A stretch of DNA of 64,000 nucleotides from Ensifer adhaerens (GTDB lineage Bacteria > Pseudomonadota > Alphaproteobacteria > Rhizobiales > Rhizobiaceae), in assembly GCF_013283195.1 (NCBI RefSeq), contig NZ_JABEKT010000004.1:124001-188000 (forward strand), read 5' to 3'. Each line of letters starts with the position of its first letter. The first letter of the stretch is position 1. The notes below the pieces were generated by a model that saw only the letters and a list, made by a program, of their open reading frames with translations, did not search any database and was not told the DNA's origin. The translations under genes and the position numbers were made by a program. Positions 1-64,000 of this stretch are shown one piece after another.

Positions 1-1755
1 GATGCGCCAGCGGGCGACTACCAGGTCCAGTTGACGACCAACGGGCCGGTCACCGTCGAACAGGCTGGTCCAAGTGAAACGGTCCGCCTCGATGCTGGCG
101 GCAAGTCGGTCCTGACGCTGCCGCTGGTCGGCCAGTACCCGGGCGACGGCCAGGTCACGGTCCAGCTCACCGGCGCTTCCGGGCTATCCCTCGAACAGGC
201 GCTCAACATTCCTGTGCGCCCGGCGACCTTGCCGGTGACCCAACGGCAGGTGGTCAATTTGGCGGCGGGCAGCAGCCTGACGATCGACGGCCAACTGCTG
301 GCCGATAGCGTGCTGCAGGGCGCCTCGGTGTCGCTCAGCGTCACCCGCTCGGCCGCCTTCGACATTCCCGCCATCCTGATGTCGCTCGACCGCTATCCCT
401 ATGGCTGCGCCGAGCAGACGACGAGCCGCGCGCTGCCGCTGCTCTACATGAGCGAACTTGCCAAGCAGTCGGGCCTTGCAGATGACGACGAAGTGACGAA
501 GCGGGTGCAGGAGGCGATCTATCGCGTGCTCTCCTACCAGTCGTCATCAGGCAGCTTTGGCCTGTGGGGCCCGGGTTACGGTGACCTCTGGCTCGATGCC
601 TATGTCACCGACTTCCTGACGCGCGCACGCGAACTGAAATACGACGTGCCCGAGGCAGCGATGGTGCAGGCTCTCGAGAACCTGCAAAACGGCCTGGGCT
701 ACGACACCAACGTCAAGGATCGCGGCAACGAGATCGCCTATTCGCTCTATGTGCTGGCGCGTAATCGCAAGGCTGCGGTCAATGACATCCGCTATTACGC
801 CAACACGTTGATCAACGATTTCCCGACGCCGCTCGCCAAGGCACACGTCGCAGCAGCCCTCGCGCTCTATGGCGATGCCCAGCGGTCGCAGGAGATCTTT
901 GCGTCGTCCGCCAACATGTCGACGGGCCACGTCAATGTCAGCCTGTCGCGGTCCGACTATGGCTCTTCGCTTCGCGACGATGCGGCAGTCTTGGCGCTGG
1001 CCGCCGAAAGCCGCCCGGTTCCGCCGATCATCCCGGAACTGTCGAAGATCGTCGCACGGCAATGGGAGCAGAAGAAATACACCAGCACACAGGAACAGGC
1101 CTGGATGTTGCTGGCCGCACGCGCCGTTCAGGGCGGTGACGAAGACATGCTGCTGGACGTGAACGGCGCTTCGAAGAACGGCGCTTACGCCGCGCGGATC
1201 ACCGGCGACGCCCTGCTGTCACACCCGGTCGTGATCAAGAACGAAGGTGCTGACGCCGTCTCTGCCGTGGTGACCACGGTTGCGGCCCCGGCTCAGCCAC
1301 TGTCGGCCGGCGGCGATGGTTTTGCCATCGAACGCACCTACTACACGCTTGACGGCGCCGAAGCCAATGTGAGCCAGGCAAGGCAAAACGAGCGGTATGT
1401 CGTGGTGCTGAAAGTGACCGAAACCAATGACTGGCCGTCGCGGGTTCTCGTGTCGGATCTGCTGCCGGCAGGCTTCCAGATCGACAATCCGAGCCTGGTC
1501 GACAGCGCCCAGTTGAGCAACTTCGAATGGCTCGGTGAGATCACCGCGACCCACACGGAGTTCCGCAACGACCGGTTCGTCGCCGCCTTCGACCGGACCT
1601 CAGGAGACAGCCGCGAGCTGACGCTCGCCTATGTCGTGCGCGCCGTGAACCCTGGTGTCTACGATCATCCGGCTGCAAGCGTCGAAGACATGTACCGGCC
1701 GCAGTTCTCGGCCCGCACCGCGACCGGGCGCATGGAGGTCTTGGCAGCGCGATAG
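1..1755 (+). CDS. Alpha-2-macroglobulin family protein, C-terminal part (5' end outside window)
   Basis: The reading frame is open from base 1, so this is the 3' part of a larger gene; full bacterial alpha-2-macroglobulins are roughly 1,500-1,900 residues. The thioester motif is visible as YGCAEQ, with Cys at 406-408 and Gln at 415-417, followed by the long helical thioester domain and a beta-rich C-terminal region. Family role: a periplasmic, usually lipid-anchored protease trap. pbpC follows after 8 bp, the usual yfhM-pbpC pairing, which suggests a shared role in protecting or repairing the envelope. The intact Cys and Gln suggest a thioester-active form. Confidence 0.93.
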   Translation, partial: DAPAGDYQVQLTTNGPVTVEQAGPSETVRLDAGGKSVLTLPLVGQYPGDGQVTVQLTGASGLSLEQALNIPVRPATLPVTQRQVVNLAAGSSLTIDGQLLADSVLQGASVSLSVTRSAAFDIPAILMSLDRYPYGCAEQTTSRALPLLYMSELAKQSGLADDDEVTKRVQEAIYRVLSYQSSSGSFGLWGPGYGDLWLDAYVTDFLTRARELKYDVPEAAMVQALENLQNGLGYDTNVKDRGNEIAYSLYVLARNRKAAVNDIRYYANTLINDFPTPLAKAHVAAALALYGDAQRSQEIFASSANMSTGHVNVSLSRSDYGSSLRDDAAVLALAAESRPVPPIIPELSKIVARQWEQKKYTSTQEQAWMLLAARAVQGGDEDMLLDVNGASKNGAYAARITGDALLSHPVVIKNEGADAVSAVVTTVAAPAQPLSAGGDGFAIERTYYTLDGAEANVSQARQNERYVVVLKVTETNDWPSRVLVSDLLPAGFQIDNPSLVDSAQLSNFEWLGEITATHTEFRNDRFVAAFDRTSGDSRELTLAYVVRAVNPGVYDHPAASVEDMYRPQFSARTATGRMEVLAAR

Positions 1756-1763
1756 GCCAAACG

Positions 1764-3845
1764 ATGTCGATAGGGCACAAACTGCTGATCGCGATACCCG
1801 TCGGCCTGTTGCTGACGGGGCTATCGGCCTTTGCCCTCGATAAGGCCGACCGGGCATTTCCGCCGCCGCTTGAGACGGCCGGCATCGTCTCCCGGGAGGT
1901 TCTCGACGCCGACGGCCAATTGCTGCGAGCCTTTGCGACGCCTGACGGTCTCTGGCGGCTGAAGACGACGGTCGATGACGTCGATCCGCAGTTCCTGCGC
2001 ATGCTGGTCGCCTATGAGGACCAACGCTTCCGGGAACATGCCGGTATCGACATCCTCGCGCTCGGGCGCGCCGCGCTGCAATTCGTCAGCAACGGCCGCA
2101 TCGTCTCCGGCGCGTCCACGCTTTCGATGCAGGTGGCGCGGCTGATCGAACCGCGCGAGCAGCGAAGCGTGACGGCCAAGCTGCTGCAGATTGCTCGCGC
2201 TATTCAGATCGAACGCCGGCTTTCGAAGGACCAAATCCTCGATCTCTATCTCAGCCACGCCCCCTATGGCGGCAATCTCGAAGGCGTGCGCGCAGCCAGC
2301 CTTGCATGGTTCGGCAAGGAGCCGAAACGCCTTTCGGTCGGCGAAGCTGCCTTGCTCGTGGCGCTGCCGCAATTGCCGGAAAAGCGCCGGCCCGACAGAA
2401 ATCAAGCAGCCGCCGAGACTGCTCGCCAGCGCGTCTTGACCCGCATGGCCGTTGCCGACGTGATCGGCGAAGGCGAGGCTGGGCGCGCGGCGATGACCGC
2501 CATTCCGACGCGCCGCCTTCAGTTGCCTGCCTATGCCGCGCATCTGGCCGAGCTCGCGCTGCGCAAGCAGCCGACCGCCGTAAAGCATCAAACGACGTTG
2601 CGCCGCAGTGTTCAGCGCGGGCTCGAGGCGGTTGCGCGCGATGGCGCCGCCAAGTTGGGGCCGAGGGTGTCCGTCGCCATGATCATGGCCGATGCCCGCA
2701 CCGGCGAGATCATCGGCGAAGTCGGCTCGGCCGATTACTTCGATGCAAGCCGCTCGGGCTGGATCGACATGACGCGGATCAACCGCTCACCCGGATCGAC
2801 GCTCAAGCCGTTCATCTACGGCCTCGCCTTCGAGGAAGGCCTGGTCAGCCAGGAAACCATCATCGAGGACCGCCCAGCCGATTTCTTCGGCTACCGCCCG
2901 CGCAATTTCGACATGAGCTACCAGGGCGACGTCAGCGTACGCCAGGCGCTGCAATTGTCCTTGAACGTGCCGGCCATCCGGCTGCTCGACGTCGTCGGCC
3001 CTGCCCGGCTGATGGTGCGGTTCCGCCGCGCCGACGTGAAGCCGGTGCTGCCGGCCGGCGAGGCTCCGGGTCTCGCAATCGGCCTCGGCGGCGTTGGCAT
3101 GACGCTGCGCGACCTCGTGCAGCTCTATGCGGGTCTCGCCAATCGCGGCTTCCCCGTGCGCCTCGGTGATGGCATCACGGGCACGACCGGGCTGATCGAC
3201 GGGGAGCCGCTTCTTTCCCCGGTTTCCGCCTGGCATGTCTCGGATGTGCTGTCCGCCGTTCTGCCGCCGGCGGGAAGCCGCCAGCGGGGCATCGCCTACA
3301 AGACCGGCACCAGCTACGGCTACCGCGACGCTTGGTCAGTCGGCTATGACGGCCGGTATGTTCTCGGCGTCTGGGTCGGGCGACCAGACAACGGCGCCGT
3401 TCCCGGCCTGACCGGCTATGGCTCCGCCGCGCCCATCCTGTTTGAAGGCTTTGCCAAATCCGGCCTGCCGATCACGCCGCTACCGGATGCGCCGGCCGGT
3501 GCCGTACGCATCTCGCAGACCGAGCTGCCGATCAGCCAGCGCCGCTTCTCGATGACGGCAAGCGGGCTGGTCAACGCCTCGGCGCGCGAGCCAGCACCAC
3601 AGATCGTCTTTCCGCCCGAGGGCGCGCGCGTCGAACTGGGCGCCGGCCTTGAGACGATGTCGCCGCTGACCCTGAAGCTGCAAGGCGGTCGCGCGCCCTT
3701 CCGCTGGCTTGCCAATGGCAAACCGCTGCCCGACCCGACCCGCAGACGGACGACGCAGTGGCAACCGGATGGGGCCGGCTATTCCACCCTCACGGTGATC
3801 GACGCCATCGGGCGGGCGGCTAGTGTTCGCGTCTTCATCGAATAG
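1764..3845 (+). CDS. pbpC: Penicillin-binding protein 1C (bifunctional glycosyltransferase/transpeptidase)
   Basis: 693 residues, a normal length for PBP1C. There is one N-terminal membrane segment (about residues 7-25). The GT51 glycosyltransferase domain has the EDQRF motif with catalytic Glu85 and GASTLSMQVAR near 116-126. The transpeptidase domain has SxxK as S345-T-L-K348, an SLN motif, and KTGTS near residue 514. A C-terminal beta domain typical of PbpC follows. It polymerises and cross-links peptidoglycan in the periplasm. It lies directly behind the alpha-2-macroglobulin gene and is probably co-transcribed with it. Confidence 0.95.
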   Translation: MSIGHKLLIAIPVGLLLTGLSAFALDKADRAFPPPLETAGIVSREVLDADGQLLRAFATPDGLWRLKTTVDDVDPQFLRMLVAYEDQRFREHAGIDILALGRAALQFVSNGRIVSGASTLSMQVARLIEPREQRSVTAKLLQIARAIQIERRLSKDQILDLYLSHAPYGGNLEGVRAASLAWFGKEPKRLSVGEAALLVALPQLPEKRRPDRNQAAAETARQRVLTRMAVADVIGEGEAGRAAMTAIPTRRLQLPAYAAHLAELALRKQPTAVKHQTTLRRSVQRGLEAVARDGAAKLGPRVSVAMIMADARTGEIIGEVGSADYFDASRSGWIDMTRINRSPGSTLKPFIYGLAFEEGLVSQETIIEDRPADFFGYRPRNFDMSYQGDVSVRQALQLSLNVPAIRLLDVVGPARLMVRFRRADVKPVLPAGEAPGLAIGLGGVGMTLRDLVQLYAGLANRGFPVRLGDGITGTTGLIDGEPLLSPVSAWHVSDVLSAVLPPAGSRQRGIAYKTGTSYGYRDAWSVGYDGRYVLGVWVGRPDNGAVPGLTGYGSAAPILFEGFAKSGLPITPLPDAPAGAVRISQTELPISQRRFSMTASGLVNASAREPAPQIVFPPEGARVELGAGLETMSPLTLKLQGGRAPFRWLANGKPLPDPTRRRTTQWQPDGAGYSTLTVIDAIGRAASVRVFIE

Positions 3846-4124
3846 CACTCGGCCGCATTCCTCAATTTCAGCACTCCGCTCGACGCGTGGTCGCGTGCGG
3901 CGATGCCCACTGGCACGCAGCCCTATCCGACGCCCCCGAACCTCCAACACAGGAGCAACCGGTAGTAGACCGATAATCGGCGAACAGCACCGCGTAAGAT
4001 TCACGAAGTAGTAAGTTTTGTCGGCAGAGGGTGCGGATGCTTGCGCCGTGCCGCCGCATAACCTCCGCTCGACAGCCTGTCTACGGTCGCCGAACGATGC
4101 TGATTTGAATGAAGGATTGCTTGG

Positions 4125-4784
4125 ATGTCGAAGGCCATGACCGTCATCGTTGCCGACGACCACGCCATCGTGCGCGAAGGCTTGAAGATGCTGCTGTCGA
4201 CGATGGCGGATGTAACCGTGGTTGCCGAGGCCGCCGACGGCGAGGCCGTGCAGGTACTTGCCCGCAGCGAACCGGCAGACCTTCTGGTCCTCGACCTCGG
4301 CATGCCGGGTGTTACCGGCATCCAGTTCATCGCCGATATCAGGGCGATGGCGCCAAGAATGAAGATCCTGGTGTTGACGGCCAATGTCGAACCGAGGACG
4401 GTTCGCGCTGCCATTGAGGCCGGGGCCAACGGTTATCTCACCAAGAACGGCGACCCCGCCGAACTTGCAGACGCCGTAGATGCGCTCCGTGCCAACGACA
4501 TCTATCTCGCCCAATCGATCCGCTTTGCCGTCAGCGACCCGGCCCGACAGACGCTGCCGTCGGCGACCGACGAAGCCCTTTCGCCCATTCCGCTCACCCG
4601 GCGGGAGATGCAGATCCTCTCGCTCGCAGCCCAGGGGCTGACGGCACGCGAGATCGCCGAACGGCTTGGCATCAGCCCGCTCACCGCCCGCAAGCACCGC
4701 GAAAACCTGATGCGCAAGCTCAGCCTGCACAGCGCCGCCGAGATCGCCGCCTACGCGGTTCGCATCGGCCTGCCCATCGGCTGA
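4125..4784 (+). CDS. NarL/FixJ-family response regulator with LuxR-type HTH
   Basis: 219 residues. The receiver domain has the acidic pair D11-D12, the phospho-acceptor Asp57 in LVLDLGMPG, and a conserved Lys in GYLTKNG. The C-terminal LuxR helix-turn-helix starts at LTRREMQIL and contains GLTAREIAERLGIS. No histidine kinase gene is adjacent, so the partner is unknown. The gene stands alone, with 279 bp upstream and 209 bp downstream in which I see no gene. Function beyond two-component transcription control cannot be assigned. Confidence 0.9.
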   Translation: MSKAMTVIVADDHAIVREGLKMLLSTMADVTVVAEAADGEAVQVLARSEPADLLVLDLGMPGVTGIQFIADIRAMAPRMKILVLTANVEPRTVRAAIEAGANGYLTKNGDPAELADAVDALRANDIYLAQSIRFAVSDPARQTLPSATDEALSPIPLTRREMQILSLAAQGLTAREIAERLGISPLTARKHRENLMRKLSLHSAAEIAAYAVRIGLPIG

Positions 4785-4993
4785 GATCCGCATGCGGCAC
4801 CTGCTCCTATTGGTGACGTTCGCTTAACCACCACAATATTAGCAACGGGTTCGAAACGACGAAATACGACACCTGCCGTATGTCGCATCGATACAACCAA
4901 GCGTAGTTCTCCCCCTGCTCGAATTCCGGACTGAACGGATCGGGCTGAACGCCACGCTGCTGGAAAGGCAGCCGGCGAACCGGAGGAACCGCC

Positions 4994-5608
4994 ATGCCCT
5001 CGATTGACCACTGGATTTCGTTTGCAGTCGCGACCGCGATCTTTGCCTGCATGCCGGGACCGGCCATTCTCTATATGACCGCGCAGACCCTGGCGCATGG
5101 GCGTAAGGCCGGTTTCCTCGCGGCGCTCGGCATTCATATCGGCTGCTATGTGCATATCGCCGCAGCAACGCTGGGGCTTGCCGCCCTTCTCGCTCACGCT
5201 CCGTTTCTCTATGCCGCAATCAAGCTTGCGGGTGCCATCTATCTGGTCTGGCTTGGCGGCACGATGCTGCTCGGCATCGGCAAACATGACGGGCACAAGA
5301 CGGACGCCAAGCCGGGTGTGCTGCGCGACAGCATCGTCGTCGAAATTCTCAACCCGAAGACGGCACTGTTCTTCGTAACGTTCCTGCCGCAATTCGTCGA
5401 TCCGGCAGCGGCGATGCCAGTCACGCTACAGTTCCTGATCTTCGGGATGCTCGTCAACCTGGCGTTGTCTGCGGCAGATGTCGCAGCGGTGCTGCTCGCG
5501 TCGCTCACACTTGGTCGTTTCACCGGCGGCCAAAACCGCCTGGTTCCGCGGGCCTGCGGTTCGATCCTCATCGGGCTTGGAATGCTGCTCGCAACGCAAT
5601 CCGTCTGA
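4994..5608 (+). CDS. LysE/RhtB-family exporter
   Basis: 204 residues with about six hydrophobic segments and the N-terminal family signature MPGPAILYMTAQ, where LysE/RhtB proteins carry PGP. Members export amino acids or related small molecules across the inner membrane; the substrate cannot be read from sequence. A good ribosome-binding site (ggagg at 4982) precedes the ATG. The gene is monocistronic as far as I can see. Confidence 0.9.
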   Translation: MPSIDHWISFAVATAIFACMPGPAILYMTAQTLAHGRKAGFLAALGIHIGCYVHIAAATLGLAALLAHAPFLYAAIKLAGAIYLVWLGGTMLLGIGKHDGHKTDAKPGVLRDSIVVEILNPKTALFFVTFLPQFVDPAAAMPVTLQFLIFGMLVNLALSAADVAAVLLASLTLGRFTGGQNRLVPRACGSILIGLGMLLATQSV

Positions 5609-5789
5609 CGTGCGGACGCCGTGATCAAGTGCCGCCCCATGCCGACGTTCCATAAGCGGCGATCCCCTTTCCTATCGTGGCTGTTTCAGCGATGATATCG
5701 GCGCATTGAACGTCAGCGGAATGCTCGAAATCCTTCGGATGCCCATCGCCAAGGCATGGCCGGCGTCTGCGTGAGAGGAAGGCGGTCGC

Positions 5790-6629
5790 ATGCTTAGTCT
5801 TGCCGAGATTTCCGAAGCAGCCGAGAGCCTTCAGCGGGCCGAAGTCGATCGCTGCCAGATTGGCCTCTTGTCACTCAAGCACCCGGGTATGACTGTCGAT
5901 GAAGCCTATGCGGTTCAATCCGCCTGGGTCCGGCGCAAGCGGGACCTCGGTCGACGGATCATCGGCTTCAAGATCGGCTTGACCTCGAAGGCGATGCAGC
6001 AGTCGCTCGGCATCGATACGCCGGATTCCGGCGTGCTGTTCGACGACATGCAGTTTGAGGACGGCGCGACCATTCCCGCTGACCGCTTCATCCAGCCTCG
6101 GGTGGAGGCGGAGATCGCCTTCGTGATGAAGGCACCGCTCAAAGGGCCGCGCGTCACCGTCTTGAACGTGCTCAACGCCACCGACTTCGTCATCCCAGCC
6201 CTGGAGATCCTCGACACCCGCATCCTCAGACGTGATCCCGAGACGCAACAGGCAAGAGGCATCGCCGATACGATCGCCGACAACGCCGCCAATGCCGGAC
6301 TCCTCCTCGGAGGGCGGCCGATGCGCGCGGACGCGGTCGACATGCGCTGGATGGGTGCGATCCTCTCACGCAATGCCGAGGTCGAAGAAACCGGATTGGG
6401 CGCCGGCGTTCTCAATCATCCCGCCCGCGGTATCGCCTGGCTCGCCAACCGGCTGGCACAATACGGCGATGCGATCGAGCCGGGGCAGATCGTGCTTTCC
6501 GGCTCGTTCGTGCGGGCAGTGGAAGCGCGCAGTGGCGACACGTTCGTTGCCGATTTCGGCAGCCATGGCACGGTCAGCTGCCATTTCAGCCAGAGCGCGC
6601 CGCCTGACCAATCGACGACAACGGGTTAG
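5790..6629 (+). CDS. 2-oxo-hept-3-ene-1,7-dioate hydratase-like protein (FAH-related family)
   Basis: 279 residues. The sequence follows HpaH and related 2-oxopent-4-enoate hydratases: GFKIGLTSKAMQQ near residues 56-68, DSGVLFDDM, and PRVEAEIAFV, which supplies acidic metal ligands. In the homoprotocatechuate pathway HpaH hydrates 2-oxo-hept-3-ene-1,7-dioate. No other hpa or meta-cleavage gene is nearby, so the physiological substrate is open. It converges on the glycerate kinase gene, 18 bp away. Confidence 0.85.
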   Translation: MLSLAEISEAAESLQRAEVDRCQIGLLSLKHPGMTVDEAYAVQSAWVRRKRDLGRRIIGFKIGLTSKAMQQSLGIDTPDSGVLFDDMQFEDGATIPADRFIQPRVEAEIAFVMKAPLKGPRVTVLNVLNATDFVIPALEILDTRILRRDPETQQARGIADTIADNAANAGLLLGGRPMRADAVDMRWMGAILSRNAEVEETGLGAGVLNHPARGIAWLANRLAQYGDAIEPGQIVLSGSFVRAVEARSGDTFVADFGSHGTVSCHFSQSAPPDQSTTTG

Positions 6630-6647
6630 TGCACTTTCCTCGCAGCG

Positions 6648-7916
6648 CTACTGCACCAGGATGGCGCGGAAGTCGTTGACGTTGGTCCCGGTTGGTCCCG
6701 GCTTGAAGATATCGCCAAGCGCATCGAAAGCGCTCCAACTGTCGTTGCGCTGCAAAAATGCTGCCGCATCAAGCCGCTGGGCGGCGAGCCGGGCGATGGT
6801 GGTGCCGTCGGCAAAGGCACCGGCATTGTCCTCGGAGCCGTCGATGCCGTCGGTATCAGCCGCGAGCGCCGATACGCCGCTCGCACCATCTATGCCGAGC
6901 GCCAGAGACAGAAGGAATTCGCTGTTGCGTCCGCCCTTGCCTGCACCCTTTATCGTCACTGTCGTCTCGCCGCCGGAGAGAACCACAACCGGTTTGGCGA
7001 AGGGCCGACCGCGCCCGGCCACCTCGCGGGCGATTGCCGCGTGGACACTGCCGACATCGCGCGCCTCGCCCTCGATCGCATCCGACAGGATGATCGCCTC
7101 GATCCCGGCCTCCCGCGCCTTGGCGGCAGCGGCTTCGAGCGAGACGGAGGCGGAGGCGATCAGGCGCACGTCATTGTCGGCGAAGCGCGGATCGGACGGT
7201 GACGGCGCGTCGGCCGCCGGATCTGCGAGCCATGCCAGAACCTTTTCGGGCAGTTGCAAACCGTAGCGCTCGACGATCTTCAGGGCATCGGCGCGCGTGC
7301 TTGCATCCGGCAGCGTCGGGCCGGACGCGACCAGCGCCGGGTCGTCACCGGGAATGTCGGAAACGATGAGCGAGACAACCTTGGCAGGATAGGCTGCGGC
7401 TGCAAGCCGGCCACCCTTGATCATCGAGACATGCTTGCGCACCGCATTCATGGCACTGATCGGCGCGCCCGAGGCAAGCAATGCCCGGTTGACGGCAACT
7501 TCGTCGTCAAGCGAAAGCCCGGGAGGCGGCGCGGGCAACAAGGCAGAACCACCACCGCAGACAAGGGCGACGACCAGATCGTCCGTCGTCAGGCCGCTGA
7601 CTTCGGCAAGCAGGCGTTGCGCGGCCTGAAGGCCGCTCTCGTCCGGCAGGGGATGCGACGCCTCCAGCACCTCGATGCGCTCGCAAGGGGCTGCGTAGCC
7701 ATAGCGGGTGACGACAACGCCAGAGAGCGGGCCGTCCCAGTGACGCTCAAAGGCCTGAGCCATCTGGGCTGCACCCTTGCCGGCACCAACGACAACGGTG
7801 CGGCCCCTCGGCCGCTCCGGCAAATTGGCGGCGATCACCAATGCCGGATCGGCGGCGGCAACCGCCGAGGTAAACAACGTCTCCAGAAACCTGCGTGGAT
7901 CGGTGATGGCTGGCAT
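6648..7916 (-). CDS. ttuD: Glycerate kinase (MOFRL family, TtuD/GckA type)
   Basis: 422 residues, the usual length of the MOFRL-type glycerate 2-kinase. It has an N-terminal GAGKGAAQMAQAFE motif and a C-terminal MOFRL domain with LSGGETTVT and GKGGRNSEF. It phosphorylates D-glycerate, here the product of garR upstream in the same operon, and so closes the glyoxylate-to-glycolysis route. A GGGGG ribosome-binding site lies 6 bases before the ATG. A strong hairpin sits in the 126-bp gap after garR (see 7945-7973). Confidence 0.93.
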   Translation of the reverse strand: MPAITDPRRFLETLFTSAVAAADPALVIAANLPERPRGRTVVVGAGKGAAQMAQAFERHWDGPLSGVVVTRYGYAAPCERIEVLEASHPLPDESGLQAAQRLLAEVSGLTTDDLVVALVCGGGSALLPAPPPGLSLDDEVAVNRALLASGAPISAMNAVRKHVSMIKGGRLAAAAYPAKVVSLIVSDIPGDDPALVASGPTLPDASTRADALKIVERYGLQLPEKVLAWLADPAADAPSPSDPRFADNDVRLIASASVSLEAAAAKAREAGIEAIILSDAIEGEARDVGSVHAAIAREVAGRGRPFAKPVVVLSGGETTVTIKGAGKGGRNSEFLLSLALGIDGASGVSALAADTDGIDGSEDNAGAFADGTTIARLAAQRLDAAAFLQRNDSWSAFDALGDIFKPGPTGTNVNDFRAILVQ

Positions 7917-7944
7917 TGGTATCCCCCTGATAACGAAGTCGTCT

Positions 7945-7973
7945 CGGGCGGCGGTTCCTCCAACCGCCGCCCG
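7945..7973 (-). other. Intercistronic hairpin garR-ttuD with GGAGG in the loop
   Basis: Perfect 12-bp stem (7945-7956 with 7962-7973) and a 5-base loop. Read on the gene strand the loop is GGAGG, a Shine-Dalgarno-like sequence, about 30 bases before the ttuD start. There is no T tract, so a simple terminator is unlikely. An mRNA-stability or expression-tuning element is my inference. Confidence 0.5.
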
Positions 7974-8042
7974 GACACATGATCGGTCCGATGCAATGGG
8001 TCCACGGACGGATCATGCGCATTTACATGGCCGGCAACGGCC

Positions 8043-8927
8043 TCACGCGACCTGATGGTTCGCCATGCGCTCGAGAGCACGCACCAGGCCGGAATGGTCG
8101 AGCCCGCTGTCGCCATTGGCGGCGCAGTTATTGAACAGTTCCTGCGTCGCTGCCGTGTTCGGCAGCGAAATGCCGAGGGACTTTGCACCCTGCAGCGCGA
8201 GGTTCAAGTCCTTCTGGTGCAGCGAGATGCGGAAGCCCGGATCGAAGGTGCGCTTGATCATCCGGTCACCATGGACTTCGAGGATGCGCGAAGAGGCAAA
8301 ACCGCCCATCAGCGCTTCGCGAACCCGCGCGGGATCGGCGCCGGCCTTCGAGGCGAAGACGAGTGCTTCGGAAACCGCCTCGATGGTGAGCGCAACGATG
8401 ATCTGATTGGCAACCTTCGTCACCTGGCCGTCACCGCAATCGCCGACGAGCGTGATATTCTTGCCCATCAGCTGAAACAGCGGCAGAGCGCGGTCGAAGC
8501 TTTCCTGCGAACCGCCGGCCATAATCGACAGCGAGGCGTTCTTGGCGCCGACTTCACCGCCGGAGACCGGCGCATCGACGTATTCCGCGCCGGTTTCGCG
8601 GACCTTCTTGGCGAACTCCTTGGTCTCGATCGGTGAGATCGAGCTCATGTCGATGACAAGCTTGCCCTTGGAGAGGCCGTAGGCGACGCCGTTCTCGCCG
8701 AAGAGGACGTCTTTCACTTCAGGCGTATCCGGCAGCATCAGGATGATGGTGTCGACGGTTTCCGCAAGCGCCTTCGGCGTCTCGACGAATTTCAGGCCGT
8801 TGTCGAGGAGTTCCTGCCGCGGCGGGATGGCGAATTTCGAGGTGATGACCGTGTGTCCGGCATCCTGCAGATGGCGTGCCATCGGCGTGCCCATGATGCC
8901 CAGTCCAATAAAGCCGATCGTTGCCAT
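8043..8927 (-). CDS. garR: 2-hydroxy-3-oxopropionate (tartronate semialdehyde) reductase
   Basis: 294 residues, beta-hydroxyacid dehydrogenase family. The N-terminal GLGIMGTPMARHL nucleotide-binding motif, the DAPVSGGEVGA substrate motif, and the catalytic Lys in GQVTKVANQI are all present. It reduces tartronate semialdehyde made by Gcl (or by Hyi from hydroxypyruvate) to D-glycerate. The start is supported by AGGAG 9 bases upstream. That site overlaps the end of hyi, so the two genes are tightly coupled. Confidence 0.95.
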   Translation of the reverse strand: MATIGFIGLGIMGTPMARHLQDAGHTVITSKFAIPPRQELLDNGLKFVETPKALAETVDTIILMLPDTPEVKDVLFGENGVAYGLSKGKLVIDMSSISPIETKEFAKKVRETGAEYVDAPVSGGEVGAKNASLSIMAGGSQESFDRALPLFQLMGKNITLVGDCGDGQVTKVANQIIVALTIEAVSEALVFASKAGADPARVREALMGGFASSRILEVHGDRMIKRTFDPGFRISLHQKDLNLALQGAKSLGISLPNTAATQELFNNCAANGDSGLDHSGLVRALERMANHQVA

Positions 8928-8932
8928 TGTGC

Positions 8933-9748
8933 TTAACTCCTGATCTTGATGATATCTGCGGATTGCGTGCGCTTGCGCTCAGTGCCAAGCCAGCCGAGGC
9001 CTTCGGCCGTCGTGGTGCGTGGCTTGTATTCGCAGCCGATCCAGCCGTCGTAGCCTGCCTCTTCGAGCGCATCGAAGACGTAGGGGTAGTTGATCTCCCC
9101 GGTCCCCGGCTCGTTGCGACCAGGATTGTCGGCGAGCTGAACGTGGGCGATGCGATCGGCAAAGCGCTTGTAGGTGCCGATAAGTTCGCCCTGCGTGCGC
9201 TGCTGGTGGTAGAGGTCGTACTGGATGAACAGATTGTCGCTGCCGACCTCGTCGATGATCGAGGCGGCCTGCTCGACCGTGTTGAGATAGAATCCGGGAA
9301 TATCGAAGTCGTTGATCGGTTCGATCAACAGGCGAATGCCCTGCTTGCCGAGTTCGCTTGCCGCAAGCCTGAGATTGGCGACCAGCGTGCTGCGCAGCAC
9401 CTCTTCCGAGATGCCCGCAGGTGCGATGCCGACCAAGCAGTTGACCTGTTTGCAATCGAGCGCGGTCGCATAGTCGATGGCGCTCGCCACGCCCTTGCGG
9501 AATTCGTCGATCCGATCGGGAAGGATAGCGATGCCGCGCTCGCCACCGGCCCAGTTGCCGGCCGGCAGGTTGTGCAGCACCTGCGTCAGCCCATAACGCT
9601 GCAGCTCGCCGCGCAGGCTCACTTTCTCGAATTCATAGGGGAAGAGATACTCGACACCTTCGAAACCGGCCTTGGCCGCAAGGGCAAAACGATCGAGGAA
9701 CGGCGCCTCGGTAAACAGCATTGTCAGGTTCGCAGCGAACTTCGCCAT
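8933..9748 (-). CDS. hyi: Hydroxypyruvate isomerase
   Basis: 271 residues, AP-endonuclease-2-like TIM barrel. It shows the family pattern: N-terminal MAKFAANLTMLFTE, FEGVEYLFPYE, LIEPINDFDIPGF with a metal-binding Glu, and GEINYPYVF near the C-terminus. It interconverts hydroxypyruvate and tartronate semialdehyde. It lies between gcl and garR in one operon, with AAGGAGG upstream of the ATG. Confidence 0.93.
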   Translation of the reverse strand: MAKFAANLTMLFTEAPFLDRFALAAKAGFEGVEYLFPYEFEKVSLRGELQRYGLTQVLHNLPAGNWAGGERGIAILPDRIDEFRKGVASAIDYATALDCKQVNCLVGIAPAGISEEVLRSTLVANLRLAASELGKQGIRLLIEPINDFDIPGFYLNTVEQAASIIDEVGSDNLFIQYDLYHQQRTQGELIGTYKRFADRIAHVQLADNPGRNEPGTGEINYPYVFDALEEAGYDGWIGCEYKPRTTTAEGLGWLGTERKRTQSADIIKIRS

Positions 9749-9775
9749 GCGGTGGTTCCTCCTTGTGATTGTTTT

Positions 9776-11560
9776 TTAATCGAGCAGCGCTGCGATCGCG
9801 GTCGGCACGTCCTCGCCGCGGATCGCCAGTTCCTCGAATTCGACGATCGCATTGATGTCGACGCCCATGGAGATGTTGGTGACGCGCTCGAGGATGAATT
9901 CGATGACGACGGGAACCTGATGCTCGTCCATCAATGCGCGCGCACGGGCGAACGCCTCCTGGAACTCGTTGGGACTGCGCACCCGGATCGCCTTGCAGCC
10001 GAGCCCTTCGGCGACCGCGACATGGTCGACGCCATAGCCCTTCTCTGCGTCGCCAGAGGCGTTGATGTTGTCGAAGGCGAGGCTGACCTCGAAGTCCATG
10101 TTGAAGCCGCGCTGGGCCTGGCGGATGAGGCCGAGATAGGAATTGTTCACGACAACATGCAGGTAGGGCAGCTTGTGCTGGGCGCCGACCGCCAGTTCCT
10201 CGATCATGAACTGGAAGTCATAGTCCCCGGAAAGCGCAACGATCGTCCGGTCCGGATCGGCGGCACGCACGCCGAGCGCTGCCGGCAATGTCCAGCCGAG
10301 CGGACCGGCCTGGCCGCAATTGATCCAGTTGCGCGGCTTGTAGACGTGCAGGAACTGGGCGCCGGCGATCTGGCTGAGGCCGATCGTCGAGACATAGCAG
10401 GTATCGCGGCCGAAGGCCTTGTTCATCTCTTCGTAGACGCGCTGGGGCTTCAGCGGCGTCTGGTCGAAATGGGTCTTGCGCAGCAGTGTCCGCTTGCGTT
10501 CGCGGCATTCTTCCGCCCAGCCCGACCAGTCGCGCAGCTTGCCGGCCGTCTTCCACTCGGTTGCGACGTCAAGGAACAGCTTCAGCGCGGCACCCGCATC
10601 GGAGACGACGCCGAAATCCGGCGCGAAGACGCGGCCGATCTGGGTCGGCTCGATATCGACGTGGACGAACTTGCGACCCTCCGTATAGGTCGGAACGTTG
10701 CCGGTGTGGCGGTTCGCCCAGCGATTGCCGACGCCGAGCACGAAGTCGGAGGCGAGCATGCTGGCGTTGCCGTAGCGATGCGACGTCTGCAGGCCGCACA
10801 TGCCGGCCATCAGCGGATGGTCGTCAGGGATCGTACCCCAGCCCATCAGCGTCGGGATAACCGGAATGCCGGTGATTTCGGCGAATTCGGTCAACAGGTC
10901 CGAGGCGTCGGCGTTGATGATGCCACCACCGGCGACGATCAGGGGCCGTTCGGCCTCGTTCAGCATCGCGATCACCTTCTCGGCCTGAGCACGCGTCGCC
11001 TTGGGCTTGTAGGGCTCGAGCGGTTCATATGTTTCGGGATCGAACTCAATCTCGGCGAGCTGAACATCGACGGGCAGGTCGATCAGGACCGGGCCCGGCC
11101 GGCCGGAACGCATCAGATGGAACGCCTTCTGGAAGACGAAGGGTACCAGCGCCGGCTCCATCACGGTCACGGCCCATTTGGTGACGGGTGCGGCGATCTT
11201 GGCGATATCGACCGCCTGGAAATCTTCCTTGTCGAGACGCGCGCGCGGCGCCTGGCCGGTGATGCAGAGGATCGGGATCGAGTCAGCGGAGGCCGAGTAG
11301 AGGCCGGTGATCATGTCGGTGCCGGCAGGGCCCGATGTGCCGATGCAGACGCCGATATTTCCGTGCCTGGCGCGGGTATAGCCTTCAGCCATATGCGAGG
11401 CGCCCTCGACATGGCGGGCAAGGATATGGCGGACCGAGCCGCGCGCCCTCAGGGCGGAGTAAAACGGATTGATCGCCGCACCGGGTACGCCGAAGGCACA
11501 ATCGATGCCCTCTTTTTCGAGAACGTAAACAGCCGCGTCAACGGCGCGCATCTTAGCCAT
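9776..11560 (-). CDS. gcl: Glyoxylate carboligase (tartronate-semialdehyde synthase)
   Basis: 594 residues from the ATG preceded by AGGAGG; a longer in-frame start exists but lacks a ribosome site. It is a ThDP-dependent enzyme with the three usual domains. Val51 in [13 protein letters not shown] replaces the ThDP-activating glutamate, the known hallmark of Gcl. A GDYDF...NN ThDP/Mg motif is in the C-terminal domain. It condenses two glyoxylate to tartronate semialdehyde and CO2. It is the first gene of gcl-hyi-garR-ttuD, divergent from the IclR regulator. Confidence 0.96.
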
Positions 11561-11619
11561 GGGAACTCCTCCTGTTTGATGAGACGATAACCCATAACGA
11601 TCGATACTCAACATCTAAA

Positions 11620-11634
11620 TGGAATTCATTTCCA
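11620..11634. promoter_or_regulatory. IclR-type operator between gcl and the IclR gene
   Basis: TGGAATTCATTTCCA is an inverted repeat, 60 bp upstream of gcl and about 100 bp upstream of the divergent regulator gene. It differs at one position from the IclR-family box TGGAAATNATTTCCA as I remember it. A second overlapping TTTCC/GGAAA pair extends to 11645. The likely ligand-responsive repressor is the adjacent IclR protein. Confidence 0.6.
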
Positions 11635-11732
11635 TCATGCGGAAATAAACATCTTCAAGAATTTCGAAACAATCGATCCCGCTCCTGCTAGAGGATGATG
11701 GACATGACTCGGGGATCGCTGGAGGACGAAGG

Positions 11733-12554
11733 ATGGATGCGACAGGCAAGGGAAAACGCGGCAGGAAGGCCGGCGAGAACGCAGCGCCCGGCTCCGTACA
11801 GGTGCTCGACCGCAGCCTGACGCTGCTGGCGATCGTTGCCGAAAACGACGGCTCGACCCTGACGCACCTGTCCGATGTGACCGGCATGGCACCATCGACA
11901 GTGCACCGGCTGCTGACCTCTCTCGCCAACCACGGCATGGTGATGAACGATCCGGACACCGGCGCCTGGACCATCGGCCTGAAGGCATTCGAGATCGGCA
12001 ACGCCTATCTGCGCTTCCGCAAGCTCGGCACCATCAGTCGTCCGTTCCTGAAGCAGTTGATGGAGGAAAGCGGCGAAACAGCGAACATCGGCATCGAGGA
12101 AGGCGGCGATGTCGTCTTCATCTCGCAGGTGGAAAGCCATGCCCCAATGCGGGCGTTCTTTCGCCCCGGCCGGCGCGGGCCGATCCATGCGTCGGGCATC
12201 GGCAAGGCGATCCTGTCGACCTGGGCGGACAAGGATGTGGCGCATCTGCTTGCCGGGCGCGAGCTCGCGCATTTCACCGACAAGACCCGCGACAGCCTGC
12301 CGGCGCTGCTGCAGGATATCCAGAACATCCGCCAGCGCGGCTGGTCGGTCGACGATGAGGAACATACGCTCGGCATGCGCTGCGTGGCGGCACCGATCTT
12401 CAACGAATATGGCGAGACGATAGCCGGCATCTCGATCTCGGGGCCGTCGGTGCGCGTCAACGACGACAGGTTGGCGCTGCTCGGCCCGGTCGTGCGCGAA
12501 CGCGCCGACGCGCTGACCCGGGCGATGGGCGGCAAGCGGCCGGAAGATCTCTGA
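11733..12554 (+). CDS. IclR-family transcriptional regulator, likely of the gcl operon
   Basis: 273 residues. The winged HTH spans about residues 20-85 (VLDRSLTLLAIVAEN, TGMAPSTVHRLLTSL). An effector-binding IclR domain follows, with the family signature ASGIGKAIL. The first about 20 residues are basic and low-complexity. It is divergent from gcl with an IclR box in between. By analogy with AllR/GclR it probably senses glyoxylate or an allantoin-pathway product and represses the operon; this is inference from position. Confidence 0.9.
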   Translation: MDATGKGKRGRKAGENAAPGSVQVLDRSLTLLAIVAENDGSTLTHLSDVTGMAPSTVHRLLTSLANHGMVMNDPDTGAWTIGLKAFEIGNAYLRFRKLGTISRPFLKQLMEESGETANIGIEEGGDVVFISQVESHAPMRAFFRPGRRGPIHASGIGKAILSTWADKDVAHLLAGRELAHFTDKTRDSLPALLQDIQNIRQRGWSVDDEEHTLGMRCVAAPIFNEYGETIAGISISGPSVRVNDDRLALLGPVVRERADALTRAMGGKRPEDL

Positions 12555-12573
12555 CGAAGAAAGCCTGCGCTGT

Positions 12574-12812
12574 AAGGGGAGACGTGGATTGCTGAAAAGC
12601 CCAGTCTTAGGAGACTGAGCGTGCGCCAAGTGCTCCATCATTCCTGTACCTGTCACAGGAATCTAGCTAGCCCCAAGTCCTTGGGCTGGAAGGTCCTTTG
12701 ACCTGACGGACGTCAGGTCGCTGGTTTCCGGCACAAGGCCGGAATGAGGGAGGCGAACGGGCCTCCCTTCAATAGGCGTTTTCAAGGTTTGCGGCCACGT
12801 CTACCTCCCCTT
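12574..12812. repeat. Mosaic of palindromes (RIME-like repeat) enclosed by a long-range stem
   Basis: The 327-bp space between the convergent iclR and guaD genes holds no gene but at least six hairpins: 12602-12617, 12640-12662 (8 bp), 12669-12687, 12701-12718 (7 bp), 12726-12744 (7 bp) and 12748-12767 (7 bp). The part 12631-12752 resembles, from memory, the RIME-type intergenic mosaic element of rhizobia. Outer arms 12574-12587 and 12795-12812 pair over 14 bp with one 4-base bulge. Repeat DNA acting at converging transcripts is most likely; a structured RNA is the alternative. Confidence 0.6.
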
Positions 12813-12873
12813 ATCGAGCTCCACGACGGGGCGCAGATCGCGTTCGTCCCCGTTTTTGGGAAGGCAACGCGAT

Positions 12874-12893
12874 GAAACGGCTCAGACCGTTTC
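12874..12893 (-). terminator. Stem-loop around the guaD stop codon
   Basis: A 7-bp perfect stem (12874-12880 with 12887-12893) carries the guaD TGA (12882-12884) in its 6-base loop. There is no T tract. A terminator or 3'-end stabiliser is an inference. Confidence 0.35.
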
Positions 12894-14237
12894 GAGTTTC
12901 CGGCTACCGTCGATCTCTGCCGCAACGGCATCGGCACGCGCACGATGTTTCATCGGCTTGCCGGCGACATAGGTCTCGGCCACCGAGCGGTCGTCCCCCA
13001 TCGTCTGCAGGATGAACAGCTCTTCGGCCAGCGTCTTGGCCACGCGCATGCGCAGTTCCATCGACGGCTTGGCGCGGCTGTCGAGCACGACGATATCGGC
13101 GTCGGCGCCGATATGCAGCGAACCGATACGGTCATCGAGATCGAGCGCCCGGGCATTGCCCAGCGTCATCATGTAGAAGGAGTTGAGCGGCGAGAGCCGC
13201 TGGCCCTGCAGATGAAGGACCTTGTAGGCCTCGTCCATGGTTTCCAGCATCGAGAAGCTGGTGCCGGCGCCGACATCGGTTGCCACCGACCAGCGGGCGC
13301 CGAGCTTATCGAACCGGTCGCGATCGAAGAGGCCTGAGCCCAGGAACAGGTTCGAGGTCGGACAGAACGTGCCGACGGCGCCCGTCTCTGCAAGAACCGA
13401 AATCTCGCGGTCACTCAGATAGATGCAGTGCCCAAGCAGCGTCTTGCGCGTCAGCAGATCGTAGCGGGCATAGATGTCAGTATAGTCCTTCGCGTCCGGA
13501 TAGAGCGAGGTCGCAAACGCGATCTCATCCTTGTTCTCGGAAAGATGGGTCTGGACGTAACACTCGGGATGTTCGGCAACGAGCGCGCGGCTCATCTCCA
13601 TCTGTTCCGGCGTCGAGGTAATGGCGAAGCGCGGGCTGATGGCGTAGTGCGCACGGCCACGACCATGCCACTTGCCGATCAGGTGCTTGGTTTCGTCATA
13701 GCCCAGCTGCGGCGTATCGCGCAGCGCGTCGGGCGCGTTGCGGTCCATCATCACCTTGCCGCCGATCATCAACATGCCGCGCTCTTCGGCGGCGCCGAAG
13801 TAGGCGTCGACGCTTTCCGGATGGACCGAGCAATAGGCGACAGCCGTCGTGGTGCCGTTGGAAAGCAACTCATCCATGAACCTCCCGGCGATGAACTGCG
13901 CATGCGCTGGCTCACGGAACTTCTGTTCCTCGACGAAGATGTAGGTGTTCAGCCATTCGAGAAGTTGCGCGCCATAGGAGGCGATCGCCTGCGTCTGCGG
14001 GAAATGCAGATGCGTATCGATCAGGCCCGGCAGCACGAGGTTCGGCCGGTGATCGGCAACCTTGACCGCAGGACCGGCACGGCGCGAAACGTCTGCATGC
14101 TCGCCGATATCGGCAACCTTGCCGGCCCGCACCAGAACGGCGCCGTCTTCGAAATAGCGATAGGAAGCGATATCGTCGATGCCCTCAGGCTTTTCGACGA
14201 AGGTCAGCACGCGGCCGCGGATGAGCAAATCGGTCAT
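12882..14237 (-). CDS. guaD: Guanine deaminase
   Basis: 451 residues, amidohydrolase superfamily. Zinc ligands are visible in DTHLHFPQT, THLSENKDE, GHCIYLSD and TDVGAGTSFSM, the pattern of bacterial GuaD. It converts guanine to xanthine, feeding xanthine dehydrogenase. Its ATG overlaps the puuD stop codon (ATGA, 14234-14237), so the two are translationally coupled in one operon. Confidence 0.95.
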   Translation of the reverse strand: MTDLLIRGRVLTFVEKPEGIDDIASYRYFEDGAVLVRAGKVADIGEHADVSRRAGPAVKVADHRPNLVLPGLIDTHLHFPQTQAIASYGAQLLEWLNTYIFVEEQKFREPAHAQFIAGRFMDELLSNGTTTAVAYCSVHPESVDAYFGAAEERGMLMIGGKVMMDRNAPDALRDTPQLGYDETKHLIGKWHGRGRAHYAISPRFAITSTPEQMEMSRALVAEHPECYVQTHLSENKDEIAFATSLYPDAKDYTDIYARYDLLTRKTLLGHCIYLSDREISVLAETGAVGTFCPTSNLFLGSGLFDRDRFDKLGARWSVATDVGAGTSFSMLETMDEAYKVLHLQGQRLSPLNSFYMMTLGNARALDLDDRIGSLHIGADADIVVLDSRAKPSMELRMRVAKTLAEELFILQTMGDDRSVAETYVAGKPMKHRARADAVAAEIDGSRKLETV

Positions 14238-15472
14238 TGAACCTTACCTCCATTCACAACGGACTCGTACCAGGCGACGAGCAGTTGTCGCTCTTCGTCC
14301 GATACGCCCGTAACATTGGCCGGCGGCATGGCATGCGAACGGCCGGCCTGCAGATAGATTTCGCGGGCGTGATTGGCGATCTCGGTATCGGTCTCAAGCG
14401 TCACGCCCTTGGGCGGCACGACGATCCCCTCCCAGCCCGGTTCCTTGGCATGGCACATGGAACAGCGGCCGAGCACGGTATCGCGGACCTTCGGAAAGGC
14501 TTTGGCGGTCACGAAAGGCTGCTGGGACGCCGACGCCTTTGCCTCCTCGTCGCCGCTGAGGATCTTCGGCACGGTCGACAGCCACATGATGACGATGAAG
14601 AGCAGCGCGGTTGCAAGCCACGTCCAGGTCGGGTTGCCCTTGTCGGCGTGGCGAGTGTTGAAATAGTGGCGGATGGTGACGCCCATCAGGAACACCAGCG
14701 ACGCAATGATCCAGTTGTACTGGGTGCCGAACGCCAGCGGATAGTGGTTCGACAGCATCAGGAACAACACCGGCAGCGTCAGGTAGTTGTTGTGCGTCGA
14801 GCGCTGCTTGGCGATGACGCCGTATTTCGCGTCCGGCGTGCGGCCGGCGATGAGGTCGGCAACGACGATCTTCTGGTTCGGGATGATGATGAAGAAGACG
14901 TTCGCCGACATGATCGTCGCGGTGAAGGCGCCGAGGTGCAGGAAGGCGGCGCGGCCGGTGAAGAGCTGCGTATACCCCCAGGCCATTCCGACCAGGATGA
15001 AATACAGGAGCACCATCAGCTTTGTGTTGTCGCGCCCGGCCGGAGACTTGCAGATCGTGTCATAGGCAAGCCAGCCGAAACCGATCGAGGCCAGCGAAAT
15101 GGCGATCGCCGTCGTCTTCGACACGTCGAGCACATTCGGGTCGATCAGGTAGAGGTCGGCGCCCGCATAATAGACCATGCACAGCATGCCGAACCCGGAA
15201 AGCCAGGTGACGTAGGATTCCCATTTGAACCAGATCAGGTGCTCGGGCATGTTTGCCGGTGCCACCAGATACTTCTGGATATGATAGAAACCGCCGCCGT
15301 GAACCTGCCATTCCTCGCCATAGGCGCCGACGGGCAGATCGGGTCTCTTCTTCAGGCCAAGGTCGAGCGCGACGAAATAGAACGACGAACCGATCCACGC
15401 GATACCGGTGATGACGTGCAGCCATCTCATGGCAAAGGTCAGCCAATCCCAGGCTATGGCATACTCGTACAT
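14234..15472 (-). CDS. puuD: Membrane urate oxidase with C-terminal cytochrome c domain
   Basis: 412 residues. About eight membrane segments (residues about 14-300) are followed by a cytochrome c domain with haem motif C337-SM-C340-H341. This is PuuD, the cofactor-different urate oxidase that makes 5-hydroxyisourate and passes electrons to the respiratory chain rather than to O2 directly. It is the first gene of puuD-guaD, with the LysR gene divergent. The proposed purine motif (15547-15561) lies 75 bp upstream of the start. Confidence 0.95.
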   Translation of the reverse strand: MYEYAIAWDWLTFAMRWLHVITGIAWIGSSFYFVALDLGLKKRPDLPVGAYGEEWQVHGGGFYHIQKYLVAPANMPEHLIWFKWESYVTWLSGFGMLCMVYYAGADLYLIDPNVLDVSKTTAIAISLASIGFGWLAYDTICKSPAGRDNTKLMVLLYFILVGMAWGYTQLFTGRAAFLHLGAFTATIMSANVFFIIIPNQKIVVADLIAGRTPDAKYGVIAKQRSTHNNYLTLPVLFLMLSNHYPLAFGTQYNWIIASLVFLMGVTIRHYFNTRHADKGNPTWTWLATALLFIVIMWLSTVPKILSGDEEAKASASQQPFVTAKAFPKVRDTVLGRCSMCHAKEPGWEGIVVPPKGVTLETDTEIANHAREIYLQAGRSHAMPPANVTGVSDEERQLLVAWYESVVNGGKVQ

Positions 15473-15546
15473 GCAATTCTCCCATTTCTCCGTGCGGTAT
15501 TATGTGTCATTGCTGGAGTTCGGGGGAACGTCGCTCCGTCACCAAC

Positions 15547-15561
15547 ACTTTCAAAAAAATC
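15547..15561 (-). promoter_or_regulatory. Proposed purine-regulon motif upstream of puuD
   Basis: ACTTTCAAAAAAATC on the plus strand, one of three matches to ACTTTCAAAWWWWTC, all upstream of minus-strand purine genes. It lies 75 bp before puuD and 59 bp before the LysR gene. A TATAAT hexamer overlaps just beside it (15564-15569, plus strand). Regulator unproven; the adjacent LysR protein is the first candidate. Confidence 0.45.
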
Positions 15562-15584
15562 TATATAATCGCGACGGAATGGAT

Positions 15585-15598
15585 GCGTTACATAACGC
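15585..15598. promoter_or_regulatory. Palindrome upstream of the LysR gene
   Basis: GCGTTACATAACGC, a 6+2+6 inverted repeat ending 21 bp before the LysR start codon. The position suits autoregulation or another repressor site; no regulator can be assigned. Confidence 0.3.
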
Positions 15599-15619
15599 CC
15601 GGAGGAGAGATCGGGAGGC

Positions 15620-16534
15620 ATGTCATATCTGGACAATGTGCGCGTCTTCGTACGCGTCGTAGAACTTGGAACCCTGTCGGCAGCTGGTCGCGACCAGCGC
15701 GTAACGCCGGCGGTTGCCAGCAATAGAATCAAAGAGTTGGAGCGCCACATGGGCGTTCGGCTGTTCAACCGGACGACGCGCAAGCTGACGCCAACGGAGC
15801 ACGGTCGCGTGTTCTACGACGGTGCCGTCAAGATCCTCGAGGCGGTCAACGAGGCGGAAAACGCCATTGCAGACCTCTCGCACAATCCGAAGGGCGCACT
15901 GAAGATTACCGCTCCGTTGGGGATAGGTCGAAGGCTGATTGCCTCGGGCATTCCGGAGTTTCACGACAAGTATCCCGATATCGAAGTGCGGCTCCGGCTC
16001 TCCGACCACAATGTCGACATCCTGTCGGAAGGCGTGGACGTCGCCTTCAAGCTCGGCATTCTCGAGGATTCGAACCTGCGCATGCGCGGCATCATGAATT
16101 GCGAGCGGGTCGTGTGCGGCGCACCCGCCTATTTCGAAAAACGCGGCATGCCGCAGACCCCGGACGAGCTGATCGCCGACAAGCACGACTGTCTGCTTTT
16201 GCGCTACCCTGGCTCCAAGGAGTACTTCTGGACGCTGCAGACGCCGGAAGGCGTGAGGAAATTCGAGGTGACGGGACCTTACGATTCAGATGACGGCGAC
16301 GTGCTGACCCAATGGGCGCTCGACGGACGCGGCATCATCAACAAGCCACTTTTCGAAGTGAAGAGCCACATCAACGCTGGCGAACTGGTGCCGATCCTGG
16401 CATCGACGCCGCCGCTCGGCGTGCAACTGGCGGCGATCTATCCGCACAAGCGTTTTCAGGACCCGAAGGTGCGGCTGATGATCGACTATATGGCGGAGCG
16501 CTGTCAGCGGCTGATCGGCAAGATGCTGGCCTGA
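15620..16534 (+). CDS. LysR-family transcriptional regulator, candidate purine regulator
   Basis: 304 residues. The N-terminal HTH (residues about 1-60, VVELGTLSAAGRDQRVTPAVASNRIKELE) precedes a periplasmic-binding-like effector domain. It is divergent from puuD-guaD, so it probably controls that operon, and the ACTTTCAAA motif lies between them. A stem-loop surrounds its stop codon. The effector (urate or xanthine?) is guesswork. Confidence 0.9.
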   Translation: MSYLDNVRVFVRVVELGTLSAAGRDQRVTPAVASNRIKELERHMGVRLFNRTTRKLTPTEHGRVFYDGAVKILEAVNEAENAIADLSHNPKGALKITAPLGIGRRLIASGIPEFHDKYPDIEVRLRLSDHNVDILSEGVDVAFKLGILEDSNLRMRGIMNCERVVCGAPAYFEKRGMPQTPDELIADKHDCLLLRYPGSKEYFWTLQTPEGVRKFEVTGPYDSDDGDVLTQWALDGRGIINKPLFEVKSHINAGELVPILASTPPLGVQLAAIYPHKRFQDPKVRLMIDYMAERCQRLIGKMLA

Positions 16535-16545
16535 CGGCCAGCATC
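16522..16545 (+). terminator. Stem-loop with the LysR stop codon in its loop
   Basis: Perfect 10-bp stem (16522-16531 with 16536-16545). The 4-base loop TGAC contains the stop codon. No T tract follows. It lies between two convergent genes. Confidence 0.45.
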
Positions 16546-16571
16546 GGTAAAACTGCGCTTGGGTCCAAAGA

Positions 16572-17552
16572 CTAAGGCACGAGCACGATCTTGCCCATCG
16601 TGCTTCGCGCTTCCAGGACGCTATGCGCCTCGGCCGCCTGTGCCAGCGGAAACCGGCCACCCACATGAACTTTCAGCCGCCCATCTTCTACCTGACGGAA
16701 CAGATGACCGAGATCGACCTTCAGGCCGGAAGGGGTGAGCAAAGGCAACAGGGCAAAGCCGCGTAGCGACTGATTGTTCGACAGCATCCGTTCGACATCG
16801 CCTGCCGCGAGTTCGAATCGGCCCATCGCGCCAAAGACAAGCTCACCGCCGGGCGAAAGCAAGCAGAGCGCCGATTTGGTGAAGCCACCACCGACGAAGT
16901 CGTAGATCGTCTCGACCGAGCCACCCACCAGATGCCGGCTGAGCGTCTCCTGCCAGTCTGTTGTCCGGTAATCGATGGCAACGTCTGCGCCAAGCGAGCG
17001 CGCGAACGTTACCTTCTCGCTGCCGCCGGCAAGCGCGATCACCGTCTTGGCGCCCGCCTCCTTTGCAAGCTGAATGAGCAGCGAGCCGACACCGCCGGCG
17101 GCCGCCGTCACCAGCACTGTCTTACCTTGGGGTTTGCTTTGCCGAACGAGATGGAGCGCCGTCAACCCCTGGATCATCAGCGCCGTCGCCACCTCGAACG
17201 AGACCGCGTCGGGGATCGGGACAAGTGCGCTGGCGTCAATGGAGACATATTCGGCGCAGCCACCGGAGCCGCGCCCAAAGGCGAACATGGGCACGGCCAC
17301 CCGCGTACCGACCGCCGGTGCTTTCACGCCCTCGCCCAGCGCCTCGACAACACCAGCCACCTCGACACCCGGCACAAGCGGCAAATCCGGCGTGAGGGCA
17401 TAGCGGTCCTGCCGCATCAGAACTTCGAAGAAATTGAGCCCGATAGCCCTGACGCGCACCAGCGCATCACCGCGCCCGGGCGCCGGCGTTGGCGCGTCGA
17501 TGGCATGAAGGACTTCAGGGGCCCCGAAGGATCGGTATTCAATGGCTCTCAT
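16572..17552 (-). CDS. NADPH:quinone oxidoreductase-like MDR protein
   Basis: 326 residues, zinc-free medium-chain dehydrogenase. It has the N-terminal GroES-like domain, the nucleotide motif AAAGGVGSLL near residue 150, and no catalytic zinc-ligand set. Such enzymes reduce quinones or enones with NADPH; the substrate is unknown. It is divergent from the HxlR gene, the classic arrangement in which HxlR proteins repress an oxidoreductase in response to electrophiles. No clear link to purines. Confidence 0.88.
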   Translation of the reverse strand: MRAIEYRSFGAPEVLHAIDAPTPAPGRGDALVRVRAIGLNFFEVLMRQDRYALTPDLPLVPGVEVAGVVEALGEGVKAPAVGTRVAVPMFAFGRGSGGCAEYVSIDASALVPIPDAVSFEVATALMIQGLTALHLVRQSKPQGKTVLVTAAAGGVGSLLIQLAKEAGAKTVIALAGGSEKVTFARSLGADVAIDYRTTDWQETLSRHLVGGSVETIYDFVGGGFTKSALCLLSPGGELVFGAMGRFELAAGDVERMLSNNQSLRGFALLPLLTPSGLKVDLGHLFRQVEDGRLKVHVGGRFPLAQAAEAHSVLEARSTMGKIVLVP

Positions 17553-17651
17553 GGATCTCGACCTGATTTGATTGGCTTCGATCCGTAACTAGCCCTACTC
17601 TCCAATGCGGCTCTACACACCCTTTCGTTTCATACTGACCAGTTGGTAACC

Positions 17652-18029
17652 ATGACCGATATCATCAAGAGACTGCCGTCATTGCCATCCGAACGCGCGC
17701 TCAAGGTGATCTCGGGACGCTGGAAAGCCGTGATCCTCTATCATCTGTTCGACGGTCCGCGGCGGCTTTCGCAGTTGCGGCGGCTTGTTCCGGCCATCAG
17801 CCAGAAAGTCCTGATCCAGCAGCTTCGCGAGATGGAGGAACATGGCCTGGTTCATCGCGAGATCTTTCGCGAAGTGCCGCCTCGGGTGGAATATTCGGCA
17901 ACGGCGCTGGGACAAAGCCTGGAGCCGGTTCTGCTTGCCCTATGCGAATGGGGGCAGCGTCACGCGCAGGAGCTGGGCGAATTCGATCAGGTCGGCGATT
18001 GCATAATCCGGCCGCGCCAAGGCGCCTGA
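17652..18029 (+). CDS. HxlR-family transcriptional regulator
   Basis: About 125 residues from the ATG; an upstream in-frame TTG at 17643 would add three. Winged HTH of the HxlR/MarR type (ALKVISGRWKAVILYHL, FDGPRRLSQLRRLVPAISQKVLIQQLREME). It probably regulates the divergent oxidoreductase; the 99-bp gap includes the near-palindrome TGGTAACCA, which overlaps the start region. It converges on xdhC with only 2 bp between stop codons. Confidence 0.88.
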   Translation: MTDIIKRLPSLPSERALKVISGRWKAVILYHLFDGPRRLSQLRRLVPAISQKVLIQQLREMEEHGLVHREIFREVPPRVEYSATALGQSLEPVLLALCEWGQRHAQELGEFDQVGDCIIRPRQGA

Positions 18030-18040
18030 TGTCAGGCGCC
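18021..18040. terminator. Palindrome covering both stop codons of HxlR gene and xdhC
   Basis: Nine-base arms (18021-18029 and 18032-18040) around a 2-base centre. Both genes end GGC GCC TGA, so both proteins end Gly-Ala and the two 3' ends are mirror images. It can form a stem-loop in either transcript; bidirectional termination is inferred. Confidence 0.5.
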
Positions 18041-18901
18041 GACGTGCTTGCCCCGCTTGATCGACCCGACGGCCGGTGTTTCCCAATGTTGGTTGAGTGC
18101 CGCAGTCATGATCTCGGCCGCAGCGAGCGCCGCGATGACAGCTGGCCGCTTGTCTTTCACCGCCGTGCCGCCGATCGGGCAGACGAGCCGGTCGAACAGA
18201 TCCGGCCGGCCAATTTCGCGTGAAAGCCAGCTCTTGAACGTGGAACGCTTGGTCTTCGAGCCGATCATGCCGACATAGGACGCATCGTCTCGCCTGAGCG
18301 CCTCGGCCGCGATCAGGAAATCGAGCGCATGGTCGTGGGTGAGAATGACGAAAGCGCTGCCGCGCGGGGCATCGCGGACAACCGCCTCGGGCATCGCCGT
18401 CAGGCAGGTCTCGATGCCGTGAATGTTGGCCGCCTCAAGTTCGTCCTCGCGGGTGTCGACGAGGATTGTGCGCACCGGCACGAGCGACAGTGCCATCGCC
18501 AAGGCGTCGCCGACATGACCGGCGCCGAAGACGTAGATATGGGGGCGACTGGCGATTTCCAGGTCGCTGCGGTCAATCAGCATGGCGGCTTTCTCCCGAT
18601 CGATGCGCGTGAAGGCGAGCGCGACACGCCCGCCGCAACACTGGCCGATCTCGGGGCCGAGCGGGATCGTCATGGCGTCGGCGCGATCGCCGCGCTTCAG
18701 GGCGCGCCGGCCGTGATCGATCGCCATATATTCGAGCTGGCCGCCGCCGATGGTGCCGAAAAGACCGTCCGGCGCCACCAGCATCCAGGCGTCGGTGTCG
18801 CGCGGCGTAGAGCCGGCAGCTCCGGTTACCTCGACCAGCACGCAGTCCGGTTCGCGGCGCAGGAAGTCCCTGATATCCTCTCGGCTCGCAACCATCGCCA
18901 T
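18032..18901 (-). CDS. xdhC: Xanthine dehydrogenase accessory protein XdhC
   Basis: 289 residues from the ATG that overlaps the xdhB stop (TGATG). The N-terminal XdhC/CoxI domain has GSTPRDTDAWMLV and GTIGGGQLEY. The C-terminal Rossmann-like domain has HIYVFGAGHVGDALA. It binds and sulfurates molybdenum cofactor and inserts it into xanthine dehydrogenase. It is the last gene of uraH-xdhA-xdhB-xdhC. Confidence 0.95.
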   Translation of the reverse strand: MAMVASREDIRDFLRREPDCVLVEVTGAAGSTPRDTDAWMLVAPDGLFGTIGGGQLEYMAIDHGRRALKRGDRADAMTIPLGPEIGQCCGGRVALAFTRIDREKAAMLIDRSDLEIASRPHIYVFGAGHVGDALAMALSLVPVRTILVDTREDELEAANIHGIETCLTAMPEAVVRDAPRGSAFVILTHDHALDFLIAAEALRRDDASYVGMIGSKTKRSTFKSWLSREIGRPDLFDRLVCPIGGTAVKDKRPAVIAALAAAEIMTAALNQHWETPAVGSIKRGKHVGA

Positions 18902-21252
18902 CAACCCTTTGCCACAGTCCCTTGCCTTGCGGCGGCCCGCAGCCGCTCGATCGCCATCAGCACCCGCTCCGGTGTTGCCGGCGCGTCGAGGCGCGGAGCG
19001 ATACGATACTCCGCAACGCTCGCGGCTGCCATCGACAAGGCCTCCAGTACCGAAATGCCCAGCATGAACGGCGGTTCCCCGACGGCCTTCGACCGCCGGA
19101 TCGTCTCCTCGCGGTTGACGGACCATTCGGCGAGACGAACGTTGAACACGCGCGGGCGATCGGAGGCAAGCGGGATCTTGTAGGTCGACGGTGCATGCGT
19201 GCGCAGCCGCCCCTTGGCATCCCACCAGAGTTCTTCGGTCGTCAGCCAGCCCATGCCCTGAACGAAGGCACCCTCCACCTGGCCGAGGTCCAGTGCCGGG
19301 TTCAGCGACCGGCCGACGTCATGCAGGATATCGGTGCGATCGACCTGATATTCGCCGGTCAGCGTGTCGACGCTGACCTCTGAGCAGGACGCGCCATAGG
19401 CATAGTAGAAGAACGGACGGCCGCGACCCTCAGAGCGGTTCCAGTGGATCTTCGGCGTCTTGTAGAACCCGGCGGCAGACAGCTGGATGCGGGCGCCATA
19501 GGCGAGCTTGATGAACTCGCCGAAGGGCAACCGTTCCGCGCCGATGCGCACCGTGTTCGGCTCGAAAGCAACATCGGCTTCCGCAACGTTCCAGCGTTCG
19601 GCAGCAAAGCGCACCAGCCGCGCCTTGATCTGCTGCGCCCCATTGGCGGCGGCCATGCCGTTCAAATCCGCGCCTGAGGATGCGGCCGTCGCCGATGTGT
19701 TCGGCACCTTCGCAGTCGTCGTCGCCGTCACCTTGATCCGCCCGAGATCGACCTGGAACTCGTCGGCAACCACCTGCGCGATCTTGGTGTAAAGCCCCTG
19801 CCCCATCTCGGTGCCACCATGGTTGAGGTGGATCGACCCGTCGGCATAGACGTGCACCAGTGCGCCGGCCTGATTGTACTCGGTCTTGGTGAAGGAGATG
19901 CCGAACTTGACCGGCGTCAGCGCAATGCCGCGCTTGACGATATGATTTTCCCGGTTGAAGGCGATCACGGCTTCTCGACGCGCGGCATAATCGGCCGACG
20001 TTTCCAGTTCCTCGATGATGCGGCCGATGATGTTGTCTTCGACCTTCTGGTGATAGGGCGTGAGATTACGACCTTCGCCACCATAGAAGTTGAGTTTGCG
20101 GATTTCGAGCGGATCCTTGCCGACCGCGTAGGCGACGTCCTCGATCATACGCTCACCGCCGACCATGCCCTGCGGCCCGCCGAAACCGCGAAACGCGGTG
20201 TTGGAAACGGTGTTGGTCTTCAACGGCTTCGAGCGCAGGCGCACATTTGGATAGAAGTAGCAATTGTCGGCGTGAAACAGCGCCCGGTCGGTGACCGGAC
20301 CGGAGAGATCGGCGGAAAAACCGCAGCGCGCCGCAAACACCGCATCGACCGCCTCGATGCGGCCTTCGTCGTCGAAGCCGACCTTGTAGTCGACATGAAA
20401 ATCGTGGCGCTTGCCGGTCGCCGACATGTCGTCGTCCCGGTCGGGCCTGACCTTGACGGCGCAGCGGTACTTCTTTGCGGCGAGTGCCGCTACGGCTGCA
20501 AAGATGTTGGCCTGCGTTTCCTTGCCGCCAAAGCCGCCGCCCATGCGGCGCACATTCACGGTGACGGCGTTCGACGGCACGCCGAGCACGGTTGCCACCA
20601 TGTGCTGGGTTTCGCTCGGATGCTGGGTCGAGGAATAGACGAGCACCTCGTCGTCTTCGCCGGGAATGGCGAAAGAAATCTGGCCTTCGAGGTAGAAGTG
20701 GTCCTGTCCGCCGATGCGCATCTCGCCCTCGACGATGTTTTTCGCCTCGGCAAAACCGGCTTCGATGTCGCCGCGCTCCAGCTTCAGGGGATCGATGACC
20801 AACGGATAGTTGGCGGCGGCCGCCTCCAGCACGTCGGTCACATGCGGCAGGTCGCGGTATTCGACCTTGACCTTCACGGCCGCACGCCGTGCCGCCTCGC
20901 GCGACGTGGCGATGACGGCGAAGATCGGCTGGCCGTGAAACTCGACCTTGCCAGTCGCAAACACCGGATCGTCGTGTTTATGGGCAGGACTGATGTCGTT
21001 CTCACCGGGGATATCGTCGGCCGTCAGGATGCCGATCACGCCTTCACTGGCGCTGACTGCGTCGAAATCGATCGACAGGATATCGGCATGGGCGCGCTGC
21101 GACAGGCCGAGATAACCGTGCAGCGTGCCGGCGGGCTCGGGAATGTCGTCGATGTATTCGGCGGTTCCCGACACATGCTTGTGGCCGGATTCGTGCCGCT
21201 CGTTTTCGTGGACGCCACCGCGGATGCGGTCGATGGGCTGCATCACATTCAT
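18901..21252 (-). CDS. xdhB: Xanthine dehydrogenase, molybdopterin-binding subunit
   Basis: 783 residues from the ATG with AGGAGG 8 bases upstream. An earlier GTG overlaps that ribosome site and is unlikely. Molybdopterin motifs: MGGGFGGKE, FRGFGGPQG and GGTEMGQG. The catalytic Glu lies in VGEPPFML near the C-terminus. With XdhA it oxidises hypoxanthine and xanthine to urate in the cytoplasm. It starts 12 bp after xdhA. Confidence 0.96.
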   Translation of the reverse strand: MNVMQPIDRIRGGVHENERHESGHKHVSGTAEYIDDIPEPAGTLHGYLGLSQRAHADILSIDFDAVSASEGVIGILTADDIPGENDISPAHKHDDPVFATGKVEFHGQPIFAVIATSREAARRAAVKVKVEYRDLPHVTDVLEAAAANYPLVIDPLKLERGDIEAGFAEAKNIVEGEMRIGGQDHFYLEGQISFAIPGEDDEVLVYSSTQHPSETQHMVATVLGVPSNAVTVNVRRMGGGFGGKETQANIFAAVAALAAKKYRCAVKVRPDRDDDMSATGKRHDFHVDYKVGFDDEGRIEAVDAVFAARCGFSADLSGPVTDRALFHADNCYFYPNVRLRSKPLKTNTVSNTAFRGFGGPQGMVGGERMIEDVAYAVGKDPLEIRKLNFYGGEGRNLTPYHQKVEDNIIGRIIEELETSADYAARREAVIAFNRENHIVKRGIALTPVKFGISFTKTEYNQAGALVHVYADGSIHLNHGGTEMGQGLYTKIAQVVADEFQVDLGRIKVTATTTAKVPNTSATAASSGADLNGMAAANGAQQIKARLVRFAAERWNVAEADVAFEPNTVRIGAERLPFGEFIKLAYGARIQLSAAGFYKTPKIHWNRSEGRGRPFFYYAYGASCSEVSVDTLTGEYQVDRTDILHDVGRSLNPALDLGQVEGAFVQGMGWLTTEELWWDAKGRLRTHAPSTYKIPLASDRPRVFNVRLAEWSVNREETIRRSKAVGEPPFMLGISVLEALSMAAASVAEYRIAPRLDAPATPERVLMAIERLRAAARQGTVAKG

Positions 21253-21264
21253 GGGTCTCACCTC

Positions 21265-22746
21265 CTAGACTGCAACGGCGATGGTGCGGTCGAGCCGGAT
21301 GTTTCCGGTCGCCTGCGTTTCCAGATAGAAACGGCGAAGCAGGTTCTTCGCCACCAGCTGGCGGTATTCCGCCGAAGCCCGCCAGTCGGTGAGCGGCGTA
21401 AAGTCCTCATCGAAGGCGGAGATCGCTTGCTCGACTGTCGCCTCGCTCCAGACCTTGCCCTTGAGCGTAGCCTCGACATGGTCAGCCCGCTTCGGCGTTC
21501 CGGCCATGCCGCCAAAGGCGATCACGGCGTCCGTGACATTGCCGGCACCGTCGAACGTCAGACGGAAGGCGCCGCAGACCGCGGTGATATCCTCATCCAG
21601 CCGCTTGGTGATCTTGTAGACGGCAAAGCACGTGTCGGCTTCGAGGAAGGGAATATGGACCGCCTCGACGAATTCGCCGGGCTCGCGATCCTGCTTGCCA
21701 TAGGCGATGAAGAAATCCTGGAGCGCGACCGTGCGACGGCGCGCGCCCTTGCGCAGCGTCACCGAGGCCCCGAGCGCGATCAGTGCCGGCGGCGTGTCGC
21801 CGATCGGCGAACCATTGGCGATGTTACCGCCGATGGTGCCCATATTGCGGACCTGCTGCCCGCCGATCCGGTCCCAGAGTTCGCGCAGTTGCGGGAAATG
21901 CTCGGTGATAACTGGATAGGCTTCGGCATAGCTGACACCTGCGCCCAGCGTCACACCGTTCTCGTCGACGGTGATGCGGCGAAGCTCTTCGAGATGCGTC
22001 AGGTGCACGACCGGCGCGATATCGCGCATGAACTTCGTGACCCAAAGACCGACATCGGTCGAGCCGGCGACGATCGTCGCCTTCGGATTGGCTTCGAGCA
22101 CATCGGCAAAATCGTCGACGGAGGCCGGCAACATGAACAGCTCGGATCCCTCGCCGATCACCACGCGGCGACCATCCTGAAGGCTGGCGAGTTCACCGGC
22201 GATCCGGTCGCGTTCGGCAAACAGCGGATCCTTGCCGAGATCGCCGATCGTCGAGATCGCTTCTGCGGCGCGGATGATCGCGGCGTAGCCGGTGCAGCGA
22301 CAGAGGTTGCCCTGCAGCGCCTTTTCGATTTCCGTGATCGACGGCTTCGGGTTCTCCATCCAGAGGCCATAGAGCGACATGACGAAGCCGGGCGTGCAGA
22401 AACCGCACTGCGAGGCATGCGTCTCAACCATCGCCTGCTGGACGGGATGAAGCGGGCCGCCCGGCGTTGCCAGCGAATCCACCGTCACAACATGACAGCC
22501 GTCGAGCGAGCCGACGAAGCGGATGCAGGCATTGACGGATTCATATTTCAGCTGGCCGCCGAGCAGGCGGCCGACCAGCACCGTGCAGGCGCCGCAGTCT
22601 CCCTCGGCGCAGCCTTCCTTGGTGCCACGCAGGTTGCGGTCGATGCGCAGGAAATCGAGCAATGTCTGGACCGCCGAAACGTCGGAAAGCTCGACGAGGC
22701 GGTGGTTGAGCAGAAAACGGATGGTGTTGCGGATCTGGATGGTCAT
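21265..22746 (-). CDS. xdhA: Xanthine dehydrogenase, Fe-S/FAD subunit
   Basis: 493 residues. The plant-type [2Fe-2S] cluster uses C46, C51, C54 and C74. The second cluster uses C114, C117, C149 and C151 (CGFC, CRC). An FAD domain and a CO-dehydrogenase-type C-terminal domain follow. It carries electrons from the molybdenum centre to NAD+. It follows uraH by 6 bp. Confidence 0.96.
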   Translation of the reverse strand: MTIQIRNTIRFLLNHRLVELSDVSAVQTLLDFLRIDRNLRGTKEGCAEGDCGACTVLVGRLLGGQLKYESVNACIRFVGSLDGCHVVTVDSLATPGGPLHPVQQAMVETHASQCGFCTPGFVMSLYGLWMENPKPSITEIEKALQGNLCRCTGYAAIIRAAEAISTIGDLGKDPLFAERDRIAGELASLQDGRRVVIGEGSELFMLPASVDDFADVLEANPKATIVAGSTDVGLWVTKFMRDIAPVVHLTHLEELRRITVDENGVTLGAGVSYAEAYPVITEHFPQLRELWDRIGGQQVRNMGTIGGNIANGSPIGDTPPALIALGASVTLRKGARRRTVALQDFFIAYGKQDREPGEFVEAVHIPFLEADTCFAVYKITKRLDEDITAVCGAFRLTFDGAGNVTDAVIAFGGMAGTPKRADHVEATLKGKVWSEATVEQAISAFDEDFTPLTDWRASAEYRQLVAKNLLRRFYLETQATGNIRLDRTIAVAV

Positions 22747-22752
22747 AACCGG

Positions 22753-23124
22753 TCAGCTCCCGCGATAGGTGGAGTAGCCGAAGGGCGAGAGCAGCAGCGG
22801 CACGTGATAGTGCGCCGCCTGGTTATCGATGCCGAAGCGGATGGGGATGATATCGAGGAACGGATTGGCGCCGCGCGCCGCTTCGGAGCCGAGATAATCG
22901 CCGGCGTGAAACTGCAACTCGTAGGTGCCCGTCTGCATCAGCGGTCCGCTCAGAAGCGGCTGGTCGCAGCGTCCGTCGTCATTGGTGCGTACCGAGCGCA
23001 GGTGCGTCTGGCGCTCGCCTTCGATGCGATAAAGCTCGATGCGCAGGTCCTTGGCCGGTTTGCCACTGGCCGTATCCAGCACATGGGTCGTCAGACGGCC
23101 GTCGTTTCCACCATGAGATTGCAT
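22753..23124 (-). CDS. uraH: 5-hydroxyisourate hydrolase (transthyretin-like)
   Basis: 123 residues. The N-terminal [14 protein letters not shown] and the C-terminal tetrapeptide YRGS are the HIUase signatures that separate it from true transthyretin. It hydrolyses 5-hydroxyisourate from PuuD to OHCU. It is the first gene of uraH-xdhABC, so the step after urate is expressed with the step before it. The proposed purine motif lies 85 bp upstream. Confidence 0.95.
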
Positions 23125-23208
23125 GCGTATCGCTCCTCCCGAAGTCAGCTTTCCAGTTGGCAGTATCGAGGCGAGCCAGGGGATTGAGAAGCGGGCCGTT
23201 CATTCGAG

Positions 23209-23223
23209 ACTTTCAAAATTTTC
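23209..23223 (-). promoter_or_regulatory. Proposed purine-regulon motif between uraH and the puuE-type gene
   Basis: ACTTTCAAAATTTTC, one of three ACTTTCAAAWWWWTC matches. It sits in the 171-bp divergent promoter region, 85 bp before uraH and 73 bp before the allantoinase gene, so one site could control both operons. Confidence 0.5.
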
Positions 23224-23295
23224 AGGGGGAATGACGTTGGAAAAATCCCGTTAGGAATCAGGCCGCAGAGACAAATGTCTGGAGGACTGCTTCAT

Positions 23296-24711
23296 ATGAG
23301 ATACCCCCGCGATCTTCACGGCCATGGCCCTGATACCACCACCGTCTGGCCCGACGAGGCGCGGATTGCCGTGCAATTCGTGATCAATTACGAGGAAGGC
23401 GGCGAGAATTGCGTGCTGCATGGCGATGCCGCATCGGAGGCCTTCCTGTCGGAAATCGTCGGCGCTCAGGCCTGGCCCGGACAGCGCCACTGGAACATGG
23501 AATCGATCTACGAATATGGCGCCCGCGCCGGTTTCTGGCGGCTCCACCGGATGTTTACCGAAAAGGGCGTGCCGGCGACGGTCTATGGCGTTGCAACAGC
23601 GCTGAAGCGGTCGCCGGCCCAGGTCGCCGCCATGCAGGATGCCGGCTGGGAGATCGCCTCGCACGGCCTCAAATGGATCGAGCACAAGGATTTCAGCCCC
23701 GAGCGCGAGCGGGAGGAGATCGCCGAGGCGATCCGGCTGCATACTGTGGTCACCGGCGAACCGCCGCGCGGCTGGTACACCGGCCGCTGTTCCGACAATA
23801 CGCTCGATCTGGTGACCGAGACCGGCGGCTTCGACTACGTCTCCGACAGCTATGCCGACGACCTGCCCTACTGGCACGAACATGCAGGTCGCCATCAGCT
23901 CGTCATTCCCTACACGCTCGACACCAACGACATGCGCTTTGCGACACCGCAGGGGTTCAACAGCGGCGACCAGTTCTTCAGCTATCTCAAGGACAGCTTC
24001 GACGTGCTCTATGCGGAAGGTGCCGCGGGCGCGTCGAAGATGCTCAGCATCGGCCTGCACTGCCGCCTCGTCGGCCGGCCGGGTCGCGCCGCAGCACTTG
24101 CCCGTTTCATCGATTATGTGAGGGGACACGAGAAAGTCTGGCTCGCCCGGCGCATCGATATCGCCCGCCACTGGGCGAAAACCTACCCGTTCAAGGCCTG
24201 GGACGATCGTCCGTCGCGGCTTTCGGAGGCTGAATTTGTCGCTCGCTTCGGCGGCGTCTTCGAACATTCCGAGTGGATCGCCGAACGCGCCTTTGCCGGT
24301 GAACTGTCGGCTGCCAACGACACGGCGATCGGGCTTGCAGCGGCGCTGACCGCAGTGTTCCGCGAGGCGACGGCAGACGAGCGTCTTGCCGTGCTCAACG
24401 CCCACCCGGATCTCGCCGGCAAACTGGCGCAGGCAAAGCGGCTGACCGAAAGCTCGACCAGCGAGCAGGCGTCCGCCGGCCTCGATGCCTTGACCGATAC
24501 CGAACGCGCGCGGTTCACCGAACTCAACAGCGCCTATGTCGCAAAGTTCGGCTTTCCGTTCATCATTGCCGTCAGGGGCCGCAGCAAGGATGACATCCTC
24601 GCCGCCTTCGAAACCCGCATCGGCAACGATCGCGACAGCGAGCTGGAGACGGCCTGCCGTCAGGTGGAAAGGATCGCGCTTCTGCGCCTCAAAGACATGC
24701 TGCCGAGCTGA
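23296..24711 (+). CDS. puuE: Fused allantoinase (PuuE) / OHCU decarboxylase (UraD)
   Basis: 471 residues from an ATG with GGAGGA 9 bases upstream, giving the typical MRYPRDLHGHG start. Residues about 1-300 are a polysaccharide-deacetylase-like allantoinase (VQFVINYEEGGE, ASHGLKWIEH, PPRGWYTGR). Residues about 315-471 are OHCU decarboxylase with HPDLAGKLA and FGFPFIIAVRG. The protein therefore makes S-allantoin from OHCU and opens it to allantoate. It is first in an operon with allantoicase and allA. Confidence 0.94.
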   Translation: MRYPRDLHGHGPDTTTVWPDEARIAVQFVINYEEGGENCVLHGDAASEAFLSEIVGAQAWPGQRHWNMESIYEYGARAGFWRLHRMFTEKGVPATVYGVATALKRSPAQVAAMQDAGWEIASHGLKWIEHKDFSPEREREEIAEAIRLHTVVTGEPPRGWYTGRCSDNTLDLVTETGGFDYVSDSYADDLPYWHEHAGRHQLVIPYTLDTNDMRFATPQGFNSGDQFFSYLKDSFDVLYAEGAAGASKMLSIGLHCRLVGRPGRAAALARFIDYVRGHEKVWLARRIDIARHWAKTYPFKAWDDRPSRLSEAEFVARFGGVFEHSEWIAERAFAGELSAANDTAIGLAAALTAVFREATADERLAVLNAHPDLAGKLAQAKRLTESSTSEQASAGLDALTDTERARFTELNSAYVAKFGFPFIIAVRGRSKDDILAAFETRIGNDRDSELETACRQVERIALLRLKDMLPS

Positions 24712-24719
24712 GCAAAGCC

Positions 24720-25742
24720 ATGGCGATCGAAGCCGTCGACCTGCCTGACTTCGCGCGAAAGGCGATCAATCTCGCCTCCGCCGGCCTTGGCGCCAGGCCG
24801 GTCTTTGCGACGGACGAGTTCTTCGCCCCGCTTGAGCGGCTGCTGCAGGATTGTCCCGCAGTCTTCCATCCCGGTGTCTACGACGACCACGGCAAATGGA
24901 TGGACGGGTGGGAAACCCGGCGCCGGCGCGGCCCTGGCCATGACCACGCAATCGTCGCCCTTGCCGCAAGCGGCCAGATCGCCGGCTTCGACGTGGACAC
25001 AGCCCACTTCACCGGCAACTACCCCAGTGCCTGCGCCATTGATGCCTGTCTGGCGCCAGGAGGACCTGATGAAACGACAGTGTGGACCGAGCTTTTGTGC
25101 ACGAGCCCGCTTGGCCCAAGCGCCCACCATTTCTTCCCGGCGCGGGTCGAAGGGGTTTGGAGTCACGTCAGGCTGCGCATCTATCCTGACGGCGGCATTG
25201 CCCGGTTACGGGTCTATGGCACGCCCGAACTCGACCTAAGTAGGTTCGGCGACGAGGCCGTCGACCTCGCATCCTCGCTGCTCGGCGGCCGGATTGTCGC
25301 CTTTTCGAACGGCCATTACGGCCATCAACGGCTGCTAGCGCCCGGCCCGGCGATCAACATGGGCGACGGCTGGGAGACGCGGCGGCGGCGCGAACCGGGC
25401 AACGACTGGATCATCGTACACCTTGCCGCACGGACGTCGATCGAACGCGTTATCGTCGACACCGCACATTTCAAGGGTAACTACCCGGATGCCTGCTCGG
25501 TGCAGGCGGCCGACCTCAGCGAGGCGGAGTGTGCCGTCGACGCTGCAGTGACAGCATCGTCGCTCTACTGGAGGGACGTGCTGCCGCGCCAGCAGCTGAG
25601 CCCCGACAGCATCCATGACTATGGCGCAGGCATGATCGAAGACATCGGTCTCGCCACTCATGTCCGTCTCAACATCTACCCCGATGGCGGCGTCAGCCGG
25701 CTGCGAGTCTTCGGGCGCATTGCAGGTGCCGGCACCCCTTAA
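24720..25742 (+). CDS. alc: Allantoicase
   Basis: 340 residues built from two homologous halves: DGWETRRRRGPGHD with DTAHFTGNYP in the first, and DGWETRRRREPGND with DTAHFKGNYP in the second. This is the known two-jelly-roll structure of allantoicase. It cleaves allantoate to ureidoglycolate and urea. It starts 8 bp after the allantoinase/decarboxylase gene. Confidence 0.96.
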   Translation: MAIEAVDLPDFARKAINLASAGLGARPVFATDEFFAPLERLLQDCPAVFHPGVYDDHGKWMDGWETRRRRGPGHDHAIVALAASGQIAGFDVDTAHFTGNYPSACAIDACLAPGGPDETTVWTELLCTSPLGPSAHHFFPARVEGVWSHVRLRIYPDGGIARLRVYGTPELDLSRFGDEAVDLASSLLGGRIVAFSNGHYGHQRLLAPGPAINMGDGWETRRRREPGNDWIIVHLAARTSIERVIVDTAHFKGNYPDACSVQAADLSEAECAVDAAVTASSLYWRDVLPRQQLSPDSIHDYGAGMIEDIGLATHVRLNIYPDGGVSRLRVFGRIAGAGTP

Positions 25743-25771
25743 ACGACCAACATCAGACGGAGGAGCGTCAC

Positions 25772-26257
25772 ATGAAGGAGATCGTCATACAGCCGTTGAC
25801 CCGGGAGGCTTTTGCGCCTTTCGGCGACGTGATCGAAACGGAGAATGCCAACAACTTCCCCATCAACGGGGGCAATGCAACCCGCTACCACGACCTCGCC
25901 AAGATCGATACAACAGGCGAAAAGGCCCGGCCCATGATCAGCCTGGTGCGCGGCGTACCCTATCCGCTGCCGCTGAAACTCACCATGGTCGAGCGCCATC
26001 CGCTCGGCAGCCAGGCCTTCATCCCCTTGAGCGACAATCCGTTTCTGATCGTCGTCTCCCGGGAAACCGACGAAGGCCCGAGTGAACCGATCGCCTTCAA
26101 GACCACCCCGGGCCAGGGCGTCAACATCGCTCGCAATGTTTGGCACGGCATCCTGACGCCGCTTGATGACGTCTCGGATTTCGCGGTGGTCGATCGCGGC
26201 GGCGAAGGCGTCAATCTGGAGGAACACTTCTTCAAGGAGCCGTTCCTGATCGTGTGA
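25772..26257 (+). CDS. allA: Ureidoglycolate lyase
   Basis: 161 residues. The family motif VERHPLGSQAFIPL is in the middle and NVWHGILTPL toward the C-terminus. It releases urea and glyoxylate from ureidoglycolate; the glyoxylate is the substrate of Gcl encoded at 9776-11560. GGAGG lies about 10 bases upstream. Last gene of the operon, converging on an AraC-type gene. Confidence 0.95.
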   Translation: MKEIVIQPLTREAFAPFGDVIETENANNFPINGGNATRYHDLAKIDTTGEKARPMISLVRGVPYPLPLKLTMVERHPLGSQAFIPLSDNPFLIVVSRETDEGPSEPIAFKTTPGQGVNIARNVWHGILTPLDDVSDFAVVDRGGEGVNLEEHFFKEPFLIV

Positions 26258-26341
26258 GTGAATGCATGACCCGGTCGTCCGGTCGGGTTATCGGTGCGCC
26301 AGGGCCTCGCTGGCCGCCGAAATCGGGCGAAGACTGCGGCC

Positions 26342-27205
26342 TCAATAGCCGCCATCCCGCCGGAATTTTGTCGGCGTGTATCCAGTCACGCGGCGGAAAT
26401 CGCGCGAGAAATGATAGGGATCCGGATAGCCGCAGACGGCGGCCACCGCCGAGACCTTGGCATCGGGTCCAACCAGCAGGCGCTTTGCCTGGTTGATCCG
26501 CTCGTGGCGCAGCCAGTCCATCGGCGTCGTTCCAACCATGTCGCGAAAGCGGCGAAAGAGTTGCGACGGGCTCAGCCGCGCAAGCGACGCAAGATCGTCG
26601 ATCGTCCAGGGCCTGGCGAGATCGTCGCGCATCACTGACAGAACCTGAAGCAAACGGTCTTCACCGGACCTGTCCTCGGCCGGTTCGGCTCCGATCAGCC
26701 GTGGCGCGATCATGTCCGCCATCAGCCCCGCGATGGCGGCGCTCGACAAGGCGTCCGTCGCCGGCGAGCGCTCGGCAAGAAATCCGCTCACACTTTCGAA
26801 CGCCGCCTGCGCGCTCCGCATGTCTCTCGGCACGAACAATGGCGACTGCTGCACGCCAAGAAACTGATAGAGCGCATCAAGCCCGTGTCCCTCGATCCCC
26901 ATCCAGAGATAACGCCAGCTTTCGCTGTCGGCAGCGCAGCTATGCGCATAGGCCTGAGCCGTATCGAGCCAGGCAACACTGCCGGTTTCGGCCAGGAACC
27001 GTTGACCGCGCACCTCGATCAACCCGCATCCGCCGATCGTGTAGACGAAGACATGCTGGTGGAACCGTTTGCGGATCGGCGCCTCGTCATGGCGTGCCGT
27101 CCGGCTTCCGGCCACCAGCGCCAGATAGGGAAACGCATCGGCGAATTTTGCCGGTGTGTGGAAATAGATCTCTTCGCTTTCGGGCAGCATGCCATTTTCT
27201 GGCAT
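26342..27205 (-). CDS. AraC-family transcriptional regulator
   Basis: About 287 residues. The start is uncertain, with no good ribosome site; a GTG at 27250 or an ATG at 27190 are alternatives. It has an N-terminal cupin-like sensor (FHQHVFVYTIGGCGLIEV) and a C-terminal double HTH (IDDLASLARLSPSQLFRRFRDMVG, VSAVAAVCGYPDPYHFSRDFRRVTG). It is divergent from the P450 gene and probably controls it. Confidence 0.88.
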   Translation of the reverse strand: MPENGMLPESEEIYFHTPAKFADAFPYLALVAGSRTARHDEAPIRKRFHQHVFVYTIGGCGLIEVRGQRFLAETGSVAWLDTAQAYAHSCAADSESWRYLWMGIEGHGLDALYQFLGVQQSPLFVPRDMRSAQAAFESVSGFLAERSPATDALSSAAIAGLMADMIAPRLIGAEPAEDRSGEDRLLQVLSVMRDDLARPWTIDDLASLARLSPSQLFRRFRDMVGTTPMDWLRHERINQAKRLLVGPDAKVSAVAAVCGYPDPYHFSRDFRRVTGYTPTKFRRDGGY

Positions 27206-27301
27206 TCGATGCGAGTTTTGTCCATCATCTTGCGACAGGGCACCATTCACAGAGCTACGGCAGTGACGTTATCATGCAGCTTTATGCACGGAGAATTGCC
27301 T

Positions 27302-28555
27302 ATGACCGAAGCCGCGCCGAATGGCGACGCCGCGAATTTTACCTTCGCGCCGCTGTCCCCGGATTTTGCTCGCGATCCCTATCCGACCTACCGCGCGCTG
27401 CGCGAAAAAGAGGGGTTGCACTATTTCGCGGATTTCGACATCTGGCTCGCCTCGCGCTTCGAGGATGTCTCGGCGATCGTGATGGACAAGCGGATGGTCC
27501 GCTCGCTTGAGGATATCGCCACAGCCGAAGAAATCGCCAGCATTCAGCGCGCCGGCAACTGGCACGACATGCCGAACCATTCACGCTTCGTACAGTTCAG
27601 CCTTCTCGACAGCGACGGCGCCGTGCACGACCGGCTGCGCCGGCAGGTGTTCAAGCTTTTCACGCCGGCGATGATCGCCAAGCTGCGCGACCAGATCCAG
27701 GCCTATGTCAACAGGCTGATCGACAGTCTTGCCGATCGCGGCCAGATCGATTTCGTCGATGATCTCGCGGCCCATGTGCCCGGCCATATCATCGGCCGCC
27801 TGCTCGGCGTTCCCGATGAAGACTGTCCCCAGTTGCGCATCTGGTCGGAAAACATCGTCCAGTTTTTCGACGTCGACCGCTCGGATGAACGCAAGCTGAT
27901 CGCCGAGACCAACACAACAGAGTTCTACGAATACCTGATAACCCTCAAGCACGAACGCGAGCGCAGCCCAAAGGACGATCTCATTTCCGTTCTGATCGAG
28001 GCAGAACGCGCCGGAGCGATGAACGCCGACGAGTTCATCTCCACCTGCATGCTGATCCTGATGGCCGGCCACGGCTCGACGATCGACGTGCTCGGGAGTG
28101 GCATGCACGCGCTGTTGCGCTTTCCCGAGCAGATGGCCCGGCTGCGCCAGGACCCGGCCCTGATCCAGACTGCCGTGCAAGAGATGTTCCGCTACGAATC
28201 GCCACTGCCGTTCTTCCACCGCCACTGCATCGAGGAGGTGGACATCGGCGGACGAAGTTTTGCCCGCGGCACCAAGTTCGGCGTGCTCTATGGCGCTGCC
28301 AACCGCGACCCCAAACAATTCGAGAACGCCGATAGCTTCGACATCGGCCGTACCCCCAACAGGCATCTCGCCTTCGGCGGCGGCGTGCACTTCTGTCTCG
28401 GCAACCATCTCGCCCGGCTGGATATGGACATCATCTTCAGCACCCTGCTGCGACGCTTTCCAAAGATCGAGCTTGTCGACGAGAACCCGGAATACAAGCG
28501 CGGCCTCTCCGTACGCGGCCCGAAGCGGCTGCAGATCGCCATCAAGGCAGCCTGA
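27302..28555 (+). CDS. Cytochrome P450
   Basis: 417 residues from the ATG; longer in-frame extensions run into the AraC gene. The haem Cys365 is in FGGGVHFCLG and the K-helix ExxR is E294-R297. The I-helix reads A-G-H-G-S-T at 255-260, so the usual acidic residue before Thr is Gly258 and the usual Thr is Ser259, with a Thr only at 260. Soluble bacterial class I type, probably fed electrons by the adjacent ferredoxin. Substrate unknown; the CYP family cannot be given without a search. Confidence 0.93.
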   Translation: MTEAAPNGDAANFTFAPLSPDFARDPYPTYRALREKEGLHYFADFDIWLASRFEDVSAIVMDKRMVRSLEDIATAEEIASIQRAGNWHDMPNHSRFVQFSLLDSDGAVHDRLRRQVFKLFTPAMIAKLRDQIQAYVNRLIDSLADRGQIDFVDDLAAHVPGHIIGRLLGVPDEDCPQLRIWSENIVQFFDVDRSDERKLIAETNTTEFYEYLITLKHERERSPKDDLISVLIEAERAGAMNADEFISTCMLILMAGHGSTIDVLGSGMHALLRFPEQMARLRQDPALIQTAVQEMFRYESPLPFFHRHCIEEVDIGGRSFARGTKFGVLYGAANRDPKQFENADSFDIGRTPNRHLAFGGGVHFCLGNHLARLDMDIIFSTLLRRFPKIELVDENPEYKRGLSVRGPKRLQIAIKAA

Positions 28556-28623
28556 ACGCCGGCCAGCGCGTGTTGCCGCGAAAAGCAATTCGAACGATTT
28601 CAGATTTGAGTGGAGACCATTGA

Positions 28624-28944
28624 ATGCCCAGGATCGTCTTTGTGAGTGCCGAGGGGAAGTCGACCGAAGTTGAGGCCGAAATCGGCCAGTCGGTGATGTC
28701 GGCGGCCGTTCAAAACGGCATCGACGCCATTGCGGCCGAATGCGGCGGCTCCTGCGCGTGCGGCACATGCCACTGTTACATCGACGCGGGATGGAGCGAA
28801 AAGCTGCCCGCGCCCGACTACCAGGAGCAGGACATGATCGAGTGCGTCGTCAATCCGGATGAACGCAGTCGGCTCAGCTGTCAGATCACTGTTTCCGCCG
28901 CGCTCGACGGCCTCGTCGTGCATCTGCCGGCCGGGCAATACTGA
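28624..28944 (+). CDS. Adrenodoxin-type [2Fe-2S] ferredoxin
   Basis: 106 residues. Cluster ligands C40, C46, C49 and C86 (C-x5-C-x2-C...C) match ferredoxins that serve bacterial P450s. It starts 68 bp after the P450 gene and is presumably its redox partner. No ferredoxin reductase is encoded nearby, so that component must come from elsewhere. Confidence 0.92.
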   Translation: MPRIVFVSAEGKSTEVEAEIGQSVMSAAVQNGIDAIAAECGGSCACGTCHCYIDAGWSEKLPAPDYQEQDMIECVVNPDERSRLSCQITVSAALDGLVVHLPAGQY

Positions 28945-28976
28945 CCGGGGCTAACGCTCCGTCGTATGTAAAAAGA

Positions 28977-29004
28977 CCGGAGCCGCAAGAGGTCTGCGGT
29001 CCGG
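28977..29004. other. Stem-loop downstream of the ferredoxin gene
   Basis: Two 5-bp helices separated by one bulged base (28977-28981 with 29000-29004, and 28983-28987 with 28995-28999) and a 7-base loop, in the convergent space before the permease gene. Part of the 3' end region; role unclear. Confidence 0.3.
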
Positions 29005-29038
29005 CCAGCCTTCTCGGGGGAAGTTCTGAGATTACGGT

Positions 29039-29065
29039 ACCGGGGCATTGTCTGCCCCGGTTTTT
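29039..29065 (+). terminator. Rho-independent terminator after the P450-ferredoxin operon
   Basis: 9-bp GC-rich stem (29039-29047 with 29053-29061), loop TTGTC, then a T tract to 29065. It acts on the plus strand; its T tract lies just outside the stop codon of the convergent permease gene. Confidence 0.8.
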
Positions 29066-29068
29066 GTC

Positions 29069-30361
29069 TTATTCGGCGAAGAAGGCAAAGCGCACGATGA
29101 AGAGCGCCGCAACCAACTGCGTTGCCGGGTGGATGACGCTCCACTTGCCGGTGAACACCTTGAGCACGACATAGCTCACGAAGCCGAAGGCAAGGCCGTT
29201 GGCGATCGAATAGGTGAAGGGCATGGCGAGTGCCGTGAGTGCTGCCGGTGCCGCTTCCGTCAGGTCGTCCCAGTCGACTTCCGTCAGTTCGCGCATCATA
29301 AGGCCCGCGACATAGAGCAGGGCCGGAGCCGTCGCGTAGGATGGGACGGCGGCCGCCAGCGGCGAGAAGAACAGCGCCGCCAGGAAGAGCACGCAGACGG
29401 TGAGCGCCGTTAGGCCCGTGCGACCGCCAGCCTGGACGCCGGAGGCGCTTTCGACATAGGCCGTGGTGCTGCTGGTACCGATCAGCGAACCGGCAACGAT
29501 GGCGGTGCTGTCAGCGAGAAGCGCACGGCCGAGACGGCTTGGCTTTCCTTCTTCCACCAGCTTGGCGCGCTTGGCCACCCCGATCAGCGTTCCCGTGGCA
29601 TCGAAGACTTCGACGAGCACGAAGACGAGGATCACGTGGACCAGACCGCCATGGAGCGCGCCCATGATATCGAGCTGCATGAAGGTCGGTGCGATACTCG
29701 GCGGCGCAGAGACGATACCCTTGAATTCGCTGACACCCAGCAGCATCGACAGAATGGTGACGACGAGGATGCCGATCAGGATCGAGCCGCGCACTTTAAG
29801 CGAATCGAGCACCGCAATGACGAAGAAGCCGAGGATCGCCAGCAGCGGACCGGTCTGCTTCAGGTCTCCGAGGCCGACCAGCGTTGCCGGATTGTCGACG
29901 ACGATGCCGGCATTCTTCAGCGCGATGATGCCGAGGAACAGGCCGATACCGGTGGCAATCGCGCTTCTGAGTGAATGCGGGATGCCGGCGATCAGCCAGC
30001 TTCGCACCCCGGTTACAGTCAGGATCAGAAAGATCACGCCGGAGATGAACACGGCGCCCAGCGCCTGCTGCCAGGTGAAGCCGAGCGCTGCAACCACGGT
30101 AAAGGCGAAGAAGGCGTTGAGGCCCATGCCCGGCGCCATGCCGATCGGCCAGTTGGCGACGAGCGCCATGACGGCCGAGCCGAGTGCGGCGGCAATACAG
30201 GTCGCGACGAAGACGGCATCCCTATCCATGCCCGTGGTCGACAGAATGTCGGGATTGACGAAGATGATGTAGGACATCGTCAGGAATGTCGTGACGCCGG
30301 CAATCACCTCGGTGCGCACGGACGTCCCATGCTCATTTAACTTGAATAGTCGTTCAAACAT
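29069..30361 (-). CDS. NCS2-family purine permease (AzgA-like)
   Basis: 430 residues from the ATG preceded by GGGAGG; the frame continues upstream without a plausible start. About 12 or more membrane segments, with AzgA-type motifs NWPIGMAPGMGLNAFFAF and, later, GTSSTTAYVESASGVQAGGRTGL. AzgA-like proteins import adenine, guanine and hypoxanthine with protons. Its position beside purine catabolism and the shared motif at 30624-30638 support a purine-uptake role. Confidence 0.92.
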   Translation of the reverse strand: MFERLFKLNEHGTSVRTEVIAGVTTFLTMSYIIFVNPDILSTTGMDRDAVFVATCIAAALGSAVMALVANWPIGMAPGMGLNAFFAFTVVAALGFTWQQALGAVFISGVIFLILTVTGVRSWLIAGIPHSLRSAIATGIGLFLGIIALKNAGIVVDNPATLVGLGDLKQTGPLLAILGFFVIAVLDSLKVRGSILIGILVVTILSMLLGVSEFKGIVSAPPSIAPTFMQLDIMGALHGGLVHVILVFVLVEVFDATGTLIGVAKRAKLVEEGKPSRLGRALLADSTAIVAGSLIGTSSTTAYVESASGVQAGGRTGLTALTVCVLFLAALFFSPLAAAVPSYATAPALLYVAGLMMRELTEVDWDDLTEAAPAALTALAMPFTYSIANGLAFGFVSYVVLKVFTGKWSVIHPATQLVAALFIVRFAFFAE

Positions 30362-30623
30362 ATTTCCTCCCTTGGCGGCGTCGCCACGACGCAGCCGAAC
30401 GACAGAGATCGGGACACAGTCTCCTCCAGTCCCCGACCAGTGCATTTCGATCGTCGCCGAATGATCCGGCGCAACCGCATCACGGACCGCATGCGGCCCA
30501 TGCCGGGCGGGCGATCGTCCGCCCCCCTTGAGACGACGCGAATGCCCTTGTGCACAGCCTTCGGATTGTGCGTCTTCCCGCGGCCGACCGCTAGCCGTCC
30601 ATTCCAGGGTTCGGCGATGAAAG

Positions 30624-30638
30624 ACTTTCAAATTTTTC
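30624..30638 (-). promoter_or_regulatory. Proposed purine-regulon motif upstream of the NCS2 permease
   Basis: ACTTTCAAATTTTTC, the third match to ACTTTCAAAWWWWTC and in the same orientation relative to its minus-strand gene. It is farther from the start (263 bp) than the other two, which implies a long leader or a weaker case. Confidence 0.4.
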
Positions 30639-30733
30639 GGAGCAGTTGCGGCCGATATGACGGCCATTTCTCGGCTTTTTGCCGGCGGATTCGGCGGCCG
30701 AAGCACGCGGGAAAAATATCTCCGACCGGCCTC

Positions 30734-30764
30734 TTGACCTTCCAACGATGGGAAGCCCCATCTT
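30734..30764 (+). promoter_or_regulatory. CueR-type promoter of the copper chaperone gene
   Basis: -35 TTGACC (30734-30739), a 19-bp spacer, -10 CATCTT (30759-30764). The long spacer and the dyad CTTCC-N7-GGAAG (30739-30755) are the hallmarks of MerR-family activation. It precedes copZ by 30 bp. Confidence 0.8.
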
Positions 30765-30794
30765 TGTCTCACATCGAAAACAAGGAGACAAGCG

Positions 30795-30992
30795 ATGCAG
30801 AACTACAAGATCGACAACATGACCTGCGGACACTGTGCCGGCAACGTCCAGAAGGCGATCCTGAGCGTCGATCCGCAGGCATCGGTCAAGGTCGATCTCG
30901 GCGCGCGTGAGATCAGCGTGGAGACCGTCGCCGCAGCCGTCTCGATTACGGAAGCGCTGAAGGCGGCAGGCTACGACAGTCGCCAACTCTGA
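30795..30992 (+). CDS. copZ: Copper chaperone, heavy-metal-associated domain (CopZ-like)
   Basis: 65 residues, a single HMA domain with the Cu(I) motif MTCGHC at residues 9-14. It delivers copper to the N-terminal domains of the ATPase encoded next. It has its own CueR-type promoter, separate from that of copA, so the two can be induced in parallel. Confidence 0.92.
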   Translation: MQNYKIDNMTCGHCAGNVQKAILSVDPQASVKVDLGAREISVETVAAAVSITEALKAAGYDSRQL

Positions 30993-31127
30993 ACTGGAAG
31001 CTCGACGGTGCCTCCCGGTCACCGGTTGACGCCTCGGCTCCGCGCCGGGGCGTTTGCCGTTTGATGGCAGCGGACCGAAGCAGAAGATCGTGGTGCGCAT
31101 TATCAGAAGAAATCTTTGACACCGCCC

Positions 31128-31158
31128 TTGACCTTCCCATCGTTGGAAGCCCCATCTT
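31128..31158 (+). promoter_or_regulatory. CueR-type promoter of copA
   Basis: -35 TTGACC (31128-31133), a 19-bp spacer, -10 CATCTT (31153-31158). Its 17-bp dyad (31133-31149) is the exact reverse complement of the one before copZ. Confidence 0.82.
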
Positions 31159-31190
31159 CCGATAAAAGAACAGGATAAAGGAGCACGATC

Positions 31191-33713
31191 ATGGGATCTG
31201 TGACCACCATCGAAGCCAAGAACGCGACGGCAATTCGCGGTGCTGCGCTCACCGCCAGCATACCGGTCGAAGGCATGACTTGCGCATCCTGCGTGGCGCG
31301 CGTCGAAAAAGCCATCCGCGCGGTCCCAGGTGTGACATCCGCCTCCGTCAACCTTGCAACGGAACGGGCCGACGTCCGGTTCGATGGTACGACCAAGACC
31401 GCCGACATCGTCAAGGCGATCGAAAACAGCGGTTATGGCGCCGCTGAAGAATCGATTGAGCTGGCAATCGAAGGCATGACCTGCGCCTCCTGCGTCGCTC
31501 GCATCGAGAAGGCGCTGAAGGCGGTGCCCGGTGTCACGGGGGCCAGTGTCAATCTGGCGACCGAGCGCGCTTCCGTGCGTCTCACAAAGGGCATTGCGAC
31601 ATCAGCCAGTCTCGAACAGGCCGTGCGCGCGGCCGGCTACGACGCCAGGCGCATCACCGGCGACGAGAGCACCGACGACGAAGCAGAAAAGCGCGAGCGC
31701 GAAGCGAGGCGCCTCAGCCGATCGCTGCTGATCGCCGCTGCCATGACGCTGCCGATCTTCGTCCTGGAGATGGGGTCGCATTTCATCCCGGCCGTGCACG
31801 ACTTTGTCATGATCAACATCGGCATGCAGGAGAGCTGGTACCTGCAGTTTGTGCTGACGACGCTCGTCCTTTTCGGTCCGGGCCTGCGCTTCTACCAGAA
31901 GGGCATCCCGGCGCTCCTGCGTCTCGCGCCTGACATGAATTCGCTGGTCGCCATCGGCACCGCCGCCGCCTGGGGTTATTCGGTCGTCGCCACCTTCGCA
32001 TCCGGACTTCTGCCCGAGGGCACGGCCAACGTCTATTATGAGGCCGCAGCCGTCATCGTCACGCTGATCCTGCTCGGCCGGGTGCTGGAAGCCCGCGCCA
32101 AGGGCCGCACCTCCGAGGCGATCAAGCATTTGATGGGCCTGCAGGCAAAGACGGCCCGTGTCGTTCGCGACGGCGAGACGATCGAGATCGCGCTTGCCGA
32201 CGTTCATGCCGGCGACACCGTGCTGGTGCGGCCCGGCGACCGCGTGCCGGTCGACGGTACCGTCGTCGAGGGCAATTCCTATGTCGACGAATCGATGATC
32301 ACCGGCGAGCCGGTTCCCGTCGAGAAAATCGCCGGTGCCGACGTGGTCGGCGGCACGATCAACAAGACCGGCTCCTTCACCTTCCGCGCCACCAAGGTCG
32401 GTGCCGACACGGTGCTGGCGCAGATCATCCGCATGGTCGAACAGGCCCAGGGCGCCAAGCTGCCGATCCAGTCGCTGGTCGACAAGGTGACCGCCTGGTT
32501 CGTGCCGGCCGTTATCGCGATTGCAGCCATCACCTTTGCGATCTGGCTGATCTTCGGCCCCGATCCGGCCCTGAGCTTTGCGCTCGTCAATGGCGTGGCG
32601 GTGCTGATCATTGCCTGCCCCTGCGCCATGGGCCTTGCGACCCCGACCTCGATCATGGTCGGGACCGGCAGGGCGGCGGAAATGGGCGTCCTGTTCCGCA
32701 AGGGCGAAGCGCTGCAGACCCTGCGCAATGCCGAGATCATCGCCGTCGACAAGACCGGCACGCTGACCAAGGGGCGCCCGGAACTGACCGATCTCGACAC
32801 CGCTCCCGGTTTTGAGCGCGGCGACGTGCTGGCGCTCGTGGCGGCCGTCGAAACCCGGTCCGAGCACCCGATCGCCGAGGCGATCGTCGAGGCCGCCAAG
32901 GCCGAAGGCATCGCCATCGCGGCGCCCTCGAATTTCGAAGCCGTGCCCGGCTTCGGCGCCAGCGCCACGGTCAGCGGACGCAGCGTTCATGTCGGCGCCG
33001 ACCGGCTCATGGCCAAGCTTGATCTCGACGTCTCGGCCTTCGCCGACCAGGCGGCCCGCCTCGGCTCGGAAGGCAAGAGCCCGCTCTATGCCGCAATCGA
33101 CGGCAGGCTTGCGGCCATCATCGCCGTTGCCGACCCGATCAAGGAAACGACACCGCAGGCGATCCGCATGCTGCACGATCTCGGCCTCAAGGTGGCGATG
33201 ATCACCGGCGACAACCGTCGCACCGCAGAAGCGATCGCCGCCAAGCTCGGCATCGACGAAGTCATCGCCGAGGTGCTGCCCGACGGCAAGGTTGCCGCCC
33301 TGAAGCGGCTGAAAGCCGGCGGCCGTGCCGTCGCCTTCGTCGGTGACGGCATCAACGATGCGCCAGCGCTTGCCGAGGCCGATGTCGGGTTGGCAATCGG
33401 TACTGGCACGGATGTCGCGATCGAAAGCGCCGATGTGGTGCTGATGTCCGGAGATCTCCTGGGCGTGCCGAACGCGATCGCCCTGTCGAAGGCAACGATC
33501 CGCAACATCAAGGAAAACCTGTTCTGGGCCTTCGCCTACAACGCGGTCCTCATCCCGGTTGCTGCGGGCGCTCTCTACCCCGCCTATGGCCTGTTGCTGT
33601 CACCGATCTTCGCCGCCGGTGCGATGGCGCTGTCGAGCGTCTTCGTGCTCGGCAATGCGCTTCGCCTGAGGAGTTTCCGCGGCGTCGTCGTGCAAACGCC
33701 CGCGACGCGATAA
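31191..33713 (+). CDS. copA: Cu(I)-exporting P-type ATPase
   Basis: 840 residues. Two N-terminal HMA domains each carry MTCASC (C31/C34 and C98/C101). The membrane CPC is at 476-478, the phosphorylated Asp520 is in DKTGTLT, EHPIAEA supplies the HP motif, and [10 protein letters not shown] forms the hinge. It pumps Cu(I) to the periplasm. AAAGGAG precedes the ATG, and the CueR-type promoter is directly upstream. Overall length and order are normal for P1B-1 ATPases. Confidence 0.96.
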
Positions 33714-33721
33714 CAGCACAC

Positions 33722-33763
33722 CTCTCCCCGGCGGCTTGCCCACATGGTGCCTGCCGGGGAGAG
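33722..33763 (+). terminator. Hairpin after copA
   Basis: Perfect 11-bp stem (33722-33732 with 33753-33763) with a 20-base loop, 9 bp after the copA stop. Only a weak T-rich tail follows. Probable terminator or read-through control before cueR. Confidence 0.5.
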
Positions 33764-33769
33764 TTCCTA

Positions 33770-33784
33770 TATTCGATACGAATA
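33770..33784. promoter_or_regulatory. Inverted repeat upstream of cueR
   Basis: TATTCGATACGAATA, 6-bp arms around 3 bases, 34 bp before the cueR ATG. An operator or promoter element is possible; it is unlike the two CueR dyads. Confidence 0.3.
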
Positions 33785-33818
33785 CAAGCGCTCCGCGCAC
33801 CGCTCGAAAGGTGAAGTC

Positions 33819-34289
33819 ATGAACATCGGCGAAGTCGCACGCGCCTCCGGCGTTTCGACGAAGATGATCCGCTACTACGAAACGATCGGCCTCATTCCGC
33901 CGGCCGACCGCAGCGAGGCCGGCTATCGCAACTACGGTGACAACGACGTCCACACCCTGCGCTTCATCCGCCGATCCCGCGATCTCGGTTTCACCGTCGA
34001 GCAGATGGCCGATCTGTTGACGCTGTGGCGCGACCGCTCGCGCGCCAGCAGCGAGGTCAAGAAGATCGCGCTCGAGCACGTCGAAATCCTCGAGCGCAAA
34101 GCCGAGGAATTGAAGGCGATGAGCCGTACGCTGAAGCACCTGGCCGCCAATTGCCACGGCGACGGCCGGCCGGATTGCCCGATCCTCGACGATCTCGCCG
34201 CCATGGCGACCGAACCGGGCAAAGCTCCCGAGCCGGCACGCTTCGGTCCGGCCGGCCTCGAGCCGGTCCGCAACCGCCGACGGGCCTAA
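33819..34289 (+). CDS. cueR: CueR, Cu(I)-responsive MerR-family activator
   Basis: 156 residues from the ATG after AAAGGTG; the frame extends upstream without a better start. It has an N-terminal MerR HTH (NIGEVARASGVSTKMIRYYE), a dimerisation helix, and metal ligands C112 and C120 (C-x7-C) at the same positions as in E. coli CueR. It should activate copZ and copA through the two dyads upstream. Confidence 0.95.
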   Translation: MNIGEVARASGVSTKMIRYYETIGLIPPADRSEAGYRNYGDNDVHTLRFIRRSRDLGFTVEQMADLLTLWRDRSRASSEVKKIALEHVEILERKAEELKAMSRTLKHLAANCHGDGRPDCPILDDLAAMATEPGKAPEPARFGPAGLEPVRNRRRA

Positions 34290-34372
34290 GAACTTGGGCC
34301 AAGGCTCACGCATTCGTGAGCCTGAGCTACGCCGGTAGCATTGACAGGAATCGAGAGCGTTTCTACGGATTG

Positions 34373-34780
34373 ATGATGGAAAAGGCACGACATGCATATC
34401 AGCGTCTGCTGACGATGCTCAAGCTGGTGACGATGCTGTCGCTGGCCGTGTTGCCCTTTTCCACGGCTGCCGGCATGACCCACGTTGCCTCGCATGCGGC
34501 GATGCAAATGCACGCAGCAACGCAGCCGGATGCCTCGGTCGATACAGCGACCCTAAGCGAGCATTGCCCGAGCGCCGACAGCAACAAGACGAAACCGATC
34601 AGCGACAGCGGCAAGGCCGACAAGAAGGACTGCTGCAAGACGTTCTGTGCGTCCGTCGCCGTTCTTGCCGATGCCGGCGAAACCCGCTTCGGCCTGCCAC
34701 GCTCCACATTGAACGCCGGGCTGCAGTCGCATCTGAGCCCCGGCGACCGTGCCGGTCTGCACCGCCCTCCAAGAACCTGA
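34373..34780 (+). CDS. Small secreted His/Met/Cys-containing protein of the copper cluster, unknown
   Basis: 135 residues. A hydrophobic N-terminal segment (LLTMLKLVTMLSLAVLPFS) suggests export. The mature part has several His and Met residues (THVASHAAMQMHA) and Cys-rich spots EHC and DCCKTFC. This recalls DUF2946-like periplasmic proteins, but I cannot confirm the family. Position between cueR and the efflux genes suggests copper binding or handling. The start is a choice between ATGs at 34373 and 34376. Confidence 0.6.
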   Translation: MMEKARHAYQRLLTMLKLVTMLSLAVLPFSTAAGMTHVASHAAMQMHAATQPDASVDTATLSEHCPSADSNKTKPISDSGKADKKDCCKTFCASVAVLADAGETRFGLPRSTLNAGLQSHLSPGDRAGLHRPPRT

Positions 34781-34878
34781 TTTCGTGAACAGCTGACCGC
34801 ATCTGCGGTCAAGGTCTTGGCCTGCCCGGCTTTGCCGGTCGGACGCCGATATCCGTCATTCACATTTCAGGTCGTACC

Positions 34879-35109
34879 ATGAAACGTCTGTTTCCCATGG
34901 CGCTCCTGCCCATTCTTCTGGGCGGATGCGCAACCACGATGCCTGCCGAGGTCACAAGCCTCGCCGATCCCGCGGAAAGCTCCGCGAATACCAATAACCA
35001 GACCTACAGAAGCCCTGTCGCCGGTTACGTCCACCGTGAGCCGGTCGGCCCGAAGCGCTGGGTTCCGCTCAACGATGCGCAATCTCCCGTCAAGGGAGAC
35101 GCCTCATGA
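34879..35109 (+). CDS. Small lipoprotein, unknown
   Basis: 76 residues with a signal peptide and lipobox LLGGC (Cys at about residue 17). The remainder has no domain I recognise and ends RWVPLNDAQSP. Its stop overlaps the ATG of the TolC-like gene (ATGA at 35106-35109), so it is co-translated with that gene and may assist it. Confidence 0.75.
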   Translation: MKRLFPMALLPILLGGCATTMPAEVTSLADPAESSANTNNQTYRSPVAGYVHREPVGPKRWVPLNDAQSPVKGDAS

Positions 35110-36530
35110 CCATGCGGAAGTTCAAGCTTGCAGCGATCATCGGCCTGCCGCTGGTCCTTGCCGGCTGCGCCACAAACGCCGAATATTCGGCTGGGGATGC
35201 CGGGTTCACGACCGTCGAGGCCAAGGTCGGTGCCGGAACTGCAAAGCGAAGCGTCTGGATTCAGAACCGCGAACAGGCCGCGAAGGCGGAATCGCAGGTG
35301 AAGGCACTGCTGGCGCGCAAATCGATCGATGCCGATACCGCCGTGCAGATCGCACTGCTCAACAACAAGGGCCTGCAGGCGGCCTATGCGGATCTCGGCG
35401 AAGCCTCGGCAGATGCCTGGCAGGCAACCATGCTGCTCAACCCGACGATCTCGATCGGCACCACCGGGATCGGAGCGCCGGAGCTTCAAGCTTACCGCGC
35501 CATCGAAGGGCTGATCACGACCAATATCCTGGCGCTGATGACGCGGGAGAAGACCATCGCTGTTGCCGACGCCCGCTTTCGCCAGGCACAGCTCGCCTCA
35601 GCCCTGCAGACGCTTGCGCTTGCCGGCGAAACCCGGCGCGCCTGGGTTGAGACGGTCTCGGCGTGGGAAACTGTGGCACAGCTCAACCGGGCGCAGGCAG
35701 CCGCCGACGCAGCTTCCGAACTCGCAGCCAAGCTCGGCGAGACCGGCGCCATGGGCAAGGCCGACCAGGCCCGCGAGCATGTGTTCAATGCGGAACTCGC
35801 CGGCCAGGTGGCAGAGGCGCGTCTCGCCGCCCGCCTTGCGAAGGAAAACCTCACTCGGAAGATGGGACTTTGGGGAGCGAATGCCGACTACCAGGTACCC
35901 AACCGGCTGCCCGACCTGCCGAAGGCGCTCTCCCGCCGGGACAGCATCGAGGCTGAAGCGCTCAAGCGCCGTGTCGATTTGCAGATGGCGCGCCTGGATC
36001 TCGAGGCGGTGGCAAAGTCCTATCGGCTGACCGAGGCGACACGCTTCGTCAGCGATCTGACGCTCGTTGCCGGTGCGGAAGCCGAACGCGAGCGCGAAGA
36101 CGGCGACACAAAGTTCGAGACAACAGGCCAGGTGGAGCTGGAGTTCACCATCCCGATCTTCGACACAGGCAAGGCCAGTCTGCGCAAGGCGGAGCTGGCG
36201 CACATGCGCGCAGCAAACCAACTTGCCGAGAAGGCGGTCAACATCCGGTCTGAAGCGCGGTCTGCCTACCAGGCCTATCGATCGCGCTACGACATCGCCC
36301 GACACTATCGCAACACCGTCGTACCGTTGCGCACGAAGATCGAGGAGGAAGCCACTCTCAGCTACAACGGTATGATCACCAGCACCTTCGAACTGCTCGC
36401 CGACAACAGGTCTAAGGTGGACTCAGTGATCCTCACCATCAATGCCAAACGCGATTTCTGGCTCGCCGACGCCGATCTGATGACGACCATTCATGGCGGC
36501 GGCGCAGCGGACGACGCAGGCGCGGATTGA
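35106..36530 (+). CDS. TolC-family outer-membrane efflux lipoprotein
   Basis: 474 residues with lipobox VLAGC at the N-terminus and two long helical repeats typical of outer-membrane efflux proteins, for example QAREHVFNAELAGQVAEARLAAR in the first half. No CusA/CusB-like pump or adaptor gene is in the window. The protein may serve another pump, or act with the small lipoprotein and the copper oxidase of this cluster. Confidence 0.87.
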   Translation: MTMRKFKLAAIIGLPLVLAGCATNAEYSAGDAGFTTVEAKVGAGTAKRSVWIQNREQAAKAESQVKALLARKSIDADTAVQIALLNNKGLQAAYADLGEASADAWQATMLLNPTISIGTTGIGAPELQAYRAIEGLITTNILALMTREKTIAVADARFRQAQLASALQTLALAGETRRAWVETVSAWETVAQLNRAQAAADAASELAAKLGETGAMGKADQAREHVFNAELAGQVAEARLAARLAKENLTRKMGLWGANADYQVPNRLPDLPKALSRRDSIEAEALKRRVDLQMARLDLEAVAKSYRLTEATRFVSDLTLVAGAEAEREREDGDTKFETTGQVELEFTIPIFDTGKASLRKAELAHMRAANQLAEKAVNIRSEARSAYQAYRSRYDIARHYRNTVVPLRTKIEEEATLSYNGMITSTFELLADNRSKVDSVILTINAKRDFWLADADLMTTIHGGGAADDAGAD

Positions 36531-36544
36531 AAGGGACGATGACC

Positions 36545-37894
36545 ATGTTCAACAGACGACAAATCCTTGGCGCAGGCGCGGCACTCGTTTCCACCACAGC
36601 CTGGGCACAGACCTCGAATTCCGGCCTGCCGGAAGCGGAAGGCATGGACAATGCCGCAACGCAGAAGCCGCTCGTGCCGACGAGCGGACCGGACTACAAC
36701 CCGGTCGTCACCCTCAACGGCTGGACCTTGCCGCACCGGATGAACAATGGTGTCAAGGAATTCCACCTCGTCGCCGAACCGGTGGAACGCGAGATGGCCG
36801 AAGGCATGACCGCCTATCTCTGGGGCTACAACGGCCAGTCCCCCGGCCCGACCATTGAGGCGGTCGAGGGTGACCGGGTGCGCATCTTCGTCACCAACAA
36901 GCTGCCGGAGCACACGACGATCCATTGGCACGGCATGATCCTGCCATCGGGCATGGATGGCGTCGGTGGCCTGTCGCAACCGCATATCCCGGCAGGCAAG
37001 ACGTTCGTCTACGAGTTCGATCTCGTTAAGTCTGGGACCTTCATGTACCACCCGCACGCCGACGAGATGGTGCAGATGGCCATGGGCATGATGGGCTTCT
37101 TCGTCATCCATCCGAAGGACCCGGCCTTCATGCGGGTCGACCGCGACTTCGTCTTCCTGCTCAACGCCTATGACATCGACCCCGGCACCTATGTCCCGCG
37201 CATCATGGAGATGACGGACTTCAACATGTGGTGCTGGAACAGCCGCATCTTCCCGGACATCGATCCGCTGGTCGTTGCCAAGAACGACCGGGTGCGGGTG
37301 CGCGTCGGCAACCTGACGATGACCAACCATCCGGTGCACATGCATGGCTACGATTTCGAGGTGACCTGCACCGATGGCGGCTGGGTTCGACCCGAGGCCC
37401 GCTGGCCGGAGGTCTCGATCGACATTCCGGTCGGCGCCATGCGCGCCTACGAGTTCGACGCCAAGTATGAAGGCGACTGGGCAATTCATTGCCACAAGTC
37501 GCACCATACGATGAATGCGATGGGCCACGATGTGCCGACCTTCATCGGCGCCGACAAGACTGAGGTCGCGGCCAAGATCCGCAAGATCAAGCCCGACTAC
37601 ATGCCCATGGGGACGGCTGGCATGGCCGACATGGGCGAAATGGAAATGCCGCTTCCCGACAACACGATCCCAATGATGACCGGCTGGGGTCCGCACGGCG
37701 CGTTGGAGATGGGCGGCATGTTCTCGGTGGTGAAGGTGCGCGAAGGCATCTCCGCCGGCGATTACAGCGACCCCGGCTGGTACGAAAACCCGCCGGGAAC
37801 ACAGGCCTGGGAATGGACCGGCGCGCTGCCGGAAGCCACCCGCGCAACCGACGCCAAGACGGTGATCACCGCACCTCCCGCGAAAAAGGGCTGA
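36545..37894 (+). CDS. Multicopper oxidase (copper resistance)
   Basis: 449 residues from the ATG best spaced from AAAGGG; an in-frame ATG at 36539 and a TTG at 36527 are possible. The N-terminus has a twin-arginine-like signal (NRRQILGAGAA). Copper motifs: IHWHG, YHPHADE, HPVHMHG and HCHKSHHTMNAMGH, which supply the trinuclear and type 1 sites. A Met-rich stretch (MPMGTAGMADMGEMEM) lies near the C-terminus. It probably oxidises Cu(I) to Cu(II) in the periplasm. Confidence 0.93.
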   Translation: MFNRRQILGAGAALVSTTAWAQTSNSGLPEAEGMDNAATQKPLVPTSGPDYNPVVTLNGWTLPHRMNNGVKEFHLVAEPVEREMAEGMTAYLWGYNGQSPGPTIEAVEGDRVRIFVTNKLPEHTTIHWHGMILPSGMDGVGGLSQPHIPAGKTFVYEFDLVKSGTFMYHPHADEMVQMAMGMMGFFVIHPKDPAFMRVDRDFVFLLNAYDIDPGTYVPRIMEMTDFNMWCWNSRIFPDIDPLVVAKNDRVRVRVGNLTMTNHPVHMHGYDFEVTCTDGGWVRPEARWPEVSIDIPVGAMRAYEFDAKYEGDWAIHCHKSHHTMNAMGHDVPTFIGADKTEVAAKIRKIKPDYMPMGTAGMADMGEMEMPLPDNTIPMMTGWGPHGALEMGGMFSVVKVREGISAGDYSDPGWYENPPGTQAWEWTGALPEATRATDAKTVITAPPAKKG

Positions 37895-37932
37895 CCGCAA
37901 TGACCTCTTCCAATGCAAACAAGGAAACCAAG

Positions 37933-38418
37933 ATGAAGACGACACTTTTCGCACTGGCGTTCATCGCCGCTTCCTCGCTCGCCTCGCCGATGCTGGCCAG
38001 CGGTTCGCACGCCGGCGGACATGACGCCATGTCGATCGGAGAGCCCGGCGACGCCAAGAAGGCGACCCAGACCGTGCGCGTGACGATGAAGGAAACTGAC
38101 GACGGCAAGATGATCTTCACACCGGCAACCATCAAGGTCCGCCAGGGGCAGACCGTGCGTTTCGCGATCAAGAATGTCGGCGAACTCGAACATGAATTCG
38201 TCCTCGACGACAAGGCGCAGATCCAGGAGCACAAGGTGGCGATGGAGAAGTTCCCGGACATGGAACACGCCGATGCGAATGCCATTCGGCTTGAGCCTGG
38301 CGAATCCGGCGAGATCGTCTGGACCTTCACCAACACCGGCACCTTCGAATTCGCCTGCCTGGTGCCCGGCCACTATGACGCCGGCATGCACGGGCCGCTC
38401 GAAGTCGTGAAGAAGTGA
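37933..38418 (+). CDS. Periplasmic cupredoxin-like protein
   Basis: 161 residues from MKTTLF, with AAGGA 7 bases upstream and a clear signal peptide; an in-frame ATG at 37900 is the alternative. Type 1 copper ligands are visible as HEFVL and C-x4-H-x4-M (CLVPGHYDAGM). It follows the multicopper oxidase in the same operon and may be its electron partner or a copper store. Confidence 0.92.
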   Translation: MKTTLFALAFIAASSLASPMLASGSHAGGHDAMSIGEPGDAKKATQTVRVTMKETDDGKMIFTPATIKVRQGQTVRFAIKNVGELEHEFVLDDKAQIQEHKVAMEKFPDMEHADANAIRLEPGESGEIVWTFTNTGTFEFACLVPGHYDAGMHGPLEVVKK

Positions 38419-38444
38419 CTGTAACCAGTTGAAAGGATGATACC

Positions 38445-38717
38445 ATGAAAACGCTTATCACATTGTTTGCAGTCCTCGCGCTCGCCGCGTCTGCCCAGGC
38501 AGCCGAGTTCACCAAGGGAACGGTCAAGAAACTGGATGCCTCCGCCAAGAAGGTGACGATCGCCCACGAGGACCTGAAGAACCTCGACATGCCGGCCATG
38601 ACCATGGTGTTTCGTGTCAAGGATGAGGCCATCCTGGCAAAGCTCAAGGAAGGGGCCGCAATCGAATTCGTCGCCGACCGCGTCGATGGCAAGCTGACAG
38701 TGACCGAGATCAAGTAA
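38445..38717 (+). CDS. CusF-like periplasmic copper-binding protein
   Basis: 90 residues: signal peptide (MKTLITLFAVLALAASAQA), then a small OB-fold with DMPAMTMVFRV, the Met-rich site of the CusF/copper-binding family. It should bind Cu(I) in the periplasm. It is 26 bp after the cupredoxin gene. Confidence 0.9.
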   Translation: MKTLITLFAVLALAASAQAAEFTKGTVKKLDASAKKVTIAHEDLKNLDMPAMTMVFRVKDEAILAKLKEGAAIEFVADRVDGKLTVTEIK

Positions 38718-38722
38718 TCAGA

Positions 38723-38761
38723 CGCCCAAGGCCCGGTATAAGGAATTCCGGGCCTTGGGCG
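38723..38761 (+). other. 14-bp perfect hairpin between cusF-like and DUF411 genes
   Basis: Arms 38723-38736 and 38748-38761 pair without mismatch around an 11-base loop. No T tract follows. It probably marks a processing, stability or partial-termination point inside the copper operon. Confidence 0.5.
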
Positions 38762-38793
38762 ACCAGGCAGAACAGACAGGAAAGGAGCGTTCG

Positions 38794-39261
38794 ATGTTGA
38801 ACCTCAAACGCAGACATTTCATCGCCGGTACGATCATGAGCATGTCGATGCTGATATCAGGCATGGCGATCGCAGCCGGACCGATGACGGTCTACAAGGA
38901 TCCGCAATGCGGCTGCTGCGAACAATGGGCCGAAGCGATGGAAGCGGCCGGCTTCAAGGTCGACATCCGCGACGAAGCCGACATGACGCCGATCAAGACC
39001 CGGTTTGGCGTTCCGGCCGACATGGAGGGCTGCCACACTGCCGTCATCGACGGTTATGTCGTCGAAGGGCATGTGCCGCTGGAGGCCGTGCAGAAGCTTC
39101 TGACCGAAAAGCCGGATGTGGCAGGCATTGCCGTGCCGGGCATGCCGGCAGGCTCGCTCGGCATGGGCGACGACCCCAAAGCGTCCTATGACGTCTACAC
39201 TATCGCCAAGACCTCGGGCGCAGCCGCGACCGTCTATTACAAGGTGCGACCGGCGCAATAG
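38794..39261 (+). CDS. DUF411 metal-binding protein
   Basis: 155 residues from the ATG after AAAGGAG. It has an N-terminal Tat- or Sec-like signal (KRRHFIAG) and the DUF411 motif VYKDPQCGCCEQW, with a thioredoxin-like start. Members are found in copper-resistance clusters and are thought to bind metal. Last gene of the block. Confidence 0.9.
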   Translation: MLNLKRRHFIAGTIMSMSMLISGMAIAAGPMTVYKDPQCGCCEQWAEAMEAAGFKVDIRDEADMTPIKTRFGVPADMEGCHTAVIDGYVVEGHVPLEAVQKLLTEKPDVAGIAVPGMPAGSLGMGDDPKASYDVYTIAKTSGAAATVYYKVRPAQ

Positions 39262-39268
39262 CGCCGGT
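39249..39268 (+). terminator. Stem-loop across the DUF411 stop codon
   Basis: Perfect 8-bp stem (39249-39256 with 39261-39268) and loop AATA. The stop codon TAG spans the loop and the start of the right arm. No T tract beyond TT. Confidence 0.45.
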
Positions 39269-39289
39269 TTGACTGGGCAGATTGAACCG

Positions 39290-39970
39290 TCAGGCGGCGC
39301 GCCAGGCGCCGTCTTCTTCTTTGGTCAGCAACGGCGTGCGGAACACACCGACGACGCGGTCCGGCCAATGCGGCGCGAGGTCGGCCAGGGGCTGTCGCCA
39401 CCGCTCGGTCTGCAGCATGGCGGCGCCGATCGCGACCGGCTCGACGCCACAGGCCTGCATTAGCGTCAAACCCGCCACGATCGACGTGCCGCTGGAGATG
39501 ACGTCGTCGACGAGCACGACGCGCTTGCCCTCCAGTAGCGGCAGCATGCGCGGATCAACATAGAGCCGCTTCTTCTGGTCGGGCGTGGTGATCGACGACA
39601 GCGGCACGGAGAGATCGTCGACGTACCAGAATTTGCGCGACGTGCCGAGCGGCACGTAGCGGGCATGGCCGAGCTTGCGGGCGACGGCAGCCGCGAGCGT
39701 CAGTCCCAGCGTCGGCAGGCCGGCTATCACATCCGGATTGAACGGCGCCAGCCTTAGGGCAAGTTCCGTTGCTAGCGTCTCCTCGACGGCAAAACTCGCC
39801 TGGTTGACGATCAGCGAAGCCAGCGCGTGCCTGCCATCGGAGAGCTGCCGGATCGGCAACTGGATCTGGCGACCGTCATCAAGCGTTGCCGGGAAGAAAT
39901 CCCGATAACCGCTTCCAGTCTCGAAACTTTTCGGCGGAAACACATCCTGCCAAAATTCATGCGGCTGCAT
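39290..39970 (-). CDS. Phosphoribosyltransferase-family protein
   Basis: 226 residues from the ATG at 39970; a longer frame exists but starts poorly. The PRPP-binding motif VVLVDDVISSGTSI is clear. Type I PRTases of this size include purine salvage enzymes, which fits the surrounding purine genes, but the substrate is not determined by anything I can read. It is divergent from the M20 amidohydrolase gene. Confidence 0.82.
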   Translation of the reverse strand: MQPHEFWQDVFPPKSFETGSGYRDFFPATLDDGRQIQLPIRQLSDGRHALASLIVNQASFAVEETLATELALRLAPFNPDVIAGLPTLGLTLAAAVARKLGHARYVPLGTSRKFWYVDDLSVPLSSITTPDQKKRLYVDPRMLPLLEGKRVVLVDDVISSGTSIVAGLTLMQACGVEPVAIGAAMLQTERWRQPLADLAPHWPDRVVGVFRTPLLTKEEDGAWRAA

Positions 39971-40163
39971 CGATACGGTCCTCTTCTGCGCCACAAAGGC
40001 ATCGAACGAAAGGCGATGAAAACGCCGGCGCACTGTTCTGGTTCCGGCGGTTTTCGTCTATACCGTTTACCACTTCGATCAAACCGAAAGGGCGCCCCGG
40101 CCGACGCAAATCTGGGGAATTCGACGGCCCTTCTCCGACAGACATGCAAGGAACTGCCTGACA

Positions 40164-41345
40164 ATGCGCGTGCCAGATGGGATCACCAACGACCTGCCCT
40201 TCCTCACCGAATTCCGCCGTGATCTGCACGCCCATCCCGAACTTGGCTTCGAGGAAGTCCGCACCAGCGATCTGGTGGCCAAAATACTTGAAGAGGCAGG
40301 ACTTAAAGTCCACCGTGGGCTCGGAAAAACCGGCGTCGTCGGCACGCTGCAGATCGGCAACGGCACGCGCTCGATCGGCCTGCGCGCCGATATGGATGCA
40401 CTGGCCATGCCGGAGCTGGCCGACCGACCCTACAAATCCAAGGAAGCCGGCAAGATGCATGCCTGCGGCCATGACGGCCACACGGCCATGCTGCTGGGGG
40501 CCGCCCGCCATCTCGCCAAGACGCGCAGTTTTTCCGGCACGGTGCACTTCATCTTCCAGCCGGCCGAGGAAGGGCGTGGCGGTGCCAGGCGCATGGTCGA
40601 GGACGGCCTCTTCCAGCTTTTCCCCTGTGATGCCGTTTACGGCCTTCACAACATGCCCGGTCTCGACCCGGACGAAATGGCCGTCGTGGCAGGACCGCAG
40701 CTCGCCTCGTCCGACAGCTGGCGGCTGACCTTCCGCGGTGTCGGTACCCATGGCGCCAAGCCGCATCTGGGCCGCGACCCGGTAACGGCGGCCGGCACCT
40801 TCCTCGCCTCGCTGCAATCGATTGTCGGTCGCGTCGTCGATCCGCTGCAGCCGGCCGTTGTCAGCGCCTGCTCGGTGCGCGCCGGCGACCCGAAGGCGCT
40901 AAACGTCATTCCCGATACGGTCGAGATCGGTGGCACAGCCCGCGCCTACACACCCCACGTCCGCGATCAACTCGAGGAAGAGATCGGCCGTCTGGCGCGC
41001 GGTACCGCAGAGATGTACGGCATCAATGTCGACTACGCATTCGAGCGTCGTATCCCGCCGGTCGTCAACGATGCAGATGCGAGCGAACGGGCGCTGTCGG
41101 CAGCCCGCGCCGTCTTCGGAGAAAAGACGCGGACACAGTTTCCGCCATCGACCGCCGGCGACGATTTTGCCTTCTTCGGCCTGGAAGCCCCCGGCTGCTA
41201 CGTCTGGCTTGGCAACGGCCCAGCCGTCGACGGCGCGCTTCACCACAACACCGCCTATGATTTCAACGACGACGCGATCGGTCCCGGTGTCACCTTCTGG
41301 TCGACATTGGTGGAACAGGAATTGAGCGCTTCGGCGGATCTCTAA
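40164..41345 (+). CDS. M20-family amidohydrolase (hippurate hydrolase-like)
   Basis: 393 residues. The M20D metal-binding motifs are GLRADMDAL, HACGHDGH and PAEEGRGGA, with a dimerisation domain in the middle and a C-terminal His in DGALHHNTAYDFND. Such enzymes hydrolyse N-acyl amino acids such as hippurate or indole-acetyl conjugates. The specific substrate is unknown. Confidence 0.9.
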   Translation: MRVPDGITNDLPFLTEFRRDLHAHPELGFEEVRTSDLVAKILEEAGLKVHRGLGKTGVVGTLQIGNGTRSIGLRADMDALAMPELADRPYKSKEAGKMHACGHDGHTAMLLGAARHLAKTRSFSGTVHFIFQPAEEGRGGARRMVEDGLFQLFPCDAVYGLHNMPGLDPDEMAVVAGPQLASSDSWRLTFRGVGTHGAKPHLGRDPVTAAGTFLASLQSIVGRVVDPLQPAVVSACSVRAGDPKALNVIPDTVEIGGTARAYTPHVRDQLEEEIGRLARGTAEMYGINVDYAFERRIPPVVNDADASERALSAARAVFGEKTRTQFPPSTAGDDFAFFGLEAPGCYVWLGNGPAVDGALHHNTAYDFNDDAIGPGVTFWSTLVEQELSASADL

Positions 41346-41359
41346 ACTTCGAACGCAAC

Positions 41360-41399
41360 CCGCTCAGCGCGTATCCGCACGCGTGATTGCTCTGAGCGG
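41360..41399 (+). terminator. Nested inverted repeat between convergent amidohydrolase and adenine deaminase genes
   Basis: Outer 8-bp arms 41360-41367 and 41392-41399 enclose an inner CGCGT/ACGCG pair, 15 bp after the amidohydrolase stop. No T tract; a weak terminator candidate. The rest of the 255-bp gap shows nothing further. Confidence 0.35.
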
Positions 41400-41600
41400 A
41401 TTGCGCCCCGGGAAAAGGCTATGCCAGAAACGGTGGCTACCGGCCTGCCGCACCGCCGAGAGGTTTTGGCCGCCGGCACTGACAAAGACTGTCGGACTGT
41501 TGGACTGGGCACACGGGATTTCGCCAATGCGGCGAACGGATAAATTGCCGTGATCAATTGTGTGCGTGGCAGGGCGACAAACGTCGCCCCGCTTGATGCC

Positions 41601-43382
41601 TCAAAGAACTTCGAGAACCGGGCTTTCGAGAAGCTTTCCCGTCAGTGCATCGGCTATGCCGCGATCGGTCTGGTGCGGGCCGGCGTTGCAGGCAAGCGTC
41701 GCTCCGAAACAGGCCTTGAAGACGAGATAGGGCGGCTGCCAATCGACGATCCGCCCGACAGCGTCGCGCAGGCGCGCAAAGCCGGCCGATACTTCGGCCA
41801 GTGGCGCATCGGAAACCAGGCCGCACAGCGGCAGCGGCAGGATCGCATCGACCTTGCCGGCAGATGCCACGGCCATGCCGCCGCCGGCGGCAATGACGGC
41901 ATTGGCAGCCACCATCATGTCGTGGGCGTTGCCGCCGAAGACCGTGAGGTTGTGGCTGTCGTGGGAGACGGTTGTCGCAAAGGCGCCGCGCCATTCGCCC
42001 CAGCCGGTGAGCAGTCCGACGCGTGGCCTGCTATCGGCGCGGCCGTGGCGGTGGGCAACGGCAATCAGTGTCGTGCCTTGCGGCGGAACGACGAGGCCGT
42101 TTTCAACGTCGGCAACGACCTCGCCCCACTGGGTAAAGCGCGGACGATCGATGGTGGCGACACGCGCCTTCGAACCCGTCGATGCGATAGCGAAATCGGT
42201 ATCGCGCAACGGCTCGATCTTCATCGTATCGACGAGCGCCTGGACCGCGGCCTTGGGCGCGCCGTCGATCATTCGTCCGTCCAGGGCCACCTGCCTGCCG
42301 GCGGCGATGACGGTACGGGCACGAAACTCCTGGAGATCGTCGAAGATCGCGATATCCGCCCGCCGTCCCGGCGCAACGAGACCTAGGTCATTACGCCCGA
42401 GGCGCTGAGCGGCGTTCAACGTTGCAGCGCGCAACGCCCATTCCGGCTTGAGCCCGTAGCGCACAAGCCGCCGCACCACATCGTCTAGACCGCCGAAACG
42501 ATCGAGATCATCGGGGAAGACATCGTCGGTGCACAGCGTCACGGTCTGCGGCAGGTGGCCGAGCACGTTCAGCGCCTCGACGAATTCCGGCAGCAGGTGA
42601 TCGTGCGAGCCGCGCAGCTCGATCGTCAGCCCGGCGCGGAGCTTGGCCGTCAGATCATCGGCGGAAACCAGTTCGTGATCCGAGCTGACGCCCGCGGTCA
42701 CGAAGGCCTGCAGGTCGGAACCGGCAAGCCCGCGTGCATGGCCGTTGACCGGCTTGGCCGCTGCCAGTCCCGCCTGGACGATCGCGTGCATGCGGGGATC
42801 GCCCTCGATCACCCCGCGCATGTTCATCATCTCGGCGATGCCGCCAATCTCGGGCCAGGCGAGCATGCGGGCAATGGCATCGGCGTCGAAGTCGGCACCG
42901 GCGAGTTCAAGGCCAGGCGCCGACGGCACGCTGGACGGCGCCAGCAGCACGCAGCGCAGCGGCAGGTCCGTGATCGCATCCGCCGCCCAGCGCACGCCGG
43001 CGATGCCGCTGACATTGCCGAACTCGTGTGGATCCCAGACAACAGTCGTGACACCGCGTGGCAGCACCGCATCAGCATAGGTCGCAGGCGTTACCATCGA
43101 GCTTTCGACATGCATGTGCGTGTCGATCAGCCCCGGCGACAGGAAGGCGCCGGAAGCATCGACGATAGCTGCGGCATCGCTGCGGCTAGCCGGCGCATGC
43201 ACGCTGGCAATCAGCGAACCGACGATGCCAACGTCAGCTGCGCGCCGTTCGCCAGTGACCATGTCGACCACTGTGCCGCCGGTGATCAACAGGTCGAATG
43301 GCTCTGCCCCTCGCGCAGCGGCAATGGCGCGCGCGCGCAACGTCGCATCCATCAGGTCCATCGGCTCCTGCGGGCGCGTCAC
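41601..43382 (-). CDS. ade: Adenine deaminase
   Basis: 593 residues, amidohydrolase superfamily. Metal-site motifs LIDTHMHVESSM near residue 85 and the C-terminal adenine-deaminase domain with VSHDSHNLTVFG are typical. It converts adenine to hypoxanthine. It begins with GTG overlapping the nucleoside hydrolase stop (43379-43382), with AAGGA 9 bases upstream, so the two genes are coupled. Confidence 0.94.
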   Translation of the reverse strand: MTRPQEPMDLMDATLRARAIAAARGAEPFDLLITGGTVVDMVTGERRAADVGIVGSLIASVHAPASRSDAAAIVDASGAFLSPGLIDTHMHVESSMVTPATYADAVLPRGVTTVVWDPHEFGNVSGIAGVRWAADAITDLPLRCVLLAPSSVPSAPGLELAGADFDADAIARMLAWPEIGGIAEMMNMRGVIEGDPRMHAIVQAGLAAAKPVNGHARGLAGSDLQAFVTAGVSSDHELVSADDLTAKLRAGLTIELRGSHDHLLPEFVEALNVLGHLPQTVTLCTDDVFPDDLDRFGGLDDVVRRLVRYGLKPEWALRAATLNAAQRLGRNDLGLVAPGRRADIAIFDDLQEFRARTVIAAGRQVALDGRMIDGAPKAAVQALVDTMKIEPLRDTDFAIASTGSKARVATIDRPRFTQWGEVVADVENGLVVPPQGTTLIAVAHRHGRADSRPRVGLLTGWGEWRGAFATTVSHDSHNLTVFGGNAHDMMVAANAVIAAGGGMAVASAGKVDAILPLPLCGLVSDAPLAEVSAGFARLRDAVGRIVDWQPPYLVFKACFGATLACNAGPHQTDRGIADALTGKLLESPVLEVL

Positions 43383-44302
43383 TTCGCGGCTTCCTTCATC
43401 AGGGCGCCGAGGATCTGGGCACGGGCCGTTTCCGCATGTACATCCGTCGCATATTCGGCATTGAAGGCGGCGTGGCTCTCACGGGTCTCGACCACGGTGC
43501 GCCCACGCGTGAGCGTGCCTGCAAGCTCCGCATCAATGCGCGCCTTGCGGAAGGAAATCGCGCCTGGATTGACGAAGGCGACGGCGGCGCAGGGATCGTA
43601 GATCGCCATGCCCGGTCGCCCGCGGCTGGTGCCGATCGAGACGTAGCCGGACAGGAGATCGGCAATGAGAGCGGCATTGGTGCCGCCGGCCGCACGAATG
43701 GGCGCGATATCATCGGGATAGGCGAAGACCTTGCGGCAGAGGTCGAGGTCGACCATGCGCAGCGGCAGGTCGTGCGAAAGCACGATCGCCAGCGCTTCCG
43801 GATCGGCGAAGGCGTTGAATTCGGCCGAGGCCGTGTGGTTGCCGCTCGTCACGCCACCACCCATCCAGGTCAGGTCGGTGATCTTGCCCGCCAGATCCGG
43901 CCGGGCAAGGCAGAGGGCTGCAAGGTTCGTCAGCGGCCCGAGCGCCAGGATCCGGCGCGGTCCGTCGCCCTGCTCCAGCCAACGGCAGAGCGCATCGAAC
44001 GCGTCACTCGCCGGCAGCGGTTCGGCCGTCGGCAACGACAGGCCGGCGGTCGGCATGCCGCTCTCGCCCAGAATCCGTTCCGCGGTTTCGAGTTTGCCGA
44101 GCACGGGCAAGGCGCGGCCCTCGTGGATGGGAAACGTCCAGCCGAAGGCCATAGCCGCACTGGCGGCGTTGCGTCGCACCTGCTCCATCGGCGTATTGCC
44201 GAAGACGAGCGAGATGCCGTCAATCACCTCATTGGCGTGGAGAACGACGAGCACCGCAGCGATGTCGTCGAACCCCATGTCGGTATCGATCCAGATGCCC
44301 AT
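43379..44302 (-). CDS. Nucleoside hydrolase (IunH family)
   Basis: 307 residues. The N-terminal DTDMGFDD supplies the calcium-binding aspartates of inosine-uridine preferring nucleoside hydrolases. It splits ribonucleosides into base and ribose. Sitting between an ABC transporter and adenine deaminase, it suggests an import-cleave-deaminate route for adenosine or related nucleosides. Confidence 0.93.
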   Translation of the reverse strand: MGIWIDTDMGFDDIAAVLVVLHANEVIDGISLVFGNTPMEQVRRNAASAAMAFGWTFPIHEGRALPVLGKLETAERILGESGMPTAGLSLPTAEPLPASDAFDALCRWLEQGDGPRRILALGPLTNLAALCLARPDLAGKITDLTWMGGGVTSGNHTASAEFNAFADPEALAIVLSHDLPLRMVDLDLCRKVFAYPDDIAPIRAAGGTNAALIADLLSGYVSIGTSRGRPGMAIYDPCAAVAFVNPGAISFRKARIDAELAGTLTRGRTVVETRESHAAFNAEYATDVHAETARAQILGALMKEAAK

Positions 44303-44308
44303 TGCCGG

Positions 44309-45337
44309 TTATCCGAACCGCTCGAGCCGCGCCGCCTTGGCAACCGGGAGGTCGAAGGTGAGCTCGGTGCCCGGCTGATGCGCGGCGAGGCCCGCATCCT
44401 CCTCGGCCTTGATGGCGCCGAGCGGCGTATCGAGCAGATATTCGCGGGTGCTTCCGGAGAAAGAGGCTCCGCGCACAGTGCCTTGGAAAGGACCTGAACC
44501 AAGGGTCACCATGCGCGGACGCCACGCAAGCCCTGCCGTGTCAGGCGGCAGGGATTCGGAAAGGGCGATGGGGCCGTTTGCGGCCCTGAGCTTGCCGCCT
44601 TCGACGGCAAAGATGTTCTCGAAGCCGACGAAATCGGCAACGAAGCGGGAAACCGGCCGATTGTAGATGTCTTCCGGCGTGCCGATCTGCTCGATCGCGC
44701 CGTTCAGCATCACCACGATCCGGTCAGCAAGCGACAGCGCCTCGCCCTGATCGTGGGTGACGAAGATCATCGTCACGCCGGTTTCCTTCTGCACGCGCTG
44801 CAGCTCGGTGCGCATCTCCAGACGAAGACGGGCGTCGAGGTTCGACAGCGGCTCGTCGAGTAGCAGGACCTTCGGCTCCATCACCATCGAGCGGGCAAGA
44901 GCCACGCGCTGTTGCTGGCCACCCGAAAGCTCGGCCGGCTTACGCGAAGCGAACTTGGACAGGCCAACGGATTTGAGGCCGGCGGTGACGCGCGTCTCGA
45001 TATCGCTTGCCGGCATTTTCTTCAGGCGCAGGCCGAAGGCGACGTTCTCGAACACCGAGAGATGCGGAAACAGCGCATAGGACTGGAAGACCAGGCCGAC
45101 CGACCGTTTGTTGGCGGAAACCCGAGTGATGTCGATGCCGTCGAGGCTGATGCGGCCGGACGCCGGCGTCAGCAGCCCGGCGATCGAGCGCATCGTCGTC
45201 GTCTTGCCGCAGCCGGACGGACCGAGGAAGGCCATCAGTTCGCCCTTGCGGATCGACAGGTCGAGGTCCTTCACCGCAACGGTATCGCCATAGGCGAGCG
45301 TGAGTTTTTCGAGGCTGAGGAAGGAAGCGTCAGACAT
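44309..45337 (-). CDS. ABC transporter ATP-binding protein (PotA/FbpC-like)
   Basis: 342 residues. Walker A GPSGCGKTT, signature LSGGQQQRVALARS, Walker B VLLLDEPLSNLD, H-loop FVTHDQGEA, then a C-terminal TOBE-type domain. Its start overlaps the end of the permease gene by 8 bp. It energises the importer of this operon. Confidence 0.94.
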   Translation of the reverse strand: MSDASFLSLEKLTLAYGDTVAVKDLDLSIRKGELMAFLGPSGCGKTTTMRSIAGLLTPASGRISLDGIDITRVSANKRSVGLVFQSYALFPHLSVFENVAFGLRLKKMPASDIETRVTAGLKSVGLSKFASRKPAELSGGQQQRVALARSMVMEPKVLLLDEPLSNLDARLRLEMRTELQRVQKETGVTMIFVTHDQGEALSLADRIVVMLNGAIEQIGTPEDIYNRPVSRFVADFVGFENIFAVEGGKLRAANGPIALSESLPPDTAGLAWRPRMVTLGSGPFQGTVRGASFSGSTREYLLDTPLGAIKAEEDAGLAAHQPGTELTFDLPVAKAARLERFG

Positions 45338-46109
45338 AGCGGGAAAATCCTAGGAAGCGTTCGGCAAGGAAGACGATGCCGATGGACATGAAGGCGAGCA
45401 GCGCAGACAAGGCCGCGACCGACGGGTCATAGGTGATCTCCATGTAGGAGAGCATGTCGATCGGCAGCGTGCGCACGCCCGGCCCGGACAGGAACAGCGA
45501 GACCGGCACCTGGTTGAAACTCGTCACAAAGCCGAGGATGAAGGCGGCCAGGATGCCGCTGCGGATATTCGGCATCACCACCCGGAAGAAGGCGCCTGCC
45601 CGCGAGGAGCCGAGCAGCACCGCCGCTTCCTCGATGTCGGAGCGCAGGTTGTTGAGGCTGGCCGAGACGACGCGTACGGCATAGGGCAGCACCAGCGCCG
45701 TATGCGCCAGGAACAACGCCAGCGTGATGTTGAAGCCGAACGGTACGACGATGTAGCGCAAGAGCGCCAGGCCGACGATGATACCGGGCACGATGATCGG
45801 CAACGACACGATGGTGCGGATGGTTTCGCCGAACGGCAGCTTGTAGCGCGACAGCGCATAGGACGCGGGAATGCCGAGCACCAGCGCCATGGCGGTGCCG
45901 CCGATCGCAAGGAACATCGATACGGCAAAGCTCTCGCGGAAGCTTTCGACGGTGAAGACCTTGGCGACCCATTTCAGCGAGAAGCCCTGCGGTGGAAAGG
46001 CCAGGGTCTCGCCACCCGACAGCGATGCCGCGACAATGATGAAGAACGGCCCGATCAGGAAGGCGACGACCAGAAACAGGACGAGAGGCGAAAAGATGCG
46101 AGGGGTCAT
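45330..46109 (-). CDS. ABC transporter permease (PotC/PotI-like)
   Basis: 259 residues with six membrane segments and a permease EAA loop (DIEEAAVLLGSSRAGAFFRVVMPNI). It pairs with the next permease; start and stop overlaps link all components. Confidence 0.92.
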   Translation of the reverse strand: MTPRIFSPLVLFLVVAFLIGPFFIIVAASLSGGETLAFPPQGFSLKWVAKVFTVESFRESFAVSMFLAIGGTAMALVLGIPASYALSRYKLPFGETIRTIVSLPIIVPGIIVGLALLRYIVVPFGFNITLALFLAHTALVLPYAVRVVSASLNNLRSDIEEAAVLLGSSRAGAFFRVVMPNIRSGILAAFILGFVTSFNQVPVSLFLSGPGVRTLPIDMLSYMEITYDPSVAALSALLAFMSIGIVFLAERFLGFSRYV

Positions 46110-46933
46110 CGTTTGTTCCTCGCGGTGGCGAGCCGTTTCAGGAGGAGATTGGCGGCAAAGCTCATGACGATCAGGATGAACGCGATCACGCTTGCCGAGA
46201 CGAAATCATTGGCGACGGTGACGCGCTGGTAGAGCAGCGTCTCGAGCATCAGCACCTTGGAGCCGCCGAGGATCGCAGGCGTAATGTAAGCCGTCAGTGA
46301 GCCGGTGAAGACTAGCGTTCCGCCGATGACGAGACCTTCCTTGGTCAGCGGAAGAATGACTTTCCAGAACACCTGGAACCAGTTGGCGCCGAGCACGCGC
46401 GCCGCCGGGATCGCATCCTTCGGCATGTTCTCGAGCGCGCTGATCAGCGACAGGATCATCAGTGGCAAAAACAGCTGCAACAGGCCGATGAACACGGCCG
46501 TCTCGGTGAAGAGAAAGCGGATCGGTTCATCCGAAAGACCAATGAGTTGCAGCGCCTGGTTGACGATGCCGGTGCGGCCGAGAATGACGATCCAGGCATA
46601 GGTTCGCGCGACCGACGAGATCATCAGCGGCAGCACCACGAGGCCGATCATCTGCCCCTTGTTGCGCGGCGAAAGATTGACGATCGCAAACGCTGCGGCA
46701 TAGCCGATCACGGCGGAGACGACTGTGACCATCAGCCCGAGGCGGAACGTGCGCAGGAAAACGGTGCGGTTCAGCGGATTGGTGAAGAAATCGACATAGG
46801 CGGACAGCGACCAGCTGTCGGCGCTGCGAAAGCCTTCGGCGAGCAGAATGACGACGGGCGCCAGAAAGACGATCGCCGCAAACACCGCAGCCGGCAATGC
46901 GAGCGCCAATGCCTCGGCGCGGTTCTGAAACAT
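46106..46933 (-). CDS. ABC transporter permease (PotB/PotH-like)
   Basis: 275 residues from the ATG with AAAGGA 9 bases upstream; an ATG at 46960 lacks a ribosome site. Six membrane segments and an EAA-like loop (KDAIPAARVLGANWFQVFWKVILP). Stop and start overlap with the following permease. Confidence 0.92.
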   Translation of the reverse strand: MFQNRAEALALALPAAVFAAIVFLAPVVILLAEGFRSADSWSLSAYVDFFTNPLNRTVFLRTFRLGLMVTVVSAVIGYAAAFAIVNLSPRNKGQMIGLVVLPLMISSVARTYAWIVILGRTGIVNQALQLIGLSDEPIRFLFTETAVFIGLLQLFLPLMILSLISALENMPKDAIPAARVLGANWFQVFWKVILPLTKEGLVIGGTLVFTGSLTAYITPAILGGSKVLMLETLLYQRVTVANDFVSASVIAFILIVMSFAANLLLKRLATARNKR

Positions 46934-47002
46934 CCCTCGTCTTCCTTTCGTCACGTTCATTTTTGCGTGCGCGGCTCAGCTGGCCGCACGTCCCGCAGAA
47001 CT

Positions 47003-47026
47003 GCCCCCACCCTTGGGGATGGGGGC
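47003..47026 (-). other. Intercistronic hairpin after the binding-protein gene
   Basis: 7-bp GC stem (47003-47009 with 47020-47026) in the 107-bp gap between binding-protein and permease genes. Such hairpins often protect the highly expressed binding-protein transcript; this is an inference. Confidence 0.4.
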
Positions 47027-47040
47027 TTCTCTAGGTGTTG

Positions 47041-48063
47041 TTACTGGCCGACCTGGGCGTTCCACTCGGAAAGCCAGGCTTCGCGGTTGTCGAGCGCGAC
47101 ATCGGACGGAATGAGCTTGAGGTTCTTCACGGTTTCTTCGCCATAGGTGAGGTTTTCGGCGACTTCCGGCGCGACCTTCACCTCCTTGTTGGAGGGGCTG
47201 TCGACCAGCTTTTCGGCAAGCGCCGTCTGGATTTCCGTCGAGAGCCAGAAGTCCATGAATTCCAGCGCCAGGTCCTGGTTCTTGCCGCCCTTGGTCAGGA
47301 CCATGACGTTCATGCCGCCGGTCTGGCCTTCCTTCGGCGTTGCCCACTTGATCGGCAGGCCAAGCTTGGTGAAGCCTTCCCAGGAGAAGCGGCCGATCGG
47401 AGCGGCCCAGATTTCTTCCTGCTGCATCAGCTGCACGAGCTGCGAAGACTTGACGTAGAAGGTGACGATCTCGTCCTTCTTGGCGCCGACGGCGGCGATC
47501 GCTTCCTTCAGGTCCGGCGTGTTCTTGCCGATCGCTTCACCGACCATGTAGAGGGCCGGCGGGCCCTGGTTGGTGGTGACGTTCGGGAAGGCGACGTGGC
47601 TGGCGTTCTTCTCGTCGAGCAGGTCTGCCCAGGAGCTCACTTCCATCTTGTCGGAACGATAGACGATCGAGGTGGCGTAGAAGGTGTAGCCGACGCTCAT
47701 GCCGTCGCCGTTCGGGTCCTTGGCGATGTCATAGAGCTTGTTGAAGTTTGTGAGTTTGCTGTTGTCGATTTTCTCGATCAGGCCGGCACGCGAGGCCGAG
47801 AGCGCGTCCGCCATGGAGACGACAGCCATGTCGACGACAGGGCTTGCCTTGTTGGCTTCCATCTTTGCCAGGCGCTCGACGCTGTTGCCGGTCTCGACCA
47901 CCAGCTTGCAGCCACACTTGGCTTCGAAGGGGGTGTAGACCAGCTCCTTGAAGGCGTCCTGGGCAAAACCATAGACGGAAATGGTCAGCGTCTTTTCCTG
48001 GGCGGAAGCGGCATTGGCGCCGATGAGCAAAAGCGCGCTGGAAGCGAGCAGGATCTTCTTCAT
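47041..48063 (-). CDS. ABC transporter substrate-binding protein (PotD-like), ligand possibly a nucleoside or purine
   Basis: 340 residues with signal peptide MKKILLASSALLLIGANAASAQ. The fold class is that of spermidine/putrescine-type binding proteins (TNFNKLYDIAKDPNGDGMSVGYTF). The operon ends in nucleoside hydrolase and adenine deaminase, so a nucleoside or purine ligand is likelier than a polyamine; this is inference. Its ATG overlaps the LacI stop codon. Confidence 0.9.
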   Translation of the reverse strand: MKKILLASSALLLIGANAASAQEKTLTISVYGFAQDAFKELVYTPFEAKCGCKLVVETGNSVERLAKMEANKASPVVDMAVVSMADALSASRAGLIEKIDNSKLTNFNKLYDIAKDPNGDGMSVGYTFYATSIVYRSDKMEVSSWADLLDEKNASHVAFPNVTTNQGPPALYMVGEAIGKNTPDLKEAIAAVGAKKDEIVTFYVKSSQLVQLMQQEEIWAAPIGRFSWEGFTKLGLPIKWATPKEGQTGGMNVMVLTKGGKNQDLALEFMDFWLSTEIQTALAEKLVDSPSNKEVKVAPEVAENLTYGEETVKNLKLIPSDVALDNREAWLSEWNAQVGQ

Positions 48064-49178
48064 GACTGGTGTTCTCCTTCTGGGGCGGTGGTTCTGGCTG
48101 GGGCGGTGGTTCTGGCTGGGGCCGTGGTTCCGGCGTTGGCAATCGTCTGAGGCTGAAACTGTGTGGTCGGCGGCGCGGCGCTCGATTGCCGCACGACCAG
48201 CTGCATAGGCACTTCGGCGTTTTCGGCGGTCACCGGCGCACCGATGCCGGCGTCGGCCGGATCACGCTCGCCGATCGCCTTCACCAGCGCTTCGACGGCG
48301 ATCGCAGCGATCCGCGTCATGTCCATGCGCGCCGTCGTCAGCGCCGGGGTTACCACCGGCGACCAGATGAGATCGTCGAAGCCGGTGACGCTCGCCTTTT
48401 CCGGCACGTTGATGCCGGCACGCTGCAATTCGGTCAGCGCCCTCAGTGCATGAAGATCGGAGACGCAGGCAAACGCGGTGAAACCTTCGGCCACCTTCTC
48501 GGCAAGACCGAGCGGACAGCCCTTGCCCGCTTCGCGCTCGAGCGCTTCAATCCAGAGGATTTCGACGAAGGCGGCCTCACCAAAGGCCGAGCGAATGCCG
48601 CCGATACGGTCGTTCTGCACGTTGGAAGCCGGATTGTTGCCGATGACAAGAACGCGCCGGTGCCCGAGCGCCTTCAGATGCTCGGCGATCTGCCGGCCAC
48701 CGCCCCAATGATCGGCGGCAACCGTGTTGCCCGGCGTCGATGGGGTATCGATGACAGCGACGGGACAGCCGACATCGGCGATGCGCGTGCCGCGCCGGGG
48801 CACGATCACCATGCCGTCGACGTCGCGGTCGATCAGCCGTTCGATGGCCTTGGTCTGGGTGGCGACGTCGCCGCGGGAGTCGGCGATCAGAACACCATAG
48901 CCGGCCGAAGACGCGGCAAGCTCGATCGCCTGCGCGATCTGTGGGAAGAGCGGATTGGCGATATCGGGAAGGACGAGACCAAGGACGGCGGTGCGGCCAG
49001 TGCGAAGCGCCCTGCCCGCAAGGCTTGGCACATAACCGAGTTCCGCGGCAGTTGCGCGGATCTTCTCGGCGAGTTCGGCGGAGACGCGGCCCTTACCGGA
49101 AAGCGCGTTGGAGACCGTCGCCGCGGAGACGCCCAGTGTTCTGGCAATCCTCGTCAGTTTTGGTCCGGAACGCGCCAA
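48060..49178 (-). CDS. LacI-family transcriptional regulator
   Basis: 372 residues from a TTG start that gives the usual LacI N-terminus (LTRIARTLGVSAATVSNALSGKGRVS). A periplasmic-binding-like effector domain follows. The C-terminus carries three repeats of about PARTTA from an 18-bp tandem repeat. It is the first gene of its operon, and its stop overlaps the binding-protein start. The operator at 49201-49216 suggests autoregulation. Confidence 0.92.
   Translation of the reverse strand: MARSGPKLTRIARTLGVSAATVSNALSGKGRVSAELAEKIRATAAELGYVPSLAGRALRTGRTAVLGLVLPDIANPLFPQIAQAIELAASSAGYGVLIADSRGDVATQTKAIERLIDRDVDGMVIVPRRGTRIADVGCPVAVIDTPSTPGNTVAADHWGGGRQIAEHLKALGHRRVLVIGNNPASNVQNDRIGGIRSAFGEAAFVEILWIEALEREAGKGCPLGLAEKVAEGFTAFACVSDLHALRALTELQRAGINVPEKASVTGFDDLIWSPVVTPALTTARMDMTRIAAIAVEALVKAIGERDPADAGIGAPVTAENAEVPMQLVVRQSSAAPPTTQFQPQTIANAGTTAPARTTAPARTTAPEGEHQS
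48082..48135. repeat. 18-bp tandem repeat in the 3' end of the lacI-type gene
   Basis: Units 48082-48099 and 48100-48117 are identical; 48118-48135 differs at three positions. The period is a multiple of three, so copy-number change would lengthen or shorten the protein tail in frame. Confidence 0.85.
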
Positions 49179-49200
49179 GGCCGTGGTTTCCGCTATCGGT

Positions 49201-49216
49201 GATTAAACGATTAATC
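49201..49216. promoter_or_regulatory. LacI-type operator
   Basis: GATTAAACGATTAATC, 6-bp arms with a central CG, 23 bp upstream of the TTG start. It fits the symmetric, CG-centred operators of the LacI/GalR family. Confidence 0.55.
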
Positions 49217-49398
49217 ATGCGATATATCAGAATCTCGTCACTGTCGAATCCTTTTGCCGGCTGTCGAATAATTTGTGCTTCTTGTCGCGCCCGATCTGTG
49301 GACAGACGACGCAACTCGCCCTCATTGTCGCTGGGCTCCGACCCCTTCCATTCGCGCGGGCAGCCAATTAAGTCTGAGGAAAACGGCGGGGCAGCATC

Positions 49399-50079
49399 AT
49401 GACCTTTCAACGACGGCGTCGGATCATCAAGCGCCAGCGAACCGGCACAGCGCTTCTCGTGGTCGCGCTCATTTCCTTTCTGGCCGGAATGACCGATGCG
49501 ATCGGCCTTTTGACGGTGGGCGACTTCGTCTCTTTCATGAGCGGCAACACCACGCGTGCCGCGACAGCCGTCGCCGACGGCAACATCCTGCGGTCGCTCA
49601 TCCTTCTCGGCTCGCTCGCGGTCTTCGTCGTCGGCAATGCCATGGGAACGATCATCGCAAGCCGGCTTCGCGCCGTCGGTGTTCTGTGCAGCGTTACCGT
49701 CATCCTCGTCCTTGCCGCCGCAGGCGGCGACCACTTGGCAAACGAACTGCGCTTCTATCTCATCGTCCTTGCCATGGGCGTCGTGAACGCCTCCGTCGAG
49801 CACATCGAGGGACTGCCTATCGGCTTGACCTATGTGACCGGCGCCCTCTCCCGTTTCGGCCGCGGCCTGGGCAGATGGATCATGGGGACGGGCAACATAC
49901 AATGGACGATCCAGATCGTCCCCTGGATCGGTATGCTTGGCGGGGCCATCGTCGGCGCCGTATTGGAAAATCGATTCGGGCAACTCTCGCTTTGGGCGCC
50001 CGCAATCCTGGCCGGGCTGCTGTGCATTCTGGCCCTGACGATTCCGGCGCGCTGGTCGAAGCGATACGCGCAACGATAA
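49399..50079 (+). CDS. DUF1275 (YoaK-like) membrane protein
   Basis: 226 residues with about six membrane segments and the family pattern FLAGMTDAIGLLTVGDFVSFMSGNTT. The biochemical role of this family is unknown. It is divergent from the LacI-type gene but not obviously part of that system. Confidence 0.88.
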   Translation: MTFQRRRRIIKRQRTGTALLVVALISFLAGMTDAIGLLTVGDFVSFMSGNTTRAATAVADGNILRSLILLGSLAVFVVGNAMGTIIASRLRAVGVLCSVTVILVLAAAGGDHLANELRFYLIVLAMGVVNASVEHIEGLPIGLTYVTGALSRFGRGLGRWIMGTGNIQWTIQIVPWIGMLGGAIVGAVLENRFGQLSLWAPAILAGLLCILALTIPARWSKRYAQR

Positions 50080-50172
50080 TCCCGTCGATGCATCCTCCAT
50101 GGGAGGAACACCCTTCGCCTGCCGGCGCCAGCCGCAGGTGCAAATTTCAACTTTGCGCGACAAAACGAACCA

Positions 50173-50200
50173 AAATTCCCACTAAATTACTAGGGAATTT
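50173..50200. promoter_or_regulatory. Inverted repeat upstream of the peptide-type ABC operon
   Basis: AAATTCCC and GGGAATTT, 8-bp perfect arms 12 bp apart, 87 bp before the binding-protein start. An operator is plausible; the regulator is not encoded nearby. Confidence 0.4.
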
Positions 50201-50286
50201 GTATGATGCACCGCAACCGCCCGATGTGTACATTCGGATGGCAAGCGCGATAGCGCGTGATGAGCATTTATGCAGGAGTTAGGGAA

Positions 50287-51831
50287 ATGACTGGCAACAC
50301 GATCGATTTGGGTGGACTTTCAGGGAATGGCCGGAAAGGCGGGCGCTCGATCCTTGCCTCTGCAGCCTTGGCCATGGTTCTGTCGACGAGCACGGCAGCG
50401 CTCGCGCAGGACGCAGGCTTCAACCCGGATGCCTCCATCGTCGTCGGTTCGCTCTATGAGCCGCAGAACCTGGACAACACTGCAGGCGCCGGCCAGGGCA
50501 TCAACGAAGCCTTCAACGGCAATGTCTACGAAGCGCTGTTCACGCTGACCGACGCGGGCGACGTCGCGCCCGGTCTCGCGGCCGAACAGACGATCAGCGA
50601 AGACGGCCTGACCTACACCTTCAAGCTCCGGCCGAACGTAACCTTCCATTCCGGCGACCCGCTGACGGCCAAGGATGTGAAGCACAGCATCGAGCGCGTT
50701 GTCGCGCCGGACTCCAAGAGCTCGCGCAAGAAGAGCCTGGCGACGATCAGCGAGATCCAGACGCCCGACGACCAGACTGTCGTGGTCAAGCTTTCCGCCC
50801 GCTCGATCTCGCTTCCCTACAATCTCAGCTACGTCTGGATCGTCAATGACGCGGCCAAGGATCTGAACGCCAGCGAAGACGGCACAGGCCCCTACCGCCT
50901 GGACGAATGGCGCCGCGGCTCCTCGCTGGCGCTGACGCGCAACGACAAGTACTGGGGCACGGCGCCCACCAATGGCGAAGTCGTCTTCCAGTACTTCACC
51001 GATGCGACCGCGCTCAACAATGCGCTGCTGACCGGCGCAGTCGATGTCATCACCAGCGTCCAGAGCCCGGATTCAATCGCGCAGTTCAAGGACAACCCTG
51101 ATTTCACCGTGACCGCCGGCCAGTCGACCACCAAGCAGCTGCTGGCGTTCAACGACCGGGTCGAACCCTTCAACAACATCAAGGTCCGCAAGGCCATCGC
51201 CCGCGCGATCGACGACAAGAAGCTGCTGGAGTCGATCTGGGGCGAATACGGCACGTTGATCGGTTCTTTCGTACCGCCGACCGATCCCTGGTATGTCGAC
51301 CTCACTGCCGTCGACACCTATGACGTCGAAAGCGCCAAGGCGCTCTTGAAGGAAGCCGGCTTTGCCGACGGCTTCTCGTTCAAGCTCGACACGCCGAATT
51401 ATGACCCGCATCCGATCGTTGCCCAGTTCCTGCAGAGCGAACTGGCGAAGGTCGGCATCAAGGTCGAGATCAACGTCATCACCGCCAATGAGTGGTACAC
51501 CAAGGTCTACAAGGCGCATGACTTCCAGGCGACGCTGCAGGAGCATGTCAACCATCGCGACATCGTCTTCTACGGCAACCCCGACTTCTACTGGGGATAC
51601 AACAATCCGAAGGTTGTCGACCTGATCAAGGAATCCGAAGCCGCCGCAAACACCGACGAACAGACGGCAAAGCTAACCGAGGCGAACCACATCATTGCCG
51701 AGGACGCAGCCAGCAACTGGCTCTACCTCTATCCGCAGATCGTGGTCTCGAGCTCGGCCGTTACCGGCTATCCCGTCAACGGCCTGAACTCGCAGTTCTT
51801 CGCCTACAACATCAAGAAAAGCGGGAACTGA
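50287..51831 (+). CDS. ABC transporter substrate-binding protein, family 5 (peptide/opine type)
   Basis: 514 residues from the ATG with AGGAG 8 bases upstream. An export signal (about residues 20-40) precedes a DppA/OppA-like domain (LTYTFKLRPNVTFHSGDPLTAKDV). It captures a peptide or similar solute for the permeases encoded downstream. The substrate is undetermined. Confidence 0.93.
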   Translation: MTGNTIDLGGLSGNGRKGGRSILASAALAMVLSTSTAALAQDAGFNPDASIVVGSLYEPQNLDNTAGAGQGINEAFNGNVYEALFTLTDAGDVAPGLAAEQTISEDGLTYTFKLRPNVTFHSGDPLTAKDVKHSIERVVAPDSKSSRKKSLATISEIQTPDDQTVVVKLSARSISLPYNLSYVWIVNDAAKDLNASEDGTGPYRLDEWRRGSSLALTRNDKYWGTAPTNGEVVFQYFTDATALNNALLTGAVDVITSVQSPDSIAQFKDNPDFTVTAGQSTTKQLLAFNDRVEPFNNIKVRKAIARAIDDKKLLESIWGEYGTLIGSFVPPTDPWYVDLTAVDTYDVESAKALLKEAGFADGFSFKLDTPNYDPHPIVAQFLQSELAKVGIKVEINVITANEWYTKVYKAHDFQATLQEHVNHRDIVFYGNPDFYWGYNNPKVVDLIKESEAAANTDEQTAKLTEANHIIAEDAASNWLYLYPQIVVSSSAVTGYPVNGLNSQFFAYNIKKSGN

Positions 51832-51842
51832 TCCCTCGTTTT

Positions 51843-51940
51843 CCAGAGCATTTCCAGGAAAAGTGCGAAGCGGTTTTCCGTCAGGAGATGCGTAAAAACA
51901 AAAGACAGAGCGCTTCCGCTTAAGTCGGAAGCGCTCTGAG
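51843..51940. repeat. Rhizobial intergenic repeat with two stem-loops
   Basis: The stretch beginning AGAGCATTTCCAGGAAAAGT is, from memory, a very common intergenic repeat in Rhizobiales genomes. It forms a 6-bp stem (GGAAAA/TTTTCC) and a perfect 13-bp stem (51906-51918 with 51926-51938, loop CTTAAGT). It lies just after the binding-protein gene. Confidence 0.65.
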
Positions 51941-51966
51941 TTCTCCGTTGTAACGACGCGCTGATG

Positions 51967-51995
51967 AAGGAGCCCCAAGCGATTTGGGGCTCCTT
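51967..51995 (+). terminator. Strong stem-loop downstream of the family 5 binding-protein gene
   Basis: Perfect 12-bp stem (51967-51978 with 51984-51995), loop GCGAT, short T run at the end of the right arm. It probably ends most transcripts after the binding-protein gene. The rest of the 421-bp gap (51996-52252) shows only the palindrome TTTCCGCGGAAA and no gene. Confidence 0.6.
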
Positions 51996-52252
51996 TGCGT
52001 TGCACGTCAGTCCGCTTCACTGCGCCGACAACAGCAACGCAAGGTCAGATCATTTTCGCCCGCATTTGCGACTGCTCCCCGCGCCGGCTCGGATGCCCGA
52101 AGTGCAGTGCAGCGTTTGAAACCCGCCGGATCATTTCCGCGGAAATCGATGCTCATTTCGCGGACAATGCAGTAGCGTCACGGTTGTTTTTGTGCAAAAG
52201 CCAGCACTGCCGGCCTCGGGCGTCACGCCTGCCGGACGAAAGGAATCCTGCC

Positions 52253-53218
52253 ATTCTCGCCTATATCCTGCGCCGATTCGCCATCTTGATCCTGTCGCTG
52301 CTGATTGCTGCGGTGGTGCTGTTTGTGTTGCTGCGTCTGCTGCCGGGCGACCCTGCGAACGCCCTGCTCTCCGTCGGTGCCGATCAGCAACAGATCGAGG
52401 CGGCGCGCGAACAGGTCGGTTCCAACCTGCCGCTCTGGGAGCAGTTCCTGCGCTTCGTCGGAAGTCTCGCCCGCTTCGATCTCGGAGCGTCCTTTGTCAG
52501 CGGCAAGCCCGTTGTCGAGGAAATTGCCACGCGCCTGACCGTGACGGTGCCGCTGGCGCTGCTCGGTTTCGCGCTCGCGATCGCCATCGCCGTTCCGCTT
52601 GGCATCCTCTCGGCCGTCAAAGCCAATCGCTGGTATGGTGCGGCCATTTCGACCGTGTCTCAGCTTGGCATAGCCATACCGGTCTTCTGGGTCGGCATCC
52701 TGCTGGTGACCGTCTTTGCCGTCAATCTCCGGCTCTTTCCCTCCGGCGGCTACCCTCGGCGCGGTTGGCAAAACGAGGGCCAGGTTCTTTACGCGCTCGC
52801 GCTGCCGGTTTTAACGATAGGGCTCGTGATGGCAGCCTCCCTCATCCGCTACATTCGATCTGCCACGCAGGACGTATTGGGCAGCGACTATCTGCGAACC
52901 GCCCGCGCGCTCGGAGCCAGCTTCTCGCAAGCCTTGATCCGGCATGGCATTCGTAACGGCGCCGTGCCGATCGTCTCGATCCTTGGCATCGAACTTGCGA
53001 CAACCCTGCTCGGCGCCGTCGTGGTCGAGCGGGTGTTCGCCCTGCCCGGCCTCGGCTCGATGCTGCTGCTTGCAATCGAGCAGCGCGACTACCCGAACGT
53101 CCAGGGCGTGTTGTTCATCTCGACCCTGCTGGTGCTGCTGATCGGCTTCGCCGCTGACCTGCTCCAGCGCGTCATCGATCCCCGTCTGCGCGAACGGGCG
53201 ACGGGAGCTGCAACATGA
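52253..53218 (+). CDS. ABC transporter permease (DppB-like), apparently with an ATT start codon
   Basis: 321 residues if translation begins at ATT 52253, which gives the classic N-terminus (I/M)LAYILRRFAILIL. GAAAGGA lies 8 bases upstream. No in-frame ATG, GTG or TTG is near: the next upstream possibility is a CTG at 52229, and farther starts would add implausible sequence. Six membrane segments and the permease signature are present (ASFSQALIRHGIRNGAVPIV). Its stop overlaps the next start (ATGA). Confidence 0.88.
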   Translation: MLAYILRRFAILILSLLIAAVVLFVLLRLLPGDPANALLSVGADQQQIEAAREQVGSNLPLWEQFLRFVGSLARFDLGASFVSGKPVVEEIATRLTVTVPLALLGFALAIAIAVPLGILSAVKANRWYGAAISTVSQLGIAIPVFWVGILLVTVFAVNLRLFPSGGYPRRGWQNEGQVLYALALPVLTIGLVMAASLIRYIRSATQDVLGSDYLRTARALGASFSQALIRHGIRNGAVPIVSILGIELATTLLGAVVVERVFALPGLGSMLLLAIEQRDYPNVQGVLFISTLLVLLIGFAADLLQRVIDPRLRERATGAAT

Positions 53219-54066
53219 CCGCATTGGACCTTTCATCGGATCGCCCCGCCCGCAGACATTCGCTGGCGCTATCGATCGGGCTTGCCCTCGTCGGCCTCAA
53301 TGTCGCGGTCGCGATCCTCACCCTGTTCTGCACGCCCTACGATCCGCTCAATGCCTCCGGCGGTCGTCTCGAAGCGCCGTCGTTGCTCCATTGGGTCGGC
53401 ACGGACCGGCTCGGCCGCGACTACCTGACGCAAATCATGATCGGCGCCAGAACGGCCTTGATCGTCGGCACCGGTGCGGTTGCGATCGGCGCCTCGATCG
53501 GCGTGACGCTCGGCATTCTCGCTGCTTTCGCCACGCGCCTGCTTGACGATGTCATGGCCGCCACGCTCGATATCCTGATCGCGTTTCCGACGCTGCTGCT
53601 GGCGATGCTGGTCGTTGCCGCGAGCGACAGTGCCAGCCTATGGTCGGCGATCCTGGCGCTCGGCCTGGCGATTTCGGCGATCGTCGCCCGTTTGACCCGC
53701 ATCCTCGCAAAGCGCGTGCTGCGTCAGGACTACATCATCGCGTCGCGGACCTCTGGCACCTCCTGGCCGGGCGTCGTCGTGCGCCATGTGCTGCCCAACA
53801 TCTGGCCGACACTCTCGGTCAACTTCGCTCTGCAATTCGGCCTGGCAGTGATCGCGGAAGCGTCGCTTTCCTATCTCGGCCTTGGCGCACCGCCACCCAA
53901 CGCCTCCTGGGGCAGGCTGCTGCAGGAAGCTCAAGGCACAGTCTATACCGCCCCCGTCGGCGCAATCGCGCCGGGCATTGCCCTTGTCGCACTGGTCATC
54001 GGCATGAACCTCCTTGCCGATGGCCTACGGGATGTCGGCGACCCGACACGCGGGAGATCACGATGA
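53215..54066 (+). CDS. ABC transporter permease (DppC-like)
   Basis: 283 residues, N-terminal DppC-type region then six membrane segments, with an EAA-like loop (IIASRTSGTSWPGVVVRHVLPNI). Stop and start overlap with both neighbours by 4 bp. Confidence 0.93.
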   Translation: MTALDLSSDRPARRHSLALSIGLALVGLNVAVAILTLFCTPYDPLNASGGRLEAPSLLHWVGTDRLGRDYLTQIMIGARTALIVGTGAVAIGASIGVTLGILAAFATRLLDDVMAATLDILIAFPTLLLAMLVVAASDSASLWSAILALGLAISAIVARLTRILAKRVLRQDYIIASRTSGTSWPGVVVRHVLPNIWPTLSVNFALQFGLAVIAEASLSYLGLGAPPPNASWGRLLQEAQGTVYTAPVGAIAPGIALVALVIGMNLLADGLRDVGDPTRGRSR

Positions 54067-54875
54067 GCGCCTTGCTTTCTGTTCAGGGCCTGACCGTAAG
54101 TACCGGTGGCAAGACACTGGTTTCGGACGTGTCCTTCTCCATCGGCTCCGGCGAACGCATGGGATTGATCGGCGAATCCGGTTCGGGCAAGTCGATGACC
54201 GCGATGGCCATTACCGGGCTTTTGCCGGCGAACATCTCCGTCACTGGCTCGATCATGCTTGATGGCCAGGAGGTGGTCGGCACGGATGACAAGCATCTGA
54301 ACCGGCTTCGTGGGGTTGCAACCGCAGTCGTCTTCCAGGAGCCGCTGACAGCGCTCGACCCCCTGATGAAGATCGGCAAGCAGATTGCCGAACCCGTCCG
54401 CCGCCGGCTCGCGCGCGAGCAGGGACGCGTGACGCGACTAGCGGTCGACCGCGAAGTGCTCGACCTGCTCGACAAGGTCGCGCTGCCGCAGCCGGAGCGC
54501 ATTGCCAACGCCTATCCGCACGAAGTGTCGGGCGGCCAGCGCCAGCGTGTGGCGATTGCCATGGCGCTCGCCTGCCGTCCAAAACTTCTGATCGCCGATG
54601 AACCGACAACGGCGCTCGACGTGACCACGCAGGCCGAAATCCTCAAGCTGCTCGATGGGCTGGTTCGCGAAACCGGAATGGCGCTTCTCTTCATCAGCCA
54701 TGACCTGCCAGTCGTGGCCGAAGTGGTGGAACGGGTGATGGTGCTTCGCGACGGGATCGCGGTTGAAGAGGGCGCCGTTGCCGACGTCTTCGGCAATCCG
54801 TCTCATGATTATACACAGACGCTCGTCGACGCCGCACGTGTGTTCGACGAGGCCCTTGGACGGACGGGATCCTGA
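54063..54875 (+). CDS. ABC transporter ATP-binding protein (DppD-like)
   Basis: 270 residues from the ATG that overlaps the permease stop. Walker [10 protein letters not shown], signature [14 protein letters not shown], Walker [14 protein letters not shown]-loop FISHDL. The usual long C-terminal oligopeptide extension with the Fe-S Cys motif of DppD appears absent, so it is a short form. Confidence 0.93.
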
Positions 54876-55615
54876 TGCTCGACCTGCGGAATGTGAACTT
54901 CGGCTACTCCCGCCACCGCAAGGTTTTGACCGATGTGTCGTTCAGCGTGCGTGCCGGCGCCAGCGTCGGCCTGGTTGGCGAGTCCGGTTCCGGCAAGACA
55001 ACACTGCTGCGACTGCTGCTCGGTCTCGAACGGCCCACCAGCGGCACCATTCGCTTCGGTGATGATGCGCTCGATCCGGCCGATGGTGCATTCATGCGTC
55101 GCTACCGGCGCGCGGTGCAACCGGTCTTCCAGGATCCTTACTCCTCCCTTGATCCGCGCCAGAAGGTGCTCGACATCATCGCCGAGCCGCTGCAATCGCT
55201 GCGCATCCCCGGACCGCACAAGGACGCGGTGGCGCAGGCGCTGGAGGCCGTTGGCCTGCCGCTCGACGCCATGCAGCGCTATCCGCACGAATTTTCCGGC
55301 GGCCAACGCCAGCGCATCGCAATTGCACGCGCCATCGTCGCACGCCCGCAGATCATTCTTGCAGACGAAGCGGTCAGCGCGCTTGATCTGTCGACCCGCA
55401 TCCGCATCGTCGATCTGTTCAAGACCCTTTCCGCAACGCTGACCCTGGTGTTTGTGTCGCACGACCTCGGTGTCGTCGCAGCACTTTGCGAGGAGATGGT
55501 CATCCTCGAAAAGGGACAGGTGGTCGAGAGCGGTAAGACGCGCGATATCCTGGCAGCACCGCAGCATCCCTATACGCAGCGGCTGCTATCCAGCATCCCG
55601 CGGATGCCCGCATGA
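54875..55615 (+). CDS. ABC transporter ATP-binding protein (DppF-like)
   Basis: 246 residues. Walker A GESGSGKTT, signature FSGGQRQRIAIARA, Walker B IILADEAVSALD, H-loop FVSHDL. Its ATG shares one base with the previous stop (TGATG). Last gene of the transporter. Confidence 0.93.
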   Translation: MLDLRNVNFGYSRHRKVLTDVSFSVRAGASVGLVGESGSGKTTLLRLLLGLERPTSGTIRFGDDALDPADGAFMRRYRRAVQPVFQDPYSSLDPRQKVLDIIAEPLQSLRIPGPHKDAVAQALEAVGLPLDAMQRYPHEFSGGQRQRIAIARAIVARPQIILADEAVSALDLSTRIRIVDLFKTLSATLTLVFVSHDLGVVAALCEEMVILEKGQVVESGKTRDILAAPQHPYTQRLLSSIPRMPA

Positions 55616-55806
55616 GCCTTTCGCCTCGATAGCCTTTCGTCAGGTCACGAATCTGCCGGCAACGACCATATCGTCAACGAACAGAATACCTTGATCTAGA
55701 ACAACCCCTCCTTGAGCGGAGTTGCCCATAGTGCCCGCGGCCGCAGATTCCCTGCAGCCGCCTGCCCTAAATGGCAAATTTGAAACTCTTCTGGGGGTCC
55801 GGAATC

Positions 55807-56511
55807 ATGTCTACTCGCTCCATCCTGCCAACCGCCGCCGCACTTCTTCTGCTGGCGGTCTCGGTCACTGCGGCGCCCGCCGCGGACCTGACTGCACCGA
55901 GCGAACCTGCCCCTGAATTGCCGGCCATCAGCGAGCAGAGCCCATGGATGATCCGCGCTCGCGCCCTTGCCGTCCTGCCGGAGGACAGGGCCTCGCTGCA
56001 GTTGAACGGCACGTCGCTCGACGGCGAAAAGGTCGGCGTCAGCAATTCGGTCGTGCCCGAGCTCGATATTACCTACTTCTTCACCGACAATATTGCGGCG
56101 GAACTGATCCTTGGCACGACCCCGCACACGGCCCGGGGCAGCGGCTCGATCGCCGGCCTGGGCGAGATCGGCAAGGCTTGGTTGTTGCCGCCGACGCTGA
56201 CGCTGCAGTACCACGTCAATCTGACCGACACGATCAAGCCCTATGTCGGCGCCGGCGTGAACTACACCATCTTCTACAACGAAAAGGCCAAGGGCGACTT
56301 CTCCAGCTTCAACCTCAAGAACACCTTCGGCGTCGCCCTGCAGGCCGGCGTCGACATCAAGCTCGATGATCACTGGGGGATCAATTTCGACGTGAAGAAA
56401 CTGTTCCTGGAGACGGACGTCAGCGCGACCCTGCCGGGCGCCGGTGCTGTGACCGGCAAGGTGAAGCTCGATCCCTGGCTGATCGGAACGGGCCTCAGCT
56501 ACCGCTTCTGA
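55807..56511 (+). CDS. OmpW-family outer-membrane protein
   Basis: 234 residues from the ATG 9 bases after GGGGG; an in-frame ATG at 55771 is less likely. Signal peptide ends near TAAPAA. An eight-stranded OmpW barrel is indicated by ITYFFTDNIAAELILGTTPH and the C-terminal aromatic TGLSYRF. OmpW-like proteins form narrow hydrophobic channels. The 191 bp before it hold no gene. Confidence 0.9.
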   Translation: MSTRSILPTAAALLLLAVSVTAAPAADLTAPSEPAPELPAISEQSPWMIRARALAVLPEDRASLQLNGTSLDGEKVGVSNSVVPELDITYFFTDNIAAELILGTTPHTARGSGSIAGLGEIGKAWLLPPTLTLQYHVNLTDTIKPYVGAGVNYTIFYNEKAKGDFSSFNLKNTFGVALQAGVDIKLDDHWGINFDVKKLFLETDVSATLPGAGAVTGKVKLDPWLIGTGLSYRF

Positions 56512-56567
56512 CGTTCATCGCCAGTACGAAGCAGGGCTACATCAAGACCGATGCAGCCGAACGACTG

Positions 56568-56601
56568 TGCGCCTTCGTCACCGTTCAGCGGCGAAGGCGC
56601 A
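56568..56601. terminator. Hairpin between ompW-like and CBS genes
   Basis: Perfect 10-bp stem (56568-56577 with 56592-56601), 14-base loop, between convergent genes. No T tract. Possible bidirectional terminator. Confidence 0.45.
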
Positions 56602-56621
56602 TCCAGGTCGTCAGTCGCATG

Positions 56622-57041
56622 TCATGCGTGATGTGCGGTTACGGCCTTGACCAATCCGGTCGTCAGTTCGCGGCTGGTCGCGTGCGAGATATCGCCGAGC
56701 GACAACATGCCGACCATGCGCTTTTCGTCATCGATGACCGGCAGGCGCCGTACCTTCTTTGCCTCCATAAGACGGACAGCCTCTTCGATACTCTCGCTCG
56801 TGCGGCAATAGACGATGTCCTTCGTCATGATGTCGCGCGCGGTCAGCGACGCGGCGTCGTGCCCATTCGCCCAGGCCCGAACCGCAATGTCCCTGTCCGT
56901 CACCATGCCGATGAGGCGATCGTTTTCGCCGACCGGCAGGGCGCCGATATCCTCATCACGCATGATCCTTGCCACGGTGCGCAAATCCGTTTCAGGGGCT
57001 ATCCAGCGCGCGCCGGGGTGCATGGCTTCCCAAGTTCTCAT
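56622..57041 (-). CDS. CBS-domain protein
   Basis: 139 residues, two CBS motifs in tandem (about 10-60 and 75-130), e.g. IGALPVGENDRLIGMVTDRDIA and RRLPVIDDEKRMVGMLSLGDI. Such small proteins bind adenine nucleotides and signal energy or stress state. The downstream partner is unknown. The 189 bp between it and the FkbM gene show nothing clear. Confidence 0.92.
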   Translation of the reverse strand: MRTWEAMHPGARWIAPETDLRTVARIMRDEDIGALPVGENDRLIGMVTDRDIAVRAWANGHDAASLTARDIMTKDIVYCRTSESIEEAVRLMEAKKVRRLPVIDDEKRMVGMLSLGDISHATSRELTTGLVKAVTAHHA

Positions 57042-57230
57042 CGCTTCCTCCTACGGTTTGGAGGAGTGACGATAGACGAAGATCGTGGCCAATCATTGAT
57101 CCGCGCAGCCGGCATGGTCAGCGAACGTGGCTATTCCTACTCCAACAGGAAGTCGGTCGTCCGGCCGCACGGCCAGTGTCGGCTGCCGTGCGCAAGAAGA
57201 GCGAGAAGCTTTGATCTGGGAAGAGCGAGG

Positions 57231-57992
57231 TTACCGGCCGTCGCCCTTGGCAACGAAGAGAAGATCGAAACCGCGGAATTCACGCCGGGCGGCGGACTTC
57301 TTGAGGGCAGTCCATATCGCCGAGGGATTGTCGAGGCGGAACCCGTTGAAGCTACGGACCAGGCCGAAGGTCGCCATGATGGTGCGAAACGCCCTGACGA
57401 TGACAGGGCCACTCAGCGAGGCGAACAGGATCTGCGGGTGCACGGCAAGCAGGACGCCCGCTGTCCGCGTCCGATCGATATCCCCGAACTGAGCCAGCGA
57501 CCTGTACTCATAACCCTCGATATCGATCTTGAAACACAGCTTGTCGGTTCGCGCCATCGACTGCAATTCGGCGATTTTGATCGTTTTCGCCTTGATGGCC
57601 TGCCCGGTCTCGTCCGCGATCAACGCCGAGGTTTCCGAACTGCCAAAACCGCCGCCGACCGAGTTCAGCACCAGCACCTCGTCCTCGGAGAGCGCGGCAT
57701 TGATCAATGTGACATCGCCCTCATTCTGCGGCTCCATTTCCTTCAGTATGCCGAAGCAGACGGGATCAGGCTCAACAGTAATGACATTGTCGGCGATCTG
57801 AGCCGCCCAATAGGGCGTCACGCCGATCCAGCCGCCGATATCGACAAAGGTCGTGTTGCCGTCGACGAGGCGTTCGATGTTCTGGAACGTGCAAGGCTCC
57901 CACTCGCCGCTTTGAAGGCGCGTAAAGAAACGCTTCTTCTCAGGCTTGTCGGGGAAATGGACTGTCTTACAGAAGTAGGTGATCGCACGCAT
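57231..57992 (-). CDS. FkbM-family methyltransferase
   Basis: 253 residues. SAM-binding motif I is FVDIGGWIGVTPYWAA, followed by VEPDPVCFGIL, and KIDIEGYEYRSL marks the FkbM family. These enzymes methylate sugars or polyketides. It follows the cyclic-nucleotide-binding gene by 99 bp on the same strand and may belong to one transcription unit with it and the ABC-like gene. Confidence 0.88.
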   Translation of the reverse strand: MRAITYFCKTVHFPDKPEKKRFFTRLQSGEWEPCTFQNIERLVDGNTTFVDIGGWIGVTPYWAAQIADNVITVEPDPVCFGILKEMEPQNEGDVTLINAALSEDEVLVLNSVGGGFGSSETSALIADETGQAIKAKTIKIAELQSMARTDKLCFKIDIEGYEYRSLAQFGDIDRTRTAGVLLAVHPQILFASLSGPVIVRAFRTIMATFGLVRSFNGFRLDNPSAIWTALKKSAARREFRGFDLLFVAKGDGR

Positions 57993-58091
57993 GGCGCTTC
58001 TCTAGCCCATATCCCGACGAAGCGGAATCGTTTTTGCGAAGATCTTCCATGCGGCCAGGACATGTCAAAGGCAGGCGCCGCCGAGATGGTT

Positions 58092-58556
58092 TCACGCTTC
58101 CATGCGCTCGTTGCGGCTGCGCGCTTCCGTCAGTTCAGCGGTCGTCTGGCTCAAGCGGTCGGCCAGCACGCGCATGATCTCCACCGCCATTTCCGGGAAG
58201 TCGGCCAAGAGCTTCAGGAAGTCGTCCTTGCGGATGCGCAGGGCCTCGAGCGGGGTCGTGGTGCGCACAGTTGCCGTACGCGGGGTATTACAGAGAATGG
58301 CGATTTCGCCGACGATCGAGTTCTGCTCGACCTCCGCCAGCTTCAGCGGCCCGCCTGCGGTCGTCACCAGCACGTCGGCCTTGCCGGAGAGGATGACATA
58401 GGCGGCGTCGCCGATATCACCCTGGTAGAAAAGGGCCTCCCCGGCGCTATACATGACCCGATCGGAGGTAAAGGCAAGAAGCTTCAATTTTGCAGGCGGC
58501 AATCCCGAAAACAGGGTTATCCGGCGCAGCATTTCCACTTCATCCTTGAGCAACAT
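58092..58556 (-). CDS. Stand-alone cyclic-nucleotide-binding domain protein
   Basis: 154 residues from the ATG; a GTG at 58559 is an alternative. A single Crp-type cNMP-binding domain spans about residues 10-130, with the phosphate-binding cassette GEIAILCNTPRTATV (G83, E84 and R93 retained). A charged helical tail follows, and there is no HTH, so it is not a transcription factor. It lies 92 bp downstream of the degenerate ABC gene on the same strand, suggesting that it senses cAMP or cGMP for that protein. Confidence 0.88.
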   Translation of the reverse strand: MLLKDEVEMLRRITLFSGLPPAKLKLLAFTSDRVMYSAGEALFYQGDIGDAAYVILSGKADVLVTTAGGPLKLAEVEQNSIVGEIAILCNTPRTATVRTTTPLEALRIRKDDFLKLLADFPEMAVEIMRVLADRLSQTTAELTEARSRNERMEA

Positions 58557-58648
58557 CACAATCCGTTTCTCCCAGTATCCGGTCGAGGGCAACCCGTGTC
58601 CCGCTTCGCCGCGGGACCTTATGCTCGTGCCCTGACATTAATATTACA

Positions 58649-61351
58649 TCAAGATGCCATTTCCTTATAGTCGGGTCCTTCGTTAGCCCCCACTTCCGTA
58701 TCGTCGTCGCGAAGCAGACGGCCATTCTCGAAAACTGCGACGCGGTCAAACAGTTCCATCACCGCCGGATTGGCCACCACCCAGACGATTGCCGGGTTGC
58801 GGCCATCCTGGCGCAGAAGCGCAAAGACGTTGCGGATCACCTGTTCCTGAACGCGTTGGTCGAGTGCCAGCAGCGGCTGGTTGAAGATGTAGAAATCGCA
58901 GATGCGGATGAGCGCGCGAGCCAGATCCAGCTTCTGCCGCTGACCCGCCGTCAGTCGCTTCCCCCCAGCGCCGACGTTGAAATCGAAGCCGAAGGCGAGC
59001 ACATCGTTGTAGAGACCGACAGCCTCGAAAAGATCGCGCACGATCGCCCGGATCTTCTCCGATCCGTCGGCGTGCTTGTGGCCAATGCGCCCGAAAAGCA
59101 CGTTATCGATGATGCTGCCGGAAGCGATGTAGCGGTTCGGACGATAGTGCTCGATCATGCCTGCGAGGTCCGCCGGCAGCCCTTCGTCGAACTCGCGTCG
59201 TGCTGCGACGATCCTTGCCATGAGCTCGTCGGTCAGTAGACCGAAACGGTGACGAGGTTCGATGTAACCGAAACAAAGCCGAATGATCTTGATCTGATCG
59301 TCCTCGGCAACATCAGCGCGCGCGCGGCCGCGAACCTTTTGCAACAACGCCTCATAAACGGGGATATCTTCAGCCGTCATGAAGGTCAGCTGCTGGAAGA
59401 ACGGGTGATCCGGCGGCAAGTCGCGGAACAGTTCGACAACGTTCTCGGCAATCTCCAGACCCATCTCATAGAAGACATCACGCAGGCCGACCCGCTGCAG
59501 CACTGTCTTGAAGAATGGATGCCCATCGAGCGCACCGTCCCACATTACCTGGTCGGTGATCGTACCGAAGAGCAGGTTTTCGCCGATGGTCGCTTCGATG
59601 TTGTACGAGCCGGGCTCGAAGAACACCACGAGATCGCTGAGCTTTTCCTTTTCGAGGCGCTGCCGCAGCGCACCACGCATCTCGACGATACCGGCGGCAA
59701 AAGCCGCATTGCGGTTCGGATCGATGGTAGAGCGGACCGCGAGCGCCATCACGTCGTTGGTGAGAAGAACGGCATCGAGGACCGGCCTGATCTTGACCAA
59801 CAGATCTTCGGGCCCGGTTGCGCCAGCAGCCCGATAGTCGATCCAATCGCTATTGACGTCAAAGTGTGGGTTCCCGGCGAGCTTGGCTTCGACCAGCTCC
59901 CACTTGCGATGGACCGCACCTTCACCTTCATAGTGCACTTCCGTCAACGGCGCGTGCTTCAACCCGTAGAGCAGGTTGTCACCAAGGCTGCCCTGGAACA
60001 CGTAGACATCCGAGGAAGCGTAGGAGATGCGTCTGCCGGTAACCGATTCCGGCATCTCCAGAATATCCTGGCTGCCGATGAGAATTCGACCGCTCGCCGG
60101 CCAGATCAGTCGGGCGAAAGCTTCGGCCAGCACTTCGCCGCCGGGCTTGAGTGCGACCGCCTCGCCTGGCTGCACCTGCAGCGAAACGTGATCGAGAAGC
60201 GTCGCGCCGCCATCATCGGTCACAGTCAGGTTGACCGCGGCGAGCGCGCCGCTCAAAGGCTCGGCACTTGTCGCGGCGATCGCATGAACCTTGGGATCGA
60301 GCAGCGGATCGACGCTGAATTGCTCGACGACCTGCGCATACTTGACCTGCACGTCCTGGCGCGCTTGATCCCAGTCGATCAGTTCCTTCAGAGGTCCCGG
60401 CAGATCCTTGTAGGCGCCGATGACGGCAACAAGCTGGCCTATGTCAAGCCGGCCCTGAAGCGCGAAATAGCCCCCGATCGAATAGAACAGGAAGGGCGTC
60501 ACCTGGGCGAGGAAGTTATTGATGAACTTGACCAGAAACTTCCACTGGTAAAGGTCGTAACGGATCTTGAAGATCCGGGCGAGCCGCGATGCGATGTCGG
60601 CGCGCTCGAAATTGGAGGTGTCGTATCCCCGGATGGTGCCGATGCCGTCGACGATCTCACTCACCCGGCCGGACAATTCTCGCGCAGTCAGCTGGCGCTC
60701 CCGCCCAAGGACGAGCAGCCGCTTGCGCATGCGTGGAATGATGATCGCCTGCACGGCGACGATGACCGTGGCGATGAGACCGAGCCAGAAGCTCTGCAGC
60801 AGAATGAAGATCAAGGCCGTCAATGCCTGGCCACCAAGCAGCGCCGGCGACACGAAGGCATCGCCAGTGAAACCGCCCAGCGGCTCCACTTCATCCTTGA
60901 TCATCGTCGAGATCTCGGCCGGCTTCACCCTCTTGAAATGCGTCGGTGGAAACCGCAGCACCCGATCGACGAGTTCGAAGCGGATGCGTCGCAAGAGACG
61001 CTCGCCGAGCCGTCCCTTGAAGGTGTTGATGTAGAACTTGAAAAGGCCGTTCACCACCACAAGCAGCAGGAAGACGAGGCTCAGTGCCAGAAGCATACCT
61101 TCGCGGCCGAGCTGGAAGCCGTCGAACAGATTGATCGTCCCCAGATAGGGCAGGTCAAAAGAGATCGCCAGGAACGCCTGCGTCGCTTCCGGACTGTCAA
61201 AGCCGTCACCTTGAATAGGTCCGTTGACGATCTGCTTGGGCAGATCGAAGGACAGGAAATACGGGATCATGGAAAACGCGACGACCACCAGAATCCAGAG
61301 CTGGTCCTTGCGCGTATGGGTCCAAATGTAGCGGGAGAGGCGTGATTCCAT
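58649..61351 (-). CDS. Degenerate ABC-exporter-like membrane protein with triplicated NBD segment
   Basis: 900 residues. Residues about 15-340 are an exporter-type membrane domain. The nucleotide-binding part starts near 367, but the Walker A region (LKPGGEVLAEAF, 401-412) lacks Gly-Lys-Ser/Thr. Walker B reads YIFNQP (821-826), with Asn-Gln for Asp-Glu. The H-loop reads VVANP (858-862), without His. A signature-like LTAGQRQKLDLARAL remains at 800-814. About 280 extra residues separate Walker A from the signature. Within them the segment (D/E)NLLFG plus VLxAVGLxNDVLA occurs three times: 458-463 and 524-536; 591-596 and 617-631; 749-754 and 773-788. ATP hydrolysis seems unlikely. Confidence 0.88.
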   Translation of the reverse strand: MESRLSRYIWTHTRKDQLWILVVVAFSMIPYFLSFDLPKQIVNGPIQGDGFDSPEATQAFLAISFDLPYLGTINLFDGFQLGREGMLLALSLVFLLLVVVNGLFKFYINTFKGRLGERLLRRIRFELVDRVLRFPPTHFKRVKPAEISTMIKDEVEPLGGFTGDAFVSPALLGGQALTALIFILLQSFWLGLIATVIVAVQAIIIPRMRKRLLVLGRERQLTARELSGRVSEIVDGIGTIRGYDTSNFERADIASRLARIFKIRYDLYQWKFLVKFINNFLAQVTPFLFYSIGGYFALQGRLDIGQLVAVIGAYKDLPGPLKELIDWDQARQDVQVKYAQVVEQFSVDPLLDPKVHAIAATSAEPLSGALAAVNLTVTDDGGATLLDHVSLQVQPGEAVALKPGGEVLAEAFARLIWPASGRILIGSQDILEMPESVTGRRISYASSDVYVFQGSLGDNLLYGLKHAPLTEVHYEGEGAVHRKWELVEAKLAGNPHFDVNSDWIDYRAAGATGPEDLLVKIRPVLDAVLLTNDVMALAVRSTIDPNRNAAFAAGIVEMRGALRQRLEKEKLSDLVVFFEPGSYNIEATIGENLLFGTITDQVMWDGALDGHPFFKTVLQRVGLRDVFYEMGLEIAENVVELFRDLPPDHPFFQQLTFMTAEDIPVYEALLQKVRGRARADVAEDDQIKIIRLCFGYIEPRHRFGLLTDELMARIVAARREFDEGLPADLAGMIEHYRPNRYIASGSIIDNVLFGRIGHKHADGSEKIRAIVRDLFEAVGLYNDVLAFGFDFNVGAGGKRLTAGQRQKLDLARALIRICDFYIFNQPLLALDQRVQEQVIRNVFALLRQDGRNPAIVWVVANPAVMELFDRVAVFENGRLLRDDDTEVGANEGPDYKEMAS

Positions 61352-61669
61352 GTTTCTGGCAACGGGACCTTATTGAACACTACGATGTATGCGGCGAGGG
61401 CTGCCACCATACCCGGCCACGATATGCTTGCTTACCGCGCATTTCGACTGAATTGGCACAGGCCTTTGGCCGCGAACGCGTTTCGGCGAAATCCGATCCG
61501 GTTTCGAATCCGGTTTATTAGATTATGCAGGTGCAAGAGAAATCCGCAATGGACACCTGCCTTCGCCTTTGAGACCCCCGATCGAATTCCATGACAAGAG
61601 GTGGAACTCGTACGAAGGGAGAAGAGCGCCCTTGTTGCACTCGATTGCCCGCCAGCTTACAACGGCAGC
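61352..61669. other. Divergent intergenic region with direct repeat
   Basis: About 318 bp between the ABC-like gene and the methyltransferase-like gene. It contains ATCCGGTTT twice with a 12-bp period (61496-61504 and 61508-61516), and a 7-bp inverted pair GCAGGTG/CACCTGC near 61527-61560. No convincing gene. Confidence 0.4.
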
Positions 61670-62344
61670 ATGAAACACGCCAGCCACCACCCTACTCCCG
61701 CGAGCGACTGGTACGAAAATGCTTTCGACCTGACGCGCGGAATTGCCGCTTACACCAGAAGTCCGCTGATCGACGGTATCGCCAAGGTGATCGCCAAACA
61801 CCCCGACGCCGATATCGCCAACGCCTTCAACCACAAGCAGGTCGCCTGCAAGATCTGGGCGCGCGACACACTGCTGGAAGCAGCAGGAAAATCCTATCAG
61901 CGGATCGTGGTTCTGGGCGGTTGGTACGGGATCCTTCCGGCAATGTTGCTGGAGGACCGCCGCTTCGAGATTGCCGCAGCTGAAAGCTATGACATCGACC
62001 CCTCGGTCGAGACTGTGGCACGCACGCTCAACGCGACCCATGCCGACCGTTTTCGCGCGGTCACCGCCGATATGTATGCGATCGACTACCCTCGTCTCGG
62101 CGCCGACCTGATCGTCAACACGAGCTGCGAACACATCGCCGATCTTCGCAGCTGGCTTGAGCTGATACCGGCGGGCACACGTGTCCTCCTGCAGTCCAAC
62201 GATTATTTCAGCGAACCGACACACATCAACTGCGTTGCGTCCGTCGAAGCGTTCGCCGACCAGGCCAAACTTGCGACACTCGATTTTGCCGGCGCCTTGC
62301 CGACGAAGAAATACACACGGTTCATGCTGATCGGGACGGTCTGA
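61670..62344 (+). CDS. SAM-dependent methyltransferase-like protein
   Basis: 225 residues from the ATG at 61670; a GTG at 61601 would add 23. A Rossmann-type motif (RIVVLGGWYGILPAMLL) and an acidic loop (YDIDPSVETVARTLNA) resemble class I methyltransferases, but no target family is evident. Its 3' end overlaps the convergent glycosyltransferase gene by 23 bp. Confidence 0.7.
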   Translation: MKHASHHPTPASDWYENAFDLTRGIAAYTRSPLIDGIAKVIAKHPDADIANAFNHKQVACKIWARDTLLEAAGKSYQRIVVLGGWYGILPAMLLEDRRFEIAAAESYDIDPSVETVARTLNATHADRFRAVTADMYAIDYPRLGADLIVNTSCEHIADLRSWLELIPAGTRVLLQSNDYFSEPTHINCVASVEAFADQAKLATLDFAGALPTKKYTRFMLIGTV

Positions 62345-63488
62345 CGGGCGCCTTCAAAAGCCACGCACGCAGGATCGCCGCCGTCTGGGCGGCGCCTTCG
62401 AGGTCAAGCGGCGGCATTGCCGGCTTCGCACGAGCAAGCTGCGTTTCGACATCGCGCGCCAGGCGAGCAGGCGATACGTCGTGCTCGGGCAGGACGCCGG
62501 CGAGCCCGAGCTTTTCCAGTCGCGCTGCCCGCGTCGATTGTTCCGTTTCGCCGCCGGCCGTGAACGGGATCAGCAGAGATGCGCAACCCGCTCGAATGAT
62601 GTCGCAGACCGTATTGTAACCGGCCTGTGAGACGGAAAGCCGCGCACCGGAAAGCAGGCTGGCGAAATCCCGGCGAAACCGGAACAGTTTCACATTCCCC
62701 GGAGCGGCGGATTCGAATGCGTCGTAGTCGACCTGCGGCAGATTGGGCCCGGTCACCAGGCACCAACTAAGCTCCGGCGGCAGAAGTTTCGCGGCCTCCA
62801 GGCCGGCGCCGATCAGTTCCTTACCGACAGCGCCGCCGCCAGCCGAAACGACCACATCGAACCGCTCCAGCGGCAGCGCAGGCGCGCTGCCCGCAACGAG
62901 GCCGGTATAGGCGACTTTGTCGGCGATCTCCCGCGCGTAGGGAAACGTCTCTTCAAGCCGGGCAAAGGCGGGATCGCCATGCACGAGCACGAGGTCGAAA
63001 TGCGCCTGCACCAGCTCCAGCATTTCCTCCGCCCGGCCCGGCTTGTTCCGCTCCTGCAAGATATCGCGCAGCGATGTAGCCACCAGCGGGCGCCGGTTTG
63101 ACGCCTCGATCAGGTCGAGCAACGGCATCAGTTCGAACCGCATCTGGCGCCGCCCGAACGGAAAGGCCTCGAAGATCACGACATCCGGATCACATGTGCG
63201 GAATGCGTCCAGCAGCATGTTCCGCCGACGTTCCCTGAAATCATCATCGACGGGCTTTCCGGTTTCGTCGGCGAGGCCCGAAAACCCCTTGTCGCCGGCA
63301 ACGACCGGTGGAAGCGCGACGTGCTTCAATTCGGACGCTGGAAAGCCGGGAACCGGTGTACCGCCAGTGACCACCGTGACGTCGAAACCATCGAAAGCGA
63401 GCGCACTGCAAACGCGGCTTGCCCTTGCCAGATGGCCGATCCCCAGCAGATGCTGGACATAAAAGAAGACCCGCAGCTGCCGTGTCAT
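62322..63488 (-). CDS. Glycosyltransferase, MurG/GT28-like
   Basis: 388 residues; the ATG overlaps the stop of the upstream glycosyltransferase (ATGA, 63485-63488). The N-terminal glycine-rich GIGHLARASR is the acceptor-side motif. The C-terminal donor site AGYNTVCDIIRAGCASLLIPF resembles GT28 UDP-sugar enzymes. It probably builds an envelope polysaccharide or glycolipid; the sugar is unknown. Confidence 0.85.
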   Translation of the reverse strand: MTRQLRVFFYVQHLLGIGHLARASRVCSALAFDGFDVTVVTGGTPVPGFPASELKHVALPPVVAGDKGFSGLADETGKPVDDDFRERRRNMLLDAFRTCDPDVVIFEAFPFGRRQMRFELMPLLDLIEASNRRPLVATSLRDILQERNKPGRAEEMLELVQAHFDLVLVHGDPAFARLEETFPYAREIADKVAYTGLVAGSAPALPLERFDVVVSAGGGAVGKELIGAGLEAAKLLPPELSWCLVTGPNLPQVDYDAFESAAPGNVKLFRFRRDFASLLSGARLSVSQAGYNTVCDIIRAGCASLLIPFTAGGETEQSTRAARLEKLGLAGVLPEHDVSPARLARDVETQLARAKPAMPPLDLEGAAQTAAILRAWLLKAPVRPSRSA

Positions 63489-64000
63489 GCCGATTTCCAC
63501 TCGTGTGCAAACAGGTTCGTCAGCTGCTCGATGCTGGAGTGATGGTCAAACTGCGTCCTCACCCGCCGTTCGGCAGCAGCGCCCAGCTGGCTGCGGCGCG
63601 CAGGGTTGCGGATCAGCTCTTCCAGGGCGAGCGACAGCGCTTGCGGATCTTCCGAAGGAACGACCCGGCCGTTTTCACCGTCAATCAGGAGCTCGGGCAC
63701 GCCTGATATTGCCGTAGACACGCAAGCAAGCCGCTGGCTCGACGCTTCGACGAGCACATTCGGCAGGCCATCGCGATCACCGTCGGCCGTCACGCGGCAG
63801 GCGAGCGCAAAGATATCACTGGTTCGATAGTGCGCGAGCACGTCCGTCTGGTCGAGTGCACCCTTCCAGGCAATTCTGTCGGAAATGCCGAGTTCGTCAC
63901 CCAAAACCTTGAGCTTCCCCGTCAATTCTCCGGCGCCGATGTGCTCGAAGCGCCAATGCAGCTCGGGCGGCAACAGGGCGAGCGCCTTCAGGAGGACATC
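63485..64000 (-). CDS. Glycosyltransferase, GT4-like (5' end outside window)
   Basis: Only the C-terminal 171 residues are inside the window; the frame is open to base 64000. The GT4 donor-binding region is recognisable (DRIAWKGALDQTDV, DRDGLPNVLVEASS, SGVPELLIDGENG). It is co-translated with the GT28-like gene, forming part of a surface-glycan locus that continues past the window. Confidence 0.85.
   Translation of the reverse strand, partial: DVLLKALALLPPELHWRFEHIGAGELTGKLKVLGDELGISDRIAWKGALDQTDVLAHYRTSDIFALACRVTADGDRDGLPNVLVEASSQRLACVSTAISGVPELLIDGENGRVVPSEDPQALSLALEELIRNPARRSQLGAAAERRVRTQFDHHSSIEQLTNLFAHEWKSA

Follow-up and report, generated by a model that had tools for sequence, protein, structure and literature searches.

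The window, i.e. the whole stretch of 64,000 nucleotides of Ensifer adhaerens DNA that was analysed, carries a gene for an ABC exporter-like protein, hereafter the pseudo-exporter, followed by a small gene for a cyclic-nucleotide-binding (cNMP) protein, P0002 (Table 1). The exporter-like membrane domain claimed by the original prediction is confirmed by a PF00664 (ABC_membrane) match of 75.6 bits against a cut-off of 28, and the ABC_tran match is weak and split. The NBD fold is complete and carries about 300 extra residues, close to the 280 first estimated. Both the ABC_membrane domain and the NBD fold that characterise the ABC exporter superfamily are present, and the descent of the family from ABC exporters is clear. 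The protein is 99% identical over its full length to one from Sinorhizobium sp. A49. A Foldseek search with the full structure model returned ABC transporters, but superposed them poorly over the whole chain (rmsd 22-39), and the matches in a viral structure library were low-identity ATPases, of ABC type and others. Confidence in the membrane part of the full model is low (mean pLDDT 70.5, pTM 0.51), so no claim is drawn from it.

Table 1. Features of the pseudo-exporter locus, in window coordinates, with the evidence for each.
Feature	Coordinates	Strand	Evidence
FkbM-type methyltransferase, added locally to the cluster	57231..57992	(-)	TIGR01444 above cut-off
Cyclic-nucleotide-binding partner protein P0002, 166 aa, downstream of the pseudo-exporter	58092..58592	(-)	PF00027, E 1.1e-20
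Pseudo-exporter gene, 900 aa	58649..61351	(-)	Homologues
ABC exporter membrane domain, residues 87-311	60419..61093	(-)	PF00664, E 6.6e-21
Former Walker A, residues 398-410, without Lys	60122..60160	(-)	GK in 0/92 homologues at >=60% identity
Segment copy 1 (with the former Q-loop, DNLLYG and helix VLDAVLLTNDVMALAVR), residues 436-545	59717..60046	(-)	hhalign; loose motif in 180/191 homologues
Segment copy 2, residues 566-645: FEPGSYNIEATIGENLLFG and helix	59417..59656	(-)	hhalign; loose motif in 185/191 homologues
Conserved unique stretch separating copy 2 from copy 3, residues 646-723, with YIEPRHRFGLL inside	59183..59416	(-)	Conservation
Segment copy 3, residues 724-800: HYRPNRYIASGSIIDNVLFG, helices and X-loop	58952..59182	(-)	hhalign; loose motif in 189/191 homologues
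Former signature LTAGQ, residues 800-804	58940..58954	(-)	Sequence and homologue alignment
Asn824-Gln825 replacing the Walker B Asp-Glu	58877..58882	(-)	Sequence and homologue alignment
Divergent gene between glycosyltransferase and pseudo-exporter	61601-62344	(+)	No Pfam match
GT28-like glycosyltransferase, same cluster	62322..63500	(-)	PF04101
GT4 glycosyltransferase, extending past the window end	63485..64000	(-)	Pfam

The pseudo-exporter shares its membrane-domain family, NBD fold and domain order with the Type I/IV ABC exporters (MsbA, NdvA/ChvA, Sav1866, PCAT/ComA). Unlike them, it contains no GxxxxGK[ST], and thus no Walker A Lys, and it lacks the Walker B Asp, the catalytic Glu, the LSGGQ signature and the H-loop His (Ala860 stands at this position), all of which an ATP-driven exporter would carry; these losses are as first described. 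A further difference is that its post-Q-loop segment is present three times. It falls far below the equivalog cut-off for MsbA (TIGR02203, 145.5 of 602 bits) and the cut-off for the glucan exporter NdvA/ChvA (TIGR01192, 53.8 of 585.4 bits). Databases name the homologous genes ABC transporter ATP-binding proteins. In the accessible part of one paper, SMb20813 of S. meliloti, a candidate counterpart of the window gene, is msbA-like and is used as an MsbA homologue.

The pseudo-exporters form a real, conserved and widespread alphaproteobacterial family. At least 549 encoding stretches match the window protein, and relatives occur in 96 of 289 alphaproteobacterial genomes, in 97 of 199 genomes of the family Rhizobiaceae and in 31 of 398 genomes of the phylum, all 31 of them inside the class Alphaproteobacteria. 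They are also found in 262 plasmid records. A phage origin was considered and rejected, no match being found at E 1e-20 among 50,697 phage records.

The loss of ATPase motifs extends to the family. Among 191 non-redundant homologues, GxxxxGK[ST] is present in 7, any GK in 55, the Walker B Asp in 20, the Glu in 50, the H-loop His in 28 and LSGGQ, at the aligned place, in none; these counts rest on a fast MAFFT run and should be read as approximate where the rows diverge most. The 92 homologues with at least 60% identity include none with GK, the Walker B Asp or the H-loop His, and all 92 have Asn at the Asp position. This family-wide loss supports the original reading of the protein as a pseudo-transporter.

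Could these proteins still be exporters that use ATP through unusual motifs, at least in part of the family? Five homologues (L233, L104, L109, L103 and L166) retain much of the ATP site, L233 being the nearest to intact (K-T, D-E and H present, signature LSGAQ, Q-loop without Q). ATP binding is possible in some members, since 55 of the 191 keep GK and 50 keep the Glu. Furthermore, a tree of 103 rows requires recurrent state changes (at least 16 for the Lys, 13 for the Asp, 13 for the Glu and 15 for the His). However, the complete absence of GK, Asp and His among the close homologues, and of Lys, Asp, Glu and His from all rows of the 16-row rhizobial clade that includes the window protein, makes ATP-driven export very unlikely. 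An independent-pairs test of Lys loss against Glu loss is not significant (median p 0.375).

Motif loss in the window protein could also betray a decaying gene without function, and the S. meliloti 1021 reference shows an apparent frame change. Selection already refutes this explanation, which is scarcely credible: dN/dS against four relatives is 0.036, 0.071, 0.094 and 0.109 for the whole gene and 0.054, 0.061, 0.097 and 0.106 for the insert. The whole-gene values reject a recent pseudogene, and conservation of the protein is family-wide. Simple decay is likewise excluded because the three segments are mostly retained, LSGGQ is absent throughout the family and dN/dS is low. Homologues with intact Walker motifs would have pointed to a gene that had simply decayed, and the search for them among the 191 argues, with the dN/dS, against it. 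The frame change itself lies on pSymB (L149, NC_003078.1 833126-853432, at 8598-11307), where residues 1-136 and 135-900 are in different frames. It may be a real change or a sequencing error; several other S. meliloti records match residues 1-900 in one piece.

The original prediction also claimed that an NBD segment occurs three times. With hhalign profiles built from 192 aligned sequences, copies 2 and 3 match with a probability of 98.7%, copies 1 and 2 with 95.7% and copies 1 and 3 with 95.2%. Chance was rejected as an explanation of the triple segment, the highest of 30 control pairs reaching 7.4%. A stricter motif pattern is kept at copies 1, 2 and 3 in 141, 168 and 188 of the 191 homologues. 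The claim is therefore borne out by both the profile matches and the retention in most homologues: the three segments are alike and conserved. The repeat unit comprises the post-Q-loop strand, the [DE]NLL[FY]G motif and then helices, and calling the repeated pattern an X-loop was a misnomer. When matched to a profile of this genome's ordinary exporters (11 of 14 non-self loci, 3 having been removed by a length and motif filter), copy 1 reaches 97.5%, copy 3 92.0% and copy 2 58.5%. The stretch 646-723 matches none of the other segments compared by hhalign. Since copy 1 follows on from the Q-loop side as in a normal NBD and copy 3 is followed by the usual X-loop and signature helix, copy 2 and this unique stretch are the additions.

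The distribution of conservation is reversed in comparison with ordinary exporters. The membrane domain is better conserved than the NBD in 183 of 187 pseudo-exporter homologues (four homologues with a mean identity of at least 90% were not banded), whereas the NBD is the better conserved in all 18 comparisons of two ordinary exporters of the window genome with their relatives. Hence the membrane domain still matters, and catalytic constraint no longer acts on the NBD. The four exceptions are the most divergent homologues, with 18.3% identity in the membrane domain and 26.3% in the NBD. In the far group of L143, L144 and L145 (also L180 and L186), identity is likewise 18% in the membrane domain and 26% in the NBD, and the segments are largely retained; this group may have moved still further from transport.

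The second component of the system is P0002, which probably starts at the ATG at 58556 and would then have 154 aa. PF00027 is its sole Pfam match (73.9 bits against a cut-off of 27.5). In CRP, a Glu and an Arg of the phosphate-binding cassette bind the ribose and the phosphate. P0002 has both of these presumed ligand residues (Glu96 and Arg105), and across 174 distinct cNMP sequences the Glu is kept in 165 and the Arg in 172, Asp replacing Glu in some fused domains. No helix-turn-helix or DNA-binding domain, as expected of a CRP/FNR regulator, was found in P0002 by Pfam, and the protein scores 42.1 of 266 bits against PRK11753 (CRP).

The pairing is conserved. A cNMP relative lies near the pseudo-exporter in 145 of 150 loci, i.e. 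in the fetched flanks of 81/81 near, 26/29 far and 38/40 further loci. In the series L120-L148 it was found in 24 of 29, and four of these (L137, L138, L139 and partly L140) encode exporter and cNMP domain on one open frame, as does L223. Such fusions occur in divergent relatives and place the cNMP domain at the C-terminus. In a deliberately diverse set of 43 loci, 30 have a cNMP match at E 1e-12. The 'sensor' suggested by the original prediction, in which this partner was absent, thus gains a concrete form, an adjacent or fused cNMP protein.

No cNMP gene was found in the flanks of L143-L145, nor beside the plasmid-borne homologue of Methylobacterium radiotolerans pNYY1_4. In the same way, neither a cNMP gene nor a glycosyltransferase cluster was found in the fetched flanks of L103, L104, L109, L230 and L232 (wider: L275-L279), in which the Lys and the Glu are still present. 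A simple rule by which the ATP site persists wherever the cNMP neighbour is missing is not supported: L103, L104, L109, L230 and L232 fit it, but L143-L145 have neither the neighbour nor the site. L233, with the most intact ATP site, is not one of the loci in which a cNMP match is missing.

A partial precedent is HetC of Nostoc PCC 7120, an exporter-type protein whose cyclic-nucleotide-binding domain, according to the accessible part of the report, sits on an active exporter and is needed for function (PMC10986499). In HetC the domain is N-terminal, a C39 peptidase domain is also present and the catalytic Glu is essential (PMC10986499), whereas the partner of the pseudo-exporter is separate or C-terminal and the ATPase is dead; only ABC_membrane and ABC_tran, and neither a C39 peptidase nor an N-terminal cNMP domain, were found by Pfam on the window protein. 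In vitro, the HetC domain bound ppGpp and not cAMP, as stated in the same part of that report (PMC10986499); cAMP or cGMP should therefore not be assumed to be the ligand of the cNMP partner. The searches agree with the original statement that no system with such an architecture has been described, HetC as known from that part of the report being the nearest. No description of the family was found in the article texts searched, and the pseudo-exporter family with its signalling partner is probably undescribed so far.

Degenerate NBD sites with a structural or regulatory role are known from TM287/288, TmrAB, CFTR and SUR1, and the degenerate half of exporters with one such site is thought to be structural and mechanical, as far as the consulted portion of the source goes (PMC7756269). 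By the same portion, a degenerate site beside an active one is usual in heteromeric exporters (PMC7756269), which raises the possibility, contained in the original prediction, that the protein is the inactive half of a heteromer whose active half is encoded elsewhere. The genome does hold 13 other ABC_membrane matches above the cut-off. However, it has no close paralogue of the pseudo-exporter (the next match is at 8e-11 and 19% identity), and no ordinary exporter gene lies in the annotated clusters; the suggestion thus finds no support. In documented heteromers the signature and Walker motifs are degraded partly and not all at once, while the window protein has lost all of them. An inactive heteromer half is thus unlikely. 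TM287/288, TmrAB, CFTR and SUR1, as that source portrays them in part, keep one active site; for the pseudo-exporter no active half is seen, and a homodimer would hold two dead sites, since the only NBD type of the protein is degenerate.

In rhizobia, the pair lies at the end of a surface-glycan-type gene cluster. In the window genome it is preceded by genes for a class III cyclase, a polysaccharide lyase, a fused Opp-type ATPase, an SBP_bac_5 protein, two permeases and GT28-like, GT4 and GT28-like glycosyltransferases, all of the cluster being on one strand save one methyltransferase-like gene. In S. meliloti RCAM1750, the annotation gives a class I SAM methyltransferase at the place of window 61601-62344. 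By annotation, the same gene order with the cyclase recurs in R. johnstonii 3841, R. etli CFN 42, S. meliloti RCAM1750 and Phyllobacterium zundukense. The cluster of Shinella WSD5-1 lacks the cyclase, which is thus present in 5 of 6 hand-picked rhizobial clusters, and a nucleotide-sugar dehydrogenase is nearby in these four and in Shinella. A DUF3095 gene is found near the cyclase end in the window genome, R. johnstonii, R. etli and Phyllobacterium (L193, 16135-17535 (-); L194, 25257-26483 (-)). Another Opp-type importer, separate from that of the cluster, is encoded only a few kb from the cluster at window 50257-55615 (+), by genes for SBP_bac_5, two permeases and ATPases.

Among the 43 diverse loci, the glycosyltransferase families of the cluster occur in 21-25 and glycosyltransferase neighbours in 19-25, a histidine phosphatase in 19 and a deacetylase-like gene in 16; an importer ATPase is present in 27, a count of little weight given how common such ATPases are. 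Relatives of the FkbM-type methyltransferase are found in 20/81 near and 0/29 far loci. Of 45 wide loci, 8 have a class III cyclase in their flanks, a modest excess over the roughly 3 expected from the density in the window genome (25 in 7.07 Mb), counted with an HMM built partly from the same loci; the cyclase directly adjoins the pair in L177, L187, L223 and L234. In the accessible parts of the literature, three findings are candidate links to the cluster only: an SMb20811 variant without known importance, an effect of smb20804/20805 on K-antigen and a requirement for pRL110056 in root colonisation.

The dead ATPase site, the triplication and the cNMP partner suggest that a pump may have become a signal-controlled gate or switch. 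We give about an even chance to the proposal that these proteins, a family conserved among Alphaproteobacteria, are pseudo-ATPase ABC exporters switched by a cNMP-sensing subunit instead of ATP. The exporter membrane domain would have been retained under the strongest constraint, and the NBD would have turned into a module for docking and relay, in which the helical-subdomain segment has gained two additional copies. The small cNMP-binding protein would provide a ligand input replacing the ancestral ATP. The cyclase, encoded by the cluster in most rhizobia seen, could produce cAMP or cGMP; uptake by the cNMP-binding protein would alter its contact with the pseudo-NBD, which would relay the change through the membrane domain. 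The latter might then open or close a path, or alter a complex, for a glycan made by the neighbouring glycosyltransferases.

A bolder form of this proposal and a rival to it can be considered. Tentatively, the pair could form a cNMP-gated conduit through which a surface glycan, or the lipid that carries it, passes, the sensor subunit, separate or fused, docking on the triplicated helical subdomain and replacing the ATP power stroke. The rival reading, conceivable though doubtful, is that the membrane domain moves nothing and that the pair is a sensor or scaffold only, organising or regulating the glycosyltransferases or the Opp-type importer by cyclic nucleotide. The absence of an ATPase site, the presence of the cNMP partner, the glycosyltransferases and importer of the cluster and the membrane domain of the four most divergent homologues, less conserved there than the NBD, are consistent with a sensor or scaffold; that conservation peaks in the membrane domain in the other homologues argues against it.

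If the switched pseudo-exporter is real, the annotation 'ABC transporter ATP-binding' would be doubly wrong, there being no ATPase and a signalling input instead. A natural ATP-free exporter fold, with a ligand subunit and fusions, would offer a test of what this fold can do without hydrolysis, and the close and divergent homologues form a graded series of ATP-motif loss. The family would also allow a test of how the helical subdomain of an NBD can multiply with the fold unbroken. Finally, it would make it possible to test whether cyclic nucleotides act directly on bacterial envelope assembly, instead of via transcription.
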